The position numbers were made by a program, and so were the translations under genes. The notes below the pieces were generated by a model. It did no database searches, had not been told where the DNA came from, and was given only the letters and a program-made list of their open reading frames with translations. Below, piece after piece: positions 1 through 64,000 of a stretch of DNA of 64,000 nt (position 1 is the first letter of the stretch; every line of letters starts with the position of its first letter). Source of the DNA: Alteripontixanthobacter maritimus (GTDB lineage Bacteria > Pseudomonadota > Alphaproteobacteria > Sphingomonadales > Sphingomonadaceae); assembly GCF_003340475.1 (NCBI RefSeq), contig NZ_QBKA01000002.1:2551501-2615500 (forward strand), read 5' to 3'.

Positions 1-639
1 CGTGTCGATCGGGCCGCCCATCATGGTGAGCGTTCTGGGTGCGGCGGGATTGTTGTCCGCATTCATCAGCGCGGTGGCCGCCAGCGCGGGAACGGAAGGC
101 TGGCACACGGCGAGCATGTGCACGCCGTTGTCACTATCGGTATCGATATGCTCGCAGAACTCGATCAAATAATCGATATAGTCGTCCAGATCGAATGTGC
201 CGTCCGACAGCGGCACGTCCCTTGCATCCTTCCAGTCGGTAATAAAGACCTCGGCGCTTTCGACCATGCGTTCCACCGTGCCGCGCAGGAGGGTGGCGTA
301 ATGGCCGCTCATCGGGGCGACAATCAACAGTTTAGGGGCATCCGCCGGCAGGCCTTCGCGCACGAAATGCTTGAGGTCCCCGAACGGGCGATGCAACACC
401 AGCGTTTCGCTCACGGCATGGTCCGTGCCGTTTATCGTAACGTGTTCGATATCGAAGGCCGGTTTACCGTAGGTTGCGGTCGCGTGGGCAAACACTTCCA
501 TCGCCGAGGCAGCCATTGGGCCGAGGCCAAAATAAGACATCGGATTGGCCGGGTTGCCCAGCATTTCCGCCCCGATACTGGCGAACGCACTGGCGCTGTT
601 CAGCCAGTTCTTCTGCAATTCATGAGCGTTATAGAGCAT
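1..639 (-). CDS. phaZ: Intracellular polyhydroxyalkanoate depolymerase, 3' end cut by window edge
   Basis: Mobilises stored polyhydroxybutyrate granules in the cytoplasm. The first 213 codons are present; the gene continues beyond base 1. The start is the ATG at 639. No stop is reached, so the C-terminal part of the alpha/beta-hydrolase fold is missing. The lipase-box-like segment AVCQPS places Cys179 where the known intracellular PHB depolymerase family has its cysteine nucleophile instead of the serine of extracellular enzymes. The preceding segments (LLIVAPMSGHYA, FITDWKDAR) fit the same family. It diverges from the ABC transporter gene at 782, and a 17-bp palindrome lies about 64 bases upstream. 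The family call is by recognition, and the truncation is only the window edge. Confidence 0.88.
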   Translation of the reverse strand, partial: MLYNAHELQKNWLNSASAFASIGAEMLGNPANPMSYFGLGPMAASAMEVFAHATATYGKPAFDIEHVTINGTDHAVSETLVLHRPFGDLKHFVREGLPADAPKLLIVAPMSGHYATLLRGTVERMVESAEVFITDWKDARDVPLSDGTFDLDDYIDYLIEFCEHIDTDSDNGVHMLAVCQPSVPALAATALMNADNNPAAPRTLTMMGGPIDT

Positions 640-702
640 TTGGCGCGGTCCCCCTGTGGCCCATCGGGCCAGTCTGCCCTTCCAGATGGGCGTGTTCGTT
701 TC

Positions 703-719
703 ATGTTGCAACGCAACAT
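703..719. promoter_or_regulatory. Perfect 17-bp palindrome upstream of phaZ
   Basis: Seven-base arms ATGTTGC and GCAACAT flank AAC, 64 bases upstream of phaZ and 63 upstream of the ABC transporter start. The core TGC-N3-GCA resembles the TGC-rich sites reported for the PHB-responsive repressor PhaR in other alphaproteobacteria. The assignment to PhaR is an inference. Confidence 0.5.
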
Positions 720-781
720 AACAGGAAAGGGGTCCAGAACGGTGGATTTGTATGGCGCCTGCCCCTAGATGACAGCCGAAC

Positions 782-2590
782 ATGGCGCGCGCACCCGACA
801 CAGGCCCGATAGCGGCAGCCGAGCCCCCGCCAAAGGCGCGCTCGCTGAAGCCTTTGCGCATGATCTTCCGCATCATGGGGAATTTCCCGTCGCGGGTCGG
901 AATGGCTCTGCTGGCGCTGTTCATCACCGCAGGCGCAACTCTGGCGATCCCCGCAGGGCTGAAACTGGTGGTGGACGAAGGCTTCGCAGCCGGTAGCGAC
1001 CCGGACGATATCGCGATCTATTTCTATGCCCTGCTCGCCATCGTGGTGGTGCTGGGCATCGGTACCGCGATGCGGTTCTATTACGTCAGCCTTCTGGGCG
1101 AACGCGTGGTGGCGGATCTGCGCAACGAAGTGCACGCCAACCTCCTTCGCCTGGCGCCGGCGTTCTTCGAAGAGAACAGCCCCAAGGAAATCAGCAGCCG
1201 CATGACATCGGACACGACGATCATCGAAAACGTCGTCGGCACCACGCTGTCCATCGCGCTTCGCAACACCATCATGGCGATCGGCGGCACTGCCTATCTT
1301 TTCTGGCTAAGCCCGGAACTGACGGTGACACTCTTGATGGCGATCCCCGTTATCATCATCCCCATCGCGGTGCTGGGGCGGCGGTTGCAGAAGGTCAGCC
1401 GCACCAGCCAGGACCGGGTCGCCAATGTGGGTGCGAAAGTGGCCGAGGTGCTGGGCGCGATGAAGATCGTACAGGCATTCGGGCAGGAACGGCGCGAGGG
1501 CGAGGTGTTCGCCGCTTCCGTGGAAGATACGTTCGAAACCGCGCGCAAGCGGATCATCCTGCGCGCGGCGATGACGGCAGCGGTTATGCTGCTGATCTTC
1601 GGCGCCTTTACGCTGGTAATGTGGCGTGCGGCGCTGCTGGTGATCGATGGCGACCTGACCGGCGGGACAATCGTGGCGTTCCTGTTTGCCGGCGGGATCG
1701 TGGCAGGCAGCTTTGGCGCGCTGACGGAGGTGTATGGCGATCTTCTGCGCGGGGCCGGTGCGGCCAGCCGCCTCGCGGAATTGCTGGAAGAAGAACCCGC
1801 TATCGCGCCGCCGGAACGCCCGCAGGCATTGCCCAGCCCGCCACGTGGCAGCCTGTCGTTTCGCGGCGTCACATTCCATTACCCCACGCGGCCGGACATT
1901 TCGGCGCTGGAGGACTTCACGCTCGAGGTCGAGCCGGGCGAAACAGTCGCGCTGGTCGGCCCATCGGGCGCGGGCAAGACCACCGTGTTCCAGCTGGCCG
2001 AACGGTTTTACGATCCGCAATCCGGCTCCATCCGCATCGACGGCGTGTCGCTGACATCGGCCGACCCCGCCGAAGTGCGCCGCCGCATCGCGCTGGTTCC
2101 ACAGGATGGCGTGCTGTTCAGTGCCAACGCCCGCGACAATCTGCGTTACGGTGCGTGGGAGGCAGATGACGAGGCCATCTGGGATGCCGCCCGCGCCGCC
2201 AATGCCGAAGATTTCCTGCGCGCCCTACCTCGCGGCCTCGATACGTTCCTGGGTGAGAACGGCACACAATTGTCGGGCGGCCAGCAGCAACGCGTCGCGA
2301 TTGCCCGCGCGCTGTTGCGTGATGCGCCGATCCTGCTGCTGGACGAGGCGACCAGCGCATTGGACGCTGAAAGCGAGGCGCTGGTGCAGGATGCGCTCGA
2401 CCGGCTGATGGCGCAGCGCACTACGCTGGTCATCGCGCACCGGCTCGCGACGGTGCGCTCCGCCGACCGCATCATTGTGCTGGAGGATGGCCGTATCGTG
2501 GAACAGGGCAGCCATACGCAACTTTCCGCAATGGGCGGATTATATGCGCGATTGGCGGAATTGCAGTTCACTGCCGGACGCGCTGCCTGA
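782..2590 (+). CDS. ABC transporter, fused permease and ATPase (MsbA-like exporter)
   Basis: A 602-residue half-transporter expected to homodimerise in the inner membrane and export a lipid, drug or other hydrophobic substrate. Residues about 35-330 form the six-helix type I exporter domain. The nucleotide-binding domain follows, with Walker A GPSGAGKTT (about residue 394), signature LSGGQQQR (about 498), Walker B ILLLDEATSALD and an H-loop in VIAHRLATV. The length is typical for the MsbA/ABCB-type family. It starts at the ATG at 782 and diverges from phaZ. Neighbours do not reveal the substrate, so none is named. Confidence 0.9.
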   Translation: MARAPDTGPIAAAEPPPKARSLKPLRMIFRIMGNFPSRVGMALLALFITAGATLAIPAGLKLVVDEGFAAGSDPDDIAIYFYALLAIVVVLGIGTAMRFYYVSLLGERVVADLRNEVHANLLRLAPAFFEENSPKEISSRMTSDTTIIENVVGTTLSIALRNTIMAIGGTAYLFWLSPELTVTLLMAIPVIIIPIAVLGRRLQKVSRTSQDRVANVGAKVAEVLGAMKIVQAFGQERREGEVFAASVEDTFETARKRIILRAAMTAAVMLLIFGAFTLVMWRAALLVIDGDLTGGTIVAFLFAGGIVAGSFGALTEVYGDLLRGAGAASRLAELLEEEPAIAPPERPQALPSPPRGSLSFRGVTFHYPTRPDISALEDFTLEVEPGETVALVGPSGAGKTTVFQLAERFYDPQSGSIRIDGVSLTSADPAEVRRRIALVPQDGVLFSANARDNLRYGAWEADDEAIWDAARAANAEDFLRALPRGLDTFLGENGTQLSGGQQQRVAIARALLRDAPILLLDEATSALDAESEALVQDALDRLMAQRTTLVIAHRLATVRSADRIIVLEDGRIVEQGSHTQLSAMGGLYARLAELQFTAGRAA

Positions 2591-2751
2591 CGCGCTGCCT
2601 GACACGGACGCTGCGCGCCTGCATTCGATCAACTTGCCATTTCCGCCGACAAGCGGCACCACCGCGCGCAATGTATTTGCTACGGCCAACAGGCCGATCC
2701 CGGACGCAAAACTGTGCCGGACCGATTTGGATTTCTGGAAGGACTGACCTG

Positions 2752-4941
2752 ATGACACGTATCTTTACCGCCGGCGCGAGCGCGCTCGCCATTGCCCTTG
2801 CTATGGGCGCGGCGCCCGCTTCGGCCGAAACCTCCGGCGATGTCGCAGCCGCCGTGCCGGTGGATATCGAAACCGTGCAGGACATGACGAACGAAATGGC
2901 GGAAAGTGATCTGCCCACCATGACCTTCGGGACGTGGGGCGTGGATACCGATTTGCTCGACCCGGCCGTCGATCCGGGCGACAATTTCTTCGATTATGCC
3001 AACGGTAAATGGATCGCGGCGAACGACCTCCCGGCGGAATTCGGCCGTTTCGGCGCGTTCACCGTGCTCAATGAAAAGTCACGCAACGATGTGAAGACAT
3101 TGATCGAGGAACTGGTCGCGCAGGATAATGCGCCCGGCAGCAGCGAAGCGCGCATCGTCGATGCGTATAATGCCTATCTCGATATCGACGCCATCGATGC
3201 GGCGGGCCTGGTCCCGGCCTATCCGTATCTCGGCAAGATTTATGGCGCGAAGTCGGTGAAGGAACTGGCGACACTGATGCCGCAGGCGGGTTATCCGTCG
3301 CTCATTTCCGTAGGCGTAACGGTCGATCCGAAAGACCCCAACAGCCACACGCTCAGCACCGGTTTTTCCGGCATGGGCCTGCCCGATCGCGATTACTATC
3401 TCGTCGATAACGAGAAGAACGAGAATATCCGTTCGGAATATCGGAAGTACTTGACCTTCCTCCTCGGTAAAGCTGGATACAAAGCGCCGGAGCGTACGGC
3501 AGACATGGTCTATGCTTTCGAGGAGAATGTCGCGCGGCTGGAATGGGACCGGGTCGCCCTTCGCAACCGCGACCTTACTTACAACCGCATGGACCGCGCA
3601 GAACTGGTGCGGCTGGCGGGCGATTTCCCGATCGAGACGATTTTGTCGGAAGCGGGCTTCGCCGGCCATGACGATTTCCTGATGAGCCAGCTTCCCCCGA
3701 CTGACGAGGAACTGGCCAAAGCCGGGATTGCGAAGGAAGATGCAGCCAGCATGATCGGCGGCGGCACGCCGGGCATGATGCGCCTGATTACCGAAACCCA
3801 GCTGCCGGTGCTGCAGGCCTATATGGCGGCGCAATTCCTGTCCGGAAACGCGTCCGTCCTGCCCAGCGAAATCGACCAGGCGCGGTTCGACTTTTATGGC
3901 AAGACCCTGTCGGGCACCGAAGAACAGGAACCGCGCTGGAAGCGGGCCATCGGCAACACCCAAGGCCAGTTGGGCGAAGTGCTCGGCAAGCTTTATGCCG
4001 AGCGGTACTTCCCTGCCGAAAGCAAGACCGCGATGGACGAACTGGTCGCCAATCTGCGGCTTGCCATGCGGGCGTCGCTGGAAGAAAACGAATGGATGAC
4101 CGAGGCTACCAAGGCGCAGGCTTATGCCAAGCTCGACAGCTTCAATCCCAAGATCGGCTATCCCGACAATTTCGAAACGTATGACGGGCTGGAAATTGAT
4201 GCGAACGATCCGCTTGGCAACCGCATGGCGGCCACCAGATGGGCCATCGCAGATTCGCGCAGCCGCCTGGGCGAGCCGGTCGACAAGTCCGAATGGTTCA
4301 TGCTGCCACAGACCGTGAATGCCTATTACAACCCGGCCTTCAACGAAATCGTCTTTCCCGCAGCTATTCTGCAGCAGCCGTTCTTCGGCCCGAACGCCGA
4401 CATGGCGGTCAATTATGGTGGTATCGGCGGCGTGATCGGCCATGAAATCGGCCACGGCTTCGACGATCAAGGCGCAAAATACGATTCCACCGGAACACTG
4501 CGCAACTGGTGGGCGGATGCCGATCTGGAACGCTTCCAGGAACTGGGTGCGGCGCTGGCTGCGCAATATGACAGCTACTGCCCGTACGATAATGGCGAAA
4601 CCTGCGTGAACGGCAAGTTCACGCTGGGCGAGAATATCGGCGATGTCGGCGGGCTGAGCCTGGCCTACCGCGCCTACAAAATTGCGCTGGACGGCAAGGA
4701 AGCGCCGGTGATCGACGGGCTGACCGGAGACCAACGCTTCTTTCTCGGCTGGGCGCAGGTATGGCGTTCGATGCAGCGGGAGGAGACCGGACGACAGCGG
4801 CTGCTGACCGATTCCCACTCGCCCGAAATCTACCGCGTCAACGGCGCGGTGCGGAACATCGATGCATGGTACGAGGCGTTCGGCGTGACGCCCGATGACG
4901 AGTTGTATTTGCCCCCAGAAGACCGTGTGAAGATCTGGTAG
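2752..4941 (+). CDS. M13 family zinc metallopeptidase (neprilysin/PepO-like), exported
   Basis: A 729-residue zinc endopeptidase probably acting on peptides in the periplasm. The ATG at 2752 is preferred over an in-frame ATG at 2671 because it gives a clean signal peptide (hydrophobic ALAIALAMGAA, then AxA cleavage near residue 24). The zinc site is VIGHEIGHGFDDQ (HExxH about residue 564), followed by the third ligand motif GENIGDVGG about 63 residues later. Both are hallmarks of M13. NAYYNP before the zinc site and the C-terminal YRVNG also fit the family. It follows the ABC gene by 161 bases, and a structured repeat array lies immediately downstream. Confidence 0.93.
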   Translation: MTRIFTAGASALAIALAMGAAPASAETSGDVAAAVPVDIETVQDMTNEMAESDLPTMTFGTWGVDTDLLDPAVDPGDNFFDYANGKWIAANDLPAEFGRFGAFTVLNEKSRNDVKTLIEELVAQDNAPGSSEARIVDAYNAYLDIDAIDAAGLVPAYPYLGKIYGAKSVKELATLMPQAGYPSLISVGVTVDPKDPNSHTLSTGFSGMGLPDRDYYLVDNEKNENIRSEYRKYLTFLLGKAGYKAPERTADMVYAFEENVARLEWDRVALRNRDLTYNRMDRAELVRLAGDFPIETILSEAGFAGHDDFLMSQLPPTDEELAKAGIAKEDAASMIGGGTPGMMRLITETQLPVLQAYMAAQFLSGNASVLPSEIDQARFDFYGKTLSGTEEQEPRWKRAIGNTQGQLGEVLGKLYAERYFPAESKTAMDELVANLRLAMRASLEENEWMTEATKAQAYAKLDSFNPKIGYPDNFETYDGLEIDANDPLGNRMAATRWAIADSRSRLGEPVDKSEWFMLPQTVNAYYNPAFNEIVFPAAILQQPFFGPNADMAVNYGGIGGVIGHEIGHGFDDQGAKYDSTGTLRNWWADADLERFQELGAALAAQYDSYCPYDNGETCVNGKFTLGENIGDVGGLSLAYRAYKIALDGKEAPVIDGLTGDQRFFLGWAQVWRSMQREETGRQRLLTDSHSPEIYRVNGAVRNIDAWYEAFGVTPDDELYLPPEDRVKIW

Positions 4942-4984
4942 GAATGGTGGGCCGGGGGGCAACTCCCGGTGCATTGTCAGTAGT

Positions 4985-5345
4985 TTCTGGTTAGCCTCAA
5001 GCGCCGATGTTTTTTGTTTGGCCTCAAGCGCCGGCGGGAGTTGTTTGTTTGGACCCTGCGGGCGCGGACCATCCGGTCCGCTTGCTACCTCGCATAAGCT
5101 CGGGCGGCCGTTCGGCCTTGCCGTTTGCTGGTCGCAAACGGAACTTGCGCTACCATTGCAATTTTGAACCCGGTCCTTGGCTACGGCAGTCATAGGCCCA
5201 AAGGGCCGCCCGCAGCGCAAAACGCGAGGATAGCCTAAGGGAGCGGATGCGACCGCCGGCGCTTGAGGCTAAACCAAAAACTTCCGTCCCGCCCGCAGGG
5301 TCTAAAACAAAAACACCGGCGCTTGAGGCTAAACCAAGAACCTCC
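4985..5345. repeat. Nested intergenic repeat array with structured repeat copy 1
   Basis: This gap between the M13 gene and uppP holds no convincing gene. Its core (about 5042-5234) is copy 1 of a structured element whose second copy lies near 11,316-11,502. The core has hairpins GCGGACC-ATCC-GGTCCGC (5064-5081), GGCCG-TT-CGGCC (5106-5117) and CCGTTTG-CTGGTCG-CAAACGG (5121-5141). It is closed by CTGCGGGCG (5056-5064) pairing with CGCCCGCAG (about 5207-5215). Around it sit four copies of an AGCCTCAAGCGCCGG-type unit: two forward (4989, 5020) and two reversed (5255, 5316). A fragment CCCGCAGGGTC (about 5293) is the reverse complement of the left core edge. It looks like an insertion hotspot for palindromic repeats. 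Function unknown. Confidence 0.8.
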
Positions 5346-5382
5346 GCTTGACTTCGTCGCTCCTATGCCTTTGGGCGCTTCG

Positions 5383-6189
5383 ATGGATCAGACAATTACT
5401 GCTATCCTCCTTGGAATCCTGGAGGGTTTGACCGAATTCCTGCCCGTGTCCTCGACCGGACATCTCATTCTTGCACAAGAACTGTTCGGCTATGATGCCG
5501 CACGGTGGCGGCAGTTCAATATTGTCATCCAGCTAGGCGCGATCCTGGCTGTTGTGGTCAGCTATTGGGGCACGTTCTGGCAGATGGGCACCGGGCTGCT
5601 GAAGCGCGAAACCGAGGCGGTGCGCTTCACGCGCAACATCCTGCTGGCGTTCCTTCCCGCCGCATTCATCGGCCTGATGGCCAAGGATGCGATCGACCTG
5701 TTGCTCGATTCACCCATGGTGGTCGCTGTCATGTTGGTGGTGGGCGGTGTTGCCATCCTGATCCTGGAAAAAACCATCAAGCCGTCGGAAGATGCCGGCG
5801 TGGCCGCAATGACTGCGAAGACCGCGATCGGTATCGGGTTTGTCCAATGCCTTGCCATGGTGCCCGGAACGAGCCGCTCCGGCGCGACAATCCTTGGCGC
5901 GCTGGCAATGGGAGTGGGCCGCAAGACCGCGGCCGAGTTCTCCTTTTTCCTGGCCGTACCGACCATGATCGGCGCCGCTACCGTAAAGATATTCGACGAA
6001 CCGGCGCTGCTTGCGGGCAACGCATCGATCGGGTGGTGGGAAATCGGCCTGGGCTTCGGCGCTGCGTTCCTGACGGCGCTCGCCATCGTACGCCTGTTCG
6101 TCGCTTATGTCTCGAAACACGGTTTTGCGCCATTCGGTTGGTATCGGATTGTGGCCGGGCTGTTCGCAATCTGGGTGCTGGCGGGTTAA
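5383..6189 (+). CDS. uppP: Undecaprenyl-diphosphatase
   Basis: Integral membrane phosphatase that recycles undecaprenyl diphosphate to the monophosphate carrier for peptidoglycan and polysaccharide export. Overproduction in other bacteria gives bacitracin resistance. The 268-residue protein has both family motifs: EGLTEFLPVSSTGH near the N-terminus and PGTSRSG in the middle, with about eight hydrophobic segments. The ATG at 5383 gives the usual family N-terminus; upstream in-frame starts run into the repeat array and are disfavoured. Confidence 0.95.
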   Translation: MDQTITAILLGILEGLTEFLPVSSTGHLILAQELFGYDAARWRQFNIVIQLGAILAVVVSYWGTFWQMGTGLLKRETEAVRFTRNILLAFLPAAFIGLMAKDAIDLLLDSPMVVAVMLVVGGVAILILEKTIKPSEDAGVAAMTAKTAIGIGFVQCLAMVPGTSRSGATILGALAMGVGRKTAAEFSFFLAVPTMIGAATVKIFDEPALLAGNASIGWWEIGLGFGAAFLTALAIVRLFVAYVSKHGFAPFGWYRIVAGLFAIWVLAG

Positions 6190-6350
6190 AGCCAGGGTGG
6201 GTTGGATCAACCTAGCGGCATAGGGGCTGGCCATATTTCGTACATTGCCTTCATTTCGTCGCATTTTGCGGAACCAGCAGTCTTCTTGCCCATTTGGGCG
6301 AGTAGTATCGGGTGCGATTGTGCGCTCGCAACGGATCGGATTGCAGGCAG

Positions 6351-6605
6351 ATGGGCCTAATTGTTCTAACCCTGATCGGCGCCATTTTCGGATGGCTGCT
6401 GTCGATTGTGGCAGAGCAGCAGCAAAATCGCGAGATTCTGCTGAATATGGCTGTCGGCGCTGCAGGCGCTGTTGTAGGTGGGTTTCTGGTGCAGGGCGCA
6501 TTGGTCTTTTTCAATTTGAGCGGCCTTGCCCTCCTCATATCCATGCTTGCCGCAGTGGGCGCCCTTGCGTTGTTTCAGGCAATGCGCGATCGCCTGCCTA
6601 TCTGA
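6351..6605 (+). CDS. Small membrane protein, GlsB/YeaQ/YmgE-like
   Basis: An 84-residue protein with three hydrophobic glycine-rich segments (LIGAIFGWLLSIV, AVGAAGAVVGGFLV, LLISMLAAVGALALF). This pattern matches the transglycosylase-associated (GlsB/YeaQ/YmgE) stress membrane proteins, whose biochemical role is not settled. The start at 6351 gives the typical MGLIxxLxxGxxxG opening; an upstream start at 6312 would add a polar, unlikely N-terminus. It probably stands alone after uppP. Confidence 0.65.
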   Translation: MGLIVLTLIGAIFGWLLSIVAEQQQNREILLNMAVGAAGAVVGGFLVQGALVFFNLSGLALLISMLAAVGALALFQAMRDRLPI

Positions 6606-6708
6606 CGATTTTTCACGAATAGCCCCGCCCTGTAACGGGACCGAAGTTAGGGGTTACATAACGGTCTGCAATTGATATGCAGGCCGACCACAACGAAGGG
6701 GAATACCA

Positions 6709-6969
6709 ATGAAGTTCACTATGAAAACCGCCATGGTCGCAACCGTCGCCACACTCGGCCTCAGCCTCGCTGCATGTGACAGCGCCGCTGAAAACGAGAT
6801 GGAAGACAACGCGGAAGAAATGGAAGACGCCGCGGACATGGAAATCGAAAACATGGAAGAAACCGGCCAGATCACCGACGATCAGGCCGACGCCATGGAA
6901 GACAATGTCGACGACCAGGCAGAAGCCATGGAAGAAGCAGCCGACGAAATGGATTCCGAACCCACCTAA
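6709..6969 (+). CDS. Small, strongly acidic lipoprotein
   Basis: An 86-residue protein with a lipoprotein signal peptide and lipobox LSLAACDS, so it should be acylated on Cys24 or so. The mature part is almost entirely Glu, Asp, Met and Ala with repeated EDxxEEMEDAAD and DQADAMED units. It is probably a helical or disordered envelope polyanion that could bind cations. A ribosome-binding sequence (aagggg) precedes the ATG, and a strong terminator follows. No named family recognised. Confidence 0.75.
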   Translation: MKFTMKTAMVATVATLGLSLAACDSAAENEMEDNAEEMEDAADMEIENMEETGQITDDQADAMEDNVDDQAEAMEEAADEMDSEPT

Positions 6970-6986
6970 ACTGGGCTTCTGAATAT

Positions 6987-7028
6987 AAAAAAACCGGCGT
7001 CGGGATCATCCCGGCGCCGGTTTTTTTA
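6987..7028. terminator. Bidirectional intrinsic terminator
   Basis: A GC-rich hairpin (ACCGGCG ... CGCCGGT with an inner CGGGA/TCCCG stem) is flanked by an A-run on the left and a T-run on the right. It can terminate both the acidic lipoprotein gene (+) and phhA (-). Confidence 0.88.
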
Positions 7029-7050
7029 TGCCTTCACCTCGGCGCGTAAA

Positions 7051-8001
7051 TCAGACCGGGTCGGCCCCGCTGCCGCGCCCGCCGCGCAGGAGATATTCCT
7101 GCGTCCCGCGGTTCACCACGTGATCCACATCGATCACGGCGGAGTTGGCGTAAGTGAAGGCAGGCGGCAGAGATTTGTACAGCTTGTCGAAATCGCGTTC
7201 GACCGTTTGCCGGTACAGGTCATCGAAATCCTCGATGACGAAATAGGTCGGCTGCAGGTCGCTGATTACATAATCGGTCCGCATAACGCGATCGACATTG
7301 AGCATAATGCGGTTGGGGCTTTTCGCCTCGGTCGCGAAGACGACTTCCGTGGGCCCCGACAGGATACCGGCGCCATAGGCGCGAACCTCGTCATCCTCCA
7401 TCATCAGACCGAATTCCACGGTGTACCAGTAGAGCGATCCCAGCGCCTTCAACCGGTTGTACCGCATCGCCTTCCATCCTGCGCGGCCATATTCCTGCAT
7501 GTAATCGGCAAAGGTCGGGTCGGTCAGCATGGGGACGTGGCCGAACACATCGTGGAACACGTCTGGTTCCTGAATGTAATCGAACGTCTCGCGCGTCCGG
7601 ATAAAGTTCCCGGCCGGAAAACGGCGGTTGGCAAGGTGCCAGAAGAACACGTGATCGGGAATCAGCATGGGCACGGGCACTACGCTCCAACCGGTTAGCT
7701 TGCCCAGATTTTCGCTCATTTCGACGAAGTCCGGCACTCCGCCGCGCCCCAGGTCCAGCTTGTCGAGCCCGCGCATGAACGCTGAGACGGCGCGTCCCGG
7801 CAGCACTTTCATCTGGCGCGCGAAGAGGTCGTCCCAGATCGCATCGTCCTCGCTGTCGTAGCTCGTCTGCTCGGGCTCCAGCCAGTCTTCGCCCAGATGG
7901 TTCGGCTTCTGGAGCGGTGCGGTAAACACGTCTTGGGGCATTTCGGGAAGCTGCGCGTAATTGGCAGCGGCGGATGCTTTGTCGAGTGCGATAGTAGCCA
8001 T
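7051..8001 (-). CDS. phhA: Phenylalanine 4-monooxygenase
   Basis: Converts phenylalanine to tyrosine using tetrahydropterin, O2 and non-haem iron in the cytoplasm. The 316-residue protein has the three iron ligands His150 and His155 (in FHDVFGHVPML) and Glu196 (in YWYTVEFGL). The conserved MLIPDHVFFW and RRFPAGNFIR segments surround the pterin/substrate site. It lacks an N-terminal ACT domain, as usual for bacterial enzymes. No pterin recycling gene (phhB) is adjacent. It diverges from ppk2 with 59 bases between starts. Confidence 0.95.
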   Translation of the reverse strand: MATIALDKASAAANYAQLPEMPQDVFTAPLQKPNHLGEDWLEPEQTSYDSEDDAIWDDLFARQMKVLPGRAVSAFMRGLDKLDLGRGGVPDFVEMSENLGKLTGWSVVPVPMLIPDHVFFWHLANRRFPAGNFIRTRETFDYIQEPDVFHDVFGHVPMLTDPTFADYMQEYGRAGWKAMRYNRLKALGSLYWYTVEFGLMMEDDEVRAYGAGILSGPTEVVFATEAKSPNRIMLNVDRVMRTDYVISDLQPTYFVIEDFDDLYRQTVERDFDKLYKSLPPAFTYANSAVIDVDHVVNRGTQEYLLRGGRGSGADPV

Positions 8002-8060
8002 GGCCTTCCCCTATAACCCAAATGCTTCCAAAAGGTGCGCATTTCTAACGGGAGATTGGC

Positions 8061-8840
8061 ATGGGAAAGCTGAAAGGCAAGGATTACCGGCACCTGCTGC
8101 GTCCGCTGGAAGAGGAATTGGTGGGTATGGCCCGCTGGGCACGCGAAACAGGGCAGCGCATCTGTGTGCTGTTCGAGGGGCGTGATACGGCGGGCAAGGG
8201 CGGCGCGATCCGGGCGGTAAGCCAGCGCCTCAATCCGCGTCAATGCCGGGTGGTGGCACTGCCGAAGCCTGACGAGCGGGCGCAAACGCAATGGTATTTC
8301 CAACGCTATGTCCGGCATTTGCCTGCCGCCGGGGAAATAGTATTGTTCGACCGCAGCTGGTACAATCGTGCCGGCGTCGAAAAGGTGATGGGGTTTGCGT
8401 CGAACGAGGAGGTTGCGCGCTTCCTGAACGAGGCACCGTGCTTTGAACGGATGCTGGTGGATGACGGTATTCTGCTGTTCAAATACTGGCTGGCAACCGA
8501 TCAGGACCGGCAGGAAGAGCGGCTGGCAGAACGTCTGGAAGATCCGCTCAAACGCTGGAAACTGTCACCGATGGACCTCGCCGCACGCGAGAAATACGCC
8601 GAATACAGCGACGCGCGCGAGACGATGCTGCGGGCTACGCATACCGACCATGCACCGTGGACGCTGGTAAATTTCAACGACCAGAAGCGCGGGCGGCTGA
8701 CCCTGATCCGCGATTTGCTCGATCGCTTGCCAAACTACGACATCGCGCCGCCCGATATCGTCTTCCCACCCCTCGGCCATGAGCCGCTGGTGGAGGAATA
8801 TCGCGTGGTCGCACCGCTGAAAGATTATGTGGTGGAATAG
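8061..8840 (+). CDS. ppk2: Polyphosphate kinase 2 family protein
   Basis: Transfers phosphate between polyphosphate and nucleotides. The 259-residue single-domain protein has Walker A GRDTAGKGG (Lys47) and the lid/Walker B region LFDRSWYNRAGVE (Asp97), both typical of PPK2. The length fits class I enzymes, which usually phosphorylate nucleoside diphosphates, but the nucleotide preference cannot be read here. The ATG at 8061 follows the ribosome-binding sequence gggag. Confidence 0.92.
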   Translation: MGKLKGKDYRHLLRPLEEELVGMARWARETGQRICVLFEGRDTAGKGGAIRAVSQRLNPRQCRVVALPKPDERAQTQWYFQRYVRHLPAAGEIVLFDRSWYNRAGVEKVMGFASNEEVARFLNEAPCFERMLVDDGILLFKYWLATDQDRQEERLAERLEDPLKRWKLSPMDLAAREKYAEYSDARETMLRATHTDHAPWTLVNFNDQKRGRLTLIRDLLDRLPNYDIAPPDIVFPPLGHEPLVEEYRVVAPLKDYVVE

Positions 8841-8850
8841 GTGGACCTTC

Positions 8851-10083
8851 CTACCGCGCCAGCTCGAACACCGCCGCCATGCCCTGACCGCCGCCGATGC
8901 ACATGGTTTCCAGCCCGAAACGCACGTGGCGGCGCTTCATTTCGTATGCCATATCAGCAAGGATACGCAGGCCGGTCGCGCCGATGGGGTGACCAAGCGA
9001 GATGCCCGATCCGTTGACGTTGACGAGATCGCGGCGCGAATCGTCATCGGCCCAGCCCCAACCCTTCATGACTGCGAGCGCCTGCGGCGCGAACGCCTCG
9101 TTCAGTTCGACAAGACCGATATCATCCCAGCTGCGTCTTCCGCGCGCGAACAGGCGGTCAACCGCCGGCACCGGGCCGATGCCCATGCGCGAGGGGTCAC
9201 ATCCGGCGGCAGCCCAGCTGTAGAACCATAGGATCGGAGTAAGGCCCAGTTCCTCGACCTTGTCCTCCGCCACCACCAGGCACCCGGCGGCGGCGTCGTT
9301 TTGCTGGCTGGCATTACCCGCGGTGACAACTGCGTCAGGATTGTCGCGTCCTTCGATGGCGCGCAGCTTCCCAAGCGTTTCCATGGTCGCATCGGTGCGA
9401 AAACCTTCATCGCGGACAAAGGAGATGGGATCGCCTTTGCGCTGCGGCACGTCGACCGGGACCAGCTGTTCGTCAAACTTCCCCGCATCCCATGCTGCGG
9501 CAGCGTTCTGATGACTGCGAACCGCAAAAGAGTCGGATGCCTCACGCGTGATGCCGTAATCCTGCGCCAGGTTCTCCGCGGTCTCGATCATGCCACTGAT
9601 AACGCCGAACCGTTCGATCGGCTGGCTCATCAACCGCCCGCGCGTCAAGCGGTCCCACAGCGCCATGTCGCCCATTCGCGCGCCGTGGCGGGCTTTCGTG
9701 GTGTAATGTTCCACGTTGGACATCGATTCCACGCCGCCTGCCAGCACGCAATCTGCCGCGCCGGTCTGCACCATCATCGCCGCATTGACGACCGCCTGCA
9801 GCCCGCTGCCGCAGCGCCGGTCCAGCTGATAACCGGGCACGGAGATCGGCATGCCCGCCGCCAGCCAGCTCCAGCGCCCGATGGCCGGCGCTTCGCCGCT
9901 ACCATACCCTTGGCTGAAGATCACATCGTCCACGCGTTCGGGATCGACGCCGCTTCGCTCCACCAGCGCTTTGATGATGATCGCCCCGAGCGCGCCAGCC
10001 TCCAGCGGGGCCAAGGTGCCAAGGAACTTGCCGACCGGCGTGCGAAGCGGAGTGCAGATGGCGGCGCGGCGGAGTGCGGTCAT
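8851..10083 (-). CDS. Acetyl-CoA C-acyltransferase (thiolase)
   Basis: A thiolase-fold enzyme of 410 residues that cleaves or forms 3-ketoacyl-CoA. The acyl-accepting cysteine is Cys91 in LDRRCGSG. The C-terminal catalytic motifs GHPIGATG (His) and CIGGGQG (second Cys) are intact. Its start overlaps the stop of the upstream CoA-transferase gene by ATGA, so the two are translationally coupled. With the CoA transferase and acyl-CoA dehydrogenase next door, it likely belongs to a fatty-acid or aromatic/terpenoid acyl-CoA catabolic route. The specific substrate is not evident. Confidence 0.9.
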   Translation of the reverse strand: MTALRRAAICTPLRTPVGKFLGTLAPLEAGALGAIIIKALVERSGVDPERVDDVIFSQGYGSGEAPAIGRWSWLAAGMPISVPGYQLDRRCGSGLQAVVNAAMMVQTGAADCVLAGGVESMSNVEHYTTKARHGARMGDMALWDRLTRGRLMSQPIERFGVISGMIETAENLAQDYGITREASDSFAVRSHQNAAAAWDAGKFDEQLVPVDVPQRKGDPISFVRDEGFRTDATMETLGKLRAIEGRDNPDAVVTAGNASQQNDAAAGCLVVAEDKVEELGLTPILWFYSWAAAGCDPSRMGIGPVPAVDRLFARGRRSWDDIGLVELNEAFAPQALAVMKGWGWADDDSRRDLVNVNGSGISLGHPIGATGLRILADMAYEMKRRHVRFGLETMCIGGGQGMAAVFELAR

Positions 10084-11312
10084 GTCGGTTTCCTGTCTGA
10101 AAGGCCCACGGTTCCTGCGTCGACCAGCGCGCCGATCTGGCCGGAGGATAGCCCCAGCCGTTCGGCGAGCACTTCTTCGCTATGCTGGCCGTTGTAAGGC
10201 GCGGCTTCGGGGTTACCACGATCCTGCGCGGGTATGTTGGCGATGGGGCCCGGGGCGGGATAGGCGAACCCGCTGGGATTGGCGGGGGAGGGGCCGAACA
10301 ACGGGTTGTTGGCAACCAGCTCAGGATCGGTCGAGGCTTCGTGCATAGTCCGGTATCTCTCGAACGTCGCACCCGCCTTACCAAGTGCCTGCGCAATGTT
10401 GGCATAATCCATCTTGCTCGCCCGATCCTGTACCAGTGCGAACAGCGCCTCGCGGTGGGTGAAGCGATTGTGGTCGCTGCGCGCGAAACTCACGCCTTCG
10501 CTGGCTTCAATGGCTGCGACACCATCGGCGATATCGAACGCGGCGATGGTTGCCGCCCACTGTTTGTGCGTTAGCGCGGCGACCATGAAGCGGATGTTGT
10601 CACGGCTGCGGAAATCGGTGCCGAACGCGCCCCAGATGGCGTTGCCAAGCCGCTGGCGATCATCGCCGCGATACAGCATTTCCGCCATCGCGCCGGAATT
10701 GGCGACCGTCCCCATCATAACATCGCCCAGCGGCACCCGCACCTCGCCGCCCCCGCCGGTCGCATCGCGGTGGCGCAGCGCCGCCATCAGCGCGAAGGCA
10801 GAATAGGCACCCGTGATGAAGTCCCATGCGGGCAGCACTTGGTTGACTGGCGGGGCGGTGTCAGCGCCCCATTCCGCCGGGCCGGTCATCAGCGGATATC
10901 CGCTCGCGGCGTTGACGGTAAAATCCATCGCCTGACGCCCGTCTGGCCAGCCCATGATACGCAAGGTGATCATGTCGGCGCGTTTTGCCGCCAGTTTTTC
11001 ATGGTCGAGGAAACTGCCATTCGGGATGTTGGTAATCAGCTGGCCGGTCGCGGCGGACAACTCCACCAGCAATTCGCGCCCCTCACTGCTGCGCAGGTCC
11101 AGCGCGACCGATTTCTTGGCCCGGTTGAGGTTTTCCCAAGCGAGCGAACGGCCCTCCTCGGTCAGCATATACCGGTCGTAATCCAGCCCGCCGCCGATCT
11201 GGTCCACCCGGATGACTTCGGCACCCATTTGCGCGAGATAAAGTCCGGCAGTAGGGGAAGCGACGAAGCTGGACGCTTCGATGATCGAGAGGTCGGAGAG
11301 AAGGTTATACAT
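10080..11312 (-). CDS. CaiB/BaiF family CoA transferase
   Basis: A family III CoA transferase (410 residues) moving CoA between carboxylic acids. The ATG at 11312 yields the classic N-terminus LLSDLSIIEASSFVASP with the GLYLAQMGAEVIRVD segment. An open frame extends further upstream into the structured repeat and is rejected as coding. The middle segment TGAYSAFALMAALRHR plus TGGGGEVRVPL is family-typical. It overlaps the thiolase gene by four bases. It is separated from the acyl-CoA dehydrogenase gene by a repeat copy, so whether they share a transcript is unclear. Confidence 0.88.
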   Translation of the reverse strand: MYNLLSDLSIIEASSFVASPTAGLYLAQMGAEVIRVDQIGGGLDYDRYMLTEEGRSLAWENLNRAKKSVALDLRSSEGRELLVELSAATGQLITNIPNGSFLDHEKLAAKRADMITLRIMGWPDGRQAMDFTVNAASGYPLMTGPAEWGADTAPPVNQVLPAWDFITGAYSAFALMAALRHRDATGGGGEVRVPLGDVMMGTVANSGAMAEMLYRGDDRQRLGNAIWGAFGTDFRSRDNIRFMVAALTHKQWAATIAAFDIADGVAAIEASEGVSFARSDHNRFTHREALFALVQDRASKMDYANIAQALGKAGATFERYRTMHEASTDPELVANNPLFGPSPANPSGFAYPAPGPIANIPAQDRGNPEAAPYNGQHSEEVLAERLGLSSGQIGALVDAGTVGLSDRKPT

Positions 11313-11315
11313 TTT

Positions 11316-11502
11316 TGTTTGGGGCCCTGCGGGCGGAACCCATCCGGGTTCCTTGCTTCCTCGCATAAGCTCGGGCGGCCGTTCGGCCTTGCGGTCCGCT
11401 GGTCGCGGACCGAACTTGCGCCAAGCTACATAGGTAGTCCCGTTTCCAGGTCACGGCAGTCATAGGCCCAAAGGACCGCCCGCAGCGAAGCGAGGATAGC
11501 CC
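11316..11502. repeat. Structured intergenic repeat, copy 2
   Basis: Second copy of the element at about 5042-5234, same orientation relative to the plus strand. Hairpins are GGAACCC-ATCC-GGGTTCC (11335-11352), GGCCG-TT-CGGCC and CGGTCCG-CTGGTCG-CGGACCG (11392-11412). The closing stem pairs CTGCGGGCGG with CCGCCCGCAG. Loop sequences are identical to copy 1, whereas stem bases differ on both sides in a compensated way. It sits between two minus-strand genes. Confidence 0.85.
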
Positions 11503-11528
11503 AGCCGTACTGACAGACACATCACCCC

Positions 11529-12707
11529 TCAACTCTCGGCCGCGAACTGCCGCAGCATGTTCTTCGCGATGACCAGCTGCAGGATCTGCGTGGTTCCTTC
11601 GTAAATGCGGTAGATGCGGCTGTCGCGGAAGAAGCGTTCGGCCTCGTATTCGGCCAGATAGCCCGCGCCGCCGTAGATCTGCACGCAGCGGTCTGCCACA
11701 CGGCCGCACATTTCGGATGCGAACATCTTGGCGGCAGCCGCCTTGATAATGGCGGGGCCATTATTAGCCTTGGCCGCGGCGTCGCGGATCATGCATTCAC
11801 TCGCGTAAATTTCCGCCTTGCTGTCGGCCAGCATGGCCTGGATCAATTGGAACTGGCTGATGGAATCGCCGAATGCCTTGCGTTCGGTCGAATATTTTAG
11901 CGCGCTGTCGAGGATGCGCTTGGCATAGCCGGCGCTGGCGGCGGCAACGGACAGGCGGCCATTATCGAGGCTCTGCATGGCGGTGGCGAAACCGCGGCCT
12001 TCCTCCCCACCCAGAAGCGCGCTGCCCGGCAGTTTGACATCATCGAAATACAGGTCGCCGATATGGCTGCCTTCCTGCCCCATCTTCTTGTCGGACTTGC
12101 CGCGCGCGATACCGTCGGTGTCCATTTCGACGAGGAAGGCGCTGACATGGGCGTTCTTGGCCTGATTGTCTTTCTCCGTGCGCGCCATGATCAGGCCGAT
12201 CTTCGCAAACGGGGCGTTGGTGATGTAGCGTTTCGCACCGTTCAGCACGTAACCATTGCCGCTGCGCGTGGCGGTGGTCTGCATCGCTGCGCTGTCCGAT
12301 CCGCTGCCCGGTTCGGTCAGGCCGAAACAGGCGATTTCGCCCGCTGCCAGCCGGGGCAGATACTCCGCCTTTTGTTCGTCGGTGCCGTTTTTCTTGATGG
12401 CGGAACACACCATGCCGAGGTTGATGGAGGTCAGGCTGCGATATGCCGGAAGCGCATAGCTGAGCACGCGGATCGCCTCGACATATTGCGGCACGTTCAT
12501 GCCTGCACCACCATACTCCTCCGGCATAGTGAGTCCGAACAGGCCCATGCCGCGCATTTCGTCCTGCAGATCCTCGGGGATCATATTGTCTGCGATGACC
12601 TGCGATTCGGCAGGGATAAGCCGTTCGCGCACATAGCGCTGGAGCTGCTCGATGAACTGGTCGAAAGTCTCGGCGTCCATGCCGTTTTCAGATGGGATGG
12701 CGGTCAT
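11529..12707 (-). CDS. Acyl-CoA dehydrogenase
   Basis: A 392-residue FAD enzyme introducing the alpha-beta double bond in acyl-CoA and passing electrons to ETF. Signature 1 (CFGLTEPGSGSD) and the C-terminal catalytic region YRIYEGTTQI are present. The N-terminal helical domain, beta domain and C-terminal helical domain have normal lengths. The start at 12707 overlaps the stop of the upstream lipoprotein gene by ATGA. Chain-length preference cannot be inferred. Confidence 0.92.
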   Translation of the reverse strand: MTAIPSENGMDAETFDQFIEQLQRYVRERLIPAESQVIADNMIPEDLQDEMRGMGLFGLTMPEEYGGAGMNVPQYVEAIRVLSYALPAYRSLTSINLGMVCSAIKKNGTDEQKAEYLPRLAAGEIACFGLTEPGSGSDSAAMQTTATRSGNGYVLNGAKRYITNAPFAKIGLIMARTEKDNQAKNAHVSAFLVEMDTDGIARGKSDKKMGQEGSHIGDLYFDDVKLPGSALLGGEEGRGFATAMQSLDNGRLSVAAASAGYAKRILDSALKYSTERKAFGDSISQFQLIQAMLADSKAEIYASECMIRDAAAKANNGPAIIKAAAAKMFASEMCGRVADRCVQIYGGAGYLAEYEAERFFRDSRIYRIYEGTTQILQLVIAKNMLRQFAAES

Positions 12708-12979
12708 GGGGCAAGCTCCTCCGGCGTGGCTTCTGGGTCAGGATTTGTGGCGTCATGGTTTGTTTCAACGGAACCTTGTTCAGGCGCGTTACCGACGACC
12801 GCCGGGTCGAGCCGTCCGGCCTCGACCATCTCGGCCGCCTCGTCCAGCGCGCGCGCTTCGCCCACGGTCACGCCGCCTTCGCCAGGATCGGTATCGGCCG
12901 GGCCGCATGCGGCGACGAAGATTGTTGCGGTAAGGGCGGCGCACATGCGCGCGCGGCGAGCAGTCGAGAACGGTTTCAT
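12704..12979 (-). CDS. Small predicted lipoprotein
   Basis: A 91-residue protein with a signal peptide ending in the lipobox FVAACGPA and a polar, Asp/Glu/Pro-rich mature chain without recognisable domains. It starts at the ATG at 12979. Its last bases overlap the acyl-CoA dehydrogenase start (ATGA), so it may be cotranslated with it. No family recognised. Confidence 0.62.
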   Translation of the reverse strand: MKPFSTARRARMCAALTATIFVAACGPADTDPGEGGVTVGEARALDEAAEMVEAGRLDPAVVGNAPEQGSVETNHDATNPDPEATPEELAP

Positions 12980-13004
12980 TCACCGCACTCTATTGCCGTT
13001 TGGA

Positions 13005-13048
13005 CAAAAGAAAAGGCGGACGAAGCACCCCATGATGCTGCGTCCGCC
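13005..13048 (-). terminator. Intrinsic terminator of the 13,086-13,496 lipoprotein gene
   Basis: Stem GGCGGACG/CGTCCGCC (13015-13022 with 13041-13048) with inner GCA/TGC pairs. Read on the minus strand it is followed by a T-rich run (plus-strand aaaagaaaa, 13006-13014). Confidence 0.8.
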
Positions 13049-13085
13049 CTGTTTCTGCGATGCCGTAACGGCAACGGTGTTATTC

Positions 13086-13496
13086 TTACCGGTTCACCCG
13101 TTCAGCCTGCGAGCCGTTCACCGCACTTTGCATGTCCTGCGCATTGTCGCGTGCTTCTTCGCGGACCCGGTCGGTAGTGTCCCGGGCAGCCGCGGCAGCT
13201 GCTGCCTGCGCGCGAGCGGCGACGTCCTGCGCCTGTGTACCGGCGGCTTCTGCGCGGTCGATCTGGCGTTCCGTGACGACTGCTTCATTTGCAGTCGTGG
13301 CCGGAGCGACTGAGGTGTTGGAAGCATCCGCGTCCAGATCTTCGACCGGCTCTTCCTCCACAGTTTCGAGCGCCACGTCGGCGGGCATTTCGACCGTATC
13401 GGCTTCGGCTTCAACCGAGGCATCATCGGTATCGCCGCACGCAGCCAATACCAGCGCGAGGGAAGAGATGGCGGTAATTTTCAACGCAAACTTCAT
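13086..13496 (-). CDS. Alanine/glutamate-rich lipoprotein
   Basis: A 136-residue protein. The start at 13496 gives a signal peptide with lipobox LVLAACGD. The mature part begins with an acidic stretch (DDASVEAEADTVEMP) and ends in an Ala/Arg/Asp-rich segment rich in heptad-like spacing, possibly helical. A longer open frame to 13583 lacks a signal peptide and is disfavoured. A terminator follows. Function unknown. Confidence 0.7.
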   Translation of the reverse strand: MKFALKITAISSLALVLAACGDTDDASVEAEADTVEMPADVALETVEEEPVEDLDADASNTSVAPATTANEAVVTERQIDRAEAAGTQAQDVAARAQAAAAAAARDTTDRVREEARDNAQDMQSAVNGSQAERVNR

Positions 13497-13684
13497 GGGA
13501 CTGACCCTTTTTACCAAATGCCGCCTCCATGCTGGCTGGCGGCTTCGCAAACGCTGAATAGCGCAAGCACAACCGGCAATCAAAGGGAATGCGTTATGTC
13601 ACCTGTTCGCGTTACGGAGGAGGGTATGGGATAAGCGGTGGCGCAGACGTTTCATCGCGCCGTCCCATCTGTCAAAGCGCCAGA

Positions 13685-15553
13685 ATGGACAACGCGCCCG
13701 GCACCACTGCACCCCTGACCACAGGCGAGAACGCCGGTGCCGATGCCGGAGCTAGCGCGAATTTCGCGCCGCTTACTCTGGACGCCGCGCGTGCACGATT
13801 GCGCGAATTGTTCGGATTTACCGGTTTTCGCGGTCGGCAGGAGGATGTGCTTGCTCGCGTGCTGGCGCGGCAGTCCACCCTGGCGGTCATGCCCACCGGT
13901 GCAGGCAAATCGCTGACCTACCAATTGCCCGCCACCATGATGCACGGGACCTGCATCGTGATCAGCCCACTGATCGCGCTGATGCATGATCAGCTGCGTT
14001 CCGCCCGCGCCAATGGCATCCGTGCGGCCACGCTGACCAGCGCGGATGCCGACTGGCGAGAAACGCAGGACGCGTTCCGGAATGGCGAGCTGGACCTGCT
14101 GTATGTCGCGCCCGAACGCGCCAGCCAGCAGGGGTTTCGCAATCTGATTTCCGCCGCGCCGCTATGCATGTTCGCCATCGACGAGGCGCATTGTGTGTCC
14201 GAATGGGGCCACGATTTCCGCCCCGATTATCGCCAGCTCCGCCCGATGATGAACGCCTTTCCGGATGTGCCCCGGCTGGCGCTGACGGCTACCGCCGATG
14301 CCCACACCCGCGGCGACATCATGGCCCAGCTGGGAATTCCCGATGACGGGCTGGTCATCGCAGGTTTCGATCGGCCCAATATCCGCTACGCTATCGATCA
14401 CCGCGATAGCGTCTCTCGCCAGCTGACTAATTTGATGGCCGCGCATCCCGGCCCAGGCATCGTGTACGCCCCTACCCGCCGCAAGGTTGAGGACATTGCT
14501 GAGAAGTTGGCGGCGGCAACCGGCCGCCCGGTTCGCCCGTATCACGCCGGGCTTGATCCCGAAGTCCGGCAGGCCAATCAGGCCGCTTTCGTCGAGTCCG
14601 AAGACATGGTGATCGTGGCCACTATTGCGTTCGGAATGGGCATCGACAAACCCGATGTGCGCTTCGTTGCCCATGTCGGCATCCCCAAATCAATCGAGGC
14701 CTATTACCAGGAAACGGGCCGTGCGGGCCGTGACGGCGATCCGGCGCAAGCCGCGATGTTCTGGGGCGCAGGCGATTTCGCGCAGGCCCGGCAGCGGCTG
14801 GGCGAGCTCGATGAAAGCCGCCAGCAATCCGAACGCACGCGGCTGGATGCGCTCGCCGGACTGGTGGAAACGCCGGGTTGCCGCCGGGCGGTATTGCTGC
14901 GCCATTTCGGTGAGGACCCGCCCGAACGCTGTGGCAATTGCGACAATTGCATCGAAGCGCCGGCAGTGGCCGATGTGACGCAGCTGGCGCGCAAATTGCT
15001 TTCCGCCGTTTATCGCACGGGACAAAGCTTCGGCTTCGGCCATCTGGCCAAGGTGCTGACCGGCAATGAAGACGAACGCGTGCGCCAGCGCGGGCATGAC
15101 AAATTGAGCGTGTTCGGCATTGTGGACGGGGATGATGCGGTTCTACTGCAACCGCTGAGCCGGGCATTGCAAGCGCGTGGCTCGCTTGTTTCGACCGAGC
15201 ATGGCGGGCTGGCGCTGGGCGGTGATGCGCGCGACATCCTGACCGGCGGACAAACGGTCGAAATGGTGATGCCGCCCAAGCGTGCACGGCGATCCGGCGG
15301 ACGCGGACGGCGCGGCGCGAACGAGGCCAATCCGATCGGCGATCCGTTGTTCGAGGCGTTGCGCGATTTGCGTCGCACGCTCGCAAGCGAGGCGCAAGTC
15401 CCGCCTTATCTCGTATTCGGTGACGCGGCGTTGCGCGAAATGGTCAAGGCGCGCCCCACGACGGTGGCGGAGTTTGGGCAAATCAGCGGTGTGGGGGCGA
15501 AGAAGCTGGACGCATTCGGCGATGCATTCCTGGCGGTCATCCGGCAATATTGA
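13685..15553 (+). CDS. recQ: ATP-dependent DNA helicase RecQ
   Basis: A 3'-5' SF2 DNA helicase for recombination and replication-fork repair. The 622-residue protein has motif I MPTGAGKSLTYQ, DEAH-box FAIDEAHCVSEWGHDFRPDY, motif III LALTATAD and motif VI QETGRAGRDG. It also has the zinc-binding CGNCDNC, the RQC winged-helix region and a C-terminal HRDC domain (LFEALRDLRR to the end). The ATG at 13685 is preferred; the frame is open back to 13589, but those residues look non-coding. It follows a divergent lipoprotein gene. Confidence 0.93.
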   Translation: MDNAPGTTAPLTTGENAGADAGASANFAPLTLDAARARLRELFGFTGFRGRQEDVLARVLARQSTLAVMPTGAGKSLTYQLPATMMHGTCIVISPLIALMHDQLRSARANGIRAATLTSADADWRETQDAFRNGELDLLYVAPERASQQGFRNLISAAPLCMFAIDEAHCVSEWGHDFRPDYRQLRPMMNAFPDVPRLALTATADAHTRGDIMAQLGIPDDGLVIAGFDRPNIRYAIDHRDSVSRQLTNLMAAHPGPGIVYAPTRRKVEDIAEKLAAATGRPVRPYHAGLDPEVRQANQAAFVESEDMVIVATIAFGMGIDKPDVRFVAHVGIPKSIEAYYQETGRAGRDGDPAQAAMFWGAGDFAQARQRLGELDESRQQSERTRLDALAGLVETPGCRRAVLLRHFGEDPPERCGNCDNCIEAPAVADVTQLARKLLSAVYRTGQSFGFGHLAKVLTGNEDERVRQRGHDKLSVFGIVDGDDAVLLQPLSRALQARGSLVSTEHGGLALGGDARDILTGGQTVEMVMPPKRARRSGGRGRRGANEANPIGDPLFEALRDLRRTLASEAQVPPYLVFGDAALREMVKARPTTVAEFGQISGVGAKKLDAFGDAFLAVIRQY

Positions 15554-15577
15554 CAAACTGCCGGCTCCTGATAAATA

Positions 15578-15596
15578 TGATATCATAATTATATCA
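15578..15596. promoter_or_regulatory. Paired ATATCA elements ahead of the SPFH operon
   Basis: TGATAT (15578-15583) and ATATCA (15591-15596) form an inverted repeat, and ATATCA also recurs as a direct repeat 11 bases apart. The site ends 12 bases before the SPFH start. This spacing suits a ribbon-helix-helix repressor such as the Arc-type protein encoded in the same operon. The link is inferred. Confidence 0.45.
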
Positions 15597-15608
15597 GGAG
15601 CAGAAACT

Positions 15609-16547
15609 ATGTCCGACACTCAATCCGCCCCGGTGCCGCGCGCGAAAGGCGCGATGAACGTCAGCGAGGAAAGGCCGTCCAGTACTTTTAACGGCTATAT
15701 GATGTTGCTGGTGCTACTTGGTGTGGCGGCGATCGGCTTCCTCATTATGTGGGCCGGTTTTCCGGGTGTCGGGGCTGGTAAGGGTACCAAGCTGCTGTTT
15801 GCCGGATCGATCGTCGGTACGATCCTTGCGCTGTGTCTCGTTGCCGCGGGCTTCTTCATGATCCAGCCCAATCAGGCCGCCGCAATTACGCTGTTCGGCG
15901 AATATCGCGGCAGCGAACGGACCGAGGGTTTGCGCTGGGTATGGCCATGGATGATGCGCCAGAAAGTGTCCGTCCGGGCGCGTAACGTGCATTCGGACCG
16001 GGTCAAGATCAACGATCTGCGCGGCAATCCCATCGAAATTGCCTGCAATGTGGTGTGGCGCGTGGTCGATACCGCGCAGGCTAGCTTCGATGTCGACGAC
16101 TATAAGGAATTCGTGAACATCCAGATCGAGGCAGGTCTGCGCACTGTCGGTTCGCGCCATCCCTATGACGATTTCGAAGGCGAAGCAGTAACACTGCGCG
16201 GCGGCGCGGAAACCATCAATCGCGAATTGCTGGAAGAACTGAACGAACGCCTTCGTGTCGCCGGCATCCTGGTGGATGAGGCGGGCCTTACGCACCTTGC
16301 CTACGCGCCGGAAATTGCCAGTGCCATGCTGCGCCGCCAGCAAGCAGAAGCCGTGGTGGCCGCGCGCAAGACCGTCGTGATCGGTGCGGTCGGTATGGTG
16401 GACGATGCGCTGACCAAGCTGTCCGACGATGGCATTGTGGAAATGGACGACGAACGCCGCGCGGCCATGGTGTCGAACCTGATGGTGGTGCTGTGCAGCG
16501 ACCGTGACGCACAGCCGGTGGTGAATTCCGGCTCGCTCTACCAGTAG
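15609..16547 (+). CDS. SPFH/Band 7 domain membrane protein
   Basis: A 312-residue protein with two N-terminal membrane helices (about residues 30-50 and 62-84) followed by an SPFH (stomatin/prohibitin) domain beginning [18 protein letters not shown]. Such proteins form ring-like membrane scaffolds, often linked to proteolysis or membrane microdomains. The ATG at 15609 follows the ribosome-binding site caggagc. It heads an apparent operon with the Arc-type regulator, an exported hydrolase and a small membrane protein, so an envelope-lipid role is plausible but not shown. Confidence 0.85.
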
Positions 16548-16571
16548 GCGGAAGGTCGCGCGCGTTCATTT

Positions 16572-16790
16572 ATGGCGAAAAAACCCCAGAAGAAGGCCTT
16601 TGCCCTGCGGCTCGATCCGGCAGTCCATGCCGCGATCGAGCGGCTGGCCGCGACTGAATTGCGTTCCGCCAACGCGCAAATCGAGATGATGCTGCGCGAT
16701 GCCCTAAAGACCCGTGGAATAGATGTACCGACAAGCAAGCCCGCCCGGCGGGGGCGTCCGCCCAAACCAGAAACCGATGCAAAGGAATGA
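16572..16790 (+). CDS. Arc family ribbon-helix-helix DNA-binding protein
   Basis: A 72-residue protein. Residues 6-50 form a ribbon-helix-helix fold: strand KKAFALRLDPAVHAAIERL, then a helix with NAQIEMMLRDAL. The basic C-terminal tail (ARRGRPPKP) resembles an AT-hook. It lies 24 bases after the SPFH gene and 4 bases before the hydrolase gene. It could regulate the operon through the ATATCA elements upstream. It is not obviously an antitoxin because no toxin gene flanks it. Confidence 0.82.
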   Translation: MAKKPQKKAFALRLDPAVHAAIERLAATELRSANAQIEMMLRDALKTRGIDVPTSKPARRGRPPKPETDAKE

Positions 16791-16794
16791 CCCG

Positions 16795-17757
16795 ATGGAT
16801 ATTACCAAAGCTGCAATCGCAACAATTGCCCTTATGTCGAGCAGCGTTCTGATGGCGCATGACGCCCGGCCTATCACCGCTGCAGGACCGGACGGCGAAC
16901 TTGCCGGAACGCTTCTTGCTCCAGCCGAAGGCAAGCCGCTGGTGCTGATAATCCCTGGCTCTGGACCGACCGACCGCGATGGCAACAGCCCGCTTGGCAT
17001 AAGCGCCTCGACCTATCGGATGTTGGCAGAGGATCTGGCGGCGCGCGGTATCGGGTCCCTCAGAATCGACAAGCGCGGAATGTTCGGCAGCGCGGCAGCG
17101 GTAAAGGACGCCAACGCGGTTACGATCGACGATTATGTTCAGGATATCGCTGCATGGATTGCCGCCGCCCGCATGGAAACGAGTGCGGAATGCATCTGGC
17201 TGGCCGGGCATAGCGAGGGTGGTCTGGTAGCGCTTTCGGCAGCTGGCGAAGTGGACAACCTGTGCGGTCTCATACTGATCGCCGCACCAGGCCGGCCGCT
17301 GGGCATGATAATGCGCGAACAGTTTACAGCCAACCCGATGAACGCGCCGATCCTGCCGGATGCCATGGCGGCGATCGATGCGCTGGAAGCCGGCGAGCGG
17401 GTGGATGTCAGTGCAATGCATCCGGCGCTGCAGGGGGTGTTCGCACCGCAAGTGCAGGGGTTTCTGATCGACCTGTTTGCGCGCGATCCGGCTGCGCTGA
17501 TTGCGGATACCGATTTGCCGGTACTGATCGTGCAGGGTGAAGCCGACATTCAAGTTGCGAGTGCCGATGCAAAAGCGCTTTCTACCGCGCAACCCGTTGC
17601 GCGATTTGCCAGCCTGCCCGGCGTAAATCATGTGCTGAAAGATGTGGGGAATGCCGACCGGGCGCAGAATATGGCCAGCTATGCCAATCCGGAACTACCC
17701 ATCGCCCCAACTGTAACCGTTGCCATCGCCGACTTCGTTTTGGACCAACAGGAGTAG
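16795..17757 (+). CDS. Exported alpha/beta hydrolase
   Basis: A 320-residue serine hydrolase with an N-terminal signal peptide (TIALMSSSVLMAHA-like) and nucleophile elbow LAGHSEGG (Ser about residue 140). The oxyanion region IPGSGPTDRDGN precedes it. Late motifs are LIVQGEADIQV (acid) and LPGVNHVLK (His). It resembles the periplasmic hydrolases annotated only as alpha/beta hydrolase family. It sits third in the SPFH operon. Substrate unknown. Confidence 0.85.
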   Translation: MDITKAAIATIALMSSSVLMAHDARPITAAGPDGELAGTLLAPAEGKPLVLIIPGSGPTDRDGNSPLGISASTYRMLAEDLAARGIGSLRIDKRGMFGSAAAVKDANAVTIDDYVQDIAAWIAAARMETSAECIWLAGHSEGGLVALSAAGEVDNLCGLILIAAPGRPLGMIMREQFTANPMNAPILPDAMAAIDALEAGERVDVSAMHPALQGVFAPQVQGFLIDLFARDPAALIADTDLPVLIVQGEADIQVASADAKALSTAQPVARFASLPGVNHVLKDVGNADRAQNMASYANPELPIAPTVTVAIADFVLDQQE

Positions 17758-17761
17758 ATCG

Positions 17762-18040
17762 ATGAGCGGGTTCTTCGAGGAAGGCGACTGGTTCGCACCC
17801 AAACGGTTCGGTTACGGAGCGGGTATGCCGATCGCGTGGCAGGGCTGGGTGCTGCTTGGCGGGTTCATCGCGCTGGCGATCGGCGCGGGACTGCTGGCGG
17901 AGTACATTCCCGATATCGGTCCTGTCATCGCCTTGGCAGTACTGATTCCTGCCACCATCGTCTTCCTTGTCATAGCTGCGCGGCGAACCAGAGGCGGTTG
18001 GCGCTGGCGCTGGGGTTTGCGCAACAAAGACAGCGAGTAA
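17762..18040 (+). CDS. Small membrane protein of the SPFH operon
   Basis: A 92-residue protein with an N-terminal soluble part (FFEEGDWFAPKRFGYG) and two membrane helices (about 26-46 and 52-69), then a basic Trp/Arg-rich tail. It starts 4 bases after the hydrolase stop. No named family; its position suggests a link to the membrane role of the SPFH protein. Confidence 0.68.
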   Translation: MSGFFEEGDWFAPKRFGYGAGMPIAWQGWVLLGGFIALAIGAGLLAEYIPDIGPVIALAVLIPATIVFLVIAARRTRGGWRWRWGLRNKDSE

Positions 18041-18086
18041 ATCTGGCTTAGCGCCCCGTTAACCCTTTTCCCGTAAGCCGGGCAGT

Positions 18087-19112
18087 ATGGAAAGTTTTGT
18101 CATGCCCCGACCCGCCAAATTGCCTTCCCGCCTGTCCGCGCAGAAGGCGAGCCGCCCATCGACAACGATGTCGCTCTTGTTGGCGGCCACTGCCATTGCG
18201 GCTATTCCGGCTGCCGCCGTTCTGGCCCAGCCAGCCAATTCCGGCTCGCCCTTCACAGTGGTCGAAAGCGGGCGCAGCTTCGGCACTATCCAGCAGGCCG
18301 TTGACACCATCGGCAATGGAACCGGGACTATCGCGATCGCGCCGGGCGAACACCGCCAATGCGCGGTACAAAGCGAAGGGTCGATCGCATATTTTGCTGT
18401 ACAGCCCGGCACCGCCATTTTTGACGGCGTCGCGTGCCAGGGCAAGGCCGCGCTGGTGCTCGGCGGGCGTGAAGCAAGCGTTTCCGGCCTGATCTTCCGC
18501 AAGATGGCGGTGCCCGATTTCAACGGGGCAGGCATCCGTCTGGAAGGCGGCAACCTTACCGTGTCACAAAGCTGGTTCATGGATAGCCAGCAGGGCATTC
18601 TCGCCAATAACGATCCGGCATCGCGCATCGTTATCGACAAATCGACTTTCAGCGGGCTTGGCACCTGCGAAGGCCCGGGTGGATGCGCGCATTCCATTTA
18701 TATCGGCAATTACGGCCATTTGCGCGTCACGCGCAGCCGGTTCGAGCGCGGCACGGGTGGGCATTATGTGAAGTCACGCTCGGCACGCGTGGACATTGCC
18801 TCCTCCAGTTTCGATGACGCCAATGGCCGCGGTACAAATTACATGATCGACCTGCCCGCAGGGTCTGTCGGCCAAATTACCAACAACTGGTTCGTGCAGG
18901 GCCAGAACAAGGACAATTACAGCGCCTTCATCGCAGTGGGTGCGGAAACGATTTCGCACAGCAGCGCCGGACTTCAGATTGCCGGCAACGATGCGCGCTT
19001 CGCGCCGACCGTACGCCGCGAATCGACCTTCGTGGCGAACTGGACAGACGATAAACTTGCTATTGGTGACAATACGCTGGCGCCGGGTCTGAAGGTTACC
19101 GACCGACGCTAA
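18087..19112 (+). CDS. Exported right-handed parallel beta-helix protein
   Basis: A 341-residue protein with a long signal peptide (hydrophobic SLLLAATAIAAIPAAAVLA) and a pectate-lyase-like beta-helix body. The opening SFGTIQQAVDTI is a usual start of such folds, and repeated turns such as GAGIRLEGGNLTVSQSWF follow. No catalytic residues of a polysaccharide lyase can be assigned, so it is called by fold only. The start may be 18087 or the ATG at 18102. It stands alone between the SPFH operon and dksA-like gene. Confidence 0.75.
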   Translation: MESFVMPRPAKLPSRLSAQKASRPSTTMSLLLAATAIAAIPAAAVLAQPANSGSPFTVVESGRSFGTIQQAVDTIGNGTGTIAIAPGEHRQCAVQSEGSIAYFAVQPGTAIFDGVACQGKAALVLGGREASVSGLIFRKMAVPDFNGAGIRLEGGNLTVSQSWFMDSQQGILANNDPASRIVIDKSTFSGLGTCEGPGGCAHSIYIGNYGHLRVTRSRFERGTGGHYVKSRSARVDIASSSFDDANGRGTNYMIDLPAGSVGQITNNWFVQGQNKDNYSAFIAVGAETISHSSAGLQIAGNDARFAPTVRRESTFVANWTDDKLAIGDNTLAPGLKVTDRR

Positions 19113-19173
19113 AGTCAATCCATTCCGGCACTTTGCGCTGCTTCGCCGGTTGTTAGGGTGAAGGAGCGATACG

Positions 19174-19446
19174 ATGGCAGGTGGTTGGGCGCGCGATGGC
19201 GCGGTGCAGGATCAGATCGACGATACGGTGAATGACGCGGTCGCCGCGGCAAGGGCCAGGCTGAAAGCGACAGAATCGCGCAAAAGCGCGGAATATTGCG
19301 ACGATTGCGGAGAAGACATCCCGGACAAGCGCCGCAATGCGCTGCCCGGCGTGAGGACCTGTGTCGCTTGCCAGTCCGCCCGCGACGCGTCAGTGCGCCA
19401 TTCCGCCATCAATCGGCGCGGCAGCAAGGATTCCCAGCTTCGATGA
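19174..19446 (+). CDS. DksA/TraR-type C4 zinc-finger protein
   Basis: A 90-residue protein with an N-terminal helix and a C4 zinc finger: CDDCGEDIP ... TCVACQ. Short DksA/TraR-like proteins insert a coiled coil into the RNA polymerase secondary channel; this one has only a short coil, so polymerase binding is uncertain. The ribosome-binding site aaggag precedes the ATG at 19174. It ends 25 bases before psd. Confidence 0.85.
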   Translation: MAGGWARDGAVQDQIDDTVNDAVAAARARLKATESRKSAEYCDDCGEDIPDKRRNALPGVRTCVACQSARDASVRHSAINRRGSKDSQLR

Positions 19447-19471
19447 TCACTTACCTGCGCGAAGGTTTCGC

Positions 19472-20323
19472 ATGAGCAAGCCGTTTATCTGGCTGCAACA
19501 CGCCCTGCCGCAACTCGGTCTCACCCGCTTTGCCGGACGGGTGGCTGCGAGCGAGAAGCCATGGATACGCGACCGCCTGATCGACCGGTTCGTGCGTGCT
19601 TACAACGTCGATATGGACGAGGCTGAGCGCGACATCGGCGATTTTGCCAGCTTCAACGACTTTTTTGCGCGTAGCCTGAAACCGGGCGCGCGGCCGCTGG
19701 CCGATGCCGCCACCCACGTGCTTTGCCCCGCCGATGGCGAAGTCAGCCAGCTCGGTACCATCCGCGACGGCCGGATCGTGCAGGCCAAGGGGCACGAATA
19801 TACGGTTGCCGAACTGTTGGGCGGGGATGAAGCCCTGGCGGCCAGGTTTCATCAGGGTGACTTCATCACGATCTATCTCAGCCCCAGCGATTACCACCGG
19901 GTACACATGCCAGCTGCAGGAACGCTTCAGAGCACGAGCTATGTGCCGGGCGATCTGTTCAGCGTGAACCAGACTACGGCTGCCAATGTGCCCGGCCTGT
20001 TCGCCCGCAACGAACGCCTGTCCTGCGTGTTCGATAGCGAGCTTGGCACAATGGCCAGCGTGATGGTCGGCGCGATGATCGTGGCCGGTATCGAGACCGT
20101 CTGGGGCGGGCGTGTCGAACCGCCAGAACGCGGGCGCGGCAAACGCCTGCACCGCGAAACACCCGGTCGTGCGACGCGGCTGGATGCGGGCGCCGAGATG
20201 GGCCGGTTCCTGCTCGGCTCGACCGTTGTGCTGTTGTTCGAACAGGAGAAAATCGAATTTCTGCCGCAGTTCAAACCCGGCAGCAAAACCCGCATGGGCG
20301 AGGCGCTGGCACGCCGATTATAG
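19472..20323 (+). CDS. psd: Phosphatidylserine decarboxylase proenzyme
   Basis: Makes phosphatidylethanolamine at the inner membrane. The 283-residue proenzyme has the self-cleavage motif LGST (about residues 248-251), whose serine becomes the pyruvoyl group. The conserved segments are FFARSLKPGARP, PADGEVSQLG and LSPSDYHRVHMP. The ATG at 19472 gives the normal family N-terminus. The usual downstream pssA is not adjacent; the next gene (ribA) is convergent. Confidence 0.95.
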   Translation: MSKPFIWLQHALPQLGLTRFAGRVAASEKPWIRDRLIDRFVRAYNVDMDEAERDIGDFASFNDFFARSLKPGARPLADAATHVLCPADGEVSQLGTIRDGRIVQAKGHEYTVAELLGGDEALAARFHQGDFITIYLSPSDYHRVHMPAAGTLQSTSYVPGDLFSVNQTTAANVPGLFARNERLSCVFDSELGTMASVMVGAMIVAGIETVWGGRVEPPERGRGKRLHRETPGRATRLDAGAEMGRFLLGSTVVLLFEQEKIEFLPQFKPGSKTRMGEALARRL

Positions 20324-20335
20324 GCAGAGGCGGCT

Positions 20336-21472
20336 CTATTCGAGCAGATGCCCCGACCGGTCGCGTTTGGTTGCCAGATATCGTGTATTGTGCGGGTTGT
20401 CTGGCAGTTGGTGCGGCACCCGTTCTACAGTGGTCACACCGGCTTCTATCAACGCGTCGACTTTGCGCGGATTGTTGGTCAGCAGACGGATCGCGGGAAC
20501 ACCCAGCAGTTCCAGCATTCTGGCGGCCGTGCCGAAATCGCGGGATTCGTCGGGCAGACCCAGCCGTTGGTTGGCATCCACCGTATCGAACCCCTCATCC
20601 TGCAAACGGTAAGCGCGCAGTTTGTTGACGAGCCCGATGCCGCGCCCTTCCTGCCGCATATACAACAGAACGCCCCAGCCGCCATTATCCGCCGCCTCCT
20701 GCGCCATTTGCGCCAGCGCCGCGTCGAGCTGCGGGCCGCAATCGCATTTCAGGCTGCCGAGCGCGTCCCCCGTCAGGCATTCGGAATGCAGCCGGACCAG
20801 CGGCACGCGGTCGCCGCTCTGCTGCCCCATCACCAATGCGACGTGCTCTCGCAGATCGTCGGCGCTGCGGAAGGCGATGATCTGCGCGTCCGCAGATGCC
20901 GTGACCGGCAGTTTCGCGCGTGTGACGATGACCAGCCGATCCCGGTCTGCGAGATGGGCAATGTCCGCCGGATCGAAAGGCTGCGCTTCGCCTGCATCAC
21001 TTGAATCGACCAGAAAAGCCGGGAGAATTCCGGCGATGCGGGCCAGTTCCAGCGCGGCGATGGCGGCTTCTTCGAAGTCCAGCGTCTCCGCGACAAACGG
21101 CCCCTTCAACGGCGCAGCAAGATCCAGCGCCGGATCGGCTATCGGCAGGGCGGCGCGCAAATCGAACGCTTCTGCTCCGCGTATCAGGACCGGCGCATTC
21201 GGCTCCGCCGCAGCCCGCTGATTGGTGAGTTTGAGCGTTGCTGCACGGGCAGACGAAACCAGCATCCGGCCTGCCTTCGCCTGCGAAGCCACTGCGGTTT
21301 CGACCGGTAGCAAGACCGGACCGGCGGCAAGCGCAATAGGCCAGCCGTGGCGCAACGCATCCACCGCCTGCGCCGCCCGTCTCGCAGGAGAGGGGCCCGG
21401 GATTGGGGTGCCTGTCCCGCTCAGAGGTCGAACCCGGTAATCAGCGGTATGTGATCGGACGGTTTCTCCCAC
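20336..21472 (-). CDS. ribA: GTP cyclohydrolase II
   Basis: First step of riboflavin synthesis: opens GTP to diaminohydroxyribosylaminopyrimidine phosphate, formate and pyrophosphate. Zinc-binding cysteines lie in CLTGDALGSLKCDCG; the active-site segment is YMRQEGRGIGL, and LLTNNPRK is near the C-terminus. About 170 residues precede the catalytic domain and lack the RibB motifs, as in other alphaproteobacterial RibA. The start is uncertain: the ATG at 21472 overlaps xthA by 52 bases, and a GTG further in would also fit. Confidence 0.9.
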   Translation of the reverse strand: MGETVRSHTADYRVRPLSGTGTPIPGPSPARRAAQAVDALRHGWPIALAAGPVLLPVETAVASQAKAGRMLVSSARAATLKLTNQRAAAEPNAPVLIRGAEAFDLRAALPIADPALDLAAPLKGPFVAETLDFEEAAIAALELARIAGILPAFLVDSSDAGEAQPFDPADIAHLADRDRLVIVTRAKLPVTASADAQIIAFRSADDLREHVALVMGQQSGDRVPLVRLHSECLTGDALGSLKCDCGPQLDAALAQMAQEAADNGGWGVLLYMRQEGRGIGLVNKLRAYRLQDEGFDTVDANQRLGLPDESRDFGTAARMLELLGVPAIRLLTNNPRKVDALIEAGVTTVERVPHQLPDNPHNTRYLATKRDRSGHLLE

Positions 21473-22260
21473 CCGCGCGCCTCTTCAAGCACGCTGTGCG
21501 ATACCGCCTGTTTGGCAAGTTCGGGGCTGGCCCACATATGGTCGAGCCGCCGCCCGCGATCGCCCTTGGTGTAATCTTTCGCGCGATAGGACCACCACGA
21601 GAAATAGCGTTGGGGATCGGCAATGAATTCGCGGCCCAAATCGATCCAGCCATGCGCATCCTGGAACCGCTTCAGTGTTTCCACTTCCAGCGGCGTATGG
21701 CTGACCACTTTCAGCAATTGTTTGTGGCTCCAGACATCGCTTTCCAACGGGGCGATGTTGAAGTCGCCTACGATCAGCGTGGGTTTGTCGAGCGCATCTG
21801 CCCATTCGGTCATGCGGCCCAGAAAATCGAGCTTCTGGCCGAATTTGGGGTTCACCGCCCGGTCGGGAACATCACCGCCAGCGGGCACGTAGACATTCTC
21901 GATAAACATATCCCGCCCCACCAGCTCAACGCCGACGTGACGAGCCTCGCCATTGGCCTGCCAGTCGAGCTTCGAGGATTCGCGGATCGGCAAACGGCTG
22001 ACCGTGGCTACCCCGTGATACCCCTTCTGCCCGGACAGGGCGACGTGCGGATAACCGGCTTCGGCGAAGGCTTCGAACGGGAAGAATTTCTCCTCCGTCT
22101 TGATCTCCTGCAGGCACAGGACATCGGGCGCGTGCTCTTTCAGATAATGCGCAACAATGGGCATACGCAGCCGCACGGAATTGATGTTCCAAGTGGCGAC
22201 CGTGATATCGGGCGTGACATTGGGGGTGACATTGCTTTGTGGATTTGTGGGCGCGTTCAT
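21421..22260 (-). CDS. xthA: Exodeoxyribonuclease III (AP endonuclease)
   Basis: Repairs abasic sites and degrades 3' ends. The 279-residue protein has the EEP-fold motifs TWNINSVRLR, LCLQEIKTEE (metal Glu), GDFNIAP, RLDHMWAS and SDHIPLI (catalytic His). The ATG at 22260 is chosen; the frame is open to 22398, but those residues look non-coding. An N-terminal repeat (NVTPNVTPDITV) comes from a short tandem repeat of gtgacattg-like bases. It is upstream of and overlaps ribA. Confidence 0.93.
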   Translation of the reverse strand: MNAPTNPQSNVTPNVTPDITVATWNINSVRLRMPIVAHYLKEHAPDVLCLQEIKTEEKFFPFEAFAEAGYPHVALSGQKGYHGVATVSRLPIRESSKLDWQANGEARHVGVELVGRDMFIENVYVPAGGDVPDRAVNPKFGQKLDFLGRMTEWADALDKPTLIVGDFNIAPLESDVWSHKQLLKVVSHTPLEVETLKRFQDAHGWIDLGREFIADPQRYFSWWSYRAKDYTKGDRGRRLDHMWASPELAKQAVSHSVLEEARGWEKPSDHIPLITGFDL

Positions 22261-22574
22261 GGCGCATGCCTTAGGTCGCGGCGCGCATGGCGGCAAGCCG
22301 CCACCCCTTCGCGCCTTTCCGCCCGGATGGCTGGCGATTCGGCCTCCCCGAACGACTAGAAACCCCCGCACCGGGGGCATTGGCGCGAGGGCTTCCATTC
22401 AGCGTTCGTCACGCTTTTGTACAAGGGGATGCTATGTGGAAGATCAGGGCAACAGGGGGGAAACCCGCCTTCCATCCACCTTGCCCTTTAAGCAATTACG
22501 CCTCTTAGCGTTGCCCGCAAATGAACGAGCACGCGCCCGCCATCGCGGCCGAAGCACGCTTCGCGCCGCGTCGT
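22261..22574. other. Intergenic region between xthA and lolA
   Basis: No convincing gene. It contains the presumed xthA promoter on the minus strand, a small GC hairpin (CCCCC/GGGGG, about 22363-22379) and, next to the lolA stop, the inverted repeat CGAAGC-AC-GCTTCG (22550-22563) that could help terminate lolA. Confidence 0.5.
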
Positions 22575-23252
22575 TTACCTGCCGCGACGAGACGAGCCGC
22601 GCGGGTCCTTGAACTTGAACGCATTGTCAGCGACCGACACGCCGTAGCGGTGGTTCTTCAAATCCACCCTGGTCCGGTGGTTCTGCGAATCAAGCGCGAC
22701 CCAATTGTTCAGCCGCCACCCGCCGGGCGCCTTGGCATCCTTGACGAAGATCATCGTAATCACGCCGAATTCGGGGCGCTTGGGATCGCGTACTTCCACG
22801 CTCAGCACATTCGGATTGCCGGTTGCGTTGAGCTTTCCGAACTTCTTCACATCGCGAGTGGGATCGAGCAGCGCGCCCAATGGCGAATTGCTGATCGGCC
22901 AACGCTGGACCTGGTCCACTTCATAATCGACGAGATAGAGCGACTTGCCGTTCGAGACGACGAGCATCGGAATGCCCTTTTCGTACTGGAAACGGATCTT
23001 GCCGGGGCGTTTTAACGTCATAACGCCGCGAATGGATTTGCCGGCGCGGTCGGTCTGGACGAAGTCCGCCTTCATCGTGGCGATACCGCGCAGTGCGGAC
23101 ACGGCGCTGTCGAGACTGCCGGTACTGGCCTGCGCCGTGGCAGGTGCGGGCATCGTCAGCATAGCTGTTGCGGGAATGGCGAATGCGGCTGCGGCGGCCA
23201 CACAGAAACCAAGCGGTTTGCGTATTGTCTGGGCGGCGAATAGGTTTTTCAT
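22575..23252 (-). CDS. lolA: Outer-membrane lipoprotein carrier protein LolA-like
   Basis: Periplasmic chaperone shuttling lipoproteins from LolCDE to the outer membrane. The 225-residue protein has a signal peptide (hydrophobic AAAAAFAIPATAML) and the LolA fold start TMKADFVQTDRAGKSIRGVMTLKRPGK. The ATG at 23252 has a GGAG ten bases upstream, better spaced than the ATG at 23261. In this order lolA-xthA is common in sphingomonads, but here 314 bases separate them. Confidence 0.88.
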   Translation of the reverse strand: MKNLFAAQTIRKPLGFCVAAAAAFAIPATAMLTMPAPATAQASTGSLDSAVSALRGIATMKADFVQTDRAGKSIRGVMTLKRPGKIRFQYEKGIPMLVVSNGKSLYLVDYEVDQVQRWPISNSPLGALLDPTRDVKKFGKLNATGNPNVLSVEVRDPKRPEFGVITMIFVKDAKAPGGWRLNNWVALDSQNHRTRVDLKNHRYGVSVADNAFKFKDPRGSSRRGR

Positions 23253-23356
23253 TGCTGTCATGCTCCGGGCGATAGTGCCGGAGCATTGAACCATCACTGA
23301 ACCCACCCGGTTCCTGCCGTTCATGAATTTTGGGAACCGAGGCCCGAAACTCGACC

Positions 23357-23524
23357 TTACTTGATCTTGGCTTCCTTGAACTCGACATGCTTGCGCGCAA
23401 TCGGATCGTATTTGCGGAAAGTCATCTTTTCGGTGATGTTCCGCGGGTTCTTGGTGGTGGTGTAAAAGAAGCCGGTGTCTTCGGTCGAGACGAGCTTGAT
23501 CTTGACGGTTGCTGACTTCGCCAT
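23357..23524 (-). CDS. rpmG: 50S ribosomal protein bL33
   Basis: A 55-residue ribosomal protein with the typical start [13 protein letters not shown] and the segment [12 protein letters not shown]. The zinc-binding cysteines of some bL33 forms are absent, so it is the zinc-independent type. The start at 23524 is preferred over an upstream in-frame start. The leader upstream (23,525-23,640) holds nested inverted repeats that could influence expression. Confidence 0.95.
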
Positions 23525-23737
23525 GGCGGTATCCTGATGAAAGCGGGGCGGCCCTTCGTGCAAGGAACGCCGCAGAAACGAAACAGGCGACGCTCCCGAA
23601 AAACGGGATGCCGCCCTTGTGCGGCGCTCCTTTGGTGCAGGGCCGGGTGAAAGTCAAGCGTGGCAGGCAGGCCGGCGGTAGTATAGTGGCACTTTGCAAC
23701 CGTTATGGTGAGCCAACGAAACCAAGGAGAGAATACC

Positions 23738-24118
23738 ATGTTCAGTCACGTCATGCTGGGGGCCGACGATATTGAGGCTTCCAAGAAATTCTACGACGCC
23801 TGCTTCAAGGCGCTGGGCGGCCGCGAAGGCAGCATGGATCCCAAGGGCCGTGTTATCTATATGCATAATGGCGGCATCTTCCTGCTGTCCAAACCCATCG
23901 ACGGCAAACCCGCGACTTTTGCCAATGGCGGTACGATCGGCTTTGCAGTGGAAAGCGAAGAACAGGGCGAGGCCTGGCACAAGGCCGGACTGGAAGCGGG
24001 CGGCACCGCCATCGAAGACCCACCCGGCATCCGGGAAAGCGAGATCGGCAATATGTACCTCGCGTACCTGCGCGACCCCGCTGGCAACAAGATCTGCGTG
24101 ATGAAACGCATGGGGTGA
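23738..24118 (+). CDS. VOC family (glyoxalase/dioxygenase-fold) protein
   Basis: A 126-residue single VOC module with paired beta-alpha-beta-beta-beta units (HVMLGADDIEASKKFYD ... YLRDPAGNKICV). Metal ligands would be His4 and a late Glu, but the late Glu is not evident, so enzymatic function is open. A strong ribosome-binding site (aaggagag) precedes the ATG at 23738. It diverges from rpmG. Confidence 0.85.
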   Translation: MFSHVMLGADDIEASKKFYDACFKALGGREGSMDPKGRVIYMHNGGIFLLSKPIDGKPATFANGGTIGFAVESEEQGEAWHKAGLEAGGTAIEDPPGIRESEIGNMYLAYLRDPAGNKICVMKRMG

Positions 24119-24136
24119 TTGGGTAAAACGTTTGCG

Positions 24137-24175
24137 GGCCGGGGCGGGTAGGTCTGCCCCGGCCTGCCTTTGCCG
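24137..24175. terminator. Hairpin terminator between convergent genes
   Basis: A nine-base perfect stem GGCCGGGGC/GCCCCGGCC (24137-24145 with 24156-24164) lies between the VOC gene (+) and the sterol desaturase family gene (-). The flanking T-run is weak. Confidence 0.6.
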
Positions 24176-24181
24176 AGACAC

Positions 24182-25087
24182 TTAAACCGGTTGCGGTTCG
24201 CGAAGCTGATATTTCGGACAATCGGACCGGCAAATCCCGTCATGCGACCATTCCGGCGGGCGATACAGGTAGGCGACCTTGTCCTGCCAACGCGGTGCAG
24301 TGTCCATCCGCTCCTGCAACTGCTTGAGCCCGGCAAATTGCGCGGTAAGCGGATTGTAGTCATACACCGGCTTCACCAGCCCGGGGTTCGGTTCCTCGTC
24401 GAGATAGGCAGTGCTGCTGAACATACGGTCGAAAAGCAGCGTAACCTGGCTGTAGTTTCTGTCGATATATTGTGGTTGGTTGGCGTGATGGACCTTGTGC
24501 ATTTTGGGCGTCATGAACACCCGGTCGAGCCATCCGAGACGCGGTACGTAGCTTGCATGGTTCCAGATACCATAAGCATTGGTGAGTACGCTGACCGCGA
24601 TATAGACCACTGGATCAATTCCAATGAAGGCCGGAACGACGGCGAACAATCGCTTCAGTTGACCGTCGAGGAAAAATCCCCGCGCCGCGGTGGAATGGTT
24701 GAATTCGTTGGAAGAGTGATGGATTGCATGAAACGCCCATAACAGGCCGACCCGGTGGTTGAGCCGGTGGTCCCAGTAATATGCCAGTTCATGAGCCAGG
24801 AAGGCGATGGGGATCGCAATCCACAACGCAATATCTTCGAATAAGCGTAAATTATCATAGACAAGCACATAAAGCGCGAGCGGTATCAAAATACCAAGCA
24901 CGAGGTTCAGCGTGCTCGACATGAGGTTAAGCCCGATAGAGGCAAGCGCGTCCTTGTTGTCGTAATCCGGATTGCCGCGAATTGCCCAGATGCGTTCGAG
25001 GATTACGCTGCCGAAATACACTCCCGCCAGGATCCACAGCGAAACTGGCCCGCCGACAAATTCGACTACTTCCCGAAGGCTTTCCAT
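24182..25087 (-). CDS. Sterol desaturase/fatty acid hydroxylase family membrane protein
   Basis: A 301-residue di-iron membrane oxygenase-like protein. Four or so hydrophobic segments carry the histidine clusters HELAYYWDHRLNH, HAIHHSS and HKVHHANQ, the metal-binding pattern of this superfamily. Substrates in the family include sterols, carotenoids and fatty acids; none can be chosen here. The start is the ATG at 25087. A decayed relative lies at about 51.6-52.0 kb. Confidence 0.88.
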   Translation of the reverse strand: MESLREVVEFVGGPVSLWILAGVYFGSVILERIWAIRGNPDYDNKDALASIGLNLMSSTLNLVLGILIPLALYVLVYDNLRLFEDIALWIAIPIAFLAHELAYYWDHRLNHRVGLLWAFHAIHHSSNEFNHSTAARGFFLDGQLKRLFAVVPAFIGIDPVVYIAVSVLTNAYGIWNHASYVPRLGWLDRVFMTPKMHKVHHANQPQYIDRNYSQVTLLFDRMFSSTAYLDEEPNPGLVKPVYDYNPLTAQFAGLKQLQERMDTAPRWQDKVAYLYRPPEWSHDGICRSDCPKYQLREPQPV

Positions 25088-25148
25088 GCATGCAATCTAT
25101 CAGACGGCAATGCAGAAGCAACCCATGGGTCATTGTGCCGCAGGAACG

Positions 25149-25760
25149 TCACCCACTCCCACTAATTTCGAACACCGCATATTCCGCGCGCCAATTCGCC
25201 CCTGCTGGGCTTATTTCGCGTTCGCGGGTGAAGAACCAGCGGCGTTCAATGGTGATGCCGAGGCCTGCCGCCAATTCCTCGAAATCGCGTACGGTTACGT
25301 GGTGGATATTCTGCGTTTCGTACCACGTCACCGGCAAATGCCGCGTCACCGGCATCCGGCCGCGCAGCAGCAGCGCGCGGCGCATCCGCCAATAGGCGAA
25401 ATTGGGGAAGCTGATGAAGGAGCGGCGGCCCACGCGCAGCAGTTCGGCCAGCATCCGGTCGGGCCGGGCGGCGGTTTGCAGCGTCTGGCTCAATACCGCG
25501 TAATCGAATGCGCCGTCGGGGTAGAAGGTGAGGTCGCGGTCGGCGTCGCCCTGCACCACGCTCAACCCGCGCGCCACGCAGCGTTCCACGCTCGGTCCGT
25601 CGATCTCGATCCCGCGCGCATCCACGCCCTTGGTATCGCGCAGCACCGCCATCAGCGCCCCGTCGCCGCAGCCGACGTCCAGCACCCGCACGCCAGCGGG
25701 CACTTCGCGCGCGATCACCTCGAGGTCGGGGCGCAAATCGTAGGACACCGCCTCAGCCAC
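25149..25760 (-). CDS. metW: Methionine biosynthesis protein MetW
   Basis: A 203-residue class I methyltransferase-fold partner of MetX. The SAM-binding motif is [11 protein letters not shown]. The GTG start at 25760 overlaps the metX stop by eight bases (GTGGCTGA), so the two are coupled. A longer in-frame start at 25817 would lie within metX. MetX-MetW pairs act together in homoserine acylation in many proteobacteria, although MetW chemistry is not fully settled. Confidence 0.92.
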
Positions 25761-26880
25761 CCAGGAACCCCCGCACAACCCGGTCGAGCGGCGGCACGTC
25801 GAGCAAAAAGCTGTCATGGCCGTAGGGAGCGCTCAATTCCACGAAGCTGACCGGCGCGCCCGCCGCATTCAGCGCGTGCACGATGTGGCGCGATTCGGCG
25901 GTGGGATACAGCCAGTCGGTGTCGAAGCTAACAAGGCAGAATCGCGCCGAGCTGCCAGCGAACGCAGCAGCAAGCTGGCCGCCCCCTTGCTCGCCCGCAA
26001 ATTCTTCTGCCAGATCGAAGTAATCCATCGCACGGGTGATGTAGAGGTAGCTGTTGGCATCGAACCGGCGGGTGAAACCGCTCCCTTGGTAACGCAAATA
26101 GCTTTCCACCTGGAAATCCGCATCGAAGCCGAAACTCTTTTCGCCCGCGCTACCATCGGGGCGGTCCTGCAACCGCCGCCCGAACTTTTCCGTCAGCCCC
26201 TCTTCGGAAAGATAGGTGATATGCGCCGCCATCCGCGCCACGGCCAAACCCGCATCCGGTTGCTTGCTGGACGCGTAGTAATCGCCGCCCGCCCAAGCCG
26301 GATCGGCCATGATCGCCTGCCGGCCAACCTCGTGGAAGGCGATGTTCTGTGCCGAATGCCGCGCGGTTGTGGCAATTGCCAGAACCCGTTCGGTTCGCCC
26401 CGGAAAGTTTGCTGCCAGGCTCAGCGCCTGCATCCCGCCCATCGATCCGCCGACGACAGCGTGCAGCCGTTCGATACCCAGCCCGTCCAGCAGTCCCACC
26501 AGCCCGCGCACCATGTCGCGGATAGTGATGACGGGGAACCGCATGGCGTAAGGCTTCCCATCGGCCGCGGGCGAGGCAGGGCCGGTGGAGCCAAGACAGC
26601 TACCGATGACATTTGCGCAGATCACGAAATATCTGGCCGTGTCGATCGGCTTGCCCGGCCCGACCATGCGGTCCCACCACCCCGGTTTGCCCGTTACCGG
26701 ATGCGTGCTGGCGAGGTATTGGTCGCCCGTAAGCGCATGACAGACCAGGATGGCGTTGCTCTTGTCCGCCGCCAGCTCGCCATAACTCTCATACGCAATT
26801 TGCGCAGCATCCAGCGCTTGCCCGCTATCGAGCGGCAACGGTACCGGCAGGGTAAGGGTTGTGGGTTTGCGGACGGACAT
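25753..26880 (-). CDS. metX: Homoserine O-acetyltransferase/succinyltransferase
   Basis: Acylates homoserine in methionine synthesis. The 375-residue alpha/beta hydrolase-fold protein has nucleophile elbow [12 protein letters not shown] (Ser about residue 147), acid in DTDWLYP and His in [10 protein letters not shown]. The early segment [12 protein letters not shown] is conserved. Acyl donor (acetyl or succinyl) cannot be decided by eye. The ATG at 26880 is chosen. It is upstream of and overlapping metW and diverges from hisC across a dispersed inverted repeat. Confidence 0.93.
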
Positions 26881-26896
26881 AAGAGAGAAAGTACGA

Positions 26897-26971
26897 TCCT
26901 TCGACAGGGTCGGGATGAGCGGGTTCAAGAACAATGGCTCCCTAACCGCTCGTCCTGAGCTTGTCGAAGGA
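26897..26971. repeat. Dispersed inverted repeat between metX and hisC
   Basis: Arms of about 28 bases (26897-26925 and 26944-26971) are inverted copies related to the motif CTTCGACAAGCTCAGGACGA, widespread in sphingomonad intergenic DNA. The left arm has diverged at several bases. It fills the short gap between the divergent genes. Confidence 0.8.
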
Positions 26972-26998
26972 CCGTTTTTCCTTAAGGGACCGGTGGCC

Positions 26999-28102
26999 AT
27001 GACTGACACCCACCCAAATCCCAAGCCGTGGATCGCCGATATCCATGCCTATGTGCCGGGCAAGTCCAGCGCGGCGGATGGCCAGCCGCTGGTCAAGCTA
27101 TCGGCGAACGAGAACCCGTTGGGCTGCTGCGATGCAGCGCGGGCGGCGTTAGACGAGCAGCGCGATCCGGCGGCCTATCCCGATCCCGATGCGCGCGTTT
27201 TGCGCGAAGCGATTGCGAACCGGCACAGCCTCGACGCGGCGCGGATCGTGTGCGGAACGGGGTCGGACGAATTGCTCAATCTGGCGGCGCAGGGCTTCGC
27301 CGGTGTGGGTGACGAAGTGCTGTTCAGCCGCTACAGTTTCGCCGTGTACGATATCGCGGCGCGGCGCTGCGGGGCCACTCCGGTGGAAGTTGCGGACGCG
27401 GATTACGGTGCGGATGTCGATGCCATGCTGGCAGCGGTTTCGCCCGCCACCAAAGTGGTCTTTCTGGCCAATCCGAATAATCCGACCGGCAGCTATCTGG
27501 CTCGCCCCGAAGTGGAACGGCTCCACGCGGGTCTGCCGTCCGACGTGCTGTTCGTGCTGGATCAGGCCTATGCCGAATATCTGGCACAGGACGAAGACGA
27601 TGGCGGGCTGGAACTTGCGGCGGCGCATCGCAACGTGCTGGTCACGCGCACATTTTCGAAAATTCACGGGCTCGCAGGCGAACGGGTGGGCTGGGCAACC
27701 GGCGCGCCGGGCCTCATCGATACGCTCAATCGCATTCGTGGGCCGTTCAACGTCACGCAAAGCGGGCAAGCGGCCGCCACAGCGGCAATCGACGACGCGG
27801 ACTTCGTCGAACGGTCGCGCGCGCATAATGCCGCCGAACGCGCACGCTTCGCCGAACGGATCGGAGCGTTGGGCAATTACGGGCTGCGCGCTTTGCCAAG
27901 CGAAGCCAATTTCGTGATGGTCCTGTTCGAAGGCGCGGTCAGCGCGGCGGATGCGCTGGAGGCCATCGCAGGGGCCGGATACGCCGTACGCCATTTGCCC
28001 GGGCAGGGCCTGCCGCATGCGCTCAGAATCACCATCGGCACGGCGGAACAGATGGATACCATTGCCGACACGATCGCGGCACTGGTGGGAAGCAAGGCGT
28101 GA
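26999..28102 (+). CDS. hisC: Histidinol-phosphate aminotransferase
   Basis: A fold-type I PLP aminotransferase (367 residues) for histidine and possibly aromatic amino acid synthesis. It has the start region [19 protein letters not shown], and PLP lysine in [15 protein letters not shown]. The ATG at 26999 is chosen; the longer frame crosses the dispersed repeat. It overlaps tyrA (GTGA). That pairing with prephenate dehydrogenase suggests it may also transaminate aromatic keto acids in tyrosine/phenylalanine synthesis. Confidence 0.93.
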
Positions 28103-29010
28103 CGATCCGCTCGGTCGCGATCATCGGGCTGGGCTTGCTGGGCGGCTCCATCGGCCTGGCCATCCGGGAGAAGTTATCCGAGGTTACCACGACAGGGTTC
28201 GATGCTGACGCCGACGTACGCGGCAGAGCTACTGCCAATGGTCTGGTGGGCGCGGTTTGCGATACGGCAGCCCAAGCCGTCGCAAGCGCCGATCTGGTGA
28301 TCCTGTGCGTGCCGGTGGGCGCGATGGGAGATGCAGCGCGTGGGCTGGCCGGGTGCCTGAAAGAGGGCGCGATCGTCAGCGATGTCGGCTCCTCCAAGCG
28401 CTCCGTCGTGTCAGCGTTGGAAGAAGCGTTGCCCGACGCCATCGTAATACCCGCCCATCCCGTTGCCGGGACGGAACGCAGCGGACCGGACGCGGGTTTC
28501 GCCACCCTCTTCGAAGGGCGTTGGTGCATCCTTACTCCGCCGAAAAACGCGGATACCGATGCGGTGAGCGCGCTGACGCTGTTCTGGCAGGAGCTCGGCG
28601 CGACGGTGGAACTGATGGACCCCGACCACCACGATCTGGTGCTGGCGGTGACCAGCCATATTCCGCATCTGATCGCCTATACTATTGTGGGCACCGCGTC
28701 CGATCTGGAAGACGTGACACGGGGCGAGGTTATCAAATACTCCGCCGGGGGTTTTCGCGACTTCACCCGCATTGCCGCGTCCGACCCGGTGATGTGGCGC
28801 GACGTGTTCCTCAACAACCGCGATGCAGTGCTGGAGATGCTGGGGCGCTTTACAGAAGACCTCACCGCGATGCAGCGCGCCATTCGCGACGGCGATGGTG
28901 ACCGGCTGTTGGAAATATTCAGCCGCACGCGCGCGATCCGGCAGGCAATTCTGGAACAGGGACAGGATGTGGCAAAACCCGATTTTGGGCGGGGATCGAA
29001 AGAGGTCTAA
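28099..29010 (+). CDS. tyrA: Prephenate/arogenate dehydrogenase
   Basis: An NAD(P)-dependent dehydrogenase (303 residues) for tyrosine synthesis. The Rossmann motif is [12 protein letters not shown]; the catalytic His lies in [11 protein letters not shown], and [11 protein letters not shown] is conserved. It starts with GTG at 28099, overlapping the hisC stop by four bases. It has no fused chorismate mutase. Its stop overlaps the convergent plsC stop by four bases. Confidence 0.92.
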
Positions 29011-29744
29011 GCGTCGTGGGACGTCAGCGTGGTTGGACTTTGCGCGGGTGGGCGCAACCCTTGTTCGCCCAGCGCATTGATCCCTTCCTGCACCAGCCGC
29101 TCAACCTCGTCGCGCGGAAGCCCCGGTTCGATCACCTCGCCGAAGCGATAGGTGATCGTGCCGCTGCGTTTGAGCCCCGGCTGGTAAAGCGGCCCGCTAT
29201 CGACCGAGACCGGCACGACGGGCAGGCTGAGCAGTTTGTAAATGCCAAGGAAACCCGGCTGCAATGGTGCACGGCGGTCATGCGGACTGCGAGTCCCCTC
29301 GGGGAAAATCACCAGCGGGCGGCCCGCCTGGCTACGGTTTCGCGCTTCTGCAATCATCCGGCGTAGAGCCTTTGCCCCGTCAGCCCGCGAAACCTCCACT
29401 AGCCCGTAGGCCCTCGCAACACGGCCCCAGCCGGGAATGGCGAACAGTTCGGATTTCGCAAACGGGGCGGGAAGGCGGAACAGATGCGGCGCGTCGATGG
29501 CTTCGAAGAAGCTTTCATGCTTCATTGCATAGATACAGGGCCGGTCCAGCATTTCGCCTTCCACCCGGACCTTGATCCCAAGCAACCAACGCACGCACCA
29601 GCGGTGCCACGCGGTCCAGACATGGGTCGCCGCGCGTACCGCCGGCTGGCCGACCGGCAGGCTGAGGAAACCACTTAACACGATGGGTAAGCTCCCGAGG
29701 TAGAACACCGGGTAGAACAACAGATTGCGCAGGAGTGTAATCAT
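29007..29744 (-). CDS. plsC: 1-acyl-sn-glycerol-3-phosphate acyltransferase
   Basis: Makes phosphatidic acid at the inner membrane. The 245-residue protein has an N-terminal membrane helix, the first acyltransferase motif as KHESFFEA (HX4E in place of the usual HX4D) and IFPEGTRSPHD. The start at 29744 is the ATG that gives the membrane helix LLFYPVFYLGSLPIVL. It lies 16 bases after ydcF in the ftsE-ftsX-ydcF-plsC operon. Confidence 0.9.
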   Translation of the reverse strand: MITLLRNLLFYPVFYLGSLPIVLSGFLSLPVGQPAVRAATHVWTAWHRWCVRWLLGIKVRVEGEMLDRPCIYAMKHESFFEAIDAPHLFRLPAPFAKSELFAIPGWGRVARAYGLVEVSRADGAKALRRMIAEARNRSQAGRPLVIFPEGTRSPHDRRAPLQPGFLGIYKLLSLPVVPVSVDSGPLYQPGLKRSGTITYRFGEVIEPGLPRDEVERLVQEGINALGEQGLRPPAQSPTTLTSHDA

Positions 29745-29760
29745 CGCCGGCGCGCCACCG

Positions 29761-30291
29761 TCACAGCCCGATCCAGCGCGCAAGTGTGCTGGCCAGGAGC
29801 TTGTGATATTCGAGGAACAGTGTGCCAAGGCTGGGGCTGGATGGCACCGCATCGCGCTGCACCGTGATATCGTTGCCCAGCGTACGCTGCAATTCCCCGG
29901 CCGCGCGGCGCATATGCCAGTCGGTCGTCACCAGCCGGAGCGTAGTATATTCGTGTTTTGCGAGCCAGCGTGCGGTTTCATCGGCGTTGGAGCGGGTGTC
30001 GACGGCGGCAAAACCCAGCGTGACGCAGCATTCCATCGCGGCGTCGGGGACGTCGAACTGCGCTGCAAATTCATTTGCTTTCACTTCGCGGTCCACGCCT
30101 GTGACCAGCATCGCTTCGGCTTGCCCGTCCGCCAGCACTTCCAGTCCGCGCGCGATCCGTCCCTCCCCGCCAGTGGGCACGATCACCGCGTCTGTGCGGC
30201 CATCGGGCATCGGTTGCGGCAAGAGAAAGGCGAACCACAGGAAGCCTAACGCCCAAGCGAGCAGGATGAGAGCAAAAAGCCGCCGGATCAT
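29761..30291 (-). CDS. YdcF/SanA/ElyC-type membrane protein (DUF218)
   Basis: A 176-residue protein with one N-terminal membrane helix and a DUF218 domain (DAVIVPTGGEGRIARGLEVL, DTRSNADETARW, LVTTDWHMRRAAGEL). Family members influence envelope integrity or vancomycin tolerance, with unknown chemistry. The ATG at 30291 overlaps the ftsX stop by four bases. Confidence 0.85.
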   Translation of the reverse strand: MIRRLFALILLAWALGFLWFAFLLPQPMPDGRTDAVIVPTGGEGRIARGLEVLADGQAEAMLVTGVDREVKANEFAAQFDVPDAAMECCVTLGFAAVDTRSNADETARWLAKHEYTTLRLVTTDWHMRRAAGELQRTLGNDITVQRDAVPSSPSLGTLFLEYHKLLASTLARWIGL

Positions 30292-31232
30292 AGCATTCCC
30301 CGCAGCGCGGTAAGTACAGTCACGCGCGCGGTCAGCATCGCTATGCCGACGGCCACCAGCGGCACCAGCGCGATCGCGAGCCAGTCTAGCCAGCCGAGCC
30401 CTGCCCCCTGCGTCATGCCCGATCCTAGCGCGCTGAACTGCGCCCCCAGCACCAGCACCACGCCCAGCCCGATAGCCAGCCCGACCGCTCCGCCCAATAC
30501 TGCATCGAAGCCGATCGAGCGTTGGAAAATGCGTGCGATCTGGCTGTCCGTGCCGCCCAGCAGATGCACGACCTCGATCGTACCGCGATTGCTGCCCAGC
30601 GCGCTGCGCGCGGCGAGATACACCGCCGCAGCACTGATCAGCGCCAGCAAGACAACGAGCGCCAGCGCCAACCATTGCAGCGCAGCGATGGCGCCGAAAA
30701 CAGGTGCAAGCCAGCTCGACTGCGCATCGACCCGTGCGGCTGGCGCTACCGGGCCGAGGGCAGACACGACCCGCGCAAGCGAAGCATCGTCAGCGGTATT
30801 GCGCAGGCGAATATCTATTAGCGCGGGTACGGGCACGGTGGCTCCATCGGCTCCCCCCTCGATCCCAGCGCCCAGCCATGGTTCGAGCAAGTCCTGCATT
30901 TCCTGTTCCGGCACGCGGCGGATGGACGTGACATCCGGCAGCAGCGCCAGGGCTGCTTCGGCAGCGGCGGATTGCCGGTCGCGTTCCGCAGGGTTGGCTT
31001 CGACGATCTGTACAGTTGCACCGTTGGCCAGTTCGGTGCGCGCTTCGCTCACAAGGTTGCTAAGCGTGAGGCCGCCTGCCGCAGCGATTACGGTCAGCGC
31101 CACCATGATGGCGATTACCCATGGCATCGGCCCTGCTAGCCGTGCCTGCGGAACCAGATCGGCGGCGCGTTTCCCGCCAAACGTGGCGAAGCCGCGTGCG
31201 ACGGCACGTTTAATGGCCGGCGGCTTGCTCAC
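30288..31232 (-). CDS. ftsX: Cell-division permease-like protein FtsX
   Basis: Inner-membrane partner of FtsE, regulating peptidoglycan hydrolases at the septum. The 314-residue protein has an N-terminal helix (VIAIMVALTVIAAAGG), a periplasmic loop of about 120 residues, and three C-terminal helices. The GTG at 31232 overlaps the ftsE stop (GTGA). A longer frame to 31568 lies antisense-like within ftsE and is rejected. Confidence 0.9.
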   Translation of the reverse strand: MSKPPAIKRAVARGFATFGGKRAADLVPQARLAGPMPWVIAIMVALTVIAAAGGLTLSNLVSEARTELANGATVQIVEANPAERDRQSAAAEAALALLPDVTSIRRVPEQEMQDLLEPWLGAGIEGGADGATVPVPALIDIRLRNTADDASLARVVSALGPVAPAARVDAQSSWLAPVFGAIAALQWLALALVVLLALISAAAVYLAARSALGSNRGTIEVVHLLGGTDSQIARIFQRSIGFDAVLGGAVGLAIGLGVVLVLGAQFSALGSGMTQGAGLGWLDWLAIALVPLVAVGIAMLTARVTVLTALRGML

Positions 31233-32008
31233 GTGTCCTCCATCCCGCTGCGGCGCGGAGGATAGCGCAGCGCGCCCGTCGGGTCGGACAGGCGCCCGCG
31301 ATCGAGCCGCATTATGAGCGAATCGGGTACTTTTTTCAGCAAATGCACATCGTGAGTCGCCACGACGACCGTAGTGCCAAGCCGGTTCAGCGCCTCGAAC
31401 AGGCGCAGCAGTTTGAGCGCCATGTCCGGATCGACATTGCCGGTGGGTTCGTCGGCAACCAGCATATCGGGACGTCCGATCACCGCGCGGGCAATGGCGA
31501 CGCGTTGCTGTTCGCCGCCCGACAGCGTTTCGGGGCGGGCATGGCTGCGATGATCCAGTCCAACCCATTCGAGCATATCGGAAACGGGCTTTGCCAATTC
31601 GGCTTCCCGAACACCGGAAACGCGCAAGGGCAATGCGACATTGTCATAGGCGGACAGATGCGGGACCAGCCGGAAATCCTGGAACACCACGCCCAGCCGA
31701 CGCCGGAATGCGGGCAGGCGCGCGCGCGGTAGAGTGACAAGATCGGTGCCGAACATCCGGATCACGCCGCGCGACGGACGCTGCGCCAGGTAAAGCAGTT
31801 TGAGCAGCGAAGTCTTGCCCGCGCCGCTTGCTCCGGTGAGGAAATAGAAGCTGCCGGGATGGAGATTGAACGAAACATCGCTCAACACCTCGCGGTCGGT
31901 GCCGTAGCGTAGGCCGACATTGTCGAAGCTGACCACGCCCGTCCGGTTTCGCATGTCGGTCTTCCCACCGACCGCCATATCCGTATCAAAGCTGTCCTCA
32001 ACATTCAT
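31229..32008 (-). CDS. ftsE: Cell-division ATP-binding protein FtsE
   Basis: ABC-type ATPase driving FtsX. The 259-residue protein has Walker [11 protein letters not shown], signature [14 protein letters not shown], Walker [13 protein letters not shown] and the H-loop ATHDV. The family-specific [10 protein letters not shown] follows the first half. The start may be 32008 or the ATG at 31954; the latter removes a polar 18-residue leader. First gene of the operon. Confidence 0.93.
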
Positions 32009-32183
32009 CGGCGCGATCTGCCGGCCGGTTTCGGGAAAGGAACAGTGGACATCGTTTACCGCCTATAGCGGCGGTTCGGTGTGGAAAAAAGCCACAGAGT
32101 CCCATGAAAAGCCGTTCAGGCGTGGATTAGCCGCCGGCGAAGGCCTTGTTGCGATTCGGCGCAGTGCGTAAGACCCGTTCACC

Positions 32184-33050
32184 ATGATAATCGCCTGTCC
32201 CGCCTGCACCACGCGTTATGTCGTTCCCGATGACGCGGTCGGCGTGGAAGGGCGTACGGTCCGCTGCGCCAAATGCAAACATAGCTGGTTCCAGGATGGG
32301 CCGGAACTGGAGCTGCGGAATGAAGTAGGAGAGCACGCTGCGCGATCCGATCCGGCCACGCCGCCAGCCGATCAGGTCACGCCGCCAGTACCGGTCGACG
32401 AGGCGCCTGCTTCCGTATCATCCGTTCCTGCCGCCCCCGTCCGTTCCCAGCCTGCGCAGGCGGAACCTGCCGTGGCGGCCGAACCCGAGCGCAACCCCGA
32501 ACCGCCGCCAGCGCCCGTTTCGCAACCCTCGGTCGTGGAACGCGCATCGCCTGCCGTTTCGACCGAGCGCGACGATATCGATTACGGGTCGCAATTCGAT
32601 CATGCCCCGCCATTTCGCGGACGGCGCAATCCGCTTAAAATCTGGACTGCCGCAGCCGCCATGTTCGCGGCGCTGGCGTTAGGGGTAGTGGCGGCAGTGT
32701 CTTACTGGGGCCTGCCCGAATGGGTGCCGGTCAGCCGCCCGACCTTCGCCATGGAAGAGCCGGACCTGGTGCTGGAATTCCCGCCCGGCCAGCAGGACCG
32801 GCGCACGCTGCCCAATGGAACCGAATTCTTCGGGGCCAGCGGGACCGTCACCAATGTCGGGCGCACTACGCAAAACGTGCCGGCCATCCTGATCGTACTG
32901 CGCGATGCTCGCGACCGGATCGTCTATAGCTGGAAAGTGGTACCGACGAAGTCTCGCCTGGCACCGGGCGAAAGTTTGACCGTAAATGAGGCGGTGACAG
33001 ACGTGCCGAAATCCGCGAAATTCGCCGAGATCGGCTGGAGCCCTAGCTGA
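32184..33050 (+). CDS. Zinc-ribbon, single-pass membrane protein (MJ0042/DUF3426 type)
   Basis: A 288-residue protein. Residues 1-36 form the zinc ribbon CPACxxxY ... VRCAKCKHSW. A long Pro/Ala/Val-rich linker follows, then a membrane helix (about 155-178) and a C-terminal beta-rich DUF3426 domain (SGTVTNVGRTTQNVPAI). The function of this family is not established; it often lies near ftsEX in alphaproteobacteria, as here, divergent from ftsE. Confidence 0.85.
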   Translation: MIIACPACTTRYVVPDDAVGVEGRTVRCAKCKHSWFQDGPELELRNEVGEHAARSDPATPPADQVTPPVPVDEAPASVSSVPAAPVRSQPAQAEPAVAAEPERNPEPPPAPVSQPSVVERASPAVSTERDDIDYGSQFDHAPPFRGRRNPLKIWTAAAAMFAALALGVVAAVSYWGLPEWVPVSRPTFAMEEPDLVLEFPPGQQDRRTLPNGTEFFGASGTVTNVGRTTQNVPAILIVLRDARDRIVYSWKVVPTKSRLAPGESLTVNEAVTDVPKSAKFAEIGWSPS

Positions 33051-33279
33051 ATTCCACCCAGATCGTGTCGGCCCCATCGTGCGACACCGTACGGTGCGGG
33101 GCGTGTGTCGTCACGGACCGAAAGCCGGAGCCGACACGCTCGCCGCGCACGATTGATACCCGAGCGCTGACTTTGCGCACTACCTTAGTGGCGGATGTCG
33201 AACGCGGCTGCGCCGTATCTGGCCGAGGGGCCGTAGGTGCAGCCGTGGCGGCGATTAGCAAAACGAAAGCAGAAACCAT
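33043..33279 (-). CDS. Small exported protein, unknown function
   Basis: A 78-residue protein with a signal-like N-terminus (VSAFVLLIAATAAPTAP) and a short beta-rich remainder (KVSARVSIVRGERV). It overlaps the end of the convergent zinc-ribbon gene by eight bases. No named family, but its composition and position just before the tRNA suggest a genuine chromosomal gene. Confidence 0.55.
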   Translation of the reverse strand: MVSAFVLLIAATAAPTAPRPDTAQPRSTSATKVVRKVSARVSIVRGERVGSGFRSVTTHAPHRTVSHDGADTIWVEFS

Positions 33280-33466
33280 GTATTATGGTTGATAGGCTGG
33301 TAACCAATGGCGCAACTGTGATGCCATCCTCGTCCCCCAGCGGGACAGCCGGTTGGAGGAGATAAACACCAGACCGAAGGTAAGAGCAGACACCGTACCA
33401 ACCGGACGCACCCGTATCTTCGCTGCGAACTGCACGATGATCGCTTGCCGCGCCGGCAACCCTTTG

Positions 33467-35215
33467 CTAGTGGCGCGCGCCTACCGGATGGGGCCGCACA
33501 CAAGCGGACCCGAAGCAGTACGATGTGCGGTCGTGGCGGAACTGGTAGACGCGCAACGTTGAGGTCGTTGTGGCCGAAAGGCCGTGGAAGTTCGAGTCTT
33601 CTCGACCGCACCAACTCCGGTCAAAGATGGGCACTGCCCCTTTTGACCGTGCGACCGCGGCGACACCGTTTGCAAGCGCGTCGGTATCACCAGAAATTTC
33701 TACACCTTTGCCGACGCGCACCTCGCGAATGAACGCTCGGGCAATTTGCTGGCGTGCTGGGCTGTCACCCTGCAAAAGCTTCTGGCGAACCAGCTTACCG
33801 AACTTGCGAACAGCAGCAGGGGTTATTCGTGCTGGTCCACGCTCGACCTGTTGTCGTAATGTCTTGAGCTTATCATTGAAGGCGTCAATTTCGGTGCGGC
33901 GCTCTTTGACCCGCGCGGCAATATCAGGATCGCGGGCGGAGATTGTACCAAGCTCTATGCCGTCATGAAGGTTCGCCAAACGCGTGCGACAGTGATCGAG
34001 CCGCTCCTTGCATAGGTCGATCTCGATCTGCTTCTTCTGCAACGAAACGTCGGACACATCGAGGATGCGCTGTAGCAGCGGCTCGAGCTCGTTCTGATCG
34101 AAGATACGGTCTGCCACCTGTTGCATTACCAAATTGTCGAGCTGCTCCGTGCGCACATTTGGGCAGGCACATGATGACGCACCGCGGCTGTTTTTCGCGT
34201 GACACTTATAATACCGATATCGCCCACCCTTGCCCGTCGCGATGGTCATACCTGCGCCGCAACCCGGCATTCCGCATTTTGCAATCCCGACGAGCAGCGT
34301 AGGCCCTGACACTACGCGTGGTGCGGTATTGCGCGGTGCTCGCGATTCTCGCAGGGCAGCAACCCGGTCGAACTGTTCCTGAGATATAAGCTGCGGACAC
34401 GGAACCCACGTCCACTCATCCTCTGGCAATAACGTCCCGTCCGTATCGAACCTGTTGCCCGGAAATTTGCCAAGGTAATGCGGTCTGGCCAAGATGCCAG
34501 CAATCGAGGAATTGAAGAACTTTTCGCCGCGCCGGGTATAGCCATGTTGGTTGAGGTGATTAGCGATTGCCCGGCCGCCCATCGGCGTGCCATTTAAACC
34601 TCGTTCGGCCAGGTCGAAGATCATCCGAACAATGGCTGCTTCGGAAGCGTTCTCAAACAGTTTTTTCTTCTCTTTCTTCGAGCGAACTTCGACGGTGCGA
34701 CTTTCGTAGCCGAGCGGGATGACACCGCCGACCCAAAAGCCTTCTTCGGCCGTACCGCGTAAACCTCGACGCGTATTCATCGAAGCTTTGACCACCGCAT
34801 CCTGATCTTGCCAGCTGGTCAGGAGCTTATGCAGTAGGCCGAAATGGCTGTCTTCAAACTTCTGATATACGAAGCGACACTGGACTCCGGCGCGCTGTAG
34901 TTGGCCTTGTGTGGTTATCGTGAACTCAACGTCTCGCGCCAGACGAGCCATGTCGCACGCTACAATAAAATCCACCGGATGATCATCGCTGGTGGCGAGT
35001 AGGATCATCCGATTGAATTCAGGACGCTTCCAGTCCGAACCGGAAAGACCCGGCTCAACGAAAATCTCGGCGAACTCAATACCGTTCTTGGCTCCATAGG
35101 CTTCGAGATCGGCAACCTGCTGCTTGAGGGAGGTCTTATGCTCTGCCTGTTCGGCTGTGCTGACCCGAACGTACCCATAGGCTTTGCGCGTTCCGGCCTT
35201 GACTGCATTTGTCAT
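33467..35215 (-). CDS. Large serine recombinase of the integrated element
   Basis: Site-specific recombinase for integration and excision. The 582-residue frame has the resolvase catalytic domain (YGYVRVSTAEQ, Ser19; DMARLARD), the recombinase domain (about 170-290), a zinc ribbon (CGMPGCG ... CHAKN ... CAC) and a coiled coil (about 385-460). The ATG at 35215 is chosen. The last 48 residues are encoded by antisense tRNA-Leu and the chromosome beyond it, so they are not element-derived; the recombinase proper ends near residue 534. It closes the minus-strand operon beginning at 40,008. Confidence 0.9.
   Translation of the reverse strand: MTNAVKAGTRKAYGYVRVSTAEQAEHKTSLKQQVADLEAYGAKNGIEFAEIFVEPGLSGSDWKRPEFNRMILLATSDDHPVDFIVACDMARLARDVEFTITTQGQLQRAGVQCRFVYQKFEDSHFGLLHKLLTSWQDQDAVVKASMNTRRGLRGTAEEGFWVGGVIPLGYESRTVEVRSKKEKKKLFENASEAAIVRMIFDLAERGLNGTPMGGRAIANHLNQHGYTRRGEKFFNSSIAGILARPHYLGKFPGNRFDTDGTLLPEDEWTWVPCPQLISQEQFDRVAALRESRAPRNTAPRVVSGPTLLVGIAKCGMPGCGAGMTIATGKGGRYRYYKCHAKNSRGASSCACPNVRTEQLDNLVMQQVADRIFDQNELEPLLQRILDVSDVSLQKKQIEIDLCKERLDHCRTRLANLHDGIELGTISARDPDIAARVKERRTEIDAFNDKLKTLRQQVERGPARITPAAVRKFGKLVRQKLLQGDSPARQQIARAFIREVRVGKGVEISGDTDALANGVAAVARSKGAVPIFDRSWCGREDSNFHGLSATTTSTLRVYQFRHDRTSYCFGSACVRPHPVGARH
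33527..33613 (+). tRNA. tRNA-Leu (anticodon GAG)
   Basis: Class II tRNA with acceptor stem GCGGTCG/CGACCGC, encoded ACCA end, variable-arm hairpin GGCC-GAAA-GGCC and T-arm GAAG-TTCGAGT-CTTC. The anticodon stem CAACG/CGTTG holds loop TTGAGGT, giving GAG. The serine recombinase gene covers it on the opposite strand, so its 3' end is the likely insertion site of the element to the right. Confidence 0.95.
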
Positions 35216-35305
35216 CACTTGGGTTTCCGTCTACTTGGCAAGGAGGCATTCTACCCTATCTTCTTCGTTTCACGTACCCTTTGCCTCATTTCGCGCAGAC
35301 AAAAA

Positions 35306-35617
35306 TCAAGAGCAGCAAACGATCTCAACGTTCCACGCCGCGCACTGATCACGAAGGCGTTCCAGATCTAACGCGTCACGCGAAAGGCGCGATCGACTGG
35401 CGACTAGGATGTAGTCGATGTCGGTCAACCCGATCTTCTTGAGCATGCGCGCACGCTCTGGCAAATTGGGCCCAGAGCCATTATCAACGTATGAGCTAAC
35501 CACGCCGTACTCGTTGGCCACGGCGAAATTCAAAATAAGGTCGTTCTGAGCCGTCATGCTGAGCGAGGCGTCCTGCATTGATGCCGGCGTGCGGACGTAA
35601 CTAACTGCCTTCTTCAT
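35306..35617 (-). CDS. Resolvase-like protein lacking the catalytic serine
   Basis: A 103-residue protein containing only a resolvase N-terminal fold: MKKAVSYVRTPASMQD aligns with the catalytic strand, but Pro11 replaces the serine. The later IDYILVASRSRLSRDALDLERL matches the conserved D..RL.R..... helix. It is therefore probably catalytically dead and may regulate the adjacent large recombinase by dimerising with it. Its start overlaps the end of the 57-residue gene upstream. Confidence 0.72.
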   Translation of the reverse strand: MKKAVSYVRTPASMQDASLSMTAQNDLILNFAVANEYGVVSSYVDNGSGPNLPERARMLKKIGLTDIDYILVASRSRLSRDALDLERLRDQCAAWNVEIVCCS

Positions 35618-35774
35618 TGTAGAGTTCCTTGATTGCGTCATCGCCGAGAAGATCGAGCAGCATACGTGCAATGGCGTCTTCTGAGGGATGCGACTGCCAC
35701 TCGATTGTGATGGACTTTCGGTCGAGCGGCAGCACAGTTGCGCGCGCACGGGTGGGATTAGCATCCTTGCCCAT
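35601..35774 (-). CDS. Small protein of the recombinase operon
   Basis: A 57-residue protein. The ATG at 35774 has GAGGT six bases upstream. The sequence (SITIEWQSHPSEDAIARMLLDLL) looks like a compact alpha/beta or helical protein. It lies between the ParB-like gene and the resolvase-like gene and overlaps the latter by 17 bases, suggesting coupled translation. No family recognised. Confidence 0.6.
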   Translation of the reverse strand: MGKDANPTRARATVLPLDRKSITIEWQSHPSEDAIARMLLDLLGDDAIKELYNEEGS

Positions 35775-35818
35775 ATCGACCTCGCGCAATCCTGCTGCCG
35801 TCCCGATCCGAGTCAGTT

Positions 35819-36892
35819 TTATTCTGCCGAACCTTCGCCCTTTTCCTGTTCGATCAGAAAAGCGATGAGAGCTTCCAGCGCTTTGTCGAAATTCTCAGCG
35901 GAATAACCGGGCGGGAAGTTGATCACCCGACCGCCCTGGCGTTTGCGATCAACGTGGAGCTCAACGTTTAGCCCCTCATACTTGACCGGCTTTCCGATCA
36001 TCCGGTTGCGGCGCTTTGGTTTCGAACGCTTGTTGTTGATTCCGAGCTTACCCCGCAGCGTGTCGATATCAGTCATTTCGCCTGCAGCGATAATTTTGCC
36101 AATCCTGTTGTCGAACTCGTCCATTTGCGGCGTCGCATCGCTCGCGGTTTTCTTGTCTGAAGCCGAACGCACCTCGATGGTGGTATGAACGTCCTCGAAG
36201 AATTTAACCGGAATGCGAGGTCGGTTCTCGACGAAGGGAAGCAACCCTTTCAGATATTTTTCAGCCTTTGCCGAAGAAACCATCTGCGAGATCCGGGAAA
36301 TGTGGAGCGACAACTCCTTGGCGATATTCTCGTGAGCGATTCCCTCGCAACTGCGGTTGAGTGCATAGCGTGCCCGAACCATTGGTTCTTCTTTGGCGCG
36401 CTGTTGCACTCTCCTGGCCATAATCGCGATGGCTTCCGTTTCGGAAACGATCCGAATTGCGACTTTTGCATTGGGATCACTTCTTAATAAAGAAGCGACG
36501 AAGATCGAACTGTCCAGCCCTAGTAAGCGGCCATTATGTTCACGAACTGGAATGGCGTTATGCAAAGCCGGTTGAGAGGCAATACCTTTCGCCCGCGCTA
36601 CATCGTCCTCAGTATGGGAATGGCGAAGATACAACGAGTGGTCGAAACTGATCGTGTCTGCGCGAACTCGTGAGTTATCTCCGATCTTGGCGGCAGCGGA
36701 TGCCTGCGGCTCAGTTATTGGTCCGTTGCCGTCACTCGAAACATCCGCATCATTGCCAACACCGGTTTTGCGCGGAGGAGTTGTCTTACTCCCATTAGCA
36801 ATTGATCGGGGGAGATGATCGCGAAGGGTATTTGTCGCTGACGTCGCATCTGTTTTTTCGCGAGCGTTCTGATCGATAAACTTGTTTGTCAT
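35819..36892 (-). CDS. ParB-like DNA-binding protein
   Basis: A 357-residue protein resembling ParB/RepB/Spo0J. A ParB/sulfiredoxin-like segment (about residues 85-160) is followed by a helix-turn-helix (GIAHENIAKELSLHISRISQMVSSAK, here abbreviated by its ends GIAHENIAKEL and SRISQMVSSAK). The C-terminal half is basic. No ParA is nearby, so a role in segregation is doubtful; gene regulation or element maintenance is as likely. The ATG at 36892 is preferred over 36922. Confidence 0.72.
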   Translation of the reverse strand: MTNKFIDQNAREKTDATSATNTLRDHLPRSIANGSKTTPPRKTGVGNDADVSSDGNGPITEPQASAAAKIGDNSRVRADTISFDHSLYLRHSHTEDDVARAKGIASQPALHNAIPVREHNGRLLGLDSSIFVASLLRSDPNAKVAIRIVSETEAIAIMARRVQQRAKEEPMVRARYALNRSCEGIAHENIAKELSLHISRISQMVSSAKAEKYLKGLLPFVENRPRIPVKFFEDVHTTIEVRSASDKKTASDATPQMDEFDNRIGKIIAAGEMTDIDTLRGKLGINNKRSKPKRRNRMIGKPVKYEGLNVELHVDRKRQGGRVINFPPGYSAENFDKALEALIAFLIEQEKGEGSAE

Positions 36893-36933
36893 GGTATGCC
36901 TTCCTGTTTGGAGGCACACCAAATACGTGTGAT

Positions 36934-38670
36934 TTATCCGGGCTTCAGGAGGACTTTAGAGACCGTTCTCGTCTTCGCGTTTTTTCGCGAATGGGCGGAT
37001 TTCTGGGCTTTCTCTGCCCCACTTTCAGTTCTGCAGCTGATTTTTTTGCAATTATTCGCCAAACTGGCGCCATAAGCTCTCGGATATTCGCCGTCTGTCG
37101 GCTCTGCCGCGACATTTTTAGCGCTTAATACCGGCGGTTTTACTGCAAACGCTCGAAGGGTTAGCGGGGCAACCATACATTCAAGCAACCGTCCAGCGAC
37201 ACTTGCCGAAACCTCCAAATGTCCCTTTCGAGTCTCACTGGCGTAAAGGTCATTCAACAAGCCGAGTGGGCCGCAATATGCCTCGCGCTCAGCAAGAAGG
37301 GTTTCGACCAAGATATCAGTAGTCCAAGCATCAGGGCAGAAAAATGCGCGCTTGATTGGTTCCATTTTGGGATCGGATAACCCGTCGGAATTACGCCTTA
37401 CCTCGACTTCTCGCAAACGTTCGACATATGAAGCTCCGACGTCCATACAAGATAACGCATCCAGCAATGATTGCCGTTGAGGACTGTCATTGCAGGCTGT
37501 GGTTTCGCCAAAATAAGACAGGGGTGGTTTTGCGCTCGATGCTAGTTCTGACGCTGCTGTCTTGTGACTTTCGGCGTTCAAACGCTTTGCTAGGTAGCGA
37601 TCTGCGCGGTCAGTATTGTGGTGTGCCAGAAAGTTGATTGTCAGACGGAAGATTCTTGAACGGAGTATATTATGCTCAGGCACATCTGAATGCCGACTGA
37701 GCTGCTCTGCTTTGCGTCGGCCGATTTGGCTGAACAGGTGCAGGATGAAACCCCGATCATTCCAACCGAGAAACCACGGCTCAGTTAGTGGCCTGTCTTT
37801 ATCTAGACCAGATATTGCAAGGGTGAGAGAGGCTGCTGTCTCACCTGCTAGATCCGCCTGATGCTCCTCATCACCTTGTTTTATCAATTCTGGGTGACTT
37901 TTTGCAATCAGTGGGAGATGCGGGCTAACCGAAGCGTAGAGGCGGACTCTTTGTGAACGTTTAAGCTGTTTGAGCTGTTGCCGATGGCAACCAAAGCCTT
38001 CCAGGCAATCATATCCGCGCTCGAGTTCGAAAAGATCCTCTGCAATGTATTGTATCGCATCGCTGGGCGAGGCATTGGGTAATTTCATTCTACGCATGAA
38101 CGCATCCACGCCATCGTTGCTGACGAATTGTTTTTTTGAGGCGGCCGGATACAAGTTTTTCCAGCCTCTAAGATCTCGCATCCAAAGCCGTTCGAACGCT
38201 GGCCTCCCAGCTCCGCCATGTCGTGGGTTGTCCCAGGCTGCTTCAAAAGCCGCGACGACGATGTCGAAATCCCACCCAGCAATATGCTGAAAGGCCTTTT
38301 GGACCTTTTTGGTCTGGACCGACTGGACCGACATGACCTGTTCAAATGCACAGTCGAAAAGAAAGACAAACCTCGCGCTCAGATATGCCCGGATCTGGTG
38401 CCGGTCTTCTGGCATGGGGACTGCATCGGTATTCGTTCGAATTCCCATCGCATGCAGCTTACCGCGCATGGCCAGAACCGCCGGATGGTAAGGATAGAAT
38501 TGATCTCTTAAGCCAAACGGCCGTTTTGGTCCGATCTTTACAAATTGAAGGTCGTCGGCACCATCCTTCATTAGTTTGGCACCATGAGGATCGCGGGAAC
38601 CATTATAGATCGATTTCGTGATCCATTTGGTTGCTGAAACAATGTCAGTCATCAATGAATAATCTGTCAT
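36934..38670 (-). CDS. Large protein of unknown function, mobile-element operon
   Basis: A protein of 578 residues with no family I recognise. It is soluble, rich in His/Arg/Leu, with helix-like segments such as SRIFRLTINFLAHHN-type stretches and a basic C-terminal tail (KNAKTRTVSKVLLKPG). The start is uncertain: the ATG at 38670 is chosen, but the frame is open to a TTG at 38739. A short overlapping frame there (MALNEHGLIAKHIAEAAERD) looks better coded, hinting at a frameshift or a small leader gene. It lies between the 202-residue gene and parB-like gene. Confidence 0.6.
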   Translation of the reverse strand: MTDYSLMTDIVSATKWITKSIYNGSRDPHGAKLMKDGADDLQFVKIGPKRPFGLRDQFYPYHPAVLAMRGKLHAMGIRTNTDAVPMPEDRHQIRAYLSARFVFLFDCAFEQVMSVQSVQTKKVQKAFQHIAGWDFDIVVAAFEAAWDNPRHGGAGRPAFERLWMRDLRGWKNLYPAASKKQFVSNDGVDAFMRRMKLPNASPSDAIQYIAEDLFELERGYDCLEGFGCHRQQLKQLKRSQRVRLYASVSPHLPLIAKSHPELIKQGDEEHQADLAGETAASLTLAISGLDKDRPLTEPWFLGWNDRGFILHLFSQIGRRKAEQLSRHSDVPEHNILRSRIFRLTINFLAHHNTDRADRYLAKRLNAESHKTAASELASSAKPPLSYFGETTACNDSPQRQSLLDALSCMDVGASYVERLREVEVRRNSDGLSDPKMEPIKRAFFCPDAWTTDILVETLLAEREAYCGPLGLLNDLYASETRKGHLEVSASVAGRLLECMVAPLTLRAFAVKPPVLSAKNVAAEPTDGEYPRAYGASLANNCKKISCRTESGAEKAQKSAHSRKNAKTRTVSKVLLKPG

Positions 38671-38773
38671 GTCCGCGACCGGTTTGGCACTATTAAGCTC
38701 ATTGATCGCGCTCCGCAGCCTCGGCGATGTGCTTCGCAATTAGACCGTGTTCGTTGAGAGCCATTCGCGCCGA

Positions 38774-39382
38774 TCATCTCGTAAACTCCGCCTTCGCCCA
38801 CGCGTCTTCGTAAAACGCAAAAGTTTGCTGAAGCGCACCATGCCCGGTATCGCGATATACTACCCAACTAGGATCGCTGGGATCGGTGATGTCGAACTGA
38901 GCGAGAGCTGCGTGCAGGTACTGCAGAAGCAATCGCTTAGCGCCATCGATCTCGAAATAGCTTGCTTGCCAGCTGTCGATGTTACCGATGTCCGGCACAG
39001 TAAATTCCGGAAGCAGTGACATCGCCTTGCGGGCATGATCCCAATCCCGCGGCCCATGCTCGCAATTTTCAAAGGCCTTTCCGTCTACCGGAAAACTACC
39101 GGAAGCATCTTGGCTGAAACTTGATAATTGCCGCCACCAATCTCTACGTCGATCTAGTCTTTCACACTCCTCTGTAACTGCCGCAATCAGGTTGCACACA
39201 TTCGCCTTTTCAATCTCGCACCATGCCGCGAACTTCTCTCCGTAATCCGCTTCGAGCAGTGCGGCGTCAATGCGGCGGTGTTCACGCACCGCCGCTACAT
39301 GCAGCGTGGAGAGCTTCTCCAACTCTGCACGGACAGCGTTAGCTGGTGACTTCTCGTCCTGTTCAATATCTGGGCCAGACAT
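38774..39382 (-). CDS. Hypothetical protein, mobile-element operon
   Basis: A 202-residue protein, mostly helical by appearance, with Trp-rich middle (RRRDWWRQLSSF) and no recognisable motif. The ATG at 39382 overlaps the stop of the upstream gene (TGATG), so the pair is coupled. Function unknown. Confidence 0.65.
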   Translation of the reverse strand: MSGPDIEQDEKSPANAVRAELEKLSTLHVAAVREHRRIDAALLEADYGEKFAAWCEIEKANVCNLIAAVTEECERLDRRRDWWRQLSSFSQDASGSFPVDGKAFENCEHGPRDWDHARKAMSLLPEFTVPDIGNIDSWQASYFEIDGAKRLLLQYLHAALAQFDITDPSDPSWVVYRDTGHGALQQTFAFYEDAWAKAEFTR

Positions 39383-40008
39383 CACCGCCTCTCCCGATAA
39401 CGGGTATTGGCGCCAACATCGCGCAACCAGCGGAACGCGTCAGCACGGTTCGCCAACGTCGGAAATTCGAGACGTAGCTGCGTACAGGTAGTGCGGATCA
39501 ACGACAGTTGTTTGCGGGTCGGCGGTCGCTTCGAAAGTTTTTCGAGATCCTCTTCGGTCATATCCGACAGAAGCCTATCCGTCGTGGTTCGGTAGCGGTC
39601 GAACGATCGCCTCCAGTCGGCATAGCGGCCTCGATTTTCGAGCGCAGTCGCATGCCGGCTCAAGATTGCGATCAGCCCATCGGCGATGGTCTCGCTGTCG
39701 TCGTCCTCCTCTGCCGGGTCTTCATCCGGCATGTCTTGGATCAGTGCCACCACTTCCTCGAAAGTCATGCTGAGCAAACCATCAAGCGCCCGCGCTTCAT
39801 GCGCGGACAACCCCCGCGCGGTAAGCACCGCGCCTATGGTAATCTGATGATATGCATTTTTCGGATCGCGGAAGGTCGTTTCGCCAGGCGTAATCTGCAG
39901 ATCGGCGAACCGGCGTTCGGTTTGATCCAGCTGGCTCAACGTACGGTCCAATTGATGAGCCAATTGCTCCAGGTCCGTGCCTGCAGTTGTGGTGGGTTTC
40001 TGTTCCAT
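39382..40008 (-). CDS. Hypothetical protein heading the minus-strand element operon
   Basis: A 208-residue protein with a predicted coiled coil near the N-terminus (DLEQLAHQLDRTLSQLDQ) and a very acidic stretch (EDPAEEDDDSE). It starts at the ATG at 40008 and diverges from the relaxase gene across a 260-base control region. Its position opposite a relaxase is where mobilization accessory proteins often lie, but no MobC signature is seen. Confidence 0.65.
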   Translation of the reverse strand: MEQKPTTTAGTDLEQLAHQLDRTLSQLDQTERRFADLQITPGETTFRDPKNAYHQITIGAVLTARGLSAHEARALDGLLSMTFEEVVALIQDMPDEDPAEEDDDSETIADGLIAILSRHATALENRGRYADWRRSFDRYRTTTDRLLSDMTEEDLEKLSKRPPTRKQLSLIRTTCTQLRLEFPTLANRADAFRWLRDVGANTRYRERR

Positions 40009-40268
40009 AACCACCCTATAGGATAGCCTGCGGTACAAACCTAAGCATTCAATAAAAGTTATTGGATTTGGTGTGACCACTTAAGACATCGCTGCTTGTG
40101 GACCGGACAGATATACGAGACAATTGAGCCGAACCAACCAGTAGAAAGGTAATGATGGGGGGTGGAGAGGCGAAATAATGTTTGCCACTTAAGCCTGCCC
40201 GCTGCGCGGCTGTCTTAAGTTTGTTGCAAACGTCCTGTTTCTCTCTCTCCCCCCCCCCTCTTTTAGTT
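40009..40268. promoter_or_regulatory. Divergent control region, candidate origin of transfer
   Basis: A 260-base gap between divergent operons. It holds three ACTTAAG-core sites: ACTTAAGAC (40079-40087), ACTTAAGCC (40187-40195) and its inverse GTCTTAAGT (40212-40220). A GC-rich spacer separates the last two. Inverted repeats next to a relaxase gene are typical of oriT. A CT stretch and ten-C run (40249-40258) precede the relaxase ATG by ten bases. Confidence 0.5.
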
Positions 40269-42965
40269 ATGGCACCGCAACGCGACCACCGAGAAAGGAT
40301 TATTAGAGCTGGCTCGCCCGAGTGCGCACGGCTGTGCCGCAAGCCTGACGCGCAACTCAAATTCGCTGTGGACGCCGACCGGCTGTCGTTGAGAGAGATC
40401 TGGGATGTGCCCGATCATATCAAATCGGTAAAGCAGCTGGAGCGCGAGGCGGCTGCGCTGCAGCGAGAGCGCGAATTTGAATGGCGCAAATTTAAAGTAC
40501 ACGCCAGTTTTAGCGCGCTAAACCCGAAGGTTGAACAGCGCTCCGGCAGCTCCACAAGAGCTATGCGGGTTGCTAAATCGCCACCATTACTGCCTGCATA
40601 TTCCATCGCACTTCGCGATGGTGATGGCCGGCTTTTCCCGTTCATGCGGACCAGTTATTCCAGTGCTGCAATATCGAAATCCGGACGTGGCCGCCGACTC
40701 GTAATCTACCAAACCGATGGCGCTTATATCTTGGATGATGGTTCGCTCGCCGTCTTCTCGAATGTCGGCAAAACGCCCGAGGAGATGGCAGAGGCGTTCG
40801 ACCAGATCGAGAAGGTCAATCGATCTGCCGCGAAGAACGCCAAGATCGTCCACCACATGATTATCCAGTCGCTTCACGAGCTGTCGCCGGAAGAACAGCT
40901 GGCGATGGCGAAGCGCTATTGCGAGCAAACATTTGCCGCGCAAGGCTTGCCTTATGTCCTCGCAATGCACGCGCCCGATCCGGATGGCGACAGCCGCAAT
41001 TGGCACTTTCACATCGCGTTTTCCTACCGGCCGGTGGAGCGGACTGGGCAAGGCGATTGGATCATCGACCGCTGCTTGCGGACCGATCTCGACAATCCTG
41101 AAGGTTGGAAGCAGATGCGGTATCTACTGGCCGAACAGTTCAATTACACTTGTGAGCGGCATGGTCTCGCCAAACGGTTTACGCACTTGTCCTACGCTGC
41201 ATCCGGGCTGGACTACATACCGCAGCAACATATGGGGCCGGGCCTTACCGCAAAGGTCCGTCGTGGCGAGACTGTGGCTGTCAATGCGGAAAACCATCGC
41301 CGCGTCGCGCAGAATGAATATCGCCGCGCCGCACGTGAGCTCAAGATCGCGTTGCTGGCTCAGGTCTCAGCCTATCGCCAGCTGACTGCCAAGAAGCTGG
41401 CCGCCGCTGTAGCAGCCAGCAGACCTTTGGTAAGACCTATGGCCAAGTTGTCTGGCTTCACCATGCCGGCGGCTTTACAAACGGCGATCAAATCTAGCGC
41501 CGGCGTGGCAAATGATAATGACAGGCAGACTTCGTGCGCTGACAGATCGGAACTTATTACGAAGCTGACCCTCCCGCCTCAGGCTCCTGGTTCGATAGCA
41601 AAGCGGCCGCCGATAAAGAAAAAAAGAACGATCGCCTTTGGAATACCGCCGCGACCGCTCAAGCGTTCGGGTTATGCAAACTCGCCAGCTAAATTGTCAC
41701 TGCGCATGACAGTGTTGCCACAAAAGCTGGGCGGACTTTCAGATGATGTTCGCACTGCTCTTTTTGACTTTTGGATACCGACACTACCGACGCCGCTCGA
41801 GCCGATGACCCCAGATATATTAAGTGGGCACGTCAATTTGCGTCCGGTGCGTCTCCCGGAGCCGCTTGCAAATGGAGTCGGGGACAGCCTGTTTTCGCCT
41901 ACGCGGCGTTTTGTGATATCATCGACCTTGCCGACGCCACTGGCATTCAGTGCAGTGAGCGATAATGCATCGACGCGCGCGACATTCACCGTTTCAATGA
42001 CGCTACCTGCGCAGTTGAAAGCGGACGCCGCCTTTGTGTCCCCTGCAATTCACAGCCAACAGCCTGATGCGTCCGCGCTTGATCTCTTCCCGGCGCCCCG
42101 ACCGCGACTGTCCGACGAAGAAGACGAGAATCGGCAGGAAGAGCGGTTGAAGTCGCCCCCGACGCAGGGTGAGGATACAACGGGTCCGCAGCGCGATGCG
42201 AAGGCCGCACTCGACAGGCTTGATCGAGAACCTGCCAAGTCAAAATCGAAAGTGACCTCAAAAGACGAAGCGCCTCCCAAGCAAAACATCTTGGCCTCGC
42301 TTGATCGGCTCGACCTGCCGTCGACTGCGATCGACAGGAACATAGCAAAGCCGGAGACGTCCAAACCACTGCGGGACAAGTTCAAAGATGACAGCGCGGC
42401 GACAAGAGGGGTCGGCGATAATGCGGTGGGCACGACGCCTGAAAACTCGACAGTCGATACCGGGTCCGGTCAGCCGCAGCGGGACCCACCATCCAAAGTT
42501 CCAACAGGCTACCGGCTCAACTCCAACGGCAAGCTAGTCATTGATATCGGGCCGACCAAGGAAGCCTCGATGGGCGTCAGGTCCGTTAAGGAAGATCGCG
42601 TTACCGAAGATGAGGTCAGACATCGCGTAGAGGAAATGAAGCGCAACGCCCATGAAGCCAGGCCGCAGGCAATCCTTCCTGACGAAATGCTAGCGTCTAC
42701 ACCCAACGAAGACCGTCGGTATGAGCCGTTGCGCAAAGGCATCAATTCAAAGATCGACCGGTGGATCGATGCCGATACAGCGAACGACCGCGAAGCGCGG
42801 CACAAGGCAGCCGCCGCTATTCGCACTGATCGTGCCCTCATTGTTAGGATAAACAGTTTCGATCCTACGGTGCGAGCCCGGTTCCAGCGCGACTGGGAAA
42901 CTATCGACGCTATGCGACCGCGCGATGGGCGCGGGGAACGCGGCCGCGCTATTGACGATGAGTAG
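40269..42965 (+). CDS. HUH relaxase (mobilization protein)
   Basis: Nicks DNA at oriT and pilots the strand in conjugation. Of 898 residues, about 1-390 hold the relaxase: HHMIIQSLHELSPEEQ, then the metal-binding DSRNWHFHIAFS (His246 and His248). This is MobA/MobL- or VirD2-like, though the N-terminus is atypical. The central region (about 395-590) is a low-complexity linker with seven LPxxL motifs, and the C-terminus is charged and helical. No helicase motifs are visible. The ATG at 40269 is preferred to an upstream ATG at 40182. No secretion genes follow, so it would need a helper system. Confidence 0.82.
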   Translation: MAPQRDHRERIIRAGSPECARLCRKPDAQLKFAVDADRLSLREIWDVPDHIKSVKQLEREAAALQREREFEWRKFKVHASFSALNPKVEQRSGSSTRAMRVAKSPPLLPAYSIALRDGDGRLFPFMRTSYSSAAISKSGRGRRLVIYQTDGAYILDDGSLAVFSNVGKTPEEMAEAFDQIEKVNRSAAKNAKIVHHMIIQSLHELSPEEQLAMAKRYCEQTFAAQGLPYVLAMHAPDPDGDSRNWHFHIAFSYRPVERTGQGDWIIDRCLRTDLDNPEGWKQMRYLLAEQFNYTCERHGLAKRFTHLSYAASGLDYIPQQHMGPGLTAKVRRGETVAVNAENHRRVAQNEYRRAARELKIALLAQVSAYRQLTAKKLAAAVAASRPLVRPMAKLSGFTMPAALQTAIKSSAGVANDNDRQTSCADRSELITKLTLPPQAPGSIAKRPPIKKKRTIAFGIPPRPLKRSGYANSPAKLSLRMTVLPQKLGGLSDDVRTALFDFWIPTLPTPLEPMTPDILSGHVNLRPVRLPEPLANGVGDSLFSPTRRFVISSTLPTPLAFSAVSDNASTRATFTVSMTLPAQLKADAAFVSPAIHSQQPDASALDLFPAPRPRLSDEEDENRQEERLKSPPTQGEDTTGPQRDAKAALDRLDREPAKSKSKVTSKDEAPPKQNILASLDRLDLPSTAIDRNIAKPETSKPLRDKFKDDSAATRGVGDNAVGTTPENSTVDTGSGQPQRDPPSKVPTGYRLNSNGKLVIDIGPTKEASMGVRSVKEDRVTEDEVRHRVEEMKRNAHEARPQAILPDEMLASTPNEDRRYEPLRKGINSKIDRWIDADTANDREARHKAAAAIRTDRALIVRINSFDPTVRARFQRDWETIDAMRPRDGRGERGRAIDDE

Positions 42966-43179
42966 ATACGCCGCGCCAATGTCGGCTGACCGTATGCCGC
43001 ATCCTGCGCAGAGGCTTTCGCATGGATCGACACCGGGAAAAGCACGGCCACGCGCCAGAGGTCCAGCAGAAGAAGACTGAATGAAGAGAGTGCCGGTGTG
43101 AAGCCGGCGATAGAGAGGAAAAAAGGCGGAGCATAACGCTCGGCTAACGCCTCACCGGCTTCCATGAAAGGAAGCTGAA

Positions 43180-44070
43180 ATGACAGACAAACTACACCAA
43201 TATGACAGCGACGTGCTGCTCGAACTCTTGGAGCAGGATGAACGCTACAAAGTCCTGCGGGCAGTGCCGCGATCATACACCGACATGCCCGAGGATGGAT
43301 GTCCGCCGGATGGTCGTTGCATCGCGATTTTAGACTGTGAAACCACCGGCCTCGACATCGAGAACGACAAGCTGATCGAACTCGCTATCATGCTGATCTT
43401 CGTCGACAACGATGGTAAGGTTCTCCGGCATATGGGGCCGGTCAGTTGGCTGGAAGATCCGCAGGTCGTAATCGATCCGAAAATCACGTTGCTCACCGGG
43501 CTTGCCGCCCACCATTTGGTCGGCAAACAAATCAACGACGAGATGGCATCGGCGCTGATTGACCGGGCTGACATATGTTTGGCCCATAATGCTGCTTTCG
43601 ACTCAAAATGGATAGAGCAGCGCTATCCCGAGCATCGCGGGAAGGCGTGGGCGTGTTCCCTCGCTGAAATCGACTGGCTTACGCTGGGTTATGAAGGCCG
43701 CGCTCAGCAGCATCTGCTGGTGCAGCATGGCTGGTTTTCGAATGCGCACCGGGCTGGCGACGATGTCTGGTCACTGTTCCATCTGTTGCGGCAGCAACAG
43801 GCCGGTCCAGGCAGCCATCCAATGTACACGCATCTGCAACGGTTGCTGACGACGTCAGCGACCAGCACGGTGCGGGTCGAAGCGGTGAATGCGCCCTACG
43901 CTGCAAAGAACCGGCTCAAAGCTCGCCAATACCGATGGAACCCGGACCGTAAACTTTGGACGAAGGAGCTCGCCCAGAACGACCTAGCCGCCGAACGCAG
44001 CTGGTATCGAACGGAAGGTTTGCCGATGTTTCGCACAGTGCCGATCACTGCGCATGAACGTCATCGCTGA
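43180..44070 (+). CDS. DnaQ-like 3'-5' exonuclease with C-terminal extension
   Basis: A 296-residue protein. Residues 45-210 form a DEDD exonuclease: ILDCETTGLD (Asp52, Glu54), CLAHNAAFD and HRAGDD. The last 75 residues (YAAKNRLKARQYRWNPDRKLW) form a separate small domain seen appended to exonucleases of plasmids. It probably trims DNA ends in the element's biology. The leader contains an inverted repeat GAAGCCGG/CCGGCTTC. Confidence 0.82.
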   Translation: MTDKLHQYDSDVLLELLEQDERYKVLRAVPRSYTDMPEDGCPPDGRCIAILDCETTGLDIENDKLIELAIMLIFVDNDGKVLRHMGPVSWLEDPQVVIDPKITLLTGLAAHHLVGKQINDEMASALIDRADICLAHNAAFDSKWIEQRYPEHRGKAWACSLAEIDWLTLGYEGRAQQHLLVQHGWFSNAHRAGDDVWSLFHLLRQQQAGPGSHPMYTHLQRLLTTSATSTVRVEAVNAPYAAKNRLKARQYRWNPDRKLWTKELAQNDLAAERSWYRTEGLPMFRTVPITAHERHR

Positions 44071-44103
44071 GCGCGCTTTCAACTCAACCAAACAACAATC
44101 CGG

Positions 44104-44128
44104 GCCTGCCACTTTGGCAGGCTTTTTT
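44104..44128 (+). terminator. Intrinsic terminator immediately ahead of a gene
   Basis: Perfect stem GCCTGCC/GGCAGGC with loop ACTTT and six T residues. The T-run ends only 15 bases before the next ATG at 44144, leaving no room for a promoter between them. Confidence 0.85.
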
Positions 44129-44143
44129 ATTGAAGGACTTATT

Positions 44144-44989
44144 ATGTCAAATTCCGAATATGATTTCGAATGCCTGCTCCAGCAACAGGCCAGTAAATTT
44201 TCCATGCGCGCTGGCGGTGAAAACGAAAGCGAGGTGAAGGTTTTCATCATCGCCGATTTCGAGTTCTCTTACGACCGGTCGCGCCACGAAGGTTACATGG
44301 TTCAAGAAGGTGCTAGTGCGCAGACCAGCATCCGCTGGCCGTTCCACCGGATCGCCGCCGCATCCTGGCAAGTCATGCGCTTCCTTCCGGGTCTGGAAAC
44401 CCCGCAAATTGAACCGCCAGTGGTTTTGTCGAGCGATAACCAGACCGAAGCCGAAATGGTCAAGGCATTCTTCGATGCGGTTATCGGGGAGCCGACCGCC
44501 AAGCTCGTGAGCTGGGGCGGCGAGACCCGCGACCTGGCAGTGCTGCGGCGCATGGCCGAAGAAAACGACCTGCTGCTTCCGCCCCAGATCGCGGAGCTTT
44601 CTCCGCTGGCCTGCACCCGGATCGATCTGTGCGATGCCACCGCGGTGCGGGCCGAGCGGGTCCATCTTGCCGAATATGCCGCGGCTTGTTCCATTCCCGC
44701 CAAACCTTCCCCCAGCAAGTCGGTCGGGAAATATGTCGAGCATGAGGACTGGGTGAAGGTCGAGGAACAGGTGTTGGCGGATGTGATGACAACCACCGTC
44801 ATTCTGATCCTTCATTTGACTGCCAGAGGCGTCGTAACCTGCGACAGAATCGCGACGATCATGAAGCTGGCTCAGTCTGCCGCAACGGCCTTTCCATCCA
44901 ACGCCTTTGTCACGCGTACATTTCTGCCTTGGGCGCGGGCACGTCAGGCAGCCGCTGGTCTGCGCGGCACTGTCTACCGCCCCGAATGA
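44144..44989 (+). CDS. Second 3'-5' exonuclease-like protein (PolB-exonuclease-related)
   Basis: A 281-residue protein of the ribonuclease H/exonuclease fold: FIIADFEFSYDR supplies the first acidic pair, and LVSWGGETRDLAVLRR fits the ExoII motif of the predicted PolB-type exonucleases. It is unrelated in sequence to the DnaQ-like neighbour. A terminator hairpin lies in its leader, and the ribosome-binding site is gaagga. Role in the element unknown. Confidence 0.7.
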   Translation: MSNSEYDFECLLQQQASKFSMRAGGENESEVKVFIIADFEFSYDRSRHEGYMVQEGASAQTSIRWPFHRIAAASWQVMRFLPGLETPQIEPPVVLSSDNQTEAEMVKAFFDAVIGEPTAKLVSWGGETRDLAVLRRMAEENDLLLPPQIAELSPLACTRIDLCDATAVRAERVHLAEYAAACSIPAKPSPSKSVGKYVEHEDWVKVEEQVLADVMTTTVILILHLTARGVVTCDRIATIMKLAQSAATAFPSNAFVTRTFLPWARARQAAAGLRGTVYRPE

Positions 44990-45020
44990 TCGATCAATCA
45001 GAGCAATAGGAGAAGCCATT

Positions 45021-45026
45021 ATGTAG
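45021..45026 (+). other. Start-stop minimal open frame (ATG-TAG)
   Basis: ATGTAG follows AGGAGA by seven bases, a well-placed ribosome-binding site leading to an immediate stop, 110 bases before the next gene. It may be a regulatory leader or the remains of a mutated start. Confidence 0.4.
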
Positions 45027-45083
45027 CAAACGCACCAAGCTGACAGCGGGCCACACGCTGCAACGAAATATCGAACAAACCGA

Positions 45084-45115
45084 GCCGCACGACATTCTGT
45101 CGGAGCGGCTTTTTT
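45084..45115 (+). terminator. Second intrinsic terminator immediately ahead of a gene
   Basis: Stem GCCGC-a-CGACA / TGTCG-ga-GCGGC with loop TTC, then six T residues. The ATG of the next gene is at 45136, so transcription must read through this signal. Confidence 0.82.
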
Positions 45116-45135
45116 ATATTTGAAGGAAATACATC

Positions 45136-45780
45136 ATGGCGAAGAAGCCGAAGAAAGTAACCAAGGCCGAGAAGGCAAGGACCGAAAATCTGCCCGATAT
45201 AATCGATATCGGAGGAGAGGTAATCAAACCAACCCAGCTCTACATGGACAACGGTCGCAAGCCGTCGGCCTCTGGTCCATGGACCGACGAGCCGGACAAG
45301 CTGTCTTGGACTGACCCGGCCACAGAACTGCATTGCACCATTTTGCGAATGCCGGATGGCGCACTTGCTGGCTTTGTAGCGGTGCCGTTGCAGCATCCGC
45401 TCTTCGGGTTCGACCATGAAGCAATCCCGGCCGATGTCAGCGTCGAAGCATATGGTGGTCTGAACTATTCGGAACCGTGTGATGACAGAGGGCCAGAGGC
45501 TACCTCCGTCTGTCATACGCACGATTTCGTGCGTGGGCGCGATGCGAGAAAACAAGAATGGTGGTTCGGGTTTCGCTGCAATCACCGCAATGATTTTCTA
45601 CCTGGCCGCGGCAACAGCCATCTGCGTGATGAAGAGGGACGAACCTATCGCGGCACCGCATTCGTTTTCAAACAATGCACGCTGCTTGCGCAGCAGCTCG
45701 CAAATATCGATGCCGAAGATACAAAGCAGACAGCGACCAAACAGATCGCGCCACCGACTTCCAACGGAAAGGGGGTGTAA
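45136..45780 (+). CDS. Hypothetical protein, plasmid/ICE cargo type
   Basis: A 214-residue protein with a basic N-terminus (AKKPKKVTKAEKAR). Its middle resembles uncharacterised proteins of phages and integrative elements: HPLFGFDHE, VEAYGGLNYSEPC and WWFGFRCNH. Conserved Cys and His residues (CDDRG, CHTHD, CNH) could bind a metal. The terminator leader and gaagga site precede it. It is followed at two bases by the next gene. Confidence 0.65.
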   Translation: MAKKPKKVTKAEKARTENLPDIIDIGGEVIKPTQLYMDNGRKPSASGPWTDEPDKLSWTDPATELHCTILRMPDGALAGFVAVPLQHPLFGFDHEAIPADVSVEAYGGLNYSEPCDDRGPEATSVCHTHDFVRGRDARKQEWWFGFRCNHRNDFLPGRGNSHLRDEEGRTYRGTAFVFKQCTLLAQQLANIDAEDTKQTATKQIAPPTSNGKGV

Positions 45781-45781
45781 G

Positions 45782-46603
45782 ATGGAGAACGCATCATACG
45801 AACAACTCCGGAACTCGCGGCTGCCGTGGGGTTACTGGCTCCAGGCAACCGGGGATCGGAATCCCCGCAAAGCTCTCGTCGATGAAGATGGCAATTACTG
45901 GTCGTCAATCCGCCAATATCTCTGGGTGGACCGGTTGCGCATGGCCGAGCCTGAAAATCCCGGCACGCTCCATGATTACCTGGAGTTCTTGCTATCGGTG
46001 CTCGTGGCGCTCGACCGGCGCATCGTGCCCATCGAAGAGGCGGTCGAAGATCTCTTCCACAATTGGCACCAGGCCAGGTTCTATTGCGCGTGGCTGGATG
46101 GCCTGGGCCTTACTGTCCCGTCGCACAGTGCCGATATCTTCGGCAGCCGACTACCCACTGAAGCGCAAGCGATCATTGTCATGCTGGCAAGCACGCGGAC
46201 CCGGGAAGATGTGCCACTGTCGATAGGGCTGCCGACTTTGCGGCATCGCAGCGGGCTGGAGCCGGCCTCTGACGCCGAGGAACGGGAGGAAGTGATCGCT
46301 CAGCTTGAAGCCTTTGCCGACACGCTGGATTATCGGTTCGAGCGCGCGCGGATCGGAACAAAGGACGCAATCACGCTCGTAGGGAAAGACGTCGGCCCTA
46401 ATATGCCGCTCCGACGCGTTTTATGGACGATAACGTTTACCGACGCCTATGCGCAAGATCGGTTCTATCTCTGGCTGCTGGCCCGGATCGACCGATGGCA
46501 AACTTGGGGCGAGCTCGCTCATCGTAAAGGTGGCCGCGCCCTAAGCGAGCATCTGTTGCGGCTGAAGTTCGCTAACGAAAAGATCGATTTGTCGGCCGAC
46601 TGA
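45782..46603 (+). CDS. Hypothetical protein, mobile-element cargo
   Basis: A 273-residue, mostly helical protein with no recognised family. Trp-rich N-terminus (LPWGYWLQATGDRNP) and a C-terminal segment FYLWLLARIDRWQTWGEL. The ATG at 45782 follows the upstream TAA by one base, so the two genes are translationally coupled. An upstream frame to 45479 lies within the preceding gene and is rejected. Confidence 0.62.
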   Translation: MENASYEQLRNSRLPWGYWLQATGDRNPRKALVDEDGNYWSSIRQYLWVDRLRMAEPENPGTLHDYLEFLLSVLVALDRRIVPIEEAVEDLFHNWHQARFYCAWLDGLGLTVPSHSADIFGSRLPTEAQAIIVMLASTRTREDVPLSIGLPTLRHRSGLEPASDAEEREEVIAQLEAFADTLDYRFERARIGTKDAITLVGKDVGPNMPLRRVLWTITFTDAYAQDRFYLWLLARIDRWQTWGELAHRKGGRALSEHLLRLKFANEKIDLSAD

Positions 46604-46686
46604 TCGCTGTTCGCCAACCGTAGAACCCATGAATGAGCGCGTGGTAGCTGTGGCTGCCGCGCGCTTGTGCAATTTCAGGACAAGCT

Positions 46687-47265
46687 ATGAGCTATATTCG
46701 TCACCCCGAGCGGGTGGTCGCATTTTCGATCGTCTACAGTACGCAGCGACACAACCCCTCGCCAGCAATTCGCACGATCGGTGCGTTCACCGCGGTGCGC
46801 CGCAATAGCGATGACGTATCGTTCGGTCAGCACCAATTTGCCTATCCCAATCAAGAAGGCAGCACGCCGCTAGCCGACATGGCATCGCTGGCAAATCCGC
46901 AGACCGATTGTCTCGGCAGCGTCATCCTTCCACCTTCGCGTCATGCTCTACAAGCGAGCGGAGTGTATGATCCCGTCGCGGCGCGCAGCCGCGCGCTGCC
47001 AATACCAGCGAGGCACTGCTTCCGCCGATGCCACTTTCTCCAGACCAATATGCGCACGTTTCGCGGGATATCACGGCAGAACGGCATCAGCCTTGAGCGG
47101 CCGTTATCGACCGATACCATGTATGCGGCCTACGCACCCGAGCGCGCCCAGGCGATATGGGTAAACTGGGTTACGTTGGCGCTGGTGAGGGATCCAGACC
47201 GCGCATCGCTGCTCGCAGCGCATCGAGCGTGGAACATGATAGAGCGCGCAAGAGTGGCGCGATAA
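46687..47265 (+). CDS. Hypothetical protein, mobile-element cargo
   Basis: A 192-residue protein without recognised domains. Composition is mixed, with many Arg, Ala, His and Pro. A GC hairpin (GCGCG ... CGCGC) lies in its leader, like the hairpins before its neighbours but lacking a T-run. The ribosome-binding site is aggac. Last of the plus-strand cargo before the convergent HTH gene. Confidence 0.55.
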   Translation: MSYIRHPERVVAFSIVYSTQRHNPSPAIRTIGAFTAVRRNSDDVSFGQHQFAYPNQEGSTPLADMASLANPQTDCLGSVILPPSRHALQASGVYDPVAARSRALPIPARHCFRRCHFLQTNMRTFRGISRQNGISLERPLSTDTMYAAYAPERAQAIWVNWVTLALVRDPDRASLLAAHRAWNMIERARVAR

Positions 47266-47326
47266 TTTCGATACTAAGCTCATAGCGGAAGCGCTACTCA
47301 AAAATCTCCAGCGCGGTCTCGTTCCA

Positions 47327-47899
47327 TCAGTGATAGTCAAACACCGGATGCCCCACTGTACTGGCTGCTTCCCACCCAATGTTCGCCAACAGGTTCAGGT
47401 TTTGGCAGGTGAACACATATCTGACCTCTTCTGGGTCGGACTCAGTATCCCTGTGCTTGGCTCTCGTGAGCCATTTGCTGCGCGGAGACTGGCCGCGCTC
47501 AAGGCGTGACAGCGTTCCAATAGAAATGCCTATCTCACGAGAGAGTTCGCGCAGCGTTAGGTCCAGCTCTTTCCGCCCTGCCCGTAGGGCTTGGGCCAAA
47601 TCCTGCTGCGTATCACTAATCGATGACAGCGTGGGCCAACCACTTCCTGCCTTCTCTGCGAGATCTGACCATTCCAGGTTCAGCGCCCCCATAATCTTGT
47701 ACAGAGTGGCATAAGTCGGCAACCGGCGGCCAGACTCGATGCGCGAAATAGTTTCCTGAGGCACCTCGGCAAGCTCTGCCAACTCTTTTTGGGTCAGCTT
47801 CACACCATCATTATCCCGGCGCTTCTCCCGAATGATCTGACCAATATCATCTTTGAGAGGTCCGTAGCCGCTCGGAAGTAGGGTTTTTCTGGGTTTCAC
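47327..47899 (-). CDS. Tandem-HTH (XRE type) transcriptional regulator
   Basis: A protein of 190 residues if started at the GTG at 47899. Two XRE helix-turn-helix domains are visible: KLTQKELAELAEVPQETIS near residue 35 and LTLRELSREIGISIGTLS near residue 115. The frame is open to ATGs at 47968 and beyond. The GTG is preferred because a promoter (TTGTCC-17-TATTCT) and a palindrome lie just upstream and would otherwise be coding. It probably represses itself and the divergent methyltransferase gene. Confidence 0.78.
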   Translation of the reverse strand: MKPRKTLLPSGYGPLKDDIGQIIREKRRDNDGVKLTQKELAELAEVPQETISRIESGRRLPTYATLYKIMGALNLEWSDLAEKAGSGWPTLSSISDTQQDLAQALRAGRKELDLTLRELSREIGISIGTLSRLERGQSPRSKWLTRAKHRDTESDPEEVRYVFTCQNLNLLANIGWEAASTVGHPVFDYH

Positions 47900-47921
47900 A
47901 ATTAATTTACCGCTAGAATAT

Positions 47922-47947
47922 GACGTTGTTCCGTAGCGGACAACGTC
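47922..47947. promoter_or_regulatory. 26-bp palindromic operator between divergent genes
   Basis: Arms GACGTTGT (47922-47929) and ACAACGTC (47940-47947) are perfect inverse copies around TCCGTAGCGG. It overlaps the -35 region of a good minus-strand promoter (TTGTCC, 17-base spacer, TATTCT) leading to the HTH gene. Confidence 0.7.
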
Positions 47948-47966
47948 GAAATCTACAAGCTGGTCC

Positions 47967-49166
47967 ATGAAAGCCACAAAAACCAGTTCGCCGGCCAACC
48001 GCACAGCGCGTAAGCCAGATTTTAACCCAGGTGCCCAGCAGAGTCAGTTCTATACCGAGCCCGGTGTCAAGAAGGATTTCTTTAAGACGATAGGTGGCCG
48101 TACCGATTTCGATAACCTTCCGCATGTCGAACCCAGCACTGGCAGCGTCTCCGCAAACCACTGCCATCGTAGCTCGCCTTGCGCACACCTTGAAGACGAT
48201 AATGGCGTCGCCATGCAGAACTCGCCACCCAGTGAGGCAGCTCGGACGGATTCAAAGCTGTCGGATACCCATCCTCTATGTCGGAGCCTGCGCGAGGCGA
48301 GGGAAGCGGCAGAACTCTCCGAGGCGTCCTTGGGAATTCGGGTTGGGCTTACCTGTCAGACCATTAAGCGTCTGGAAAGAGGTCTTGGGTCGATCGGAAA
48401 CCTGATAACGGTAATGGGTGAGCTGAAAGTGCAAATTGCCGATATCGGACCCGGCAAAACGCTGCCTGAAAAATTGCAGAAGCGCCGTATAAAGCTGTTT
48501 CTAACACCACACAAATTATCGACGGAGGCAGGTATATCGCCCGAAGCGATCCGGAACGTCGAATCCGGGAATGGCACTCTTGGCAGCCTTTTTACACTTC
48601 TTTCGGTTCTCGCGCCGAAAGCCAAGCTGACAACGCCTAAGCGTCCAGCGGTGGACCCGGTAGATAAAGCGGATCCAGACAGCCGCTTCACACCGCCGGA
48701 GTTCATGGACGCAATTTATGATGCCTTCGGACAAATCGACCTCGATCCATGCGCCAACGACCTGAGCACCGTTAAAGCCTGCCGCCGTATCCTGCTATCC
48801 GAAGGAGGTGACGGATTGGCAGCCTGCTGGAACGGGCGGTTCGTTTTCGTGAACCCTCCGTTTTCCGCAATCGTGGCTTGGTTGGAATACGCGCATGCAC
48901 AGTGGCGGGCAGGCCATGCCGAAACTATAGCTTGCCTGGTGCCGATCAGAACCGATCATCGGTTCTTTCACGACACGCTCAGGCACCAAGCGGATATCTT
49001 CATCGTCAGAGGACGAGTGGGCTTCGAAACCCCCAGCGGCAAGAAGCAGAGTAATTTTCAGCCGCTTGTGCTCGTCGTTTTTGGTGCAACGGAACGGCAA
49101 AAGGCGCGCTACCAGAAGGCAGCGGACGGTTTTTGGATCGACCGAGTTGCGGACACATCGAAGTAA
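47967..49166 (+). CDS. Tandem-HTH domain fused to Dam-type adenine methyltransferase
   Basis: A 399-residue fusion. Residues about 106-215 contain two XRE-like helix-turn-helix units (SLGIRVGLTCQTIKRLERG and LSTEAGISPEAIRNVESGNG). Residues about 235-390 form a phage-type DNA N6-adenine methyltransferase: RFTPPEFMDAIYDAFG, DLDPCAND and the catalytic NPPF (296-299). The target sequence is unknown. The first 82 residues look poorly coded, so the true start may be the ATG at 48213. As written, its ATG overlaps an opposite-strand ATG in CATG. Confidence 0.78.
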   Translation: MKATKTSSPANRTARKPDFNPGAQQSQFYTEPGVKKDFFKTIGGRTDFDNLPHVEPSTGSVSANHCHRSSPCAHLEDDNGVAMQNSPPSEAARTDSKLSDTHPLCRSLREAREAAELSEASLGIRVGLTCQTIKRLERGLGSIGNLITVMGELKVQIADIGPGKTLPEKLQKRRIKLFLTPHKLSTEAGISPEAIRNVESGNGTLGSLFTLLSVLAPKAKLTTPKRPAVDPVDKADPDSRFTPPEFMDAIYDAFGQIDLDPCANDLSTVKACRRILLSEGGDGLAACWNGRFVFVNPPFSAIVAWLEYAHAQWRAGHAETIACLVPIRTDHRFFHDTLRHQADIFIVRGRVGFETPSGKKQSNFQPLVLVVFGATERQKARYQKAADGFWIDRVADTSK

Positions 49167-49312
49167 CGCAAATGCAAATAAGCCAAGGTTATCTGGCGCA
49201 GATTCGAAGTCTGTCAGGGAAACCCTTCCTGTGCGGCAAAAGAGACACTTAGATGGACTTATAGGAAATTTAACTGATCGGATTACGGTTTATCAGACGA
49301 CTAGTTTCGAAG

Positions 49313-49504
49313 TTGCGAAAAATATTCGTAAAAACTCCGAAGGATTACACGCGCGACGAGATTGACACTCTGATTAGAAACTACGTCAATTCATTTGACG
49401 AAAGGAAAGCTAACCCCGCGATGGAAAACGAGCCCGAGTGGGACCACGCATTATCCGAGGCTTCGGAAGCGCCCAAGCCTTCTGAGTTGCAGAGATTTGA
49501 TTAA
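49313..49504 (+). CDS. Small acidic protein, probable
   Basis: A 63-residue frame starting with TTG. The sequence (VKTPKDYTRDEIDTLI, NEPEWDHALSEA) reads like real coding sequence with a helical centre. No ribosome-binding site is clear, and its neighbours are unrelated. Function unknown. Confidence 0.4.
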   Translation: MRKIFVKTPKDYTRDEIDTLIRNYVNSFDERKANPAMENEPEWDHALSEASEAPKPSELQRFD

Positions 49505-50179
49505 TGTATTTGCTTAATGATCAATATTCAGCAATCGCAATAATATTAAGACAGTTGAGGGGGCGATATTTCGGATAATGCCCTCTAAATGATCAGCAAT
49601 CGACATTCGTTATTTTGCGATATCCATATTCAGCATTTTATGCATAGCGAGGCGAGAACGTTTGTGAGGTTTGTTCGGCAGATAAGTTAAGCTTGCGTAC
49701 CACTCTATCGATACAGCTGCAACGTTCGATACTATCGTGATAATCCTCTGCAGCGCTTCAGGTTGACGAGGCAGGCGGAATTTTAGTAGCTGCCAAACAA
49801 AGGTTCAGCTGCGCTAACTCAGTCGTAAGACCGAACGCTGGATCACCAATTCTTATTCCAGTCCGAGAGATCACTGGGATGTCGCGCGTCAGCATTGCGC
49901 CCCATATCGGCCATTCGCAATGCCGTTGCCTGTAGCTAAAAGCGGTCATTCTGAAAGATCGAAGCGATTATCGACGTGGATGCAGGTAATCGGCGCCTTG
50001 ATCTCTTTCCGAGCCAGCTAACAAAGTCCCCATTCATCGCTTCATCGATATCGGGAATTTATGTAAGAAACGTATGAAGCGGCCTTATCGGTCGTGAATG
50101 CACCAGCACACCATGAAATCCATGCGGAGGCCAGCGTCGTCACAACAACCGTAGCCAAGATGATCGCACTGTCGTTCTG
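49505..50179. other. AT-richer intergenic region without a clear gene
   Basis: About 675 bases with lower GC than the surroundings. Only short open frames occur (one of 63 residues on the minus strand near 49,758-49,949, with RIGDPAFGLTTELAQ, may be a gene relic). No tRNA 3'-end repeat was seen. It probably marks the transition out of the mobile element. Confidence 0.5.
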
Positions 50180-50839
50180 TTAGGATTCAATCCCGAGGCC
50201 CGCCTAGGCCATCAGCAGCAGGATAGCCCAATCCCGCGGTAAACGGATAGCTTAAGCGCCGATAACCATAATCACGGCGATCAGACCCGCTGCCACAAAC
50301 GGCCCTGCCGTCAGATCCATCGCAGCAGCCACCTGTGTCATGTTGAGTCCGGTCACAACTAGCGCCCACGTCCCGAACAGAGCGATTGGTGCACAGTCAT
50401 ACCAAGCGACCGGCGCCGTCTTTGCTGTCAGCTCCCGATAGGCCAGAGCCAAACACACGAACTAGGTCAAAACGACAATCAGCCCCCAACCGATCGGAGC
50501 AAACGGCGTCGCTGCGTTGGCGACTAACGCACCGGCGTAATACAGTGCAAAGCGGTCCAGTACTCCGTTATTACGCTCTTTCGGGCGCGCCTGAAAAACA
50601 GCAAACGCGAGACAACTCAGAAAGATCGGTGCCCAAACGGCGAAGGTAAAGGGAGCCGGGGTGAAATCCGACTGGTCCAGATAATAAACTGTCTGGATAT
50701 CCCCGCGCGCCTTGCCTTCCGTGAAGGAGCCGGTCCCGATGGCGAGGTTGGTAAACAACATCACGCCAGTCAGCACGGCGATAGTTATTTGCCGGGCCAG
50801 GCCATAAAAAAAGGGTTAGCGATGTTTGACAGATTGCAT
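50180..50839 (-). pseudogene. TspO/MBR-like membrane protein pseudogene with four in-frame stops
   Basis: One frame of 220 codons runs from the ATG at 50839 to a TAA at 50180 and encodes hydrophobic helices resembling tryptophan-rich sensory (TspO/MBR) proteins: PFTFAVWAPIFLSCLAFAVF and WALVVTGLNMTQVAAAM. It contains four in-frame stops: TAA at codon 8, TAG at 50464-50462, TAA at 50254-50252 and TAG at 50206-50204. No frameshift is needed. The gene is inactive under the standard code. Confidence 0.75.
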
Positions 50840-50869
50840 GAGCCGTTACCTTTCTTCTGATGTTGCGCT

Positions 50870-51626
50870 TTAGTCTTTGTAGCCGTCGTCCAGACGATCC
50901 ATTCGGCGCCGCAGCATCGGCCAGATAAGCTGCCGGCTGACGAATTCAGCCACGCCGCGATTTTGCTCTTGCACCATATCGGCCGTTCCTTCAGGTACCT
51001 GTAGGATCTCTACGCTCCCGATGCTCAAGGTGCGAACCTGCACGGAGCATGCGCGCTCTAGAAAATACACGCGCAGGAACGCGTCGCCGACCTCCTCGCT
51101 GACGATAAGCGTACCATGATTGCGCAGCAGCATGGCGTTTTTCATACCTAGATCTACGAAGGTGTTACTCCCGTTCATCATGGTCGAGAGCCACACCTTC
51201 GTAGTCGTGATAGGCGAAATCGCCGACCACCCCGAGCGCGGTTTGATTCAGCGGCAGCAGGCCATTGGCCATCGCGCTGACCGCTTGCCCGTCGAGCGTG
51301 TACAGGTGCATCACGCAGCGCGCATCATCGCGCGCCAAGTGGATGGTGAAACCGGCCGGATTCACAATCGCCTGCGGATCGTCGACCGGCTTGCCCTCCA
51401 TGTCGACCTTGATCAGGCTGGATGCGGTGATTTCCTCGAACCCGCGGCCATACGGGTTGAGCAGGAAGCGGTGTTCCGGCCCGGACACGCGCGCGGACAG
51501 ATGCGTGAAGATGAGATCGTTCCACCCCATACTGGCGACAAGACGATAAGCGCAGAACAAATCTTCGCGAATTGCGCGCTCTGCTTGCGCGCGGCTGTCC
51601 GTTTCTTGGTTCATTGCGGATGCCAT
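50870..51626 (-). pseudogene. Class II aldolase/adducin family protein, frameshifted
   Basis: Two overlapping frames together make one class II aldolase: the N-terminal part from the ATG at 51626 (GWNDLIFTHLSARV, HLYTLDGQAV) and the C-terminal part (KNAMLLRNHGTLIVSEEVG, YFLERAC) from about 51190 to 50870. The join is near 51,170-51,190, where the first frame ends HDERE. A one-base change would restore the frame. It lies five bases or so after the broken desaturase gene. Confidence 0.85.
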
Positions 51627-51628
51627 GC

Positions 51629-51990
51629 CTAGCGCTCCTCTCCTGCCGCGTCCTCAGCTTCGCCGCGAATGGTCTCGCTGGTTTCATGCTTGCCACCATG
51701 GGCCCAGCCGGGCGGCTTCAAGAAATACTTCAGCTTGTCCTGCCACCGGTTGGCGCGTCCCATCTGAGCAAAGAGCCACTGGAACCCGCCGGTCTGGATA
51801 TCCTACAGCCGCATGCTCTCTATCGGTTTGACGAGGCCAAAGCGCGGATATTCCTCCTCGCGCTTATACGTCCCAGCAAATTGTCCCACAGGATGAGAAC
51901 CTGGCCGTAATCCCGGTCGAGATACTTCGCATCCGCTCCCTGATGAACACGATGATTGCTGGGCGTGGCCAGCACGAGGGCCATTAGATC
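51629..51990 (-). pseudogene. Sterol desaturase family remnant
   Basis: C-terminal piece of a fatty-acid hydroxylase/sterol desaturase: NHRVHQGADAKYLDRDYGQV then, in another frame, YPRFGLVKPIESM and GGFQWLFAQMGRANRW. At least one frameshift (about 51,830-51,850) and an in-frame TAG (51805-51803, where Trp is expected) break it, and the N-terminal half is missing. It precedes the aldolase pseudogene in the same direction. Confidence 0.78.
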
Positions 51991-52212
51991 ATCAGCTTGA
52001 ATGCGGATAGCGCCTGTCGATCTAGCGAAACCGAAGCCGACAGCCCGCTCTCGACTCACAAGCAGCGACATCCTGAGCGTTACCTTCACGACCAAGCATG
52101 GCTGAGGAGGAAATCAATGTGATACTCACGATTTTAGACAGCTTCGCAGCATCGTCCGGCTTGGAACGCTGGCAAGAATGTTGGAACGAAGCGTTCACTG
52201 ACACAGAAGCAG

Positions 52213-52640
52213 ATGTGGGCGATCCGCTTCCACCTCGATCGCGAAGGACGATTGAGGGACAAGACCCCTTTCGATCTCGCAATCGACAGCAAGCTACGCG
52301 GATGCAATCTGGTGAAGATCAATATCGGCGACGTGGTTGCAGGTGCCGAAATCCGCAATCGAGCAACCGCCATCCAGCAGAAGACCAAAAAGCCGGTGCA
52401 GTTCGGAATCGCCGCTGACGTGCCAGCTACACTGCTAGCATGGTGGGAGCGCAGAGGCGGCTCGACGGTCGACTGCCTGTTTCCGAGTCGTGTCGACCCA
52501 ACAGGCCATATGAGTACGCGACAGTATGCGAGCCTGGTCGATGAACGGGTAACGGCGATCGAGCTGCGAAAGGCAGAATACGCGACGCACTCGCTCAGGC
52601 GAACGAAGGCAGCAATGATCCAACGCGTAACCGATAGGCG
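52213..52640 (+). pseudogene. Tyrosine recombinase (integrase) fragment
   Basis: Resembles a phage-type integrase common in sphingomonads: WAIRFHLDREGRLRDKTPF, DLAIDSKLRGCNLVKI, FPSRVDPTGHMSTRQY and the catalytic-region HSLRRTKAAM. The N-terminus and the C-terminal HxLGH/Tyr part are missing; the open frame continues into unrelated sequence to 52893. Probably the remains of a second mobile element. Confidence 0.78.
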
Positions 52641-53211
52641 TCGTAGCCTGCCAGCGTCTCCGGCAGCGATCGACATCTGTAGACTTCGTCCTTGTAGCCC
52701 GCTCTTTCTGCACAAGTGCGGCATGTCGCGCTGCGATGGAAAGCCGAAAACCGCGCTTAGGAACGACGAATGCTGCCCAAATGCGCGAGCGTTCGCAAGG
52801 AAGTGTACGCCCACATTCTATGCGCCTTATCGAAAATGCGTGTGTCGGTTGGAAACCGGGCAACGCAGCGGCGGTCATGATTTGCCTACCTAAGTCCGTG
52901 GAAGGGGAGGCCGGGAGTCTAAAGTTTCGCCCGGACACCCTTCTCGCTCGTGTCGCATGCGGAGCGCTTTTAGCGCGTCCTCGCGTTATGGCACACTGCA
53001 GTTTTGCTTGGTGAGGAGCGTATTGAAATAGCAACTCCACTTCTAATAGGAGGGCCGCTGGGCATAATGGTGCTGTAGGTCACTCGCCTAATCCGCTGTC
53101 CGCGCCAGTATACGCTGCGGTCGCTTTCGGGATCGACGAGCGGATCATTCCAGCAGGGTCAGTGCCTGTAATCGCCGGTTGCCACAGTATTCGTTCCGGC
53201 AACTTGCAGCG
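52641..53211. other. Intergenic region downstream of the integrase fragment
   Basis: No gene recognised. Open frames here are short and inconsistent with coding. The stretch around 52,740-52,890 looks like decayed repeat or gene-end sequence. Confidence 0.4.
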
Positions 53212-53295
53212 TTAGTTAAGGATCAGCAGGACGACGCCGATAAGCGCGCCGAGCCAGAGGATCAGCAGCACAACGAATTCAACCTTATCTTTCAT
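53212..53295 (-). CDS. 27-residue membrane microprotein
   Basis: A very short gene: MKDKVEF, then a single hydrophobic helix (VVLLILWLGALIGVVLLIL). The ATG at 53295 overlaps the stop of the 70-residue gene by ATGA, so it is translationally coupled to it. That and the clean membrane-helix composition argue that it is real, though short frames of this kind can occur by chance. Confidence 0.55.
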   Translation of the reverse strand: MKDKVEFVVLLILWLGALIGVVLLILN

Positions 53296-53504
53296 CCGCG
53301 TGATTGTCGGTCGGCGAAGAATTTCAGCCAGTCGGGCACGTTATTCTCGATTGAGCAGCCTTCCCCGATGATCGCGCGCAGCCATTCGCGGAGCGCGTCC
53401 ACCTGCTCCGCCGTTTCGCATTGGTCGGCCGACTGGCGGCCGCCGGGGATTTCCGTGCCGGCGGGATCGGTGACATAGAGGTAACGCTGCATTGTGTTCG
53501 CCAA
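53292..53504 (-). CDS. Small protein downstream of the SRAP gene
   Basis: A 70-residue protein (MANTMQRYLYVTDP, then VDALREWLRAIIGEG and PDWLKFFAD). It starts 13 bases after the SRAP stop and overlaps the microprotein gene, so the three likely form an operon. No family recognised. Confidence 0.6.
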   Translation of the reverse strand: MANTMQRYLYVTDPAGTEIPGGRQSADQCETAEQVDALREWLRAIIGEGCSIENNVPDWLKFFADRQSRG

Positions 53505-53517
53505 TGGTTACGACAGA

Positions 53518-54120
53518 CTAGCTTCGCCGGACCCAGGGATCGTTAGTGCGGTCGATCGCCAGCTCGGTCGCATAGGGCTCGCAGAGCTTGTGCGCGTCAT
53601 CCTCGGCACCATTCACGTAAGTGGCTCGATCAGCCGCTGCGATTATGACGGGCATCCGGTCATGGACAGGCTTCACCTGCGAGTTCGCGTCAGTCATCAG
53701 CATCGAATAAACCGGGCCCCATTCGGCGCTGTCTCGCCAGATGCCGGCGCAGGTCAACATCTCATCTGTAGGATCCGCGAACCAAGTGCGGGTCATCGTC
53801 CCGCGTGGTCCCTCTGCCTCGGCGAAAGCGGTCACGGGGATCAGCGCGCGACGATCGCGAAAGTTGGCGTTCCAGAACCGGCTGTCCAGCTTGTCAGTTC
53901 GGGTATTGTTGACCGGTTTGGGTTTGAGCGCCTGCCCGGACTTGCCGCGACGGGAAAGCGGGAAGCCCCATGTCATCGATCGCAGAGCGCCGTTAGCCAA
54001 GACGATGCCGGGAAGGCCGGGATAGATCAGTTTGCCAGCGTTGCTGGTTTCCGGTGCGGGCACAGCGAACAGGCGCGCCAGCTCTGTGTAGCTGCTAGAC
54101 ATGCGATAGAGGTTGCACAT
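53518..54120 (-). CDS. SOS response-associated peptidase (SRAP/HMCES/YedK family)
   Basis: Protects abasic sites in single-stranded DNA by covalent attachment through Cys2. The 200-residue protein starts at the ATG at 54120 so that Cys2 is exposed (MCNLYRM). Other active-site parts are KPVNNTRTDKLD (Asn), RALIPVTAFAEAEG (Glu) and VHDRMPVI (His). The N-terminus is MCNLY rather than the common MCGRF. A longer frame to 54183 would bury the cysteine and is rejected. Confidence 0.88.
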   Translation of the reverse strand: MCNLYRMSSSYTELARLFAVPAPETSNAGKLIYPGLPGIVLANGALRSMTWGFPLSRRGKSGQALKPKPVNNTRTDKLDSRFWNANFRDRRALIPVTAFAEAEGPRGTMTRTWFADPTDEMLTCAGIWRDSAEWGPVYSMLMTDANSQVKPVHDRMPVIIAAADRATYVNGAEDDAHKLCEPYATELAIDRTNDPWVRRS

Positions 54121-54218
54121 GCGGCAGGCGTGGCGGCGACAGCGCGGTTTGTCAACGCGGCGCCTTGTGCCAAGACGAATCATTGACCAATGTTCCGCAT
54201 TCGTTCCATCCGGCGACT

Positions 54219-54446
54219 ATGGTCCGCTACAATCATGGAACACTCGACGGCATATCGAAAGCCCGCTGCAACATCCAGGTCTCGTGCAAACGGTGTCCGC
54301 ATAAGACACTCGCCCGGCCGACGGCATTAATGCGCCGATTACCCGGACCAGCCCAGTTCTGGCCACTGGAGCAGATCGAGCCGAAGATGAAGTGCAGTGA
54401 GTGCGGCGCACAAGGCGCCAAGATTGTAGGTGTGTGGCGCGATTAA
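54219..54446 (+). CDS. Small cysteine-rich (zinc-finger-like) protein
   Basis: A 75-residue protein with two CxxC-type pairs: VSCKRCPHK and KCSECGAQG, plus an earlier Cys (ARCNIQV). It looks like a treble-clef or zinc-ribbon protein. It starts at the ATG at 54219 and diverges from SRAP. Small proteins of this kind recur in sphingomonads, function unknown. Confidence 0.6.
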   Translation: MVRYNHGTLDGISKARCNIQVSCKRCPHKTLARPTALMRRLPGPAQFWPLEQIEPKMKCSECGAQGAKIVGVWRD

Positions 54447-54465
54447 GATCTGTGCGGCCGGTCTA

Positions 54466-55136
54466 TCAGGCGGCCGTCTTCGTCTTGGTGCTATTTCGGC
54501 AGCCGTGCAGAAGAGCGGCAGCATATTGTCGTGAACCTGATACGGTGTGATGCACCCCGTCCAGTTGGAGGTTGGAAAGAACGGGCGGCACATCTTGCGC
54601 ATCGCGATTGCGCGCAGACTGACTTACGAAACTGCTTGCGGCACTGCTGTTGACTCCGCCTACCATCACAAGGTGGCGGCCTTCCAGACTATCGAGCAAT
54701 GCGGGGTAGATTGCGCGAACTCCTGCAGCTCATCGCCAGCAGAAAAATGCTTAGCGCCCAAAGCTACGATGACGGTGTCCGGCTGCGTCGCGCTCAGCAA
54801 TTCGTCTATAATCGCCTGAAAGTCGCGCACACGTGCCCCGCCTATGCCCGCTGCGAAAACACTGCCGCAGCGATCTGGAAAATACGTCTGTTCGATCAGG
54901 CTGTCTCCAATGACCAGCGTATCGACTTTACCGACCTGCTGCGCCTCCTGCACCACGAAACCGGCACGGGTTTTCGCATAGCTGAGCTCGCCATAATAGT
55001 AGCGCTTCGTCGCAAAAAATGGCGCCGTCGCCGCAACCGAAGCGATGACGCAGAAGATTATGATCAAGACGGTTTTGTCGCGTTCGCTTGGGGTTGCGTT
55101 CATCCGCCGGGCAGTTCCGAAAGAGAGCCCGGCCAT
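54466..55136 (-). pseudogene. SGNH/GDSL hydrolase-like gene with frameshift
   Basis: A signal-anchored SGNH hydrolase split between two frames. The first (from 55136) has a membrane helix and the block I motif DTLVIGDSLIEQ. The second frame (to 54466) contains LLDSLEGRHLVMVGG and the block V-like DGVHHTVSG. The switch lies near 54,715-54,725, where one missing base would explain the break. It could be a sequencing error or a recent loss. Confidence 0.7.
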
Positions 55137-55323
55137 ATAGGGGATTTATTACCAATCTCGGGTTTATGCCCACCTGTGCCACCGCAGCGCCCAAACAGAC
55201 ACTGCAGGGACCGCGCCTTCCGGAAGACGGCAACAACAAAATAGCGCGACCTGTCGCGCATCCGCGCAAATTCGGGTATGGCCGTTCAGCCATTCTTTAC
55301 CATATATCGACCACAGCGGAGCC

Positions 55324-55512
55324 ATGATGACAGACGACGAGCGATCCGCTGGGCTGGAAAAGCATGTCCAGTTAAATAAACCGGAGCAGGAGCGCCTAGC
55401 CGCGATGCTCGAGAAGGCATTGAAAGAACTCGATCTTGCCGATCAGAAAATTGCAGCGGTTTATGTATCGCAGGCACTCGATGCGCTTCTAGGGAACAGT
55501 GAGCCGGTGTGA
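55324..55512 (+). CDS. Small hypothetical protein
   Basis: A 62-residue helical, charged protein (LNKPEQERLAAMLEKALKEL, ending GNSEPV). Its even coding pattern and ATG at 55324 or 55327 support it. It precedes the HTH-membrane gene. Function unknown. Confidence 0.6.
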   Translation: MMTDDERSAGLEKHVQLNKPEQERLAAMLEKALKELDLADQKIAAVYVSQALDALLGNSEPV

Positions 55513-55585
55513 GCCGTTAATTTACTACATGCGCGGATGCCGGCGTGGGGCTTGCAGCATTTGTGCGCAATAAACGGGGCAAAGT

Positions 55586-56131
55586 GTGAGCACCAAGACG
55601 GAGTCGCAATTTTTCGAGATATTCCACACCACTTCTGTCCGACGTCACGAAACGCTGGATCTCATGGCGGACGGTCGGTCATCCAAGGAAATCGCCGCAA
55701 TGCTGGGTGTCACCCAGTCCGCGGTGAACAAACGCATCGATGCGATGCGGGCTAAATGCGGTGACATTCCGCGGGCCGCACTGGGCCGTCATTACCGCGC
55801 ATATCAGGCAAACCTGTTGCAAAACGGCGTGCCGCAAAGCTGCGATAAAATACCAAGCGAAAATCTCCACCTGCCCAGCGCCTTCGCTTGGCCCGAAGCA
55901 GAGGGCAAGGACACTGCTTTGGCGACGTCCCGACTGTCAGATTCTTTGGTCGTTCCGGCCGACGCGCCCTGGCATCGGAACGAACCCAGCAGAGTCCCCG
56001 AGGCGCTCGACGGCGAGCATGCTTCGCTAATGAGGGTCGGTGCCATTTTCGGTATTGCACTGGGGATATTGCTGGTCGCTTTGGTCGCGTTCACGGCAAT
56101 GGCTGCCCTTTCGGACGCACTGTCCAGCTAG
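55586..56131 (+). CDS. HTH protein with C-terminal membrane helix
   Basis: A 181-residue protein. Residues 18-60 are a LuxR/sigma-region-4-like helix-turn-helix (ETLDLMADGRSSKEIAAML, then GVTQSAVNKRIDAMR). A polar linker follows, and a single membrane helix occupies about residues 150-173. It could be a membrane-tethered regulator. Its start follows a GTG at about 55586. Confidence 0.72.
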   Translation: MSTKTESQFFEIFHTTSVRRHETLDLMADGRSSKEIAAMLGVTQSAVNKRIDAMRAKCGDIPRAALGRHYRAYQANLLQNGVPQSCDKIPSENLHLPSAFAWPEAEGKDTALATSRLSDSLVVPADAPWHRNEPSRVPEALDGEHASLMRVGAIFGIALGILLVALVAFTAMAALSDALSS

Positions 56132-56197
56132 CGAGCGCAAGCCGGCCTCTCCCTTTATGCCGGACACGGTTCGAGACCGTATGCCGGACGGAGATGC

Positions 56198-56530
56198 TTG
56201 ATGACCATGACAACCACAATTGCCGCCCTGCGTATTTCGAACGAGATCGCGACCACCGAGAACCTGCTCGATCAAGCTGGCGCAGCGATCGCCACGCTGA
56301 CAGCAACGGCTATGATCGCGCGGGCCGATACCGGTTCCGCATCGGGTACGGGCCAGATCGCCTTGATGCGACTGGCGAAAGCGCAACAGCAGCTTGTCGG
56401 CGCGCAGAGCGAAATTCACCGCGCTCATGCCGAATTGTTGAAAACCGCGAAAATCGTCGGGGAAGCCGACCATGACGGGAAATGCCCTGTCGCGCCAAGC
56501 GCTATCGTGGATCACCAGGAAGCAGCCTGA
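56198..56530 (+). CDS. Hypothetical helical protein
   Basis: A 110-residue protein, mostly Ala/Thr/Gln-rich and helical (LMRLAKAQQQLVGAQSE, EIHRAHAELLKTAK), with no membrane helix. Similar short proteins are common beside HTH genes in sphingomonads. The start is 56198 or the ATG at 56201. Function unknown. Confidence 0.6.
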   Translation: MMTMTTTIAALRISNEIATTENLLDQAGAAIATLTATAMIARADTGSASGTGQIALMRLAKAQQQLVGAQSEIHRAHAELLKTAKIVGEADHDGKCPVAPSAIVDHQEAA

Positions 56531-56572
56531 TGGTCCTTGCGCGCTTGCCAAGGTAATCGTTAGCTACGTCGC

Positions 56573-57070
56573 ATGACGTTGACCGACCTTGTGGCCATGC
56601 GTGGAACGTTCCAACTTCTCGCCGTGCTGACCTTGGCTCTAGTAGCCTGGCGGCGCGGCGGGAGCCCGGAAAAAATCAGTGCCGGCGTGCTTTTGGGCGT
56701 GCTTCTTCTGGATCGATTTTACCATTTCATTCTCACGGGCGGTAAGACAATCGGGTTCGAAGGCACCTATTGGCAGGTCGATATCGGACATGTCGTGATC
56801 GACGTCGCGGCCCTGGCCATCATTCTCGCGATCACATTACGCGCCAATCGGATATACCCCCTATGCCTGACGGCCTTGCAGTTGATTACGGTCGCGAGTC
56901 ACTTTTCAAGGGTCATCACGCCGGTGTTCGAGCCGGGCGCCTTTGCATTGATGTCGCTCGGACCAGTGTACATGCAGATAGCAACGCTGGGCATAGGTCT
57001 AGCGAGCCATATGAGACATCAGCGGATCCACGGCGCGTATCGCTCTTGGCGAGCCTCCTCCGTCCGCTGA
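56573..57070 (+). CDS. Integral membrane protein, unknown function
   Basis: A 165-residue protein with four or five hydrophobic helices (QLLAVLTLALVAW, ISAGVLLGVLLLDRFYHF, VIDVAALAIILAITL, LTALQLITVASHF). It starts at 56573. It overlaps the presumed start of the RadC-like gene by about 25 bases. No family recognised. Confidence 0.68.
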   Translation: MTLTDLVAMRGTFQLLAVLTLALVAWRRGGSPEKISAGVLLGVLLLDRFYHFILTGGKTIGFEGTYWQVDIGHVVIDVAALAIILAITLRANRIYPLCLTALQLITVASHFSRVITPVFEPGAFALMSLGPVYMQIATLGIGLASHMRHQRIHGAYRSWRASSVR

Positions 57071-57627
57071 TCGCCGCGCGGGCCGATGCCGTCGCAGCGC
57101 GGCTGATCGAACAGTTCGGGCGCATCTCTTGCGTCATGTCGGCAAGCGAGGAGCGCCTTGCCAGCGCCTTGCCCGACGATATCGAAGCGGCCGCCGCGAT
57201 TGTTGCGGCCCGCCACCTGTGCGAAATTACGAGCCGTGAGGAACTGGTCGGCGAAGCCGTAACGCCCGATGATCCCCGGCTCATTTCCCATCTGGCCAAA
57301 GCGCTGGCCGGCGGGCGGGAACGGTTCCACATCGTCTATCTCGACGCCGGCGGCAGATATCTGCACGACGAACAGCTCGCCAAAGGCACGCGCTCCGCAA
57401 TTGATATTGGTTTAAAGGATTTGCTGCGGAGAGTGATCGATCTGGATGCAGCGAGCGTTATCTTGGCGCATAACCATCCATCGGGCGATTGCCGGCCCAG
57501 CGAACAGGACCGCGCCACCACCGAAGACATCGTGACCCTGGCGGGGCGGTTCGAAATTGTCGTGAAGGACCACCTTATCTTTGCGGGCCGGTGCGTCTAT
57601 TCCATGCGCCGCGGGGAGCAGCTGTGA
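57046..57627 (+). CDS. RadC-like JAMM domain protein, short form
   Basis: A protein of 193 residues with the JAB/JAMM motif AHNHPSGDCRPSEQD and the upstream strand FHIVYLDAGGRYLHDEQLAKG. The helix-hairpin-helix of full RadC is shortened to LLRPLIAARADAVAARL and EERLASALPDDIEAA. RadC is no longer thought to be a repair enzyme, and JAMM activity is unproven. The TTG at 57046 is the best start found; no ATG fits. It overlaps the next gene (GTGA). Confidence 0.75.
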   Translation: MASLLRPLIAARADAVAARLIEQFGRISCVMSASEERLASALPDDIEAAAAIVAARHLCEITSREELVGEAVTPDDPRLISHLAKALAGGRERFHIVYLDAGGRYLHDEQLAKGTRSAIDIGLKDLLRRVIDLDAASVILAHNHPSGDCRPSEQDRATTEDIVTLAGRFEIVVKDHLIFAGRCVYSMRRGEQL

Positions 57628-58124
57628 ATAGCGAGAAGCGGCTAAAGCAGTCGGGTGTGATCGAACAACTGGAGCGCGCAAAGGAGTTGCGGCAGATGGC
57701 AGCTCGTATGGAAGCGCTCGCACTGGCGATCGAACAGGATGTACCCGAAATTGCGCGCGAGGTCGTGAAAGTTCTGTCCAGATCCGACCGTTACCTCGCC
57801 GGGCTCGCGCAGACCTGGTACAAGGAACGGCGCCTGCGCAACGAAGTGCTGGGCAAGGAGCTGTTCTGCGAGCCGGCATGGGACATGCTGCTCGACCTGT
57901 TTGTGCAGCAGGAGCAGGGGCGCAAGATTTCCATTACCAGTGCGTGTATAGCGTCGGACAGCGCGCAAACGACTGCGCTGCGCTGGATCGAAATTCTGAT
58001 TGCTAAGGGTCTGCTCGACAAAAGGACGGACGAGACCGATTGCCGCCGGTCTTGGCTAACCCTGACGGAGGATGGATTGACGAAAATGCGCGAGGTGCTG
58101 CGGGCGCGCGCGCCCGAATACTGA
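57624..58124 (+). CDS. Winged-helix (MarR-like) DNA-binding protein
   Basis: A 166-residue protein with an N-terminal coiled coil (KELRQMAARMEALALAIEQD) and a C-terminal winged helix (ITSACIASDSAQTTALRWIE, then LTLTEDGLTKMREVL). The GTG at 57624 overlaps the RadC-like stop by four bases. It may regulate the small operon. Confidence 0.75.
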   Translation: MNSEKRLKQSGVIEQLERAKELRQMAARMEALALAIEQDVPEIAREVVKVLSRSDRYLAGLAQTWYKERRLRNEVLGKELFCEPAWDMLLDLFVQQEQGRKISITSACIASDSAQTTALRWIEILIAKGLLDKRTDETDCRRSWLTLTEDGLTKMREVLRARAPEY

Positions 58125-58144
58125 AGCGATCACAAGAGGTATAG

Positions 58145-58414
58145 GTGTTTGCCCTTATCGCGAGATGGCAAAGTATCTCCATATCGGATGTGATGCAGTA
58201 TCCCGCCAATCTGGACGCGCCTGGTACCGCCCTGATCATTTACCGACATCACGGCAAACACGGACTCGTTCTGCTCGCCCGCAAAATCGTTGCCGCCGAA
58301 CACGATGGCTACGTCCGCGAAGTAGCCCTCATAATGGATGTCATGAACGAGCTCGTTGAGTTATGTCGGGCGCCATTTGTAACTACGTCCGAGAATAGCC
58401 CAAATCTAGTATAA
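58145..58414 (+). CDS. Hypothetical protein
   Basis: An 89-residue frame starting with GTG, encoding a compact alpha/beta-like sequence (TALIIYRHHGKHGLVLLAR, EVALIMDVMNELVE). It is 20 bases after the winged-helix gene. No family recognised; may be real. Confidence 0.45.
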   Translation: MFALIARWQSISISDVMQYPANLDAPGTALIIYRHHGKHGLVLLARKIVAAEHDGYVREVALIMDVMNELVELCRAPFVTTSENSPNLV

Positions 58415-58769
58415 GTCTGAAGTTGTAAACTATTAATAGACTTTTTCCTTCTAAAATAACGAGTATGCAATATGTTCAGGTTAAGAAAGAGATATCGAGA
58501 TCGGGTTTTAAATTCGAAATACCTTATACGTTACAGAGAATAATCGAGTTCTCATGGTTCACCCAAGTTATAAATAATTCTATAGTCAAAACTGGCTTAG
58601 TAACGCGTCTCCAATTTTGAACCTTGTGTTCGCCGTCAGCACCTATGGCACAAAATTGAGGTTATAATTTAAGGAGGATTTGGGTCTTGTCGTATTGACA
58701 ATAAAACGAAGATAAGACTCGAGTCCTTAAAGGCCAAAGCAAGTTCTGAACGGGTAGTAAAAGACATAC
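58415..58769. other. AT-rich intergenic region
   Basis: About 355 bases of distinctly low GC with no open frame of coding quality. It borders the insertion-sequence remnant to the right and may hold foreign or decayed DNA. Confidence 0.5.
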
Positions 58770-60060
58770 GCTAGGCAAAGCGTCGGCACTTCTCAGCCGA
58801 AGACAAGACTAGGATCGTGCTGGAATGCCTGCGCGGCGATGACAGCAATGCTGAGCTGTGCCGCAAGGTAGGCATTGCACAGAGCTTGTATTGCGCGTAA
58901 TCGAAGGAGTTTATGGAGACCGGCAAACGAAGGCTTGCCGGTGACATTGCGCGTACCGCCACCAGCGATGAGGTCAAGTATTTGCGCAGCGAAGCACGCG
59001 ATCTGAAGGAATGCGTGGCGGATCTGACGCTAGAGAACCGTTTGCTCCAAAAAAAGCATGATCGCGGATGGAGGTGACCAAAATGAGATATCCTACATCT
59101 GAGAAGCTGGAGATCATCCGCATCGTTGAGCAAGCGCACCTGCCCGGTAAATAACCCTTGATCGGTTGGGCATCCCGCGCCGGACATTTTATCGCTGGTA
59201 TGACGGGTATCTGGAAGCTGGACCCGAAGCGCTGGAAGATCGGCCATCTGCGCTCAGCAGGGTGTGCAGCCGGATCCCAGCCCATATCCATGATCAGATC
59301 ATTGTGCTGGCTCTGGAACAGTCAGGACTGAGCCCGAGAGAACTGGGTGTGCGATTCACCGATGAGAAGAGTCACCTCGTGTCCAAAGCCAAGGTTTACC
59401 GTCTGTTGAGGGCTCACAATCTGATTGCCAGCACGGCATATGTGATGATCAAGCGGCTGATCGTTTCCATGCTTAGGCGACGTGGGTGAACGAGATGCAA
59501 CAGACTCATTTTACCTACTTCAAGATTATCGGGTGGGGCTCGATGTATTTGTCTACGGTGCTCTATGATTACTCGCGCTACATTATCGCCTGTAAGCTTT
59601 GTTTCACCATGCGAACCGAGGATGTCATGATACGTTGGGTATGACGCTGGAAGTCTCAGGCTACGAATGGGCAGCCGTGATGGACAAACCCAGACTGCTT
59701 AGCGACAAAGGCCCAAGCTACATCGCAAGCGAGTTGGCGGCATACATCGAAGCCAAACGCATGAGCTATACTCGCGGCGCGCCGTTCAATCCCCAGACGC
59801 AGAACAAGATCGAGCGCTGGCACCAGACCCTGAAGAACCGCTTTCTGCTGGAGAACTACTTCTTGCCCGGCGATCTCGAGACCCAGATCGAGGCGTTCAT
59901 CGAACACTATAACCACCAGCGCTATCACGAGAGCCTGAGCAATGTGACGCCTGCCGACGCCTACTTCAGGAGGGCCGGAAGCATCATCAAACAGCGAGGA
60001 AGGATCAAACGAAAAACTATCGAACATCGGCGCTTGCAACACCGCAAGCTACCCGCCTAA
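58770..60060 (+). mobile_element. Degraded IS3-family insertion sequence
   Basis: Remains of the two IS3 genes. The first (58,775-59,080) matches an OrfA: RRHFSAEDKTRIVLECLRG then an internal stop, and LENRLLQKKH. The second carries DRLGIPRRTFYRWYDGYLEAG (about 59,160), FTYFKIIG and LYDYSRYIIACKL with another stop. The integrase core SDKGPSYIASELAAY and NKIERWHQTLKNR lies in the last open frame (to 60060). Several frameshifts and stops make it inactive. Terminal repeats were not located. Confidence 0.8.
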
Positions 60061-60149
60061 TATCAATCAACAGGACAAGGCCGATCCTACGCTACTCTAG
60101 GCAGTCATTAGTGCCATATGCTCTGACGACGGACAGCTCGTTCGGAAAG

Positions 60150-60345
60150 GCGTGGAGACCCTTTATATCGAACCCCGGTCACCGTGGGAGAATGGTTATA
60201 ACGACAACTTCGACGGCAAGTTCCGAAACGAAATGCTCAAGGGTGAGGTCTTTTATACTCCAAGGACGCGGTCATCCTAATCAAGCGATGATGCGCCCAC
60301 TATGACATGGCAAGACCGCCCTCATCGCTCGGTTACAAACCGTTA
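60150..60345 (+). mobile_element. Fragment of a second IS3-family transposase (IS407-like)
   Basis: The segment LYIEPRSPWENGYNDNFDGK and NEMLKGEVFYT matches the C-terminus of an IS407-group OrfB, then a frameshift. Only about 60 codons remain. The adjacent 60,346-60,526 holds nothing recognisable beyond the capsule gene leader. Confidence 0.75.
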
Positions 60346-60526
60346 GCATAACAAACGATCTTGCTTCGCCCTATTGGAACGCCCTAGCTACGCGTCAGAC
60401 CGCCCATACAGCGACCGTCTCCGCCGGAACTCTATGTTAATCGGCGGACCATCTAAATGGGGCAGGTCAAATCCGCTAGGCGTAATTTAATGTCCTTTGT
60501 CGCTTAAACGCAGTAGAACCTATTCT

Positions 60527-62503
60527 ATGAATATAACACCACTCGAAAAGGGGCCTATCGGGCAGATTATATGGCGTGCGTTGGCGATGCTAAACGTCGC
60601 AATCATACAGGTGACAAGCCTGCCGCGCCATCATAAGAAGCTCGTGGTAGGCGCGATTGACGGAATCCTGTTGGTTTGTTCCATCTGGTTCGCCTATTCG
60701 TTGCGTACGGGCGAGTGGAGTCTTTTGTCTCCCTCCATCACAAAAATGCTTTGGCCTACAACATTGCTAGCGATTCCGATTTTCGTCTTTTCCGGCGTTT
60801 ATCGCACGGTGTTTCGTTATGCCGGAGTTGGCATGTTGCAGATTCTGATCCGGGCATTCTTGCTTTATACTGTAGTTGTCGTGGTCATTTATACGATTAT
60901 CGGTATTGAGGGTGTTCCGCGCACTATGGGCCTATTGCAGCCGATCATCTATTTTGGCTTCATGGCGGCCTCACGTATCTTTTTTCGTTATTTGGTTTTC
61001 GATGTGGTCTCCAAAATTGGGCCGCGAGAATCTGCACGGATTACACTGATTTACGGGGCCGGCCAGGCCGGGCAGCAGATATTGCAATCGCTAAGTGATG
61101 ATCCTGCTATGAGGTTTGCAGGGTACATCGATGATGACGCTAATATTGCAGGCCAACGTATAAACGGTGCGAAAGTTTGGCACAGCCTTGATCTACTTAC
61201 GGTAATCGAGCGCTTTGGCGTTACCGATATCTTACTGGCGATGCCGGATGCCTCCCGCCGTCGCCGTCGGGCAATCGTTGACGAATTGCACGATCATCCC
61301 GTAATCGTGCGCATATTGCCAAGCACTCAGGATATTATCGAGGGCAAAGTTTCAGTCAGCGATATCCAACCGTTGCAGGTGGAGGATTTGTTGGGGCGGG
61401 AGCCTATAGCTCCCGACATGACGTTGCTTGACCGCACGATTGTCGGTAAGGTTGTCATGGTCACAGGAGCGGGCGGCTCTATCGGAAGCGAACTGGCGCG
61501 GCAAATTCTGCGCATTGGTGCTCGGAAATTGATACTGTATGAAGTTTCGGAATTTGCGCTCTATCAGATAGAGCGTGAATTGCGCACCTCGCTTGAGGCA
61601 GCCAAATGCGAAATCGTCCCACTTCTCGGGTGCGTTCGCAATCGTGTCCGACTGAAGGATTTATTCGGCGAGCTGCATATCGACACCGTATTTCATGCTG
61701 CAGCTTACAGGCATGTCCCCTTAGTGGAAGCAAATCCGCTTGAGGGTATTCGCAACAATATAATTGGCACGGCGGAAATGGTCCGCGCCTCGCATGATGC
61801 AAAAGTGCAGGATTTTATTTTAATCAGTACCGATAAGGCAGTGCGCCCCACAAATGTGATGGGTGCGACTAAGCGCGGCGCGGAACAGGTGCTTCAAGCA
61901 TTCGCCGAGATGAGCGACACGACGCGATTTTCCATGGTCAGGTTCGGCAATGTATTAGGCTCCAGTGGATCGGTGGTCCCGCTATTCAGCCGCCAGATAC
62001 AAAACGGTGGACCAATCACAGTGACCCACCGCGATGTGACGCGATATTTCATGACCATTGCCGAGGCTGCCAATCTCGTTATTCAGGCTGGGGGAATGGC
62101 TACTGGCGGCGAGGTGTATGTGCTTGATATGGGTCGTCCTGTAAAAATCATTGATCTGGCAGACAAGATGATCCGCTTGTCCGGCCTGACCGTGCGCGAC
62201 GAGTTGCGGCCGGATGGCGATATAGAGATCAAGGAAGTCGGCCTGCGCCCTGGCGAGAAGCTTTACGAAGAACTGCTTATCGGGAACGAGCCCATTGCAA
62301 CACGGCATAAGCGCATTTTAATGGCGCAGGAAAGCTTTATGGCGTGGGACGAGTTAGCCCGCATCATTGGTTTGTTACGAGAATGCCGCGATCGACAGGA
62401 AGCCATTTTGTTGTTGGAGGAACTGGTGCCTGATTTCGAACATCGGCGAGACAATCTGCCCGCCGCCGATGTAAGCCAGCAGCAACGTGCCGTCGGCGCT
62501 TGA
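60527..62503 (+). CDS. Membrane-bound nucleotide-sugar 4,6-dehydratase (CapD/FlaA1/PglF-like)
   Basis: Makes a 4-keto-6-deoxy sugar nucleotide for surface polysaccharide. The 658-residue protein has four N-terminal membrane helices (about 40-170), a first Rossmann unit (GAGQAGQQIL) and the SDR domain with VTGAGGSIGSELARQ. The active site is LISTDKAVRP ... NVMGATKR, with Met in place of the usual SDR Tyr, as in UDP-GlcNAc 4,6-dehydratases. The ATG at 60527 is preferred over a TTG at 60497. First gene of the polysaccharide locus. Confidence 0.9.
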   Translation: MNITPLEKGPIGQIIWRALAMLNVAIIQVTSLPRHHKKLVVGAIDGILLVCSIWFAYSLRTGEWSLLSPSITKMLWPTTLLAIPIFVFSGVYRTVFRYAGVGMLQILIRAFLLYTVVVVVIYTIIGIEGVPRTMGLLQPIIYFGFMAASRIFFRYLVFDVVSKIGPRESARITLIYGAGQAGQQILQSLSDDPAMRFAGYIDDDANIAGQRINGAKVWHSLDLLTVIERFGVTDILLAMPDASRRRRRAIVDELHDHPVIVRILPSTQDIIEGKVSVSDIQPLQVEDLLGREPIAPDMTLLDRTIVGKVVMVTGAGGSIGSELARQILRIGARKLILYEVSEFALYQIERELRTSLEAAKCEIVPLLGCVRNRVRLKDLFGELHIDTVFHAAAYRHVPLVEANPLEGIRNNIIGTAEMVRASHDAKVQDFILISTDKAVRPTNVMGATKRGAEQVLQAFAEMSDTTRFSMVRFGNVLGSSGSVVPLFSRQIQNGGPITVTHRDVTRYFMTIAEAANLVIQAGGMATGGEVYVLDMGRPVKIIDLADKMIRLSGLTVRDELRPDGDIEIKEVGLRPGEKLYEELLIGNEPIATRHKRILMAQESFMAWDELARIIGLLRECRDRQEAILLLEELVPDFEHRRDNLPAADVSQQQRAVGA

Positions 62504-62547
62504 GTCAGAGCCTTTAGCGGCGGGGGGACGAGCTCGCTCTGCCAGCA

Positions 62548-63561
62548 TCAAACCTGGTAGTAATCGCGATACCATGCGACGAATTGCTTAATGCCTTCGC
62601 GCACATCGGTTTCAGGGCGATAACCGGTCAGTTCCTTCAGCAAGGTCGCATTGGCCCAGGTGGCAGGCACATCGCCTTTTTGCATCTCTAGTAAGTTAAG
62701 CTTTGCTTCGCGCTCGCATTCGGCCTCAATTGCACGGACGAAGTCTATAAGCTTCACCTTGTCTGAATTGCCGATATTGACGACGCGATAGGGTGCGATT
62801 GGTGACAGGCTGTCATATTCGGCGATATCTTCTTTACGCTTGGGCCGTTTGGGCACCGCGTCCAGCAGCAACCGTATCCCGCGCACCAAATCTGTGACAT
62901 AGGTGAAATCGCGATACATTTTGCCGCGATTGTAGATATCAATCGGCTCGCCTTCCAAAATACCTTTGGTAAACTTGAACAGCGCCATGTCGGGCCGGCC
63001 CAGCGGGCCATACACCGTAAAAAATCGGAACATGGTGGTCGGCAAGTTCCACAAATGGGAATAGCTATGGGCCATCGCCTCATTCGCTTTTTTGGTCGCG
63101 GCGTAAAAGGTCAGCGGCGTATCGCACTTCTCACGCTCGTCGAACGGCATGTCCACATTCGCGCCATAGACCGAACTGGTCGATGCCATTAGCAGGTGAT
63201 CCACCGCTAACTCGCGCGCGCATTCCATTACATTGAATGTTCCAGTGATATTTGAGTTCAGATAGGCGCGCGGATTTTCTAGGCTGTAACGGACACCCGC
63301 CTGCGCAGCGAGGTGAACGATAATGTCCGGCCTTTCCGCCATCATCAGATCGTGCAATACATCAAAATCTTCCAGCATGCCGATATGCGCAGAAAAATGC
63401 TCGTTCTGCAGCAATATTTGGTTGCGTTTTTCCTTCAGGCGGACGTCATAATAATCCGTCATCCCGTCGAACCCTACCACGGCGAACCCTTCGCGCAGCA
63501 GAAATTGCGAGAGGTGAAAACCAATAAAACCGGCGGAACCTGTTACAAAAATTTTGCGCAT
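62548..63561 (-). CDS. NAD-dependent sugar epimerase, UDP-glucuronate 4-epimerase-like
   Basis: Probably converts UDP-glucuronate to UDP-galacturonate for polysaccharide. The 337-residue extended SDR has VTGSAGFIGFHL, HLAAQAGVRYSLENP, STSSVYGANVDMPF and catalytic YAATK. The segment FFTVYGPLGRPDMALF fits the UDP-GlcA 4-epimerase group. It begins seven bases after the dehydrogenase gene and faces the dehydratase gene convergently. Confidence 0.9.
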   Translation of the reverse strand: MRKIFVTGSAGFIGFHLSQFLLREGFAVVGFDGMTDYYDVRLKEKRNQILLQNEHFSAHIGMLEDFDVLHDLMMAERPDIIVHLAAQAGVRYSLENPRAYLNSNITGTFNVMECARELAVDHLLMASTSSVYGANVDMPFDEREKCDTPLTFYAATKKANEAMAHSYSHLWNLPTTMFRFFTVYGPLGRPDMALFKFTKGILEGEPIDIYNRGKMYRDFTYVTDLVRGIRLLLDAVPKRPKRKEDIAEYDSLSPIAPYRVVNIGNSDKVKLIDFVRAIEAECEREAKLNLLEMQKGDVPATWANATLLKELTGYRPETDVREGIKQFVAWYRDYYQV

Positions 63562-63568
63562 ATCGGCC

Positions 63569-64000
63569 TTACAATGTCCAAAAGGATTTATCGCGAAAAG
63601 CGTTCTTCAAATCCGCGGCCAGACCACCATTTGTGCGCATACTCAGCAATTTGTCCGCGCCCATGATAACATATTCAGCATGGGGCACGGCCAGCAGCAC
63701 CAAATCATATTGGCGAGACAGAGCATCCGGGTCGATCTCCAAACCATAAATCGCTTTCGCTTCGGCTGGATCAGCCAGCGGATCGTGGACTGTCACGTCC
63801 AGCCGGCGCTTGCGCAGTGCGTCGATCAGGTCGGCGATCTTGCTGTTGCGCAAATCGGGCACATCTTCCTTGAAGGTAAGACCCAGCACCAACGCGCTGG
63901 ACGCCTGCTGGCCCGCAGCTCGCGATAAGGCATCTGCGATATATTCGGACATGGTGTCGTTCACCGAACGACCTGCCAGAATGACGGCTGGGTCATGCCC
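63569..64000 (-). CDS. Nucleotide-sugar dehydrogenase, 5' part cut by window edge
   Basis: C-terminal 143 residues of a UDP-glucose/GDP-mannose dehydrogenase family enzyme. The visible part has the C-terminal UDP-binding domain: VILAGRSVNDTM, LVLGLTFKEDVPDLRNSK and DLVLLAVPHAEY. The pattern resembles UDP-N-acetyl-galactosamine/Vi-polysaccharide (WbpO/TviB) dehydrogenases, giving a uronic acid for the neighbouring epimerase. The start lies beyond base 64000. Confidence 0.9.
   Translation of the reverse strand, partial: GHDPAVILAGRSVNDTMSEYIADALSRAAGQQASSALVLGLTFKEDVPDLRNSKIADLIDALRKRRLDVTVHDPLADPAEAKAIYGLEIDPDALSRQYDLVLLAVPHAEYVIMGADKLLSMRTNGGLAADLKNAFRDKSFWTL

Follow-up and report, generated by a model that had tools for sequence, protein, structure and literature searches.

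A dispersed four-hairpin repeat of Alphaproteobacteria with exchangeable but paired stems, a candidate for recognition as folded single-stranded DNA

Two intergenic repeats in a 64,000-nucleotide window of the Alteripontixanthobacter maritimus genome (the whole stretch of DNA analysed here) share their loops and joining sequence but differ in their stems. Is their structure under selection, and is it formed as RNA or as DNA? The original prediction placed the copies at about 5042-5234 and 11,316-11,502, and both were confirmed, with every stem and loop it named located exactly. Copy 1 proved larger than proposed, with nested remnants at its ends. The two copies and their parts are as follows:

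about 4994-5335, + strand: copy 1, complete element including its nested end remnants, flanked by an M13-type peptidase gene (+) and uppP (+)
4994-5055, + strand: copy 1, nested left end remnants, T-rich ends in succession with GCCTCAAGCGCCG boxes
5064-5081, + strand: copy 1 unit A HP1, GCGGACC-ATCC-GGTCCGC, located exactly, covarying
5088-5103, + strand: copy 1 unit A HP0, CCTCGC-ATAA-GCTCGG, with tandem CT/TC (GA/AG on the - strand)
5106-5117, + strand: copy 1 unit A HP2, GGCC-GTTC-GGCC
5121-5141, + strand: copy 1 unit A HP3, CCGTTTG-CTGGTCG-CAAACGG
5195-5207, - strand: copy 1 unit B (inverted partner), HP2-like hairpin GGCCC-AAA-GGGCC
5215-5229, - strand: copy 1 unit B, HP0-like hairpin
5239-5254, - strand: copy 1 unit B HP1, GGGAGC-GGAT-GCGACC, of the tandem G-A class
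5256-5335, - strand: copy 1, nested right end remnants; 5290-5302 within them is the partner of 5052-5064 in true register
11315-11501, + strand: copy 2, right end truncated, flanked by an acyl-CoA dehydrogenase gene and a CaiB-type gene (both -)
11335-11352, + strand: copy 2 unit A HP1, GGAACCC-ATCC-GGGTTCC
11359-11374, + strand: copy 2 unit A HP0
11377-11388, + strand: copy 2 unit A HP2
11392-11412, + strand: copy 2 unit A HP3, CGGTCCG-CTGGTCG-CGGACCG
11465-11495, - strand: copy 2 unit B (inverted partner), inner part, GGCCCAAAGGACC and an HP0-like hairpin

The repeat unit measures ~100 bp and consists of four hairpins in a row, in which loops and linkers are conserved and stems variable. 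On the top strand the order is T-rich end, box CCTCAAGCGCCGGGCG (or CCCTGCGGGCG), HP1, linker CTTGGCT, HP0, HP2, CTTGC and HP3. HP1 has a stem of 5-7 bp and the loop ATCC with a C-G closing pair (top strand), HP0 a 6-bp stem and the loop ATAA, HP2 loops of GTTC, GGTC or AGTC, and HP3 a variable stem with a short loop. The invariant 'core' that served as our search sequence is HP0, which is itself a hairpin with several alleles, because partner units not chosen by the core carry CGCGCC/GGCGCG, CGCCGC/GCGGCG and CGCGGC/GCCGCG among several. Units usually come in inverted pairs, and full elements contain an A unit and an inverted B unit with a variable centre between them. Four A. maritimus copies (L012, L014, L015, L019) have an extra short palindrome, CCTTCGACAGGCTCAGGACA, inserted next to HP2.

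A long stem had been proposed to close the whole structure. Its sequence does exist: CTGCGGGCG pairs with CGCCCGCAG at 5056-5064 and 5207-5215 in copy 1 and at 11327-11335 and 11477-11485 in copy 2. This stem is nevertheless out of register, its 3' arm being an inner linker of the inverted partner unit and its 5' arm an outer box, and whole single-strand DNA folds of copies 1 and 2 (z -3.1 and -5.6) form pairs between inner arms in its place. The better, homologous outer partner in copy 1 is 5290-5302, which forms 13 bp (GACCCTGCGGGCG/CGCCCGCAGGGTC). The linker CTCGGGCGGCCGTTCGGCCTTG is the same in both copies, with a chance expectation of 0 matches.

Between copies 1 and 2, four of seven pairs differ in HP1 and three of seven in HP3, and all are Watson-Crick, so the seven paired changes originally reported are real. 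As an argument from covariation, however, the two copies overcount, because whole stems are exchanged en bloc. In the A. maritimus genome HP1 and HP3 alleles are combined in different ways (GGAACCC with either HP3 allele), which points to exchange of whole hairpins and not to seven independent events; a few HP1 alleles also move between sites in a Parasphingorhabdus-type synteny block. For a larger set, boxes and loop alone served to locate the units, independently of pairing. Taking all units alike, with the kinship of copies outside the statistics, HP1 pairs 2-5 are Watson-Crick in 93% of cases across 205 units, compared with 41% when 3' arms are shuffled among units (maximum 47% in 2000 shuffles) and 33-35% for slid partners; the 93 distinct HP1 stem pairs alone give 88% versus 36%. 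Many copies with unpaired stems were not encountered in the A. maritimus and related genomes, where most HP1 stems stay paired. Selection on structure, as originally suggested, is thus supported by these sequence comparisons.

Could pairing be kept by copying alone? In palindrome templating, replication switches template and copies one arm onto the other, giving perfect stems in the absence of selection. The mechanism is documented (PMC8794818), and the repeat resembles such template-switch palindromes in that its stems change in multibase steps and stay paired, with perfect Watson-Crick stems and few intermediates. It departs from those palindromes in two features that templating leaves unexplained, its strand-specific loops and its conserved tandem mismatches. 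Tandem CT/TC mismatches (GA/AG on the bottom strand) are found mostly in HP0 and in one HP1 class (25/188). In HP1, GA lies on the bottom strand in 25 cases to 0, the reverse never being seen, and the main HP0 allele has the same orientation; for many HP0 copies the core sequence was itself the selection criterion, and the tandem-mismatch classes may have few origins, possibly a single one. In the HP1 class the mismatch is retained while the outer pair varies (C-G, G-C, T-A). Since template switching should eliminate mismatches of this kind and correct the arms to perfection, their conservation disfavours templating alone, as do loops, closing pair and linkers that are invariant across orders. 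We therefore regard it as unlikely to be the whole explanation, although copying between units clearly takes place: the L185 element carries the same G-T mismatch in both of its inverted units, and copying between inverted units was seen for L185 at S1. In the E. coli REP system a conserved stem mismatch is required, and only the REP strand is bound (PMC8266576).

The original prediction left the nucleic acid open, as RNA or extruded DNA. A structured RNA, either a small RNA or part of an mRNA in which selection on the RNA maintains stem pairing, would fit the strong covariation, and units are frequently found a short way downstream of a stop codon. RNA motifs, too, can contain tandem G-A pairs and fixed loops. 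However, G-T pairs make up only 5 of 820 HP1 pairs (0.6%), whereas terminator hairpins of the same loci have 57/658 (8.7%; Fisher p about 1e-15), a somewhat generous contrast since the control consists of hairpins before T-runs whose stems could extend into G-T pairs. G-T and A-C are about equally frequent in the repeat, so there is no G-T excess over A-C. The loops point the same way. On the bottom strand, HP3 loops are GNNNA (40), GNA (21) or GNNA (16) in 77 of 128 cases, and the same classes account for 4/128 on the top strand; 14 of the 16 GNNA loops are GNYA. On the transcribed strand, 13 terminator loops are GNRA and 3 are UUCG, while neither GNYA nor GNA occurs. The bottom-strand HP1 loops GGAT, GGAC and GGAG, closed by C-G, fit d(cGNABg), which a title cited by PMC9969394 gives as a motif from selection for stable DNA tetraloops; the DNA-loop argument draws on this motif title and on general knowledge. 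Units show no preference for the transcription strand of neighbouring genes (31 to 35, by heuristic gene calls), and 17 of the A. maritimus units are co-oriented with replication to 8 that are not (p = 0.11, not significant; GC-skew origin at about 2.3 Mb). Rfam searches of the window at the gathering threshold and of six loci at E <= 5 returned no convincing match on the units, and thus no curated covariance model for them as a structured RNA family. Selection acting through RNA is accordingly a distinctly improbable reading in our judgement. Because G-T pairs are few, the loops are of these types and no transcription strand is preferred, the evidence favours units acting as folded single-stranded DNA of one strand, though none of it is proof.

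The placement of units bears on a related proposal, that of a 3'-end element acting between genes as terminator, attenuator or mRNA stabiliser. Convergent sites outnumber divergent ones by 37:19 (p = 0.02), genes pointing at a unit usually end nearby (median 55-80 nt before HP0), and at S2 (L184, L304, L307) the element occupies the place of a terminator-like hairpin pair present in eight relatives. No U-run follows the hairpins, however, because the T-rich tracts lie outside them on the 5' side, and copy 2 lies within an operon, directly ahead of a start codon. A 3'-end function is very unlikely to account for the repeat.

How widely is the repeat distributed? Genome searches identified about 20 near-full copies and about ten fragments in A. 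maritimus (G000; 2.68 Mb, two contigs), most of them within 1.5-2.56 Mb of contig C2, which is 40% of the chromosome. The start of this contig (G000:C2:1-12000, L031) repeats window positions 7660-19659 with 99.76% identity and 23 gap openings, apparently unresolved redundancy of contig ends and not a genuine duplication; L020 was rejected as an independent copy for such contig-start redundancy with the window. Within the same family, 81 of 200 genomes match a 185-bp query. The 19-base core was found in records from Sphingomonadales, Asticcacaulis, Rhizobiales, Kordiimonadaceae, Iodidimonas and Hwanghaeella, and is rare in a whole-class sample (11/385). A plasmid search gave only a 34-base match, in seven Sphingobium replicons, and a phage search gave none. 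Units in L080 and L126 begin just downstream of apparent tRNA gene 3' ends. The literature searched (core sequence; REP in Sphingomonadales; MITE in Sphingomonas) yielded no published description of the repeat.

Comparison of syntenic sites shows that copies are gained, exchange hairpins and replace or invert one another. In several relatives the acyl-CoA dehydrogenase gene directly adjoins the CaiB gene, whereas copy 2 separates the two in A. maritimus, and no unit core was found upstream of caiB in the fetched relatives; by this comparison copy 2 is a lineage-specific insertion into a tight operon. At the site of copy 1 before uppP, only L215 among about 30 fetched relatives has an element, with a different stem and a fully paired HP0. 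In the Parasphingorhabdus-type block, S3 is occupied in one species and holds 17-29 bp in five (empty site), while at S1 eight species have an element, running either A-B or B-A, and two have only 40-60 bp. The position of the element persists across species at both S1 and S4. Two species (L303, L305) have 4 differences over 216 bp of the S1 element, compared with 82% identity in the surrounding region, and the element's centre is single-copy in both genomes, which suggests that a resident site recently underwent transfer or conversion. Both sides of copy 1, of L301, L305 and L306 at S1 and of L185 at S4 carry nested end remnants, a pattern suggesting repeated takeover of the interior of older elements by newer ones.

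Lineage-specific insertions, inverted terminal sequences, many copies, small size and lack of coding sequence are shared with MITEs of bacterial insertion sequences. The repeat might therefore be a decaying MITE of some insertion sequence, its covariation reflecting only exchange among recently moved copies, with which block exchange of hairpins would agree. Unlike MITEs, it has internal covarying hairpins with fixed loops. No clear target site duplication was found at the empty sites (caiB, S3) and no parent insertion sequence was seen; genes between inverted units in the densest unit cluster, the one inspected by eye for an autonomous parent, look ordinary. Dozens of distinct stems, all paired, across genera and the persistence of position at S1 and S4 also speak against decay, making this the least probable of the explanations considered.

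The closest likeness is to REP, BIME and REPIN sequences, which are repeated, short extragenic palindromes, often arranged as inverted dimers or heterodimers, with compensatory stem changes (PMC3733652, PMC3116915); REPIN hairpins in particular show such changes (PMC3116915). REP elements and their RAYT (TnpA_REP) further provide a precedent for strand-specific recognition of folded single-stranded DNA with a loop or stem mismatch (PMC8266576), the counterpart here being a strand asymmetry of loops and mismatches read from sequence. The differences are substantial: our units span ~100 bp with four hairpins, as against 20-40 bp and one hairpin in REP, and they have many stem alleles within one genome. 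REP families are defined by a GTAG or CGTC tag, of which GTAG families vary and CGTC families lack a transposase association (PMC3733652); neither tag is conserved beside the hairpins in the copies inspected by eye. No Y1/RAYT transposase (PF01797) was found in the A. maritimus genome or beside units, any Y1_Tnp is present in 18 of 100 family genomes, and no convincing unit was seen at Y1 gene loci of relatives. With the tag not seen and RAYT not found, the repeat is REP-like in its working but not a REP member.

We thus lean towards a dispersed, non-autonomous REPIN/BIME-like repeat whose folded strand is recognised by a putative trans-acting enzyme. The sequences show copies being gained at new intergenic sites, whole hairpins being exchanged, and copies at old sites being replaced or inverted. 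The folded form would be single-stranded DNA of one strand, that reading GGAT in the HP1 loop, recognised by its shape and by loop and mismatch bases, and the recogniser may be transposase-like or a replication or repair factor. Stem sequence would be free to drift or be swapped provided that pairing holds. A more specific version is doubtful but conceivable: an undescribed alphaproteobacterial system in which an enzyme unrelated to Y1/RAYT recognises the four-hairpin fold of single-stranded DNA and spreads it both from species to species and into resident copies.

With dozens of different stems, all fully paired, around loops that stay fixed, this natural family makes selection on a DNA fold separable from palindrome templating. 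It illustrates that covariation between repeat copies need not imply RNA, and that compensatory changes are overcounted when stems are swapped as blocks. If the strand-specific DNA reading is true, a large class of bacteria has a hairpin-recognising enzyme still to be discovered.
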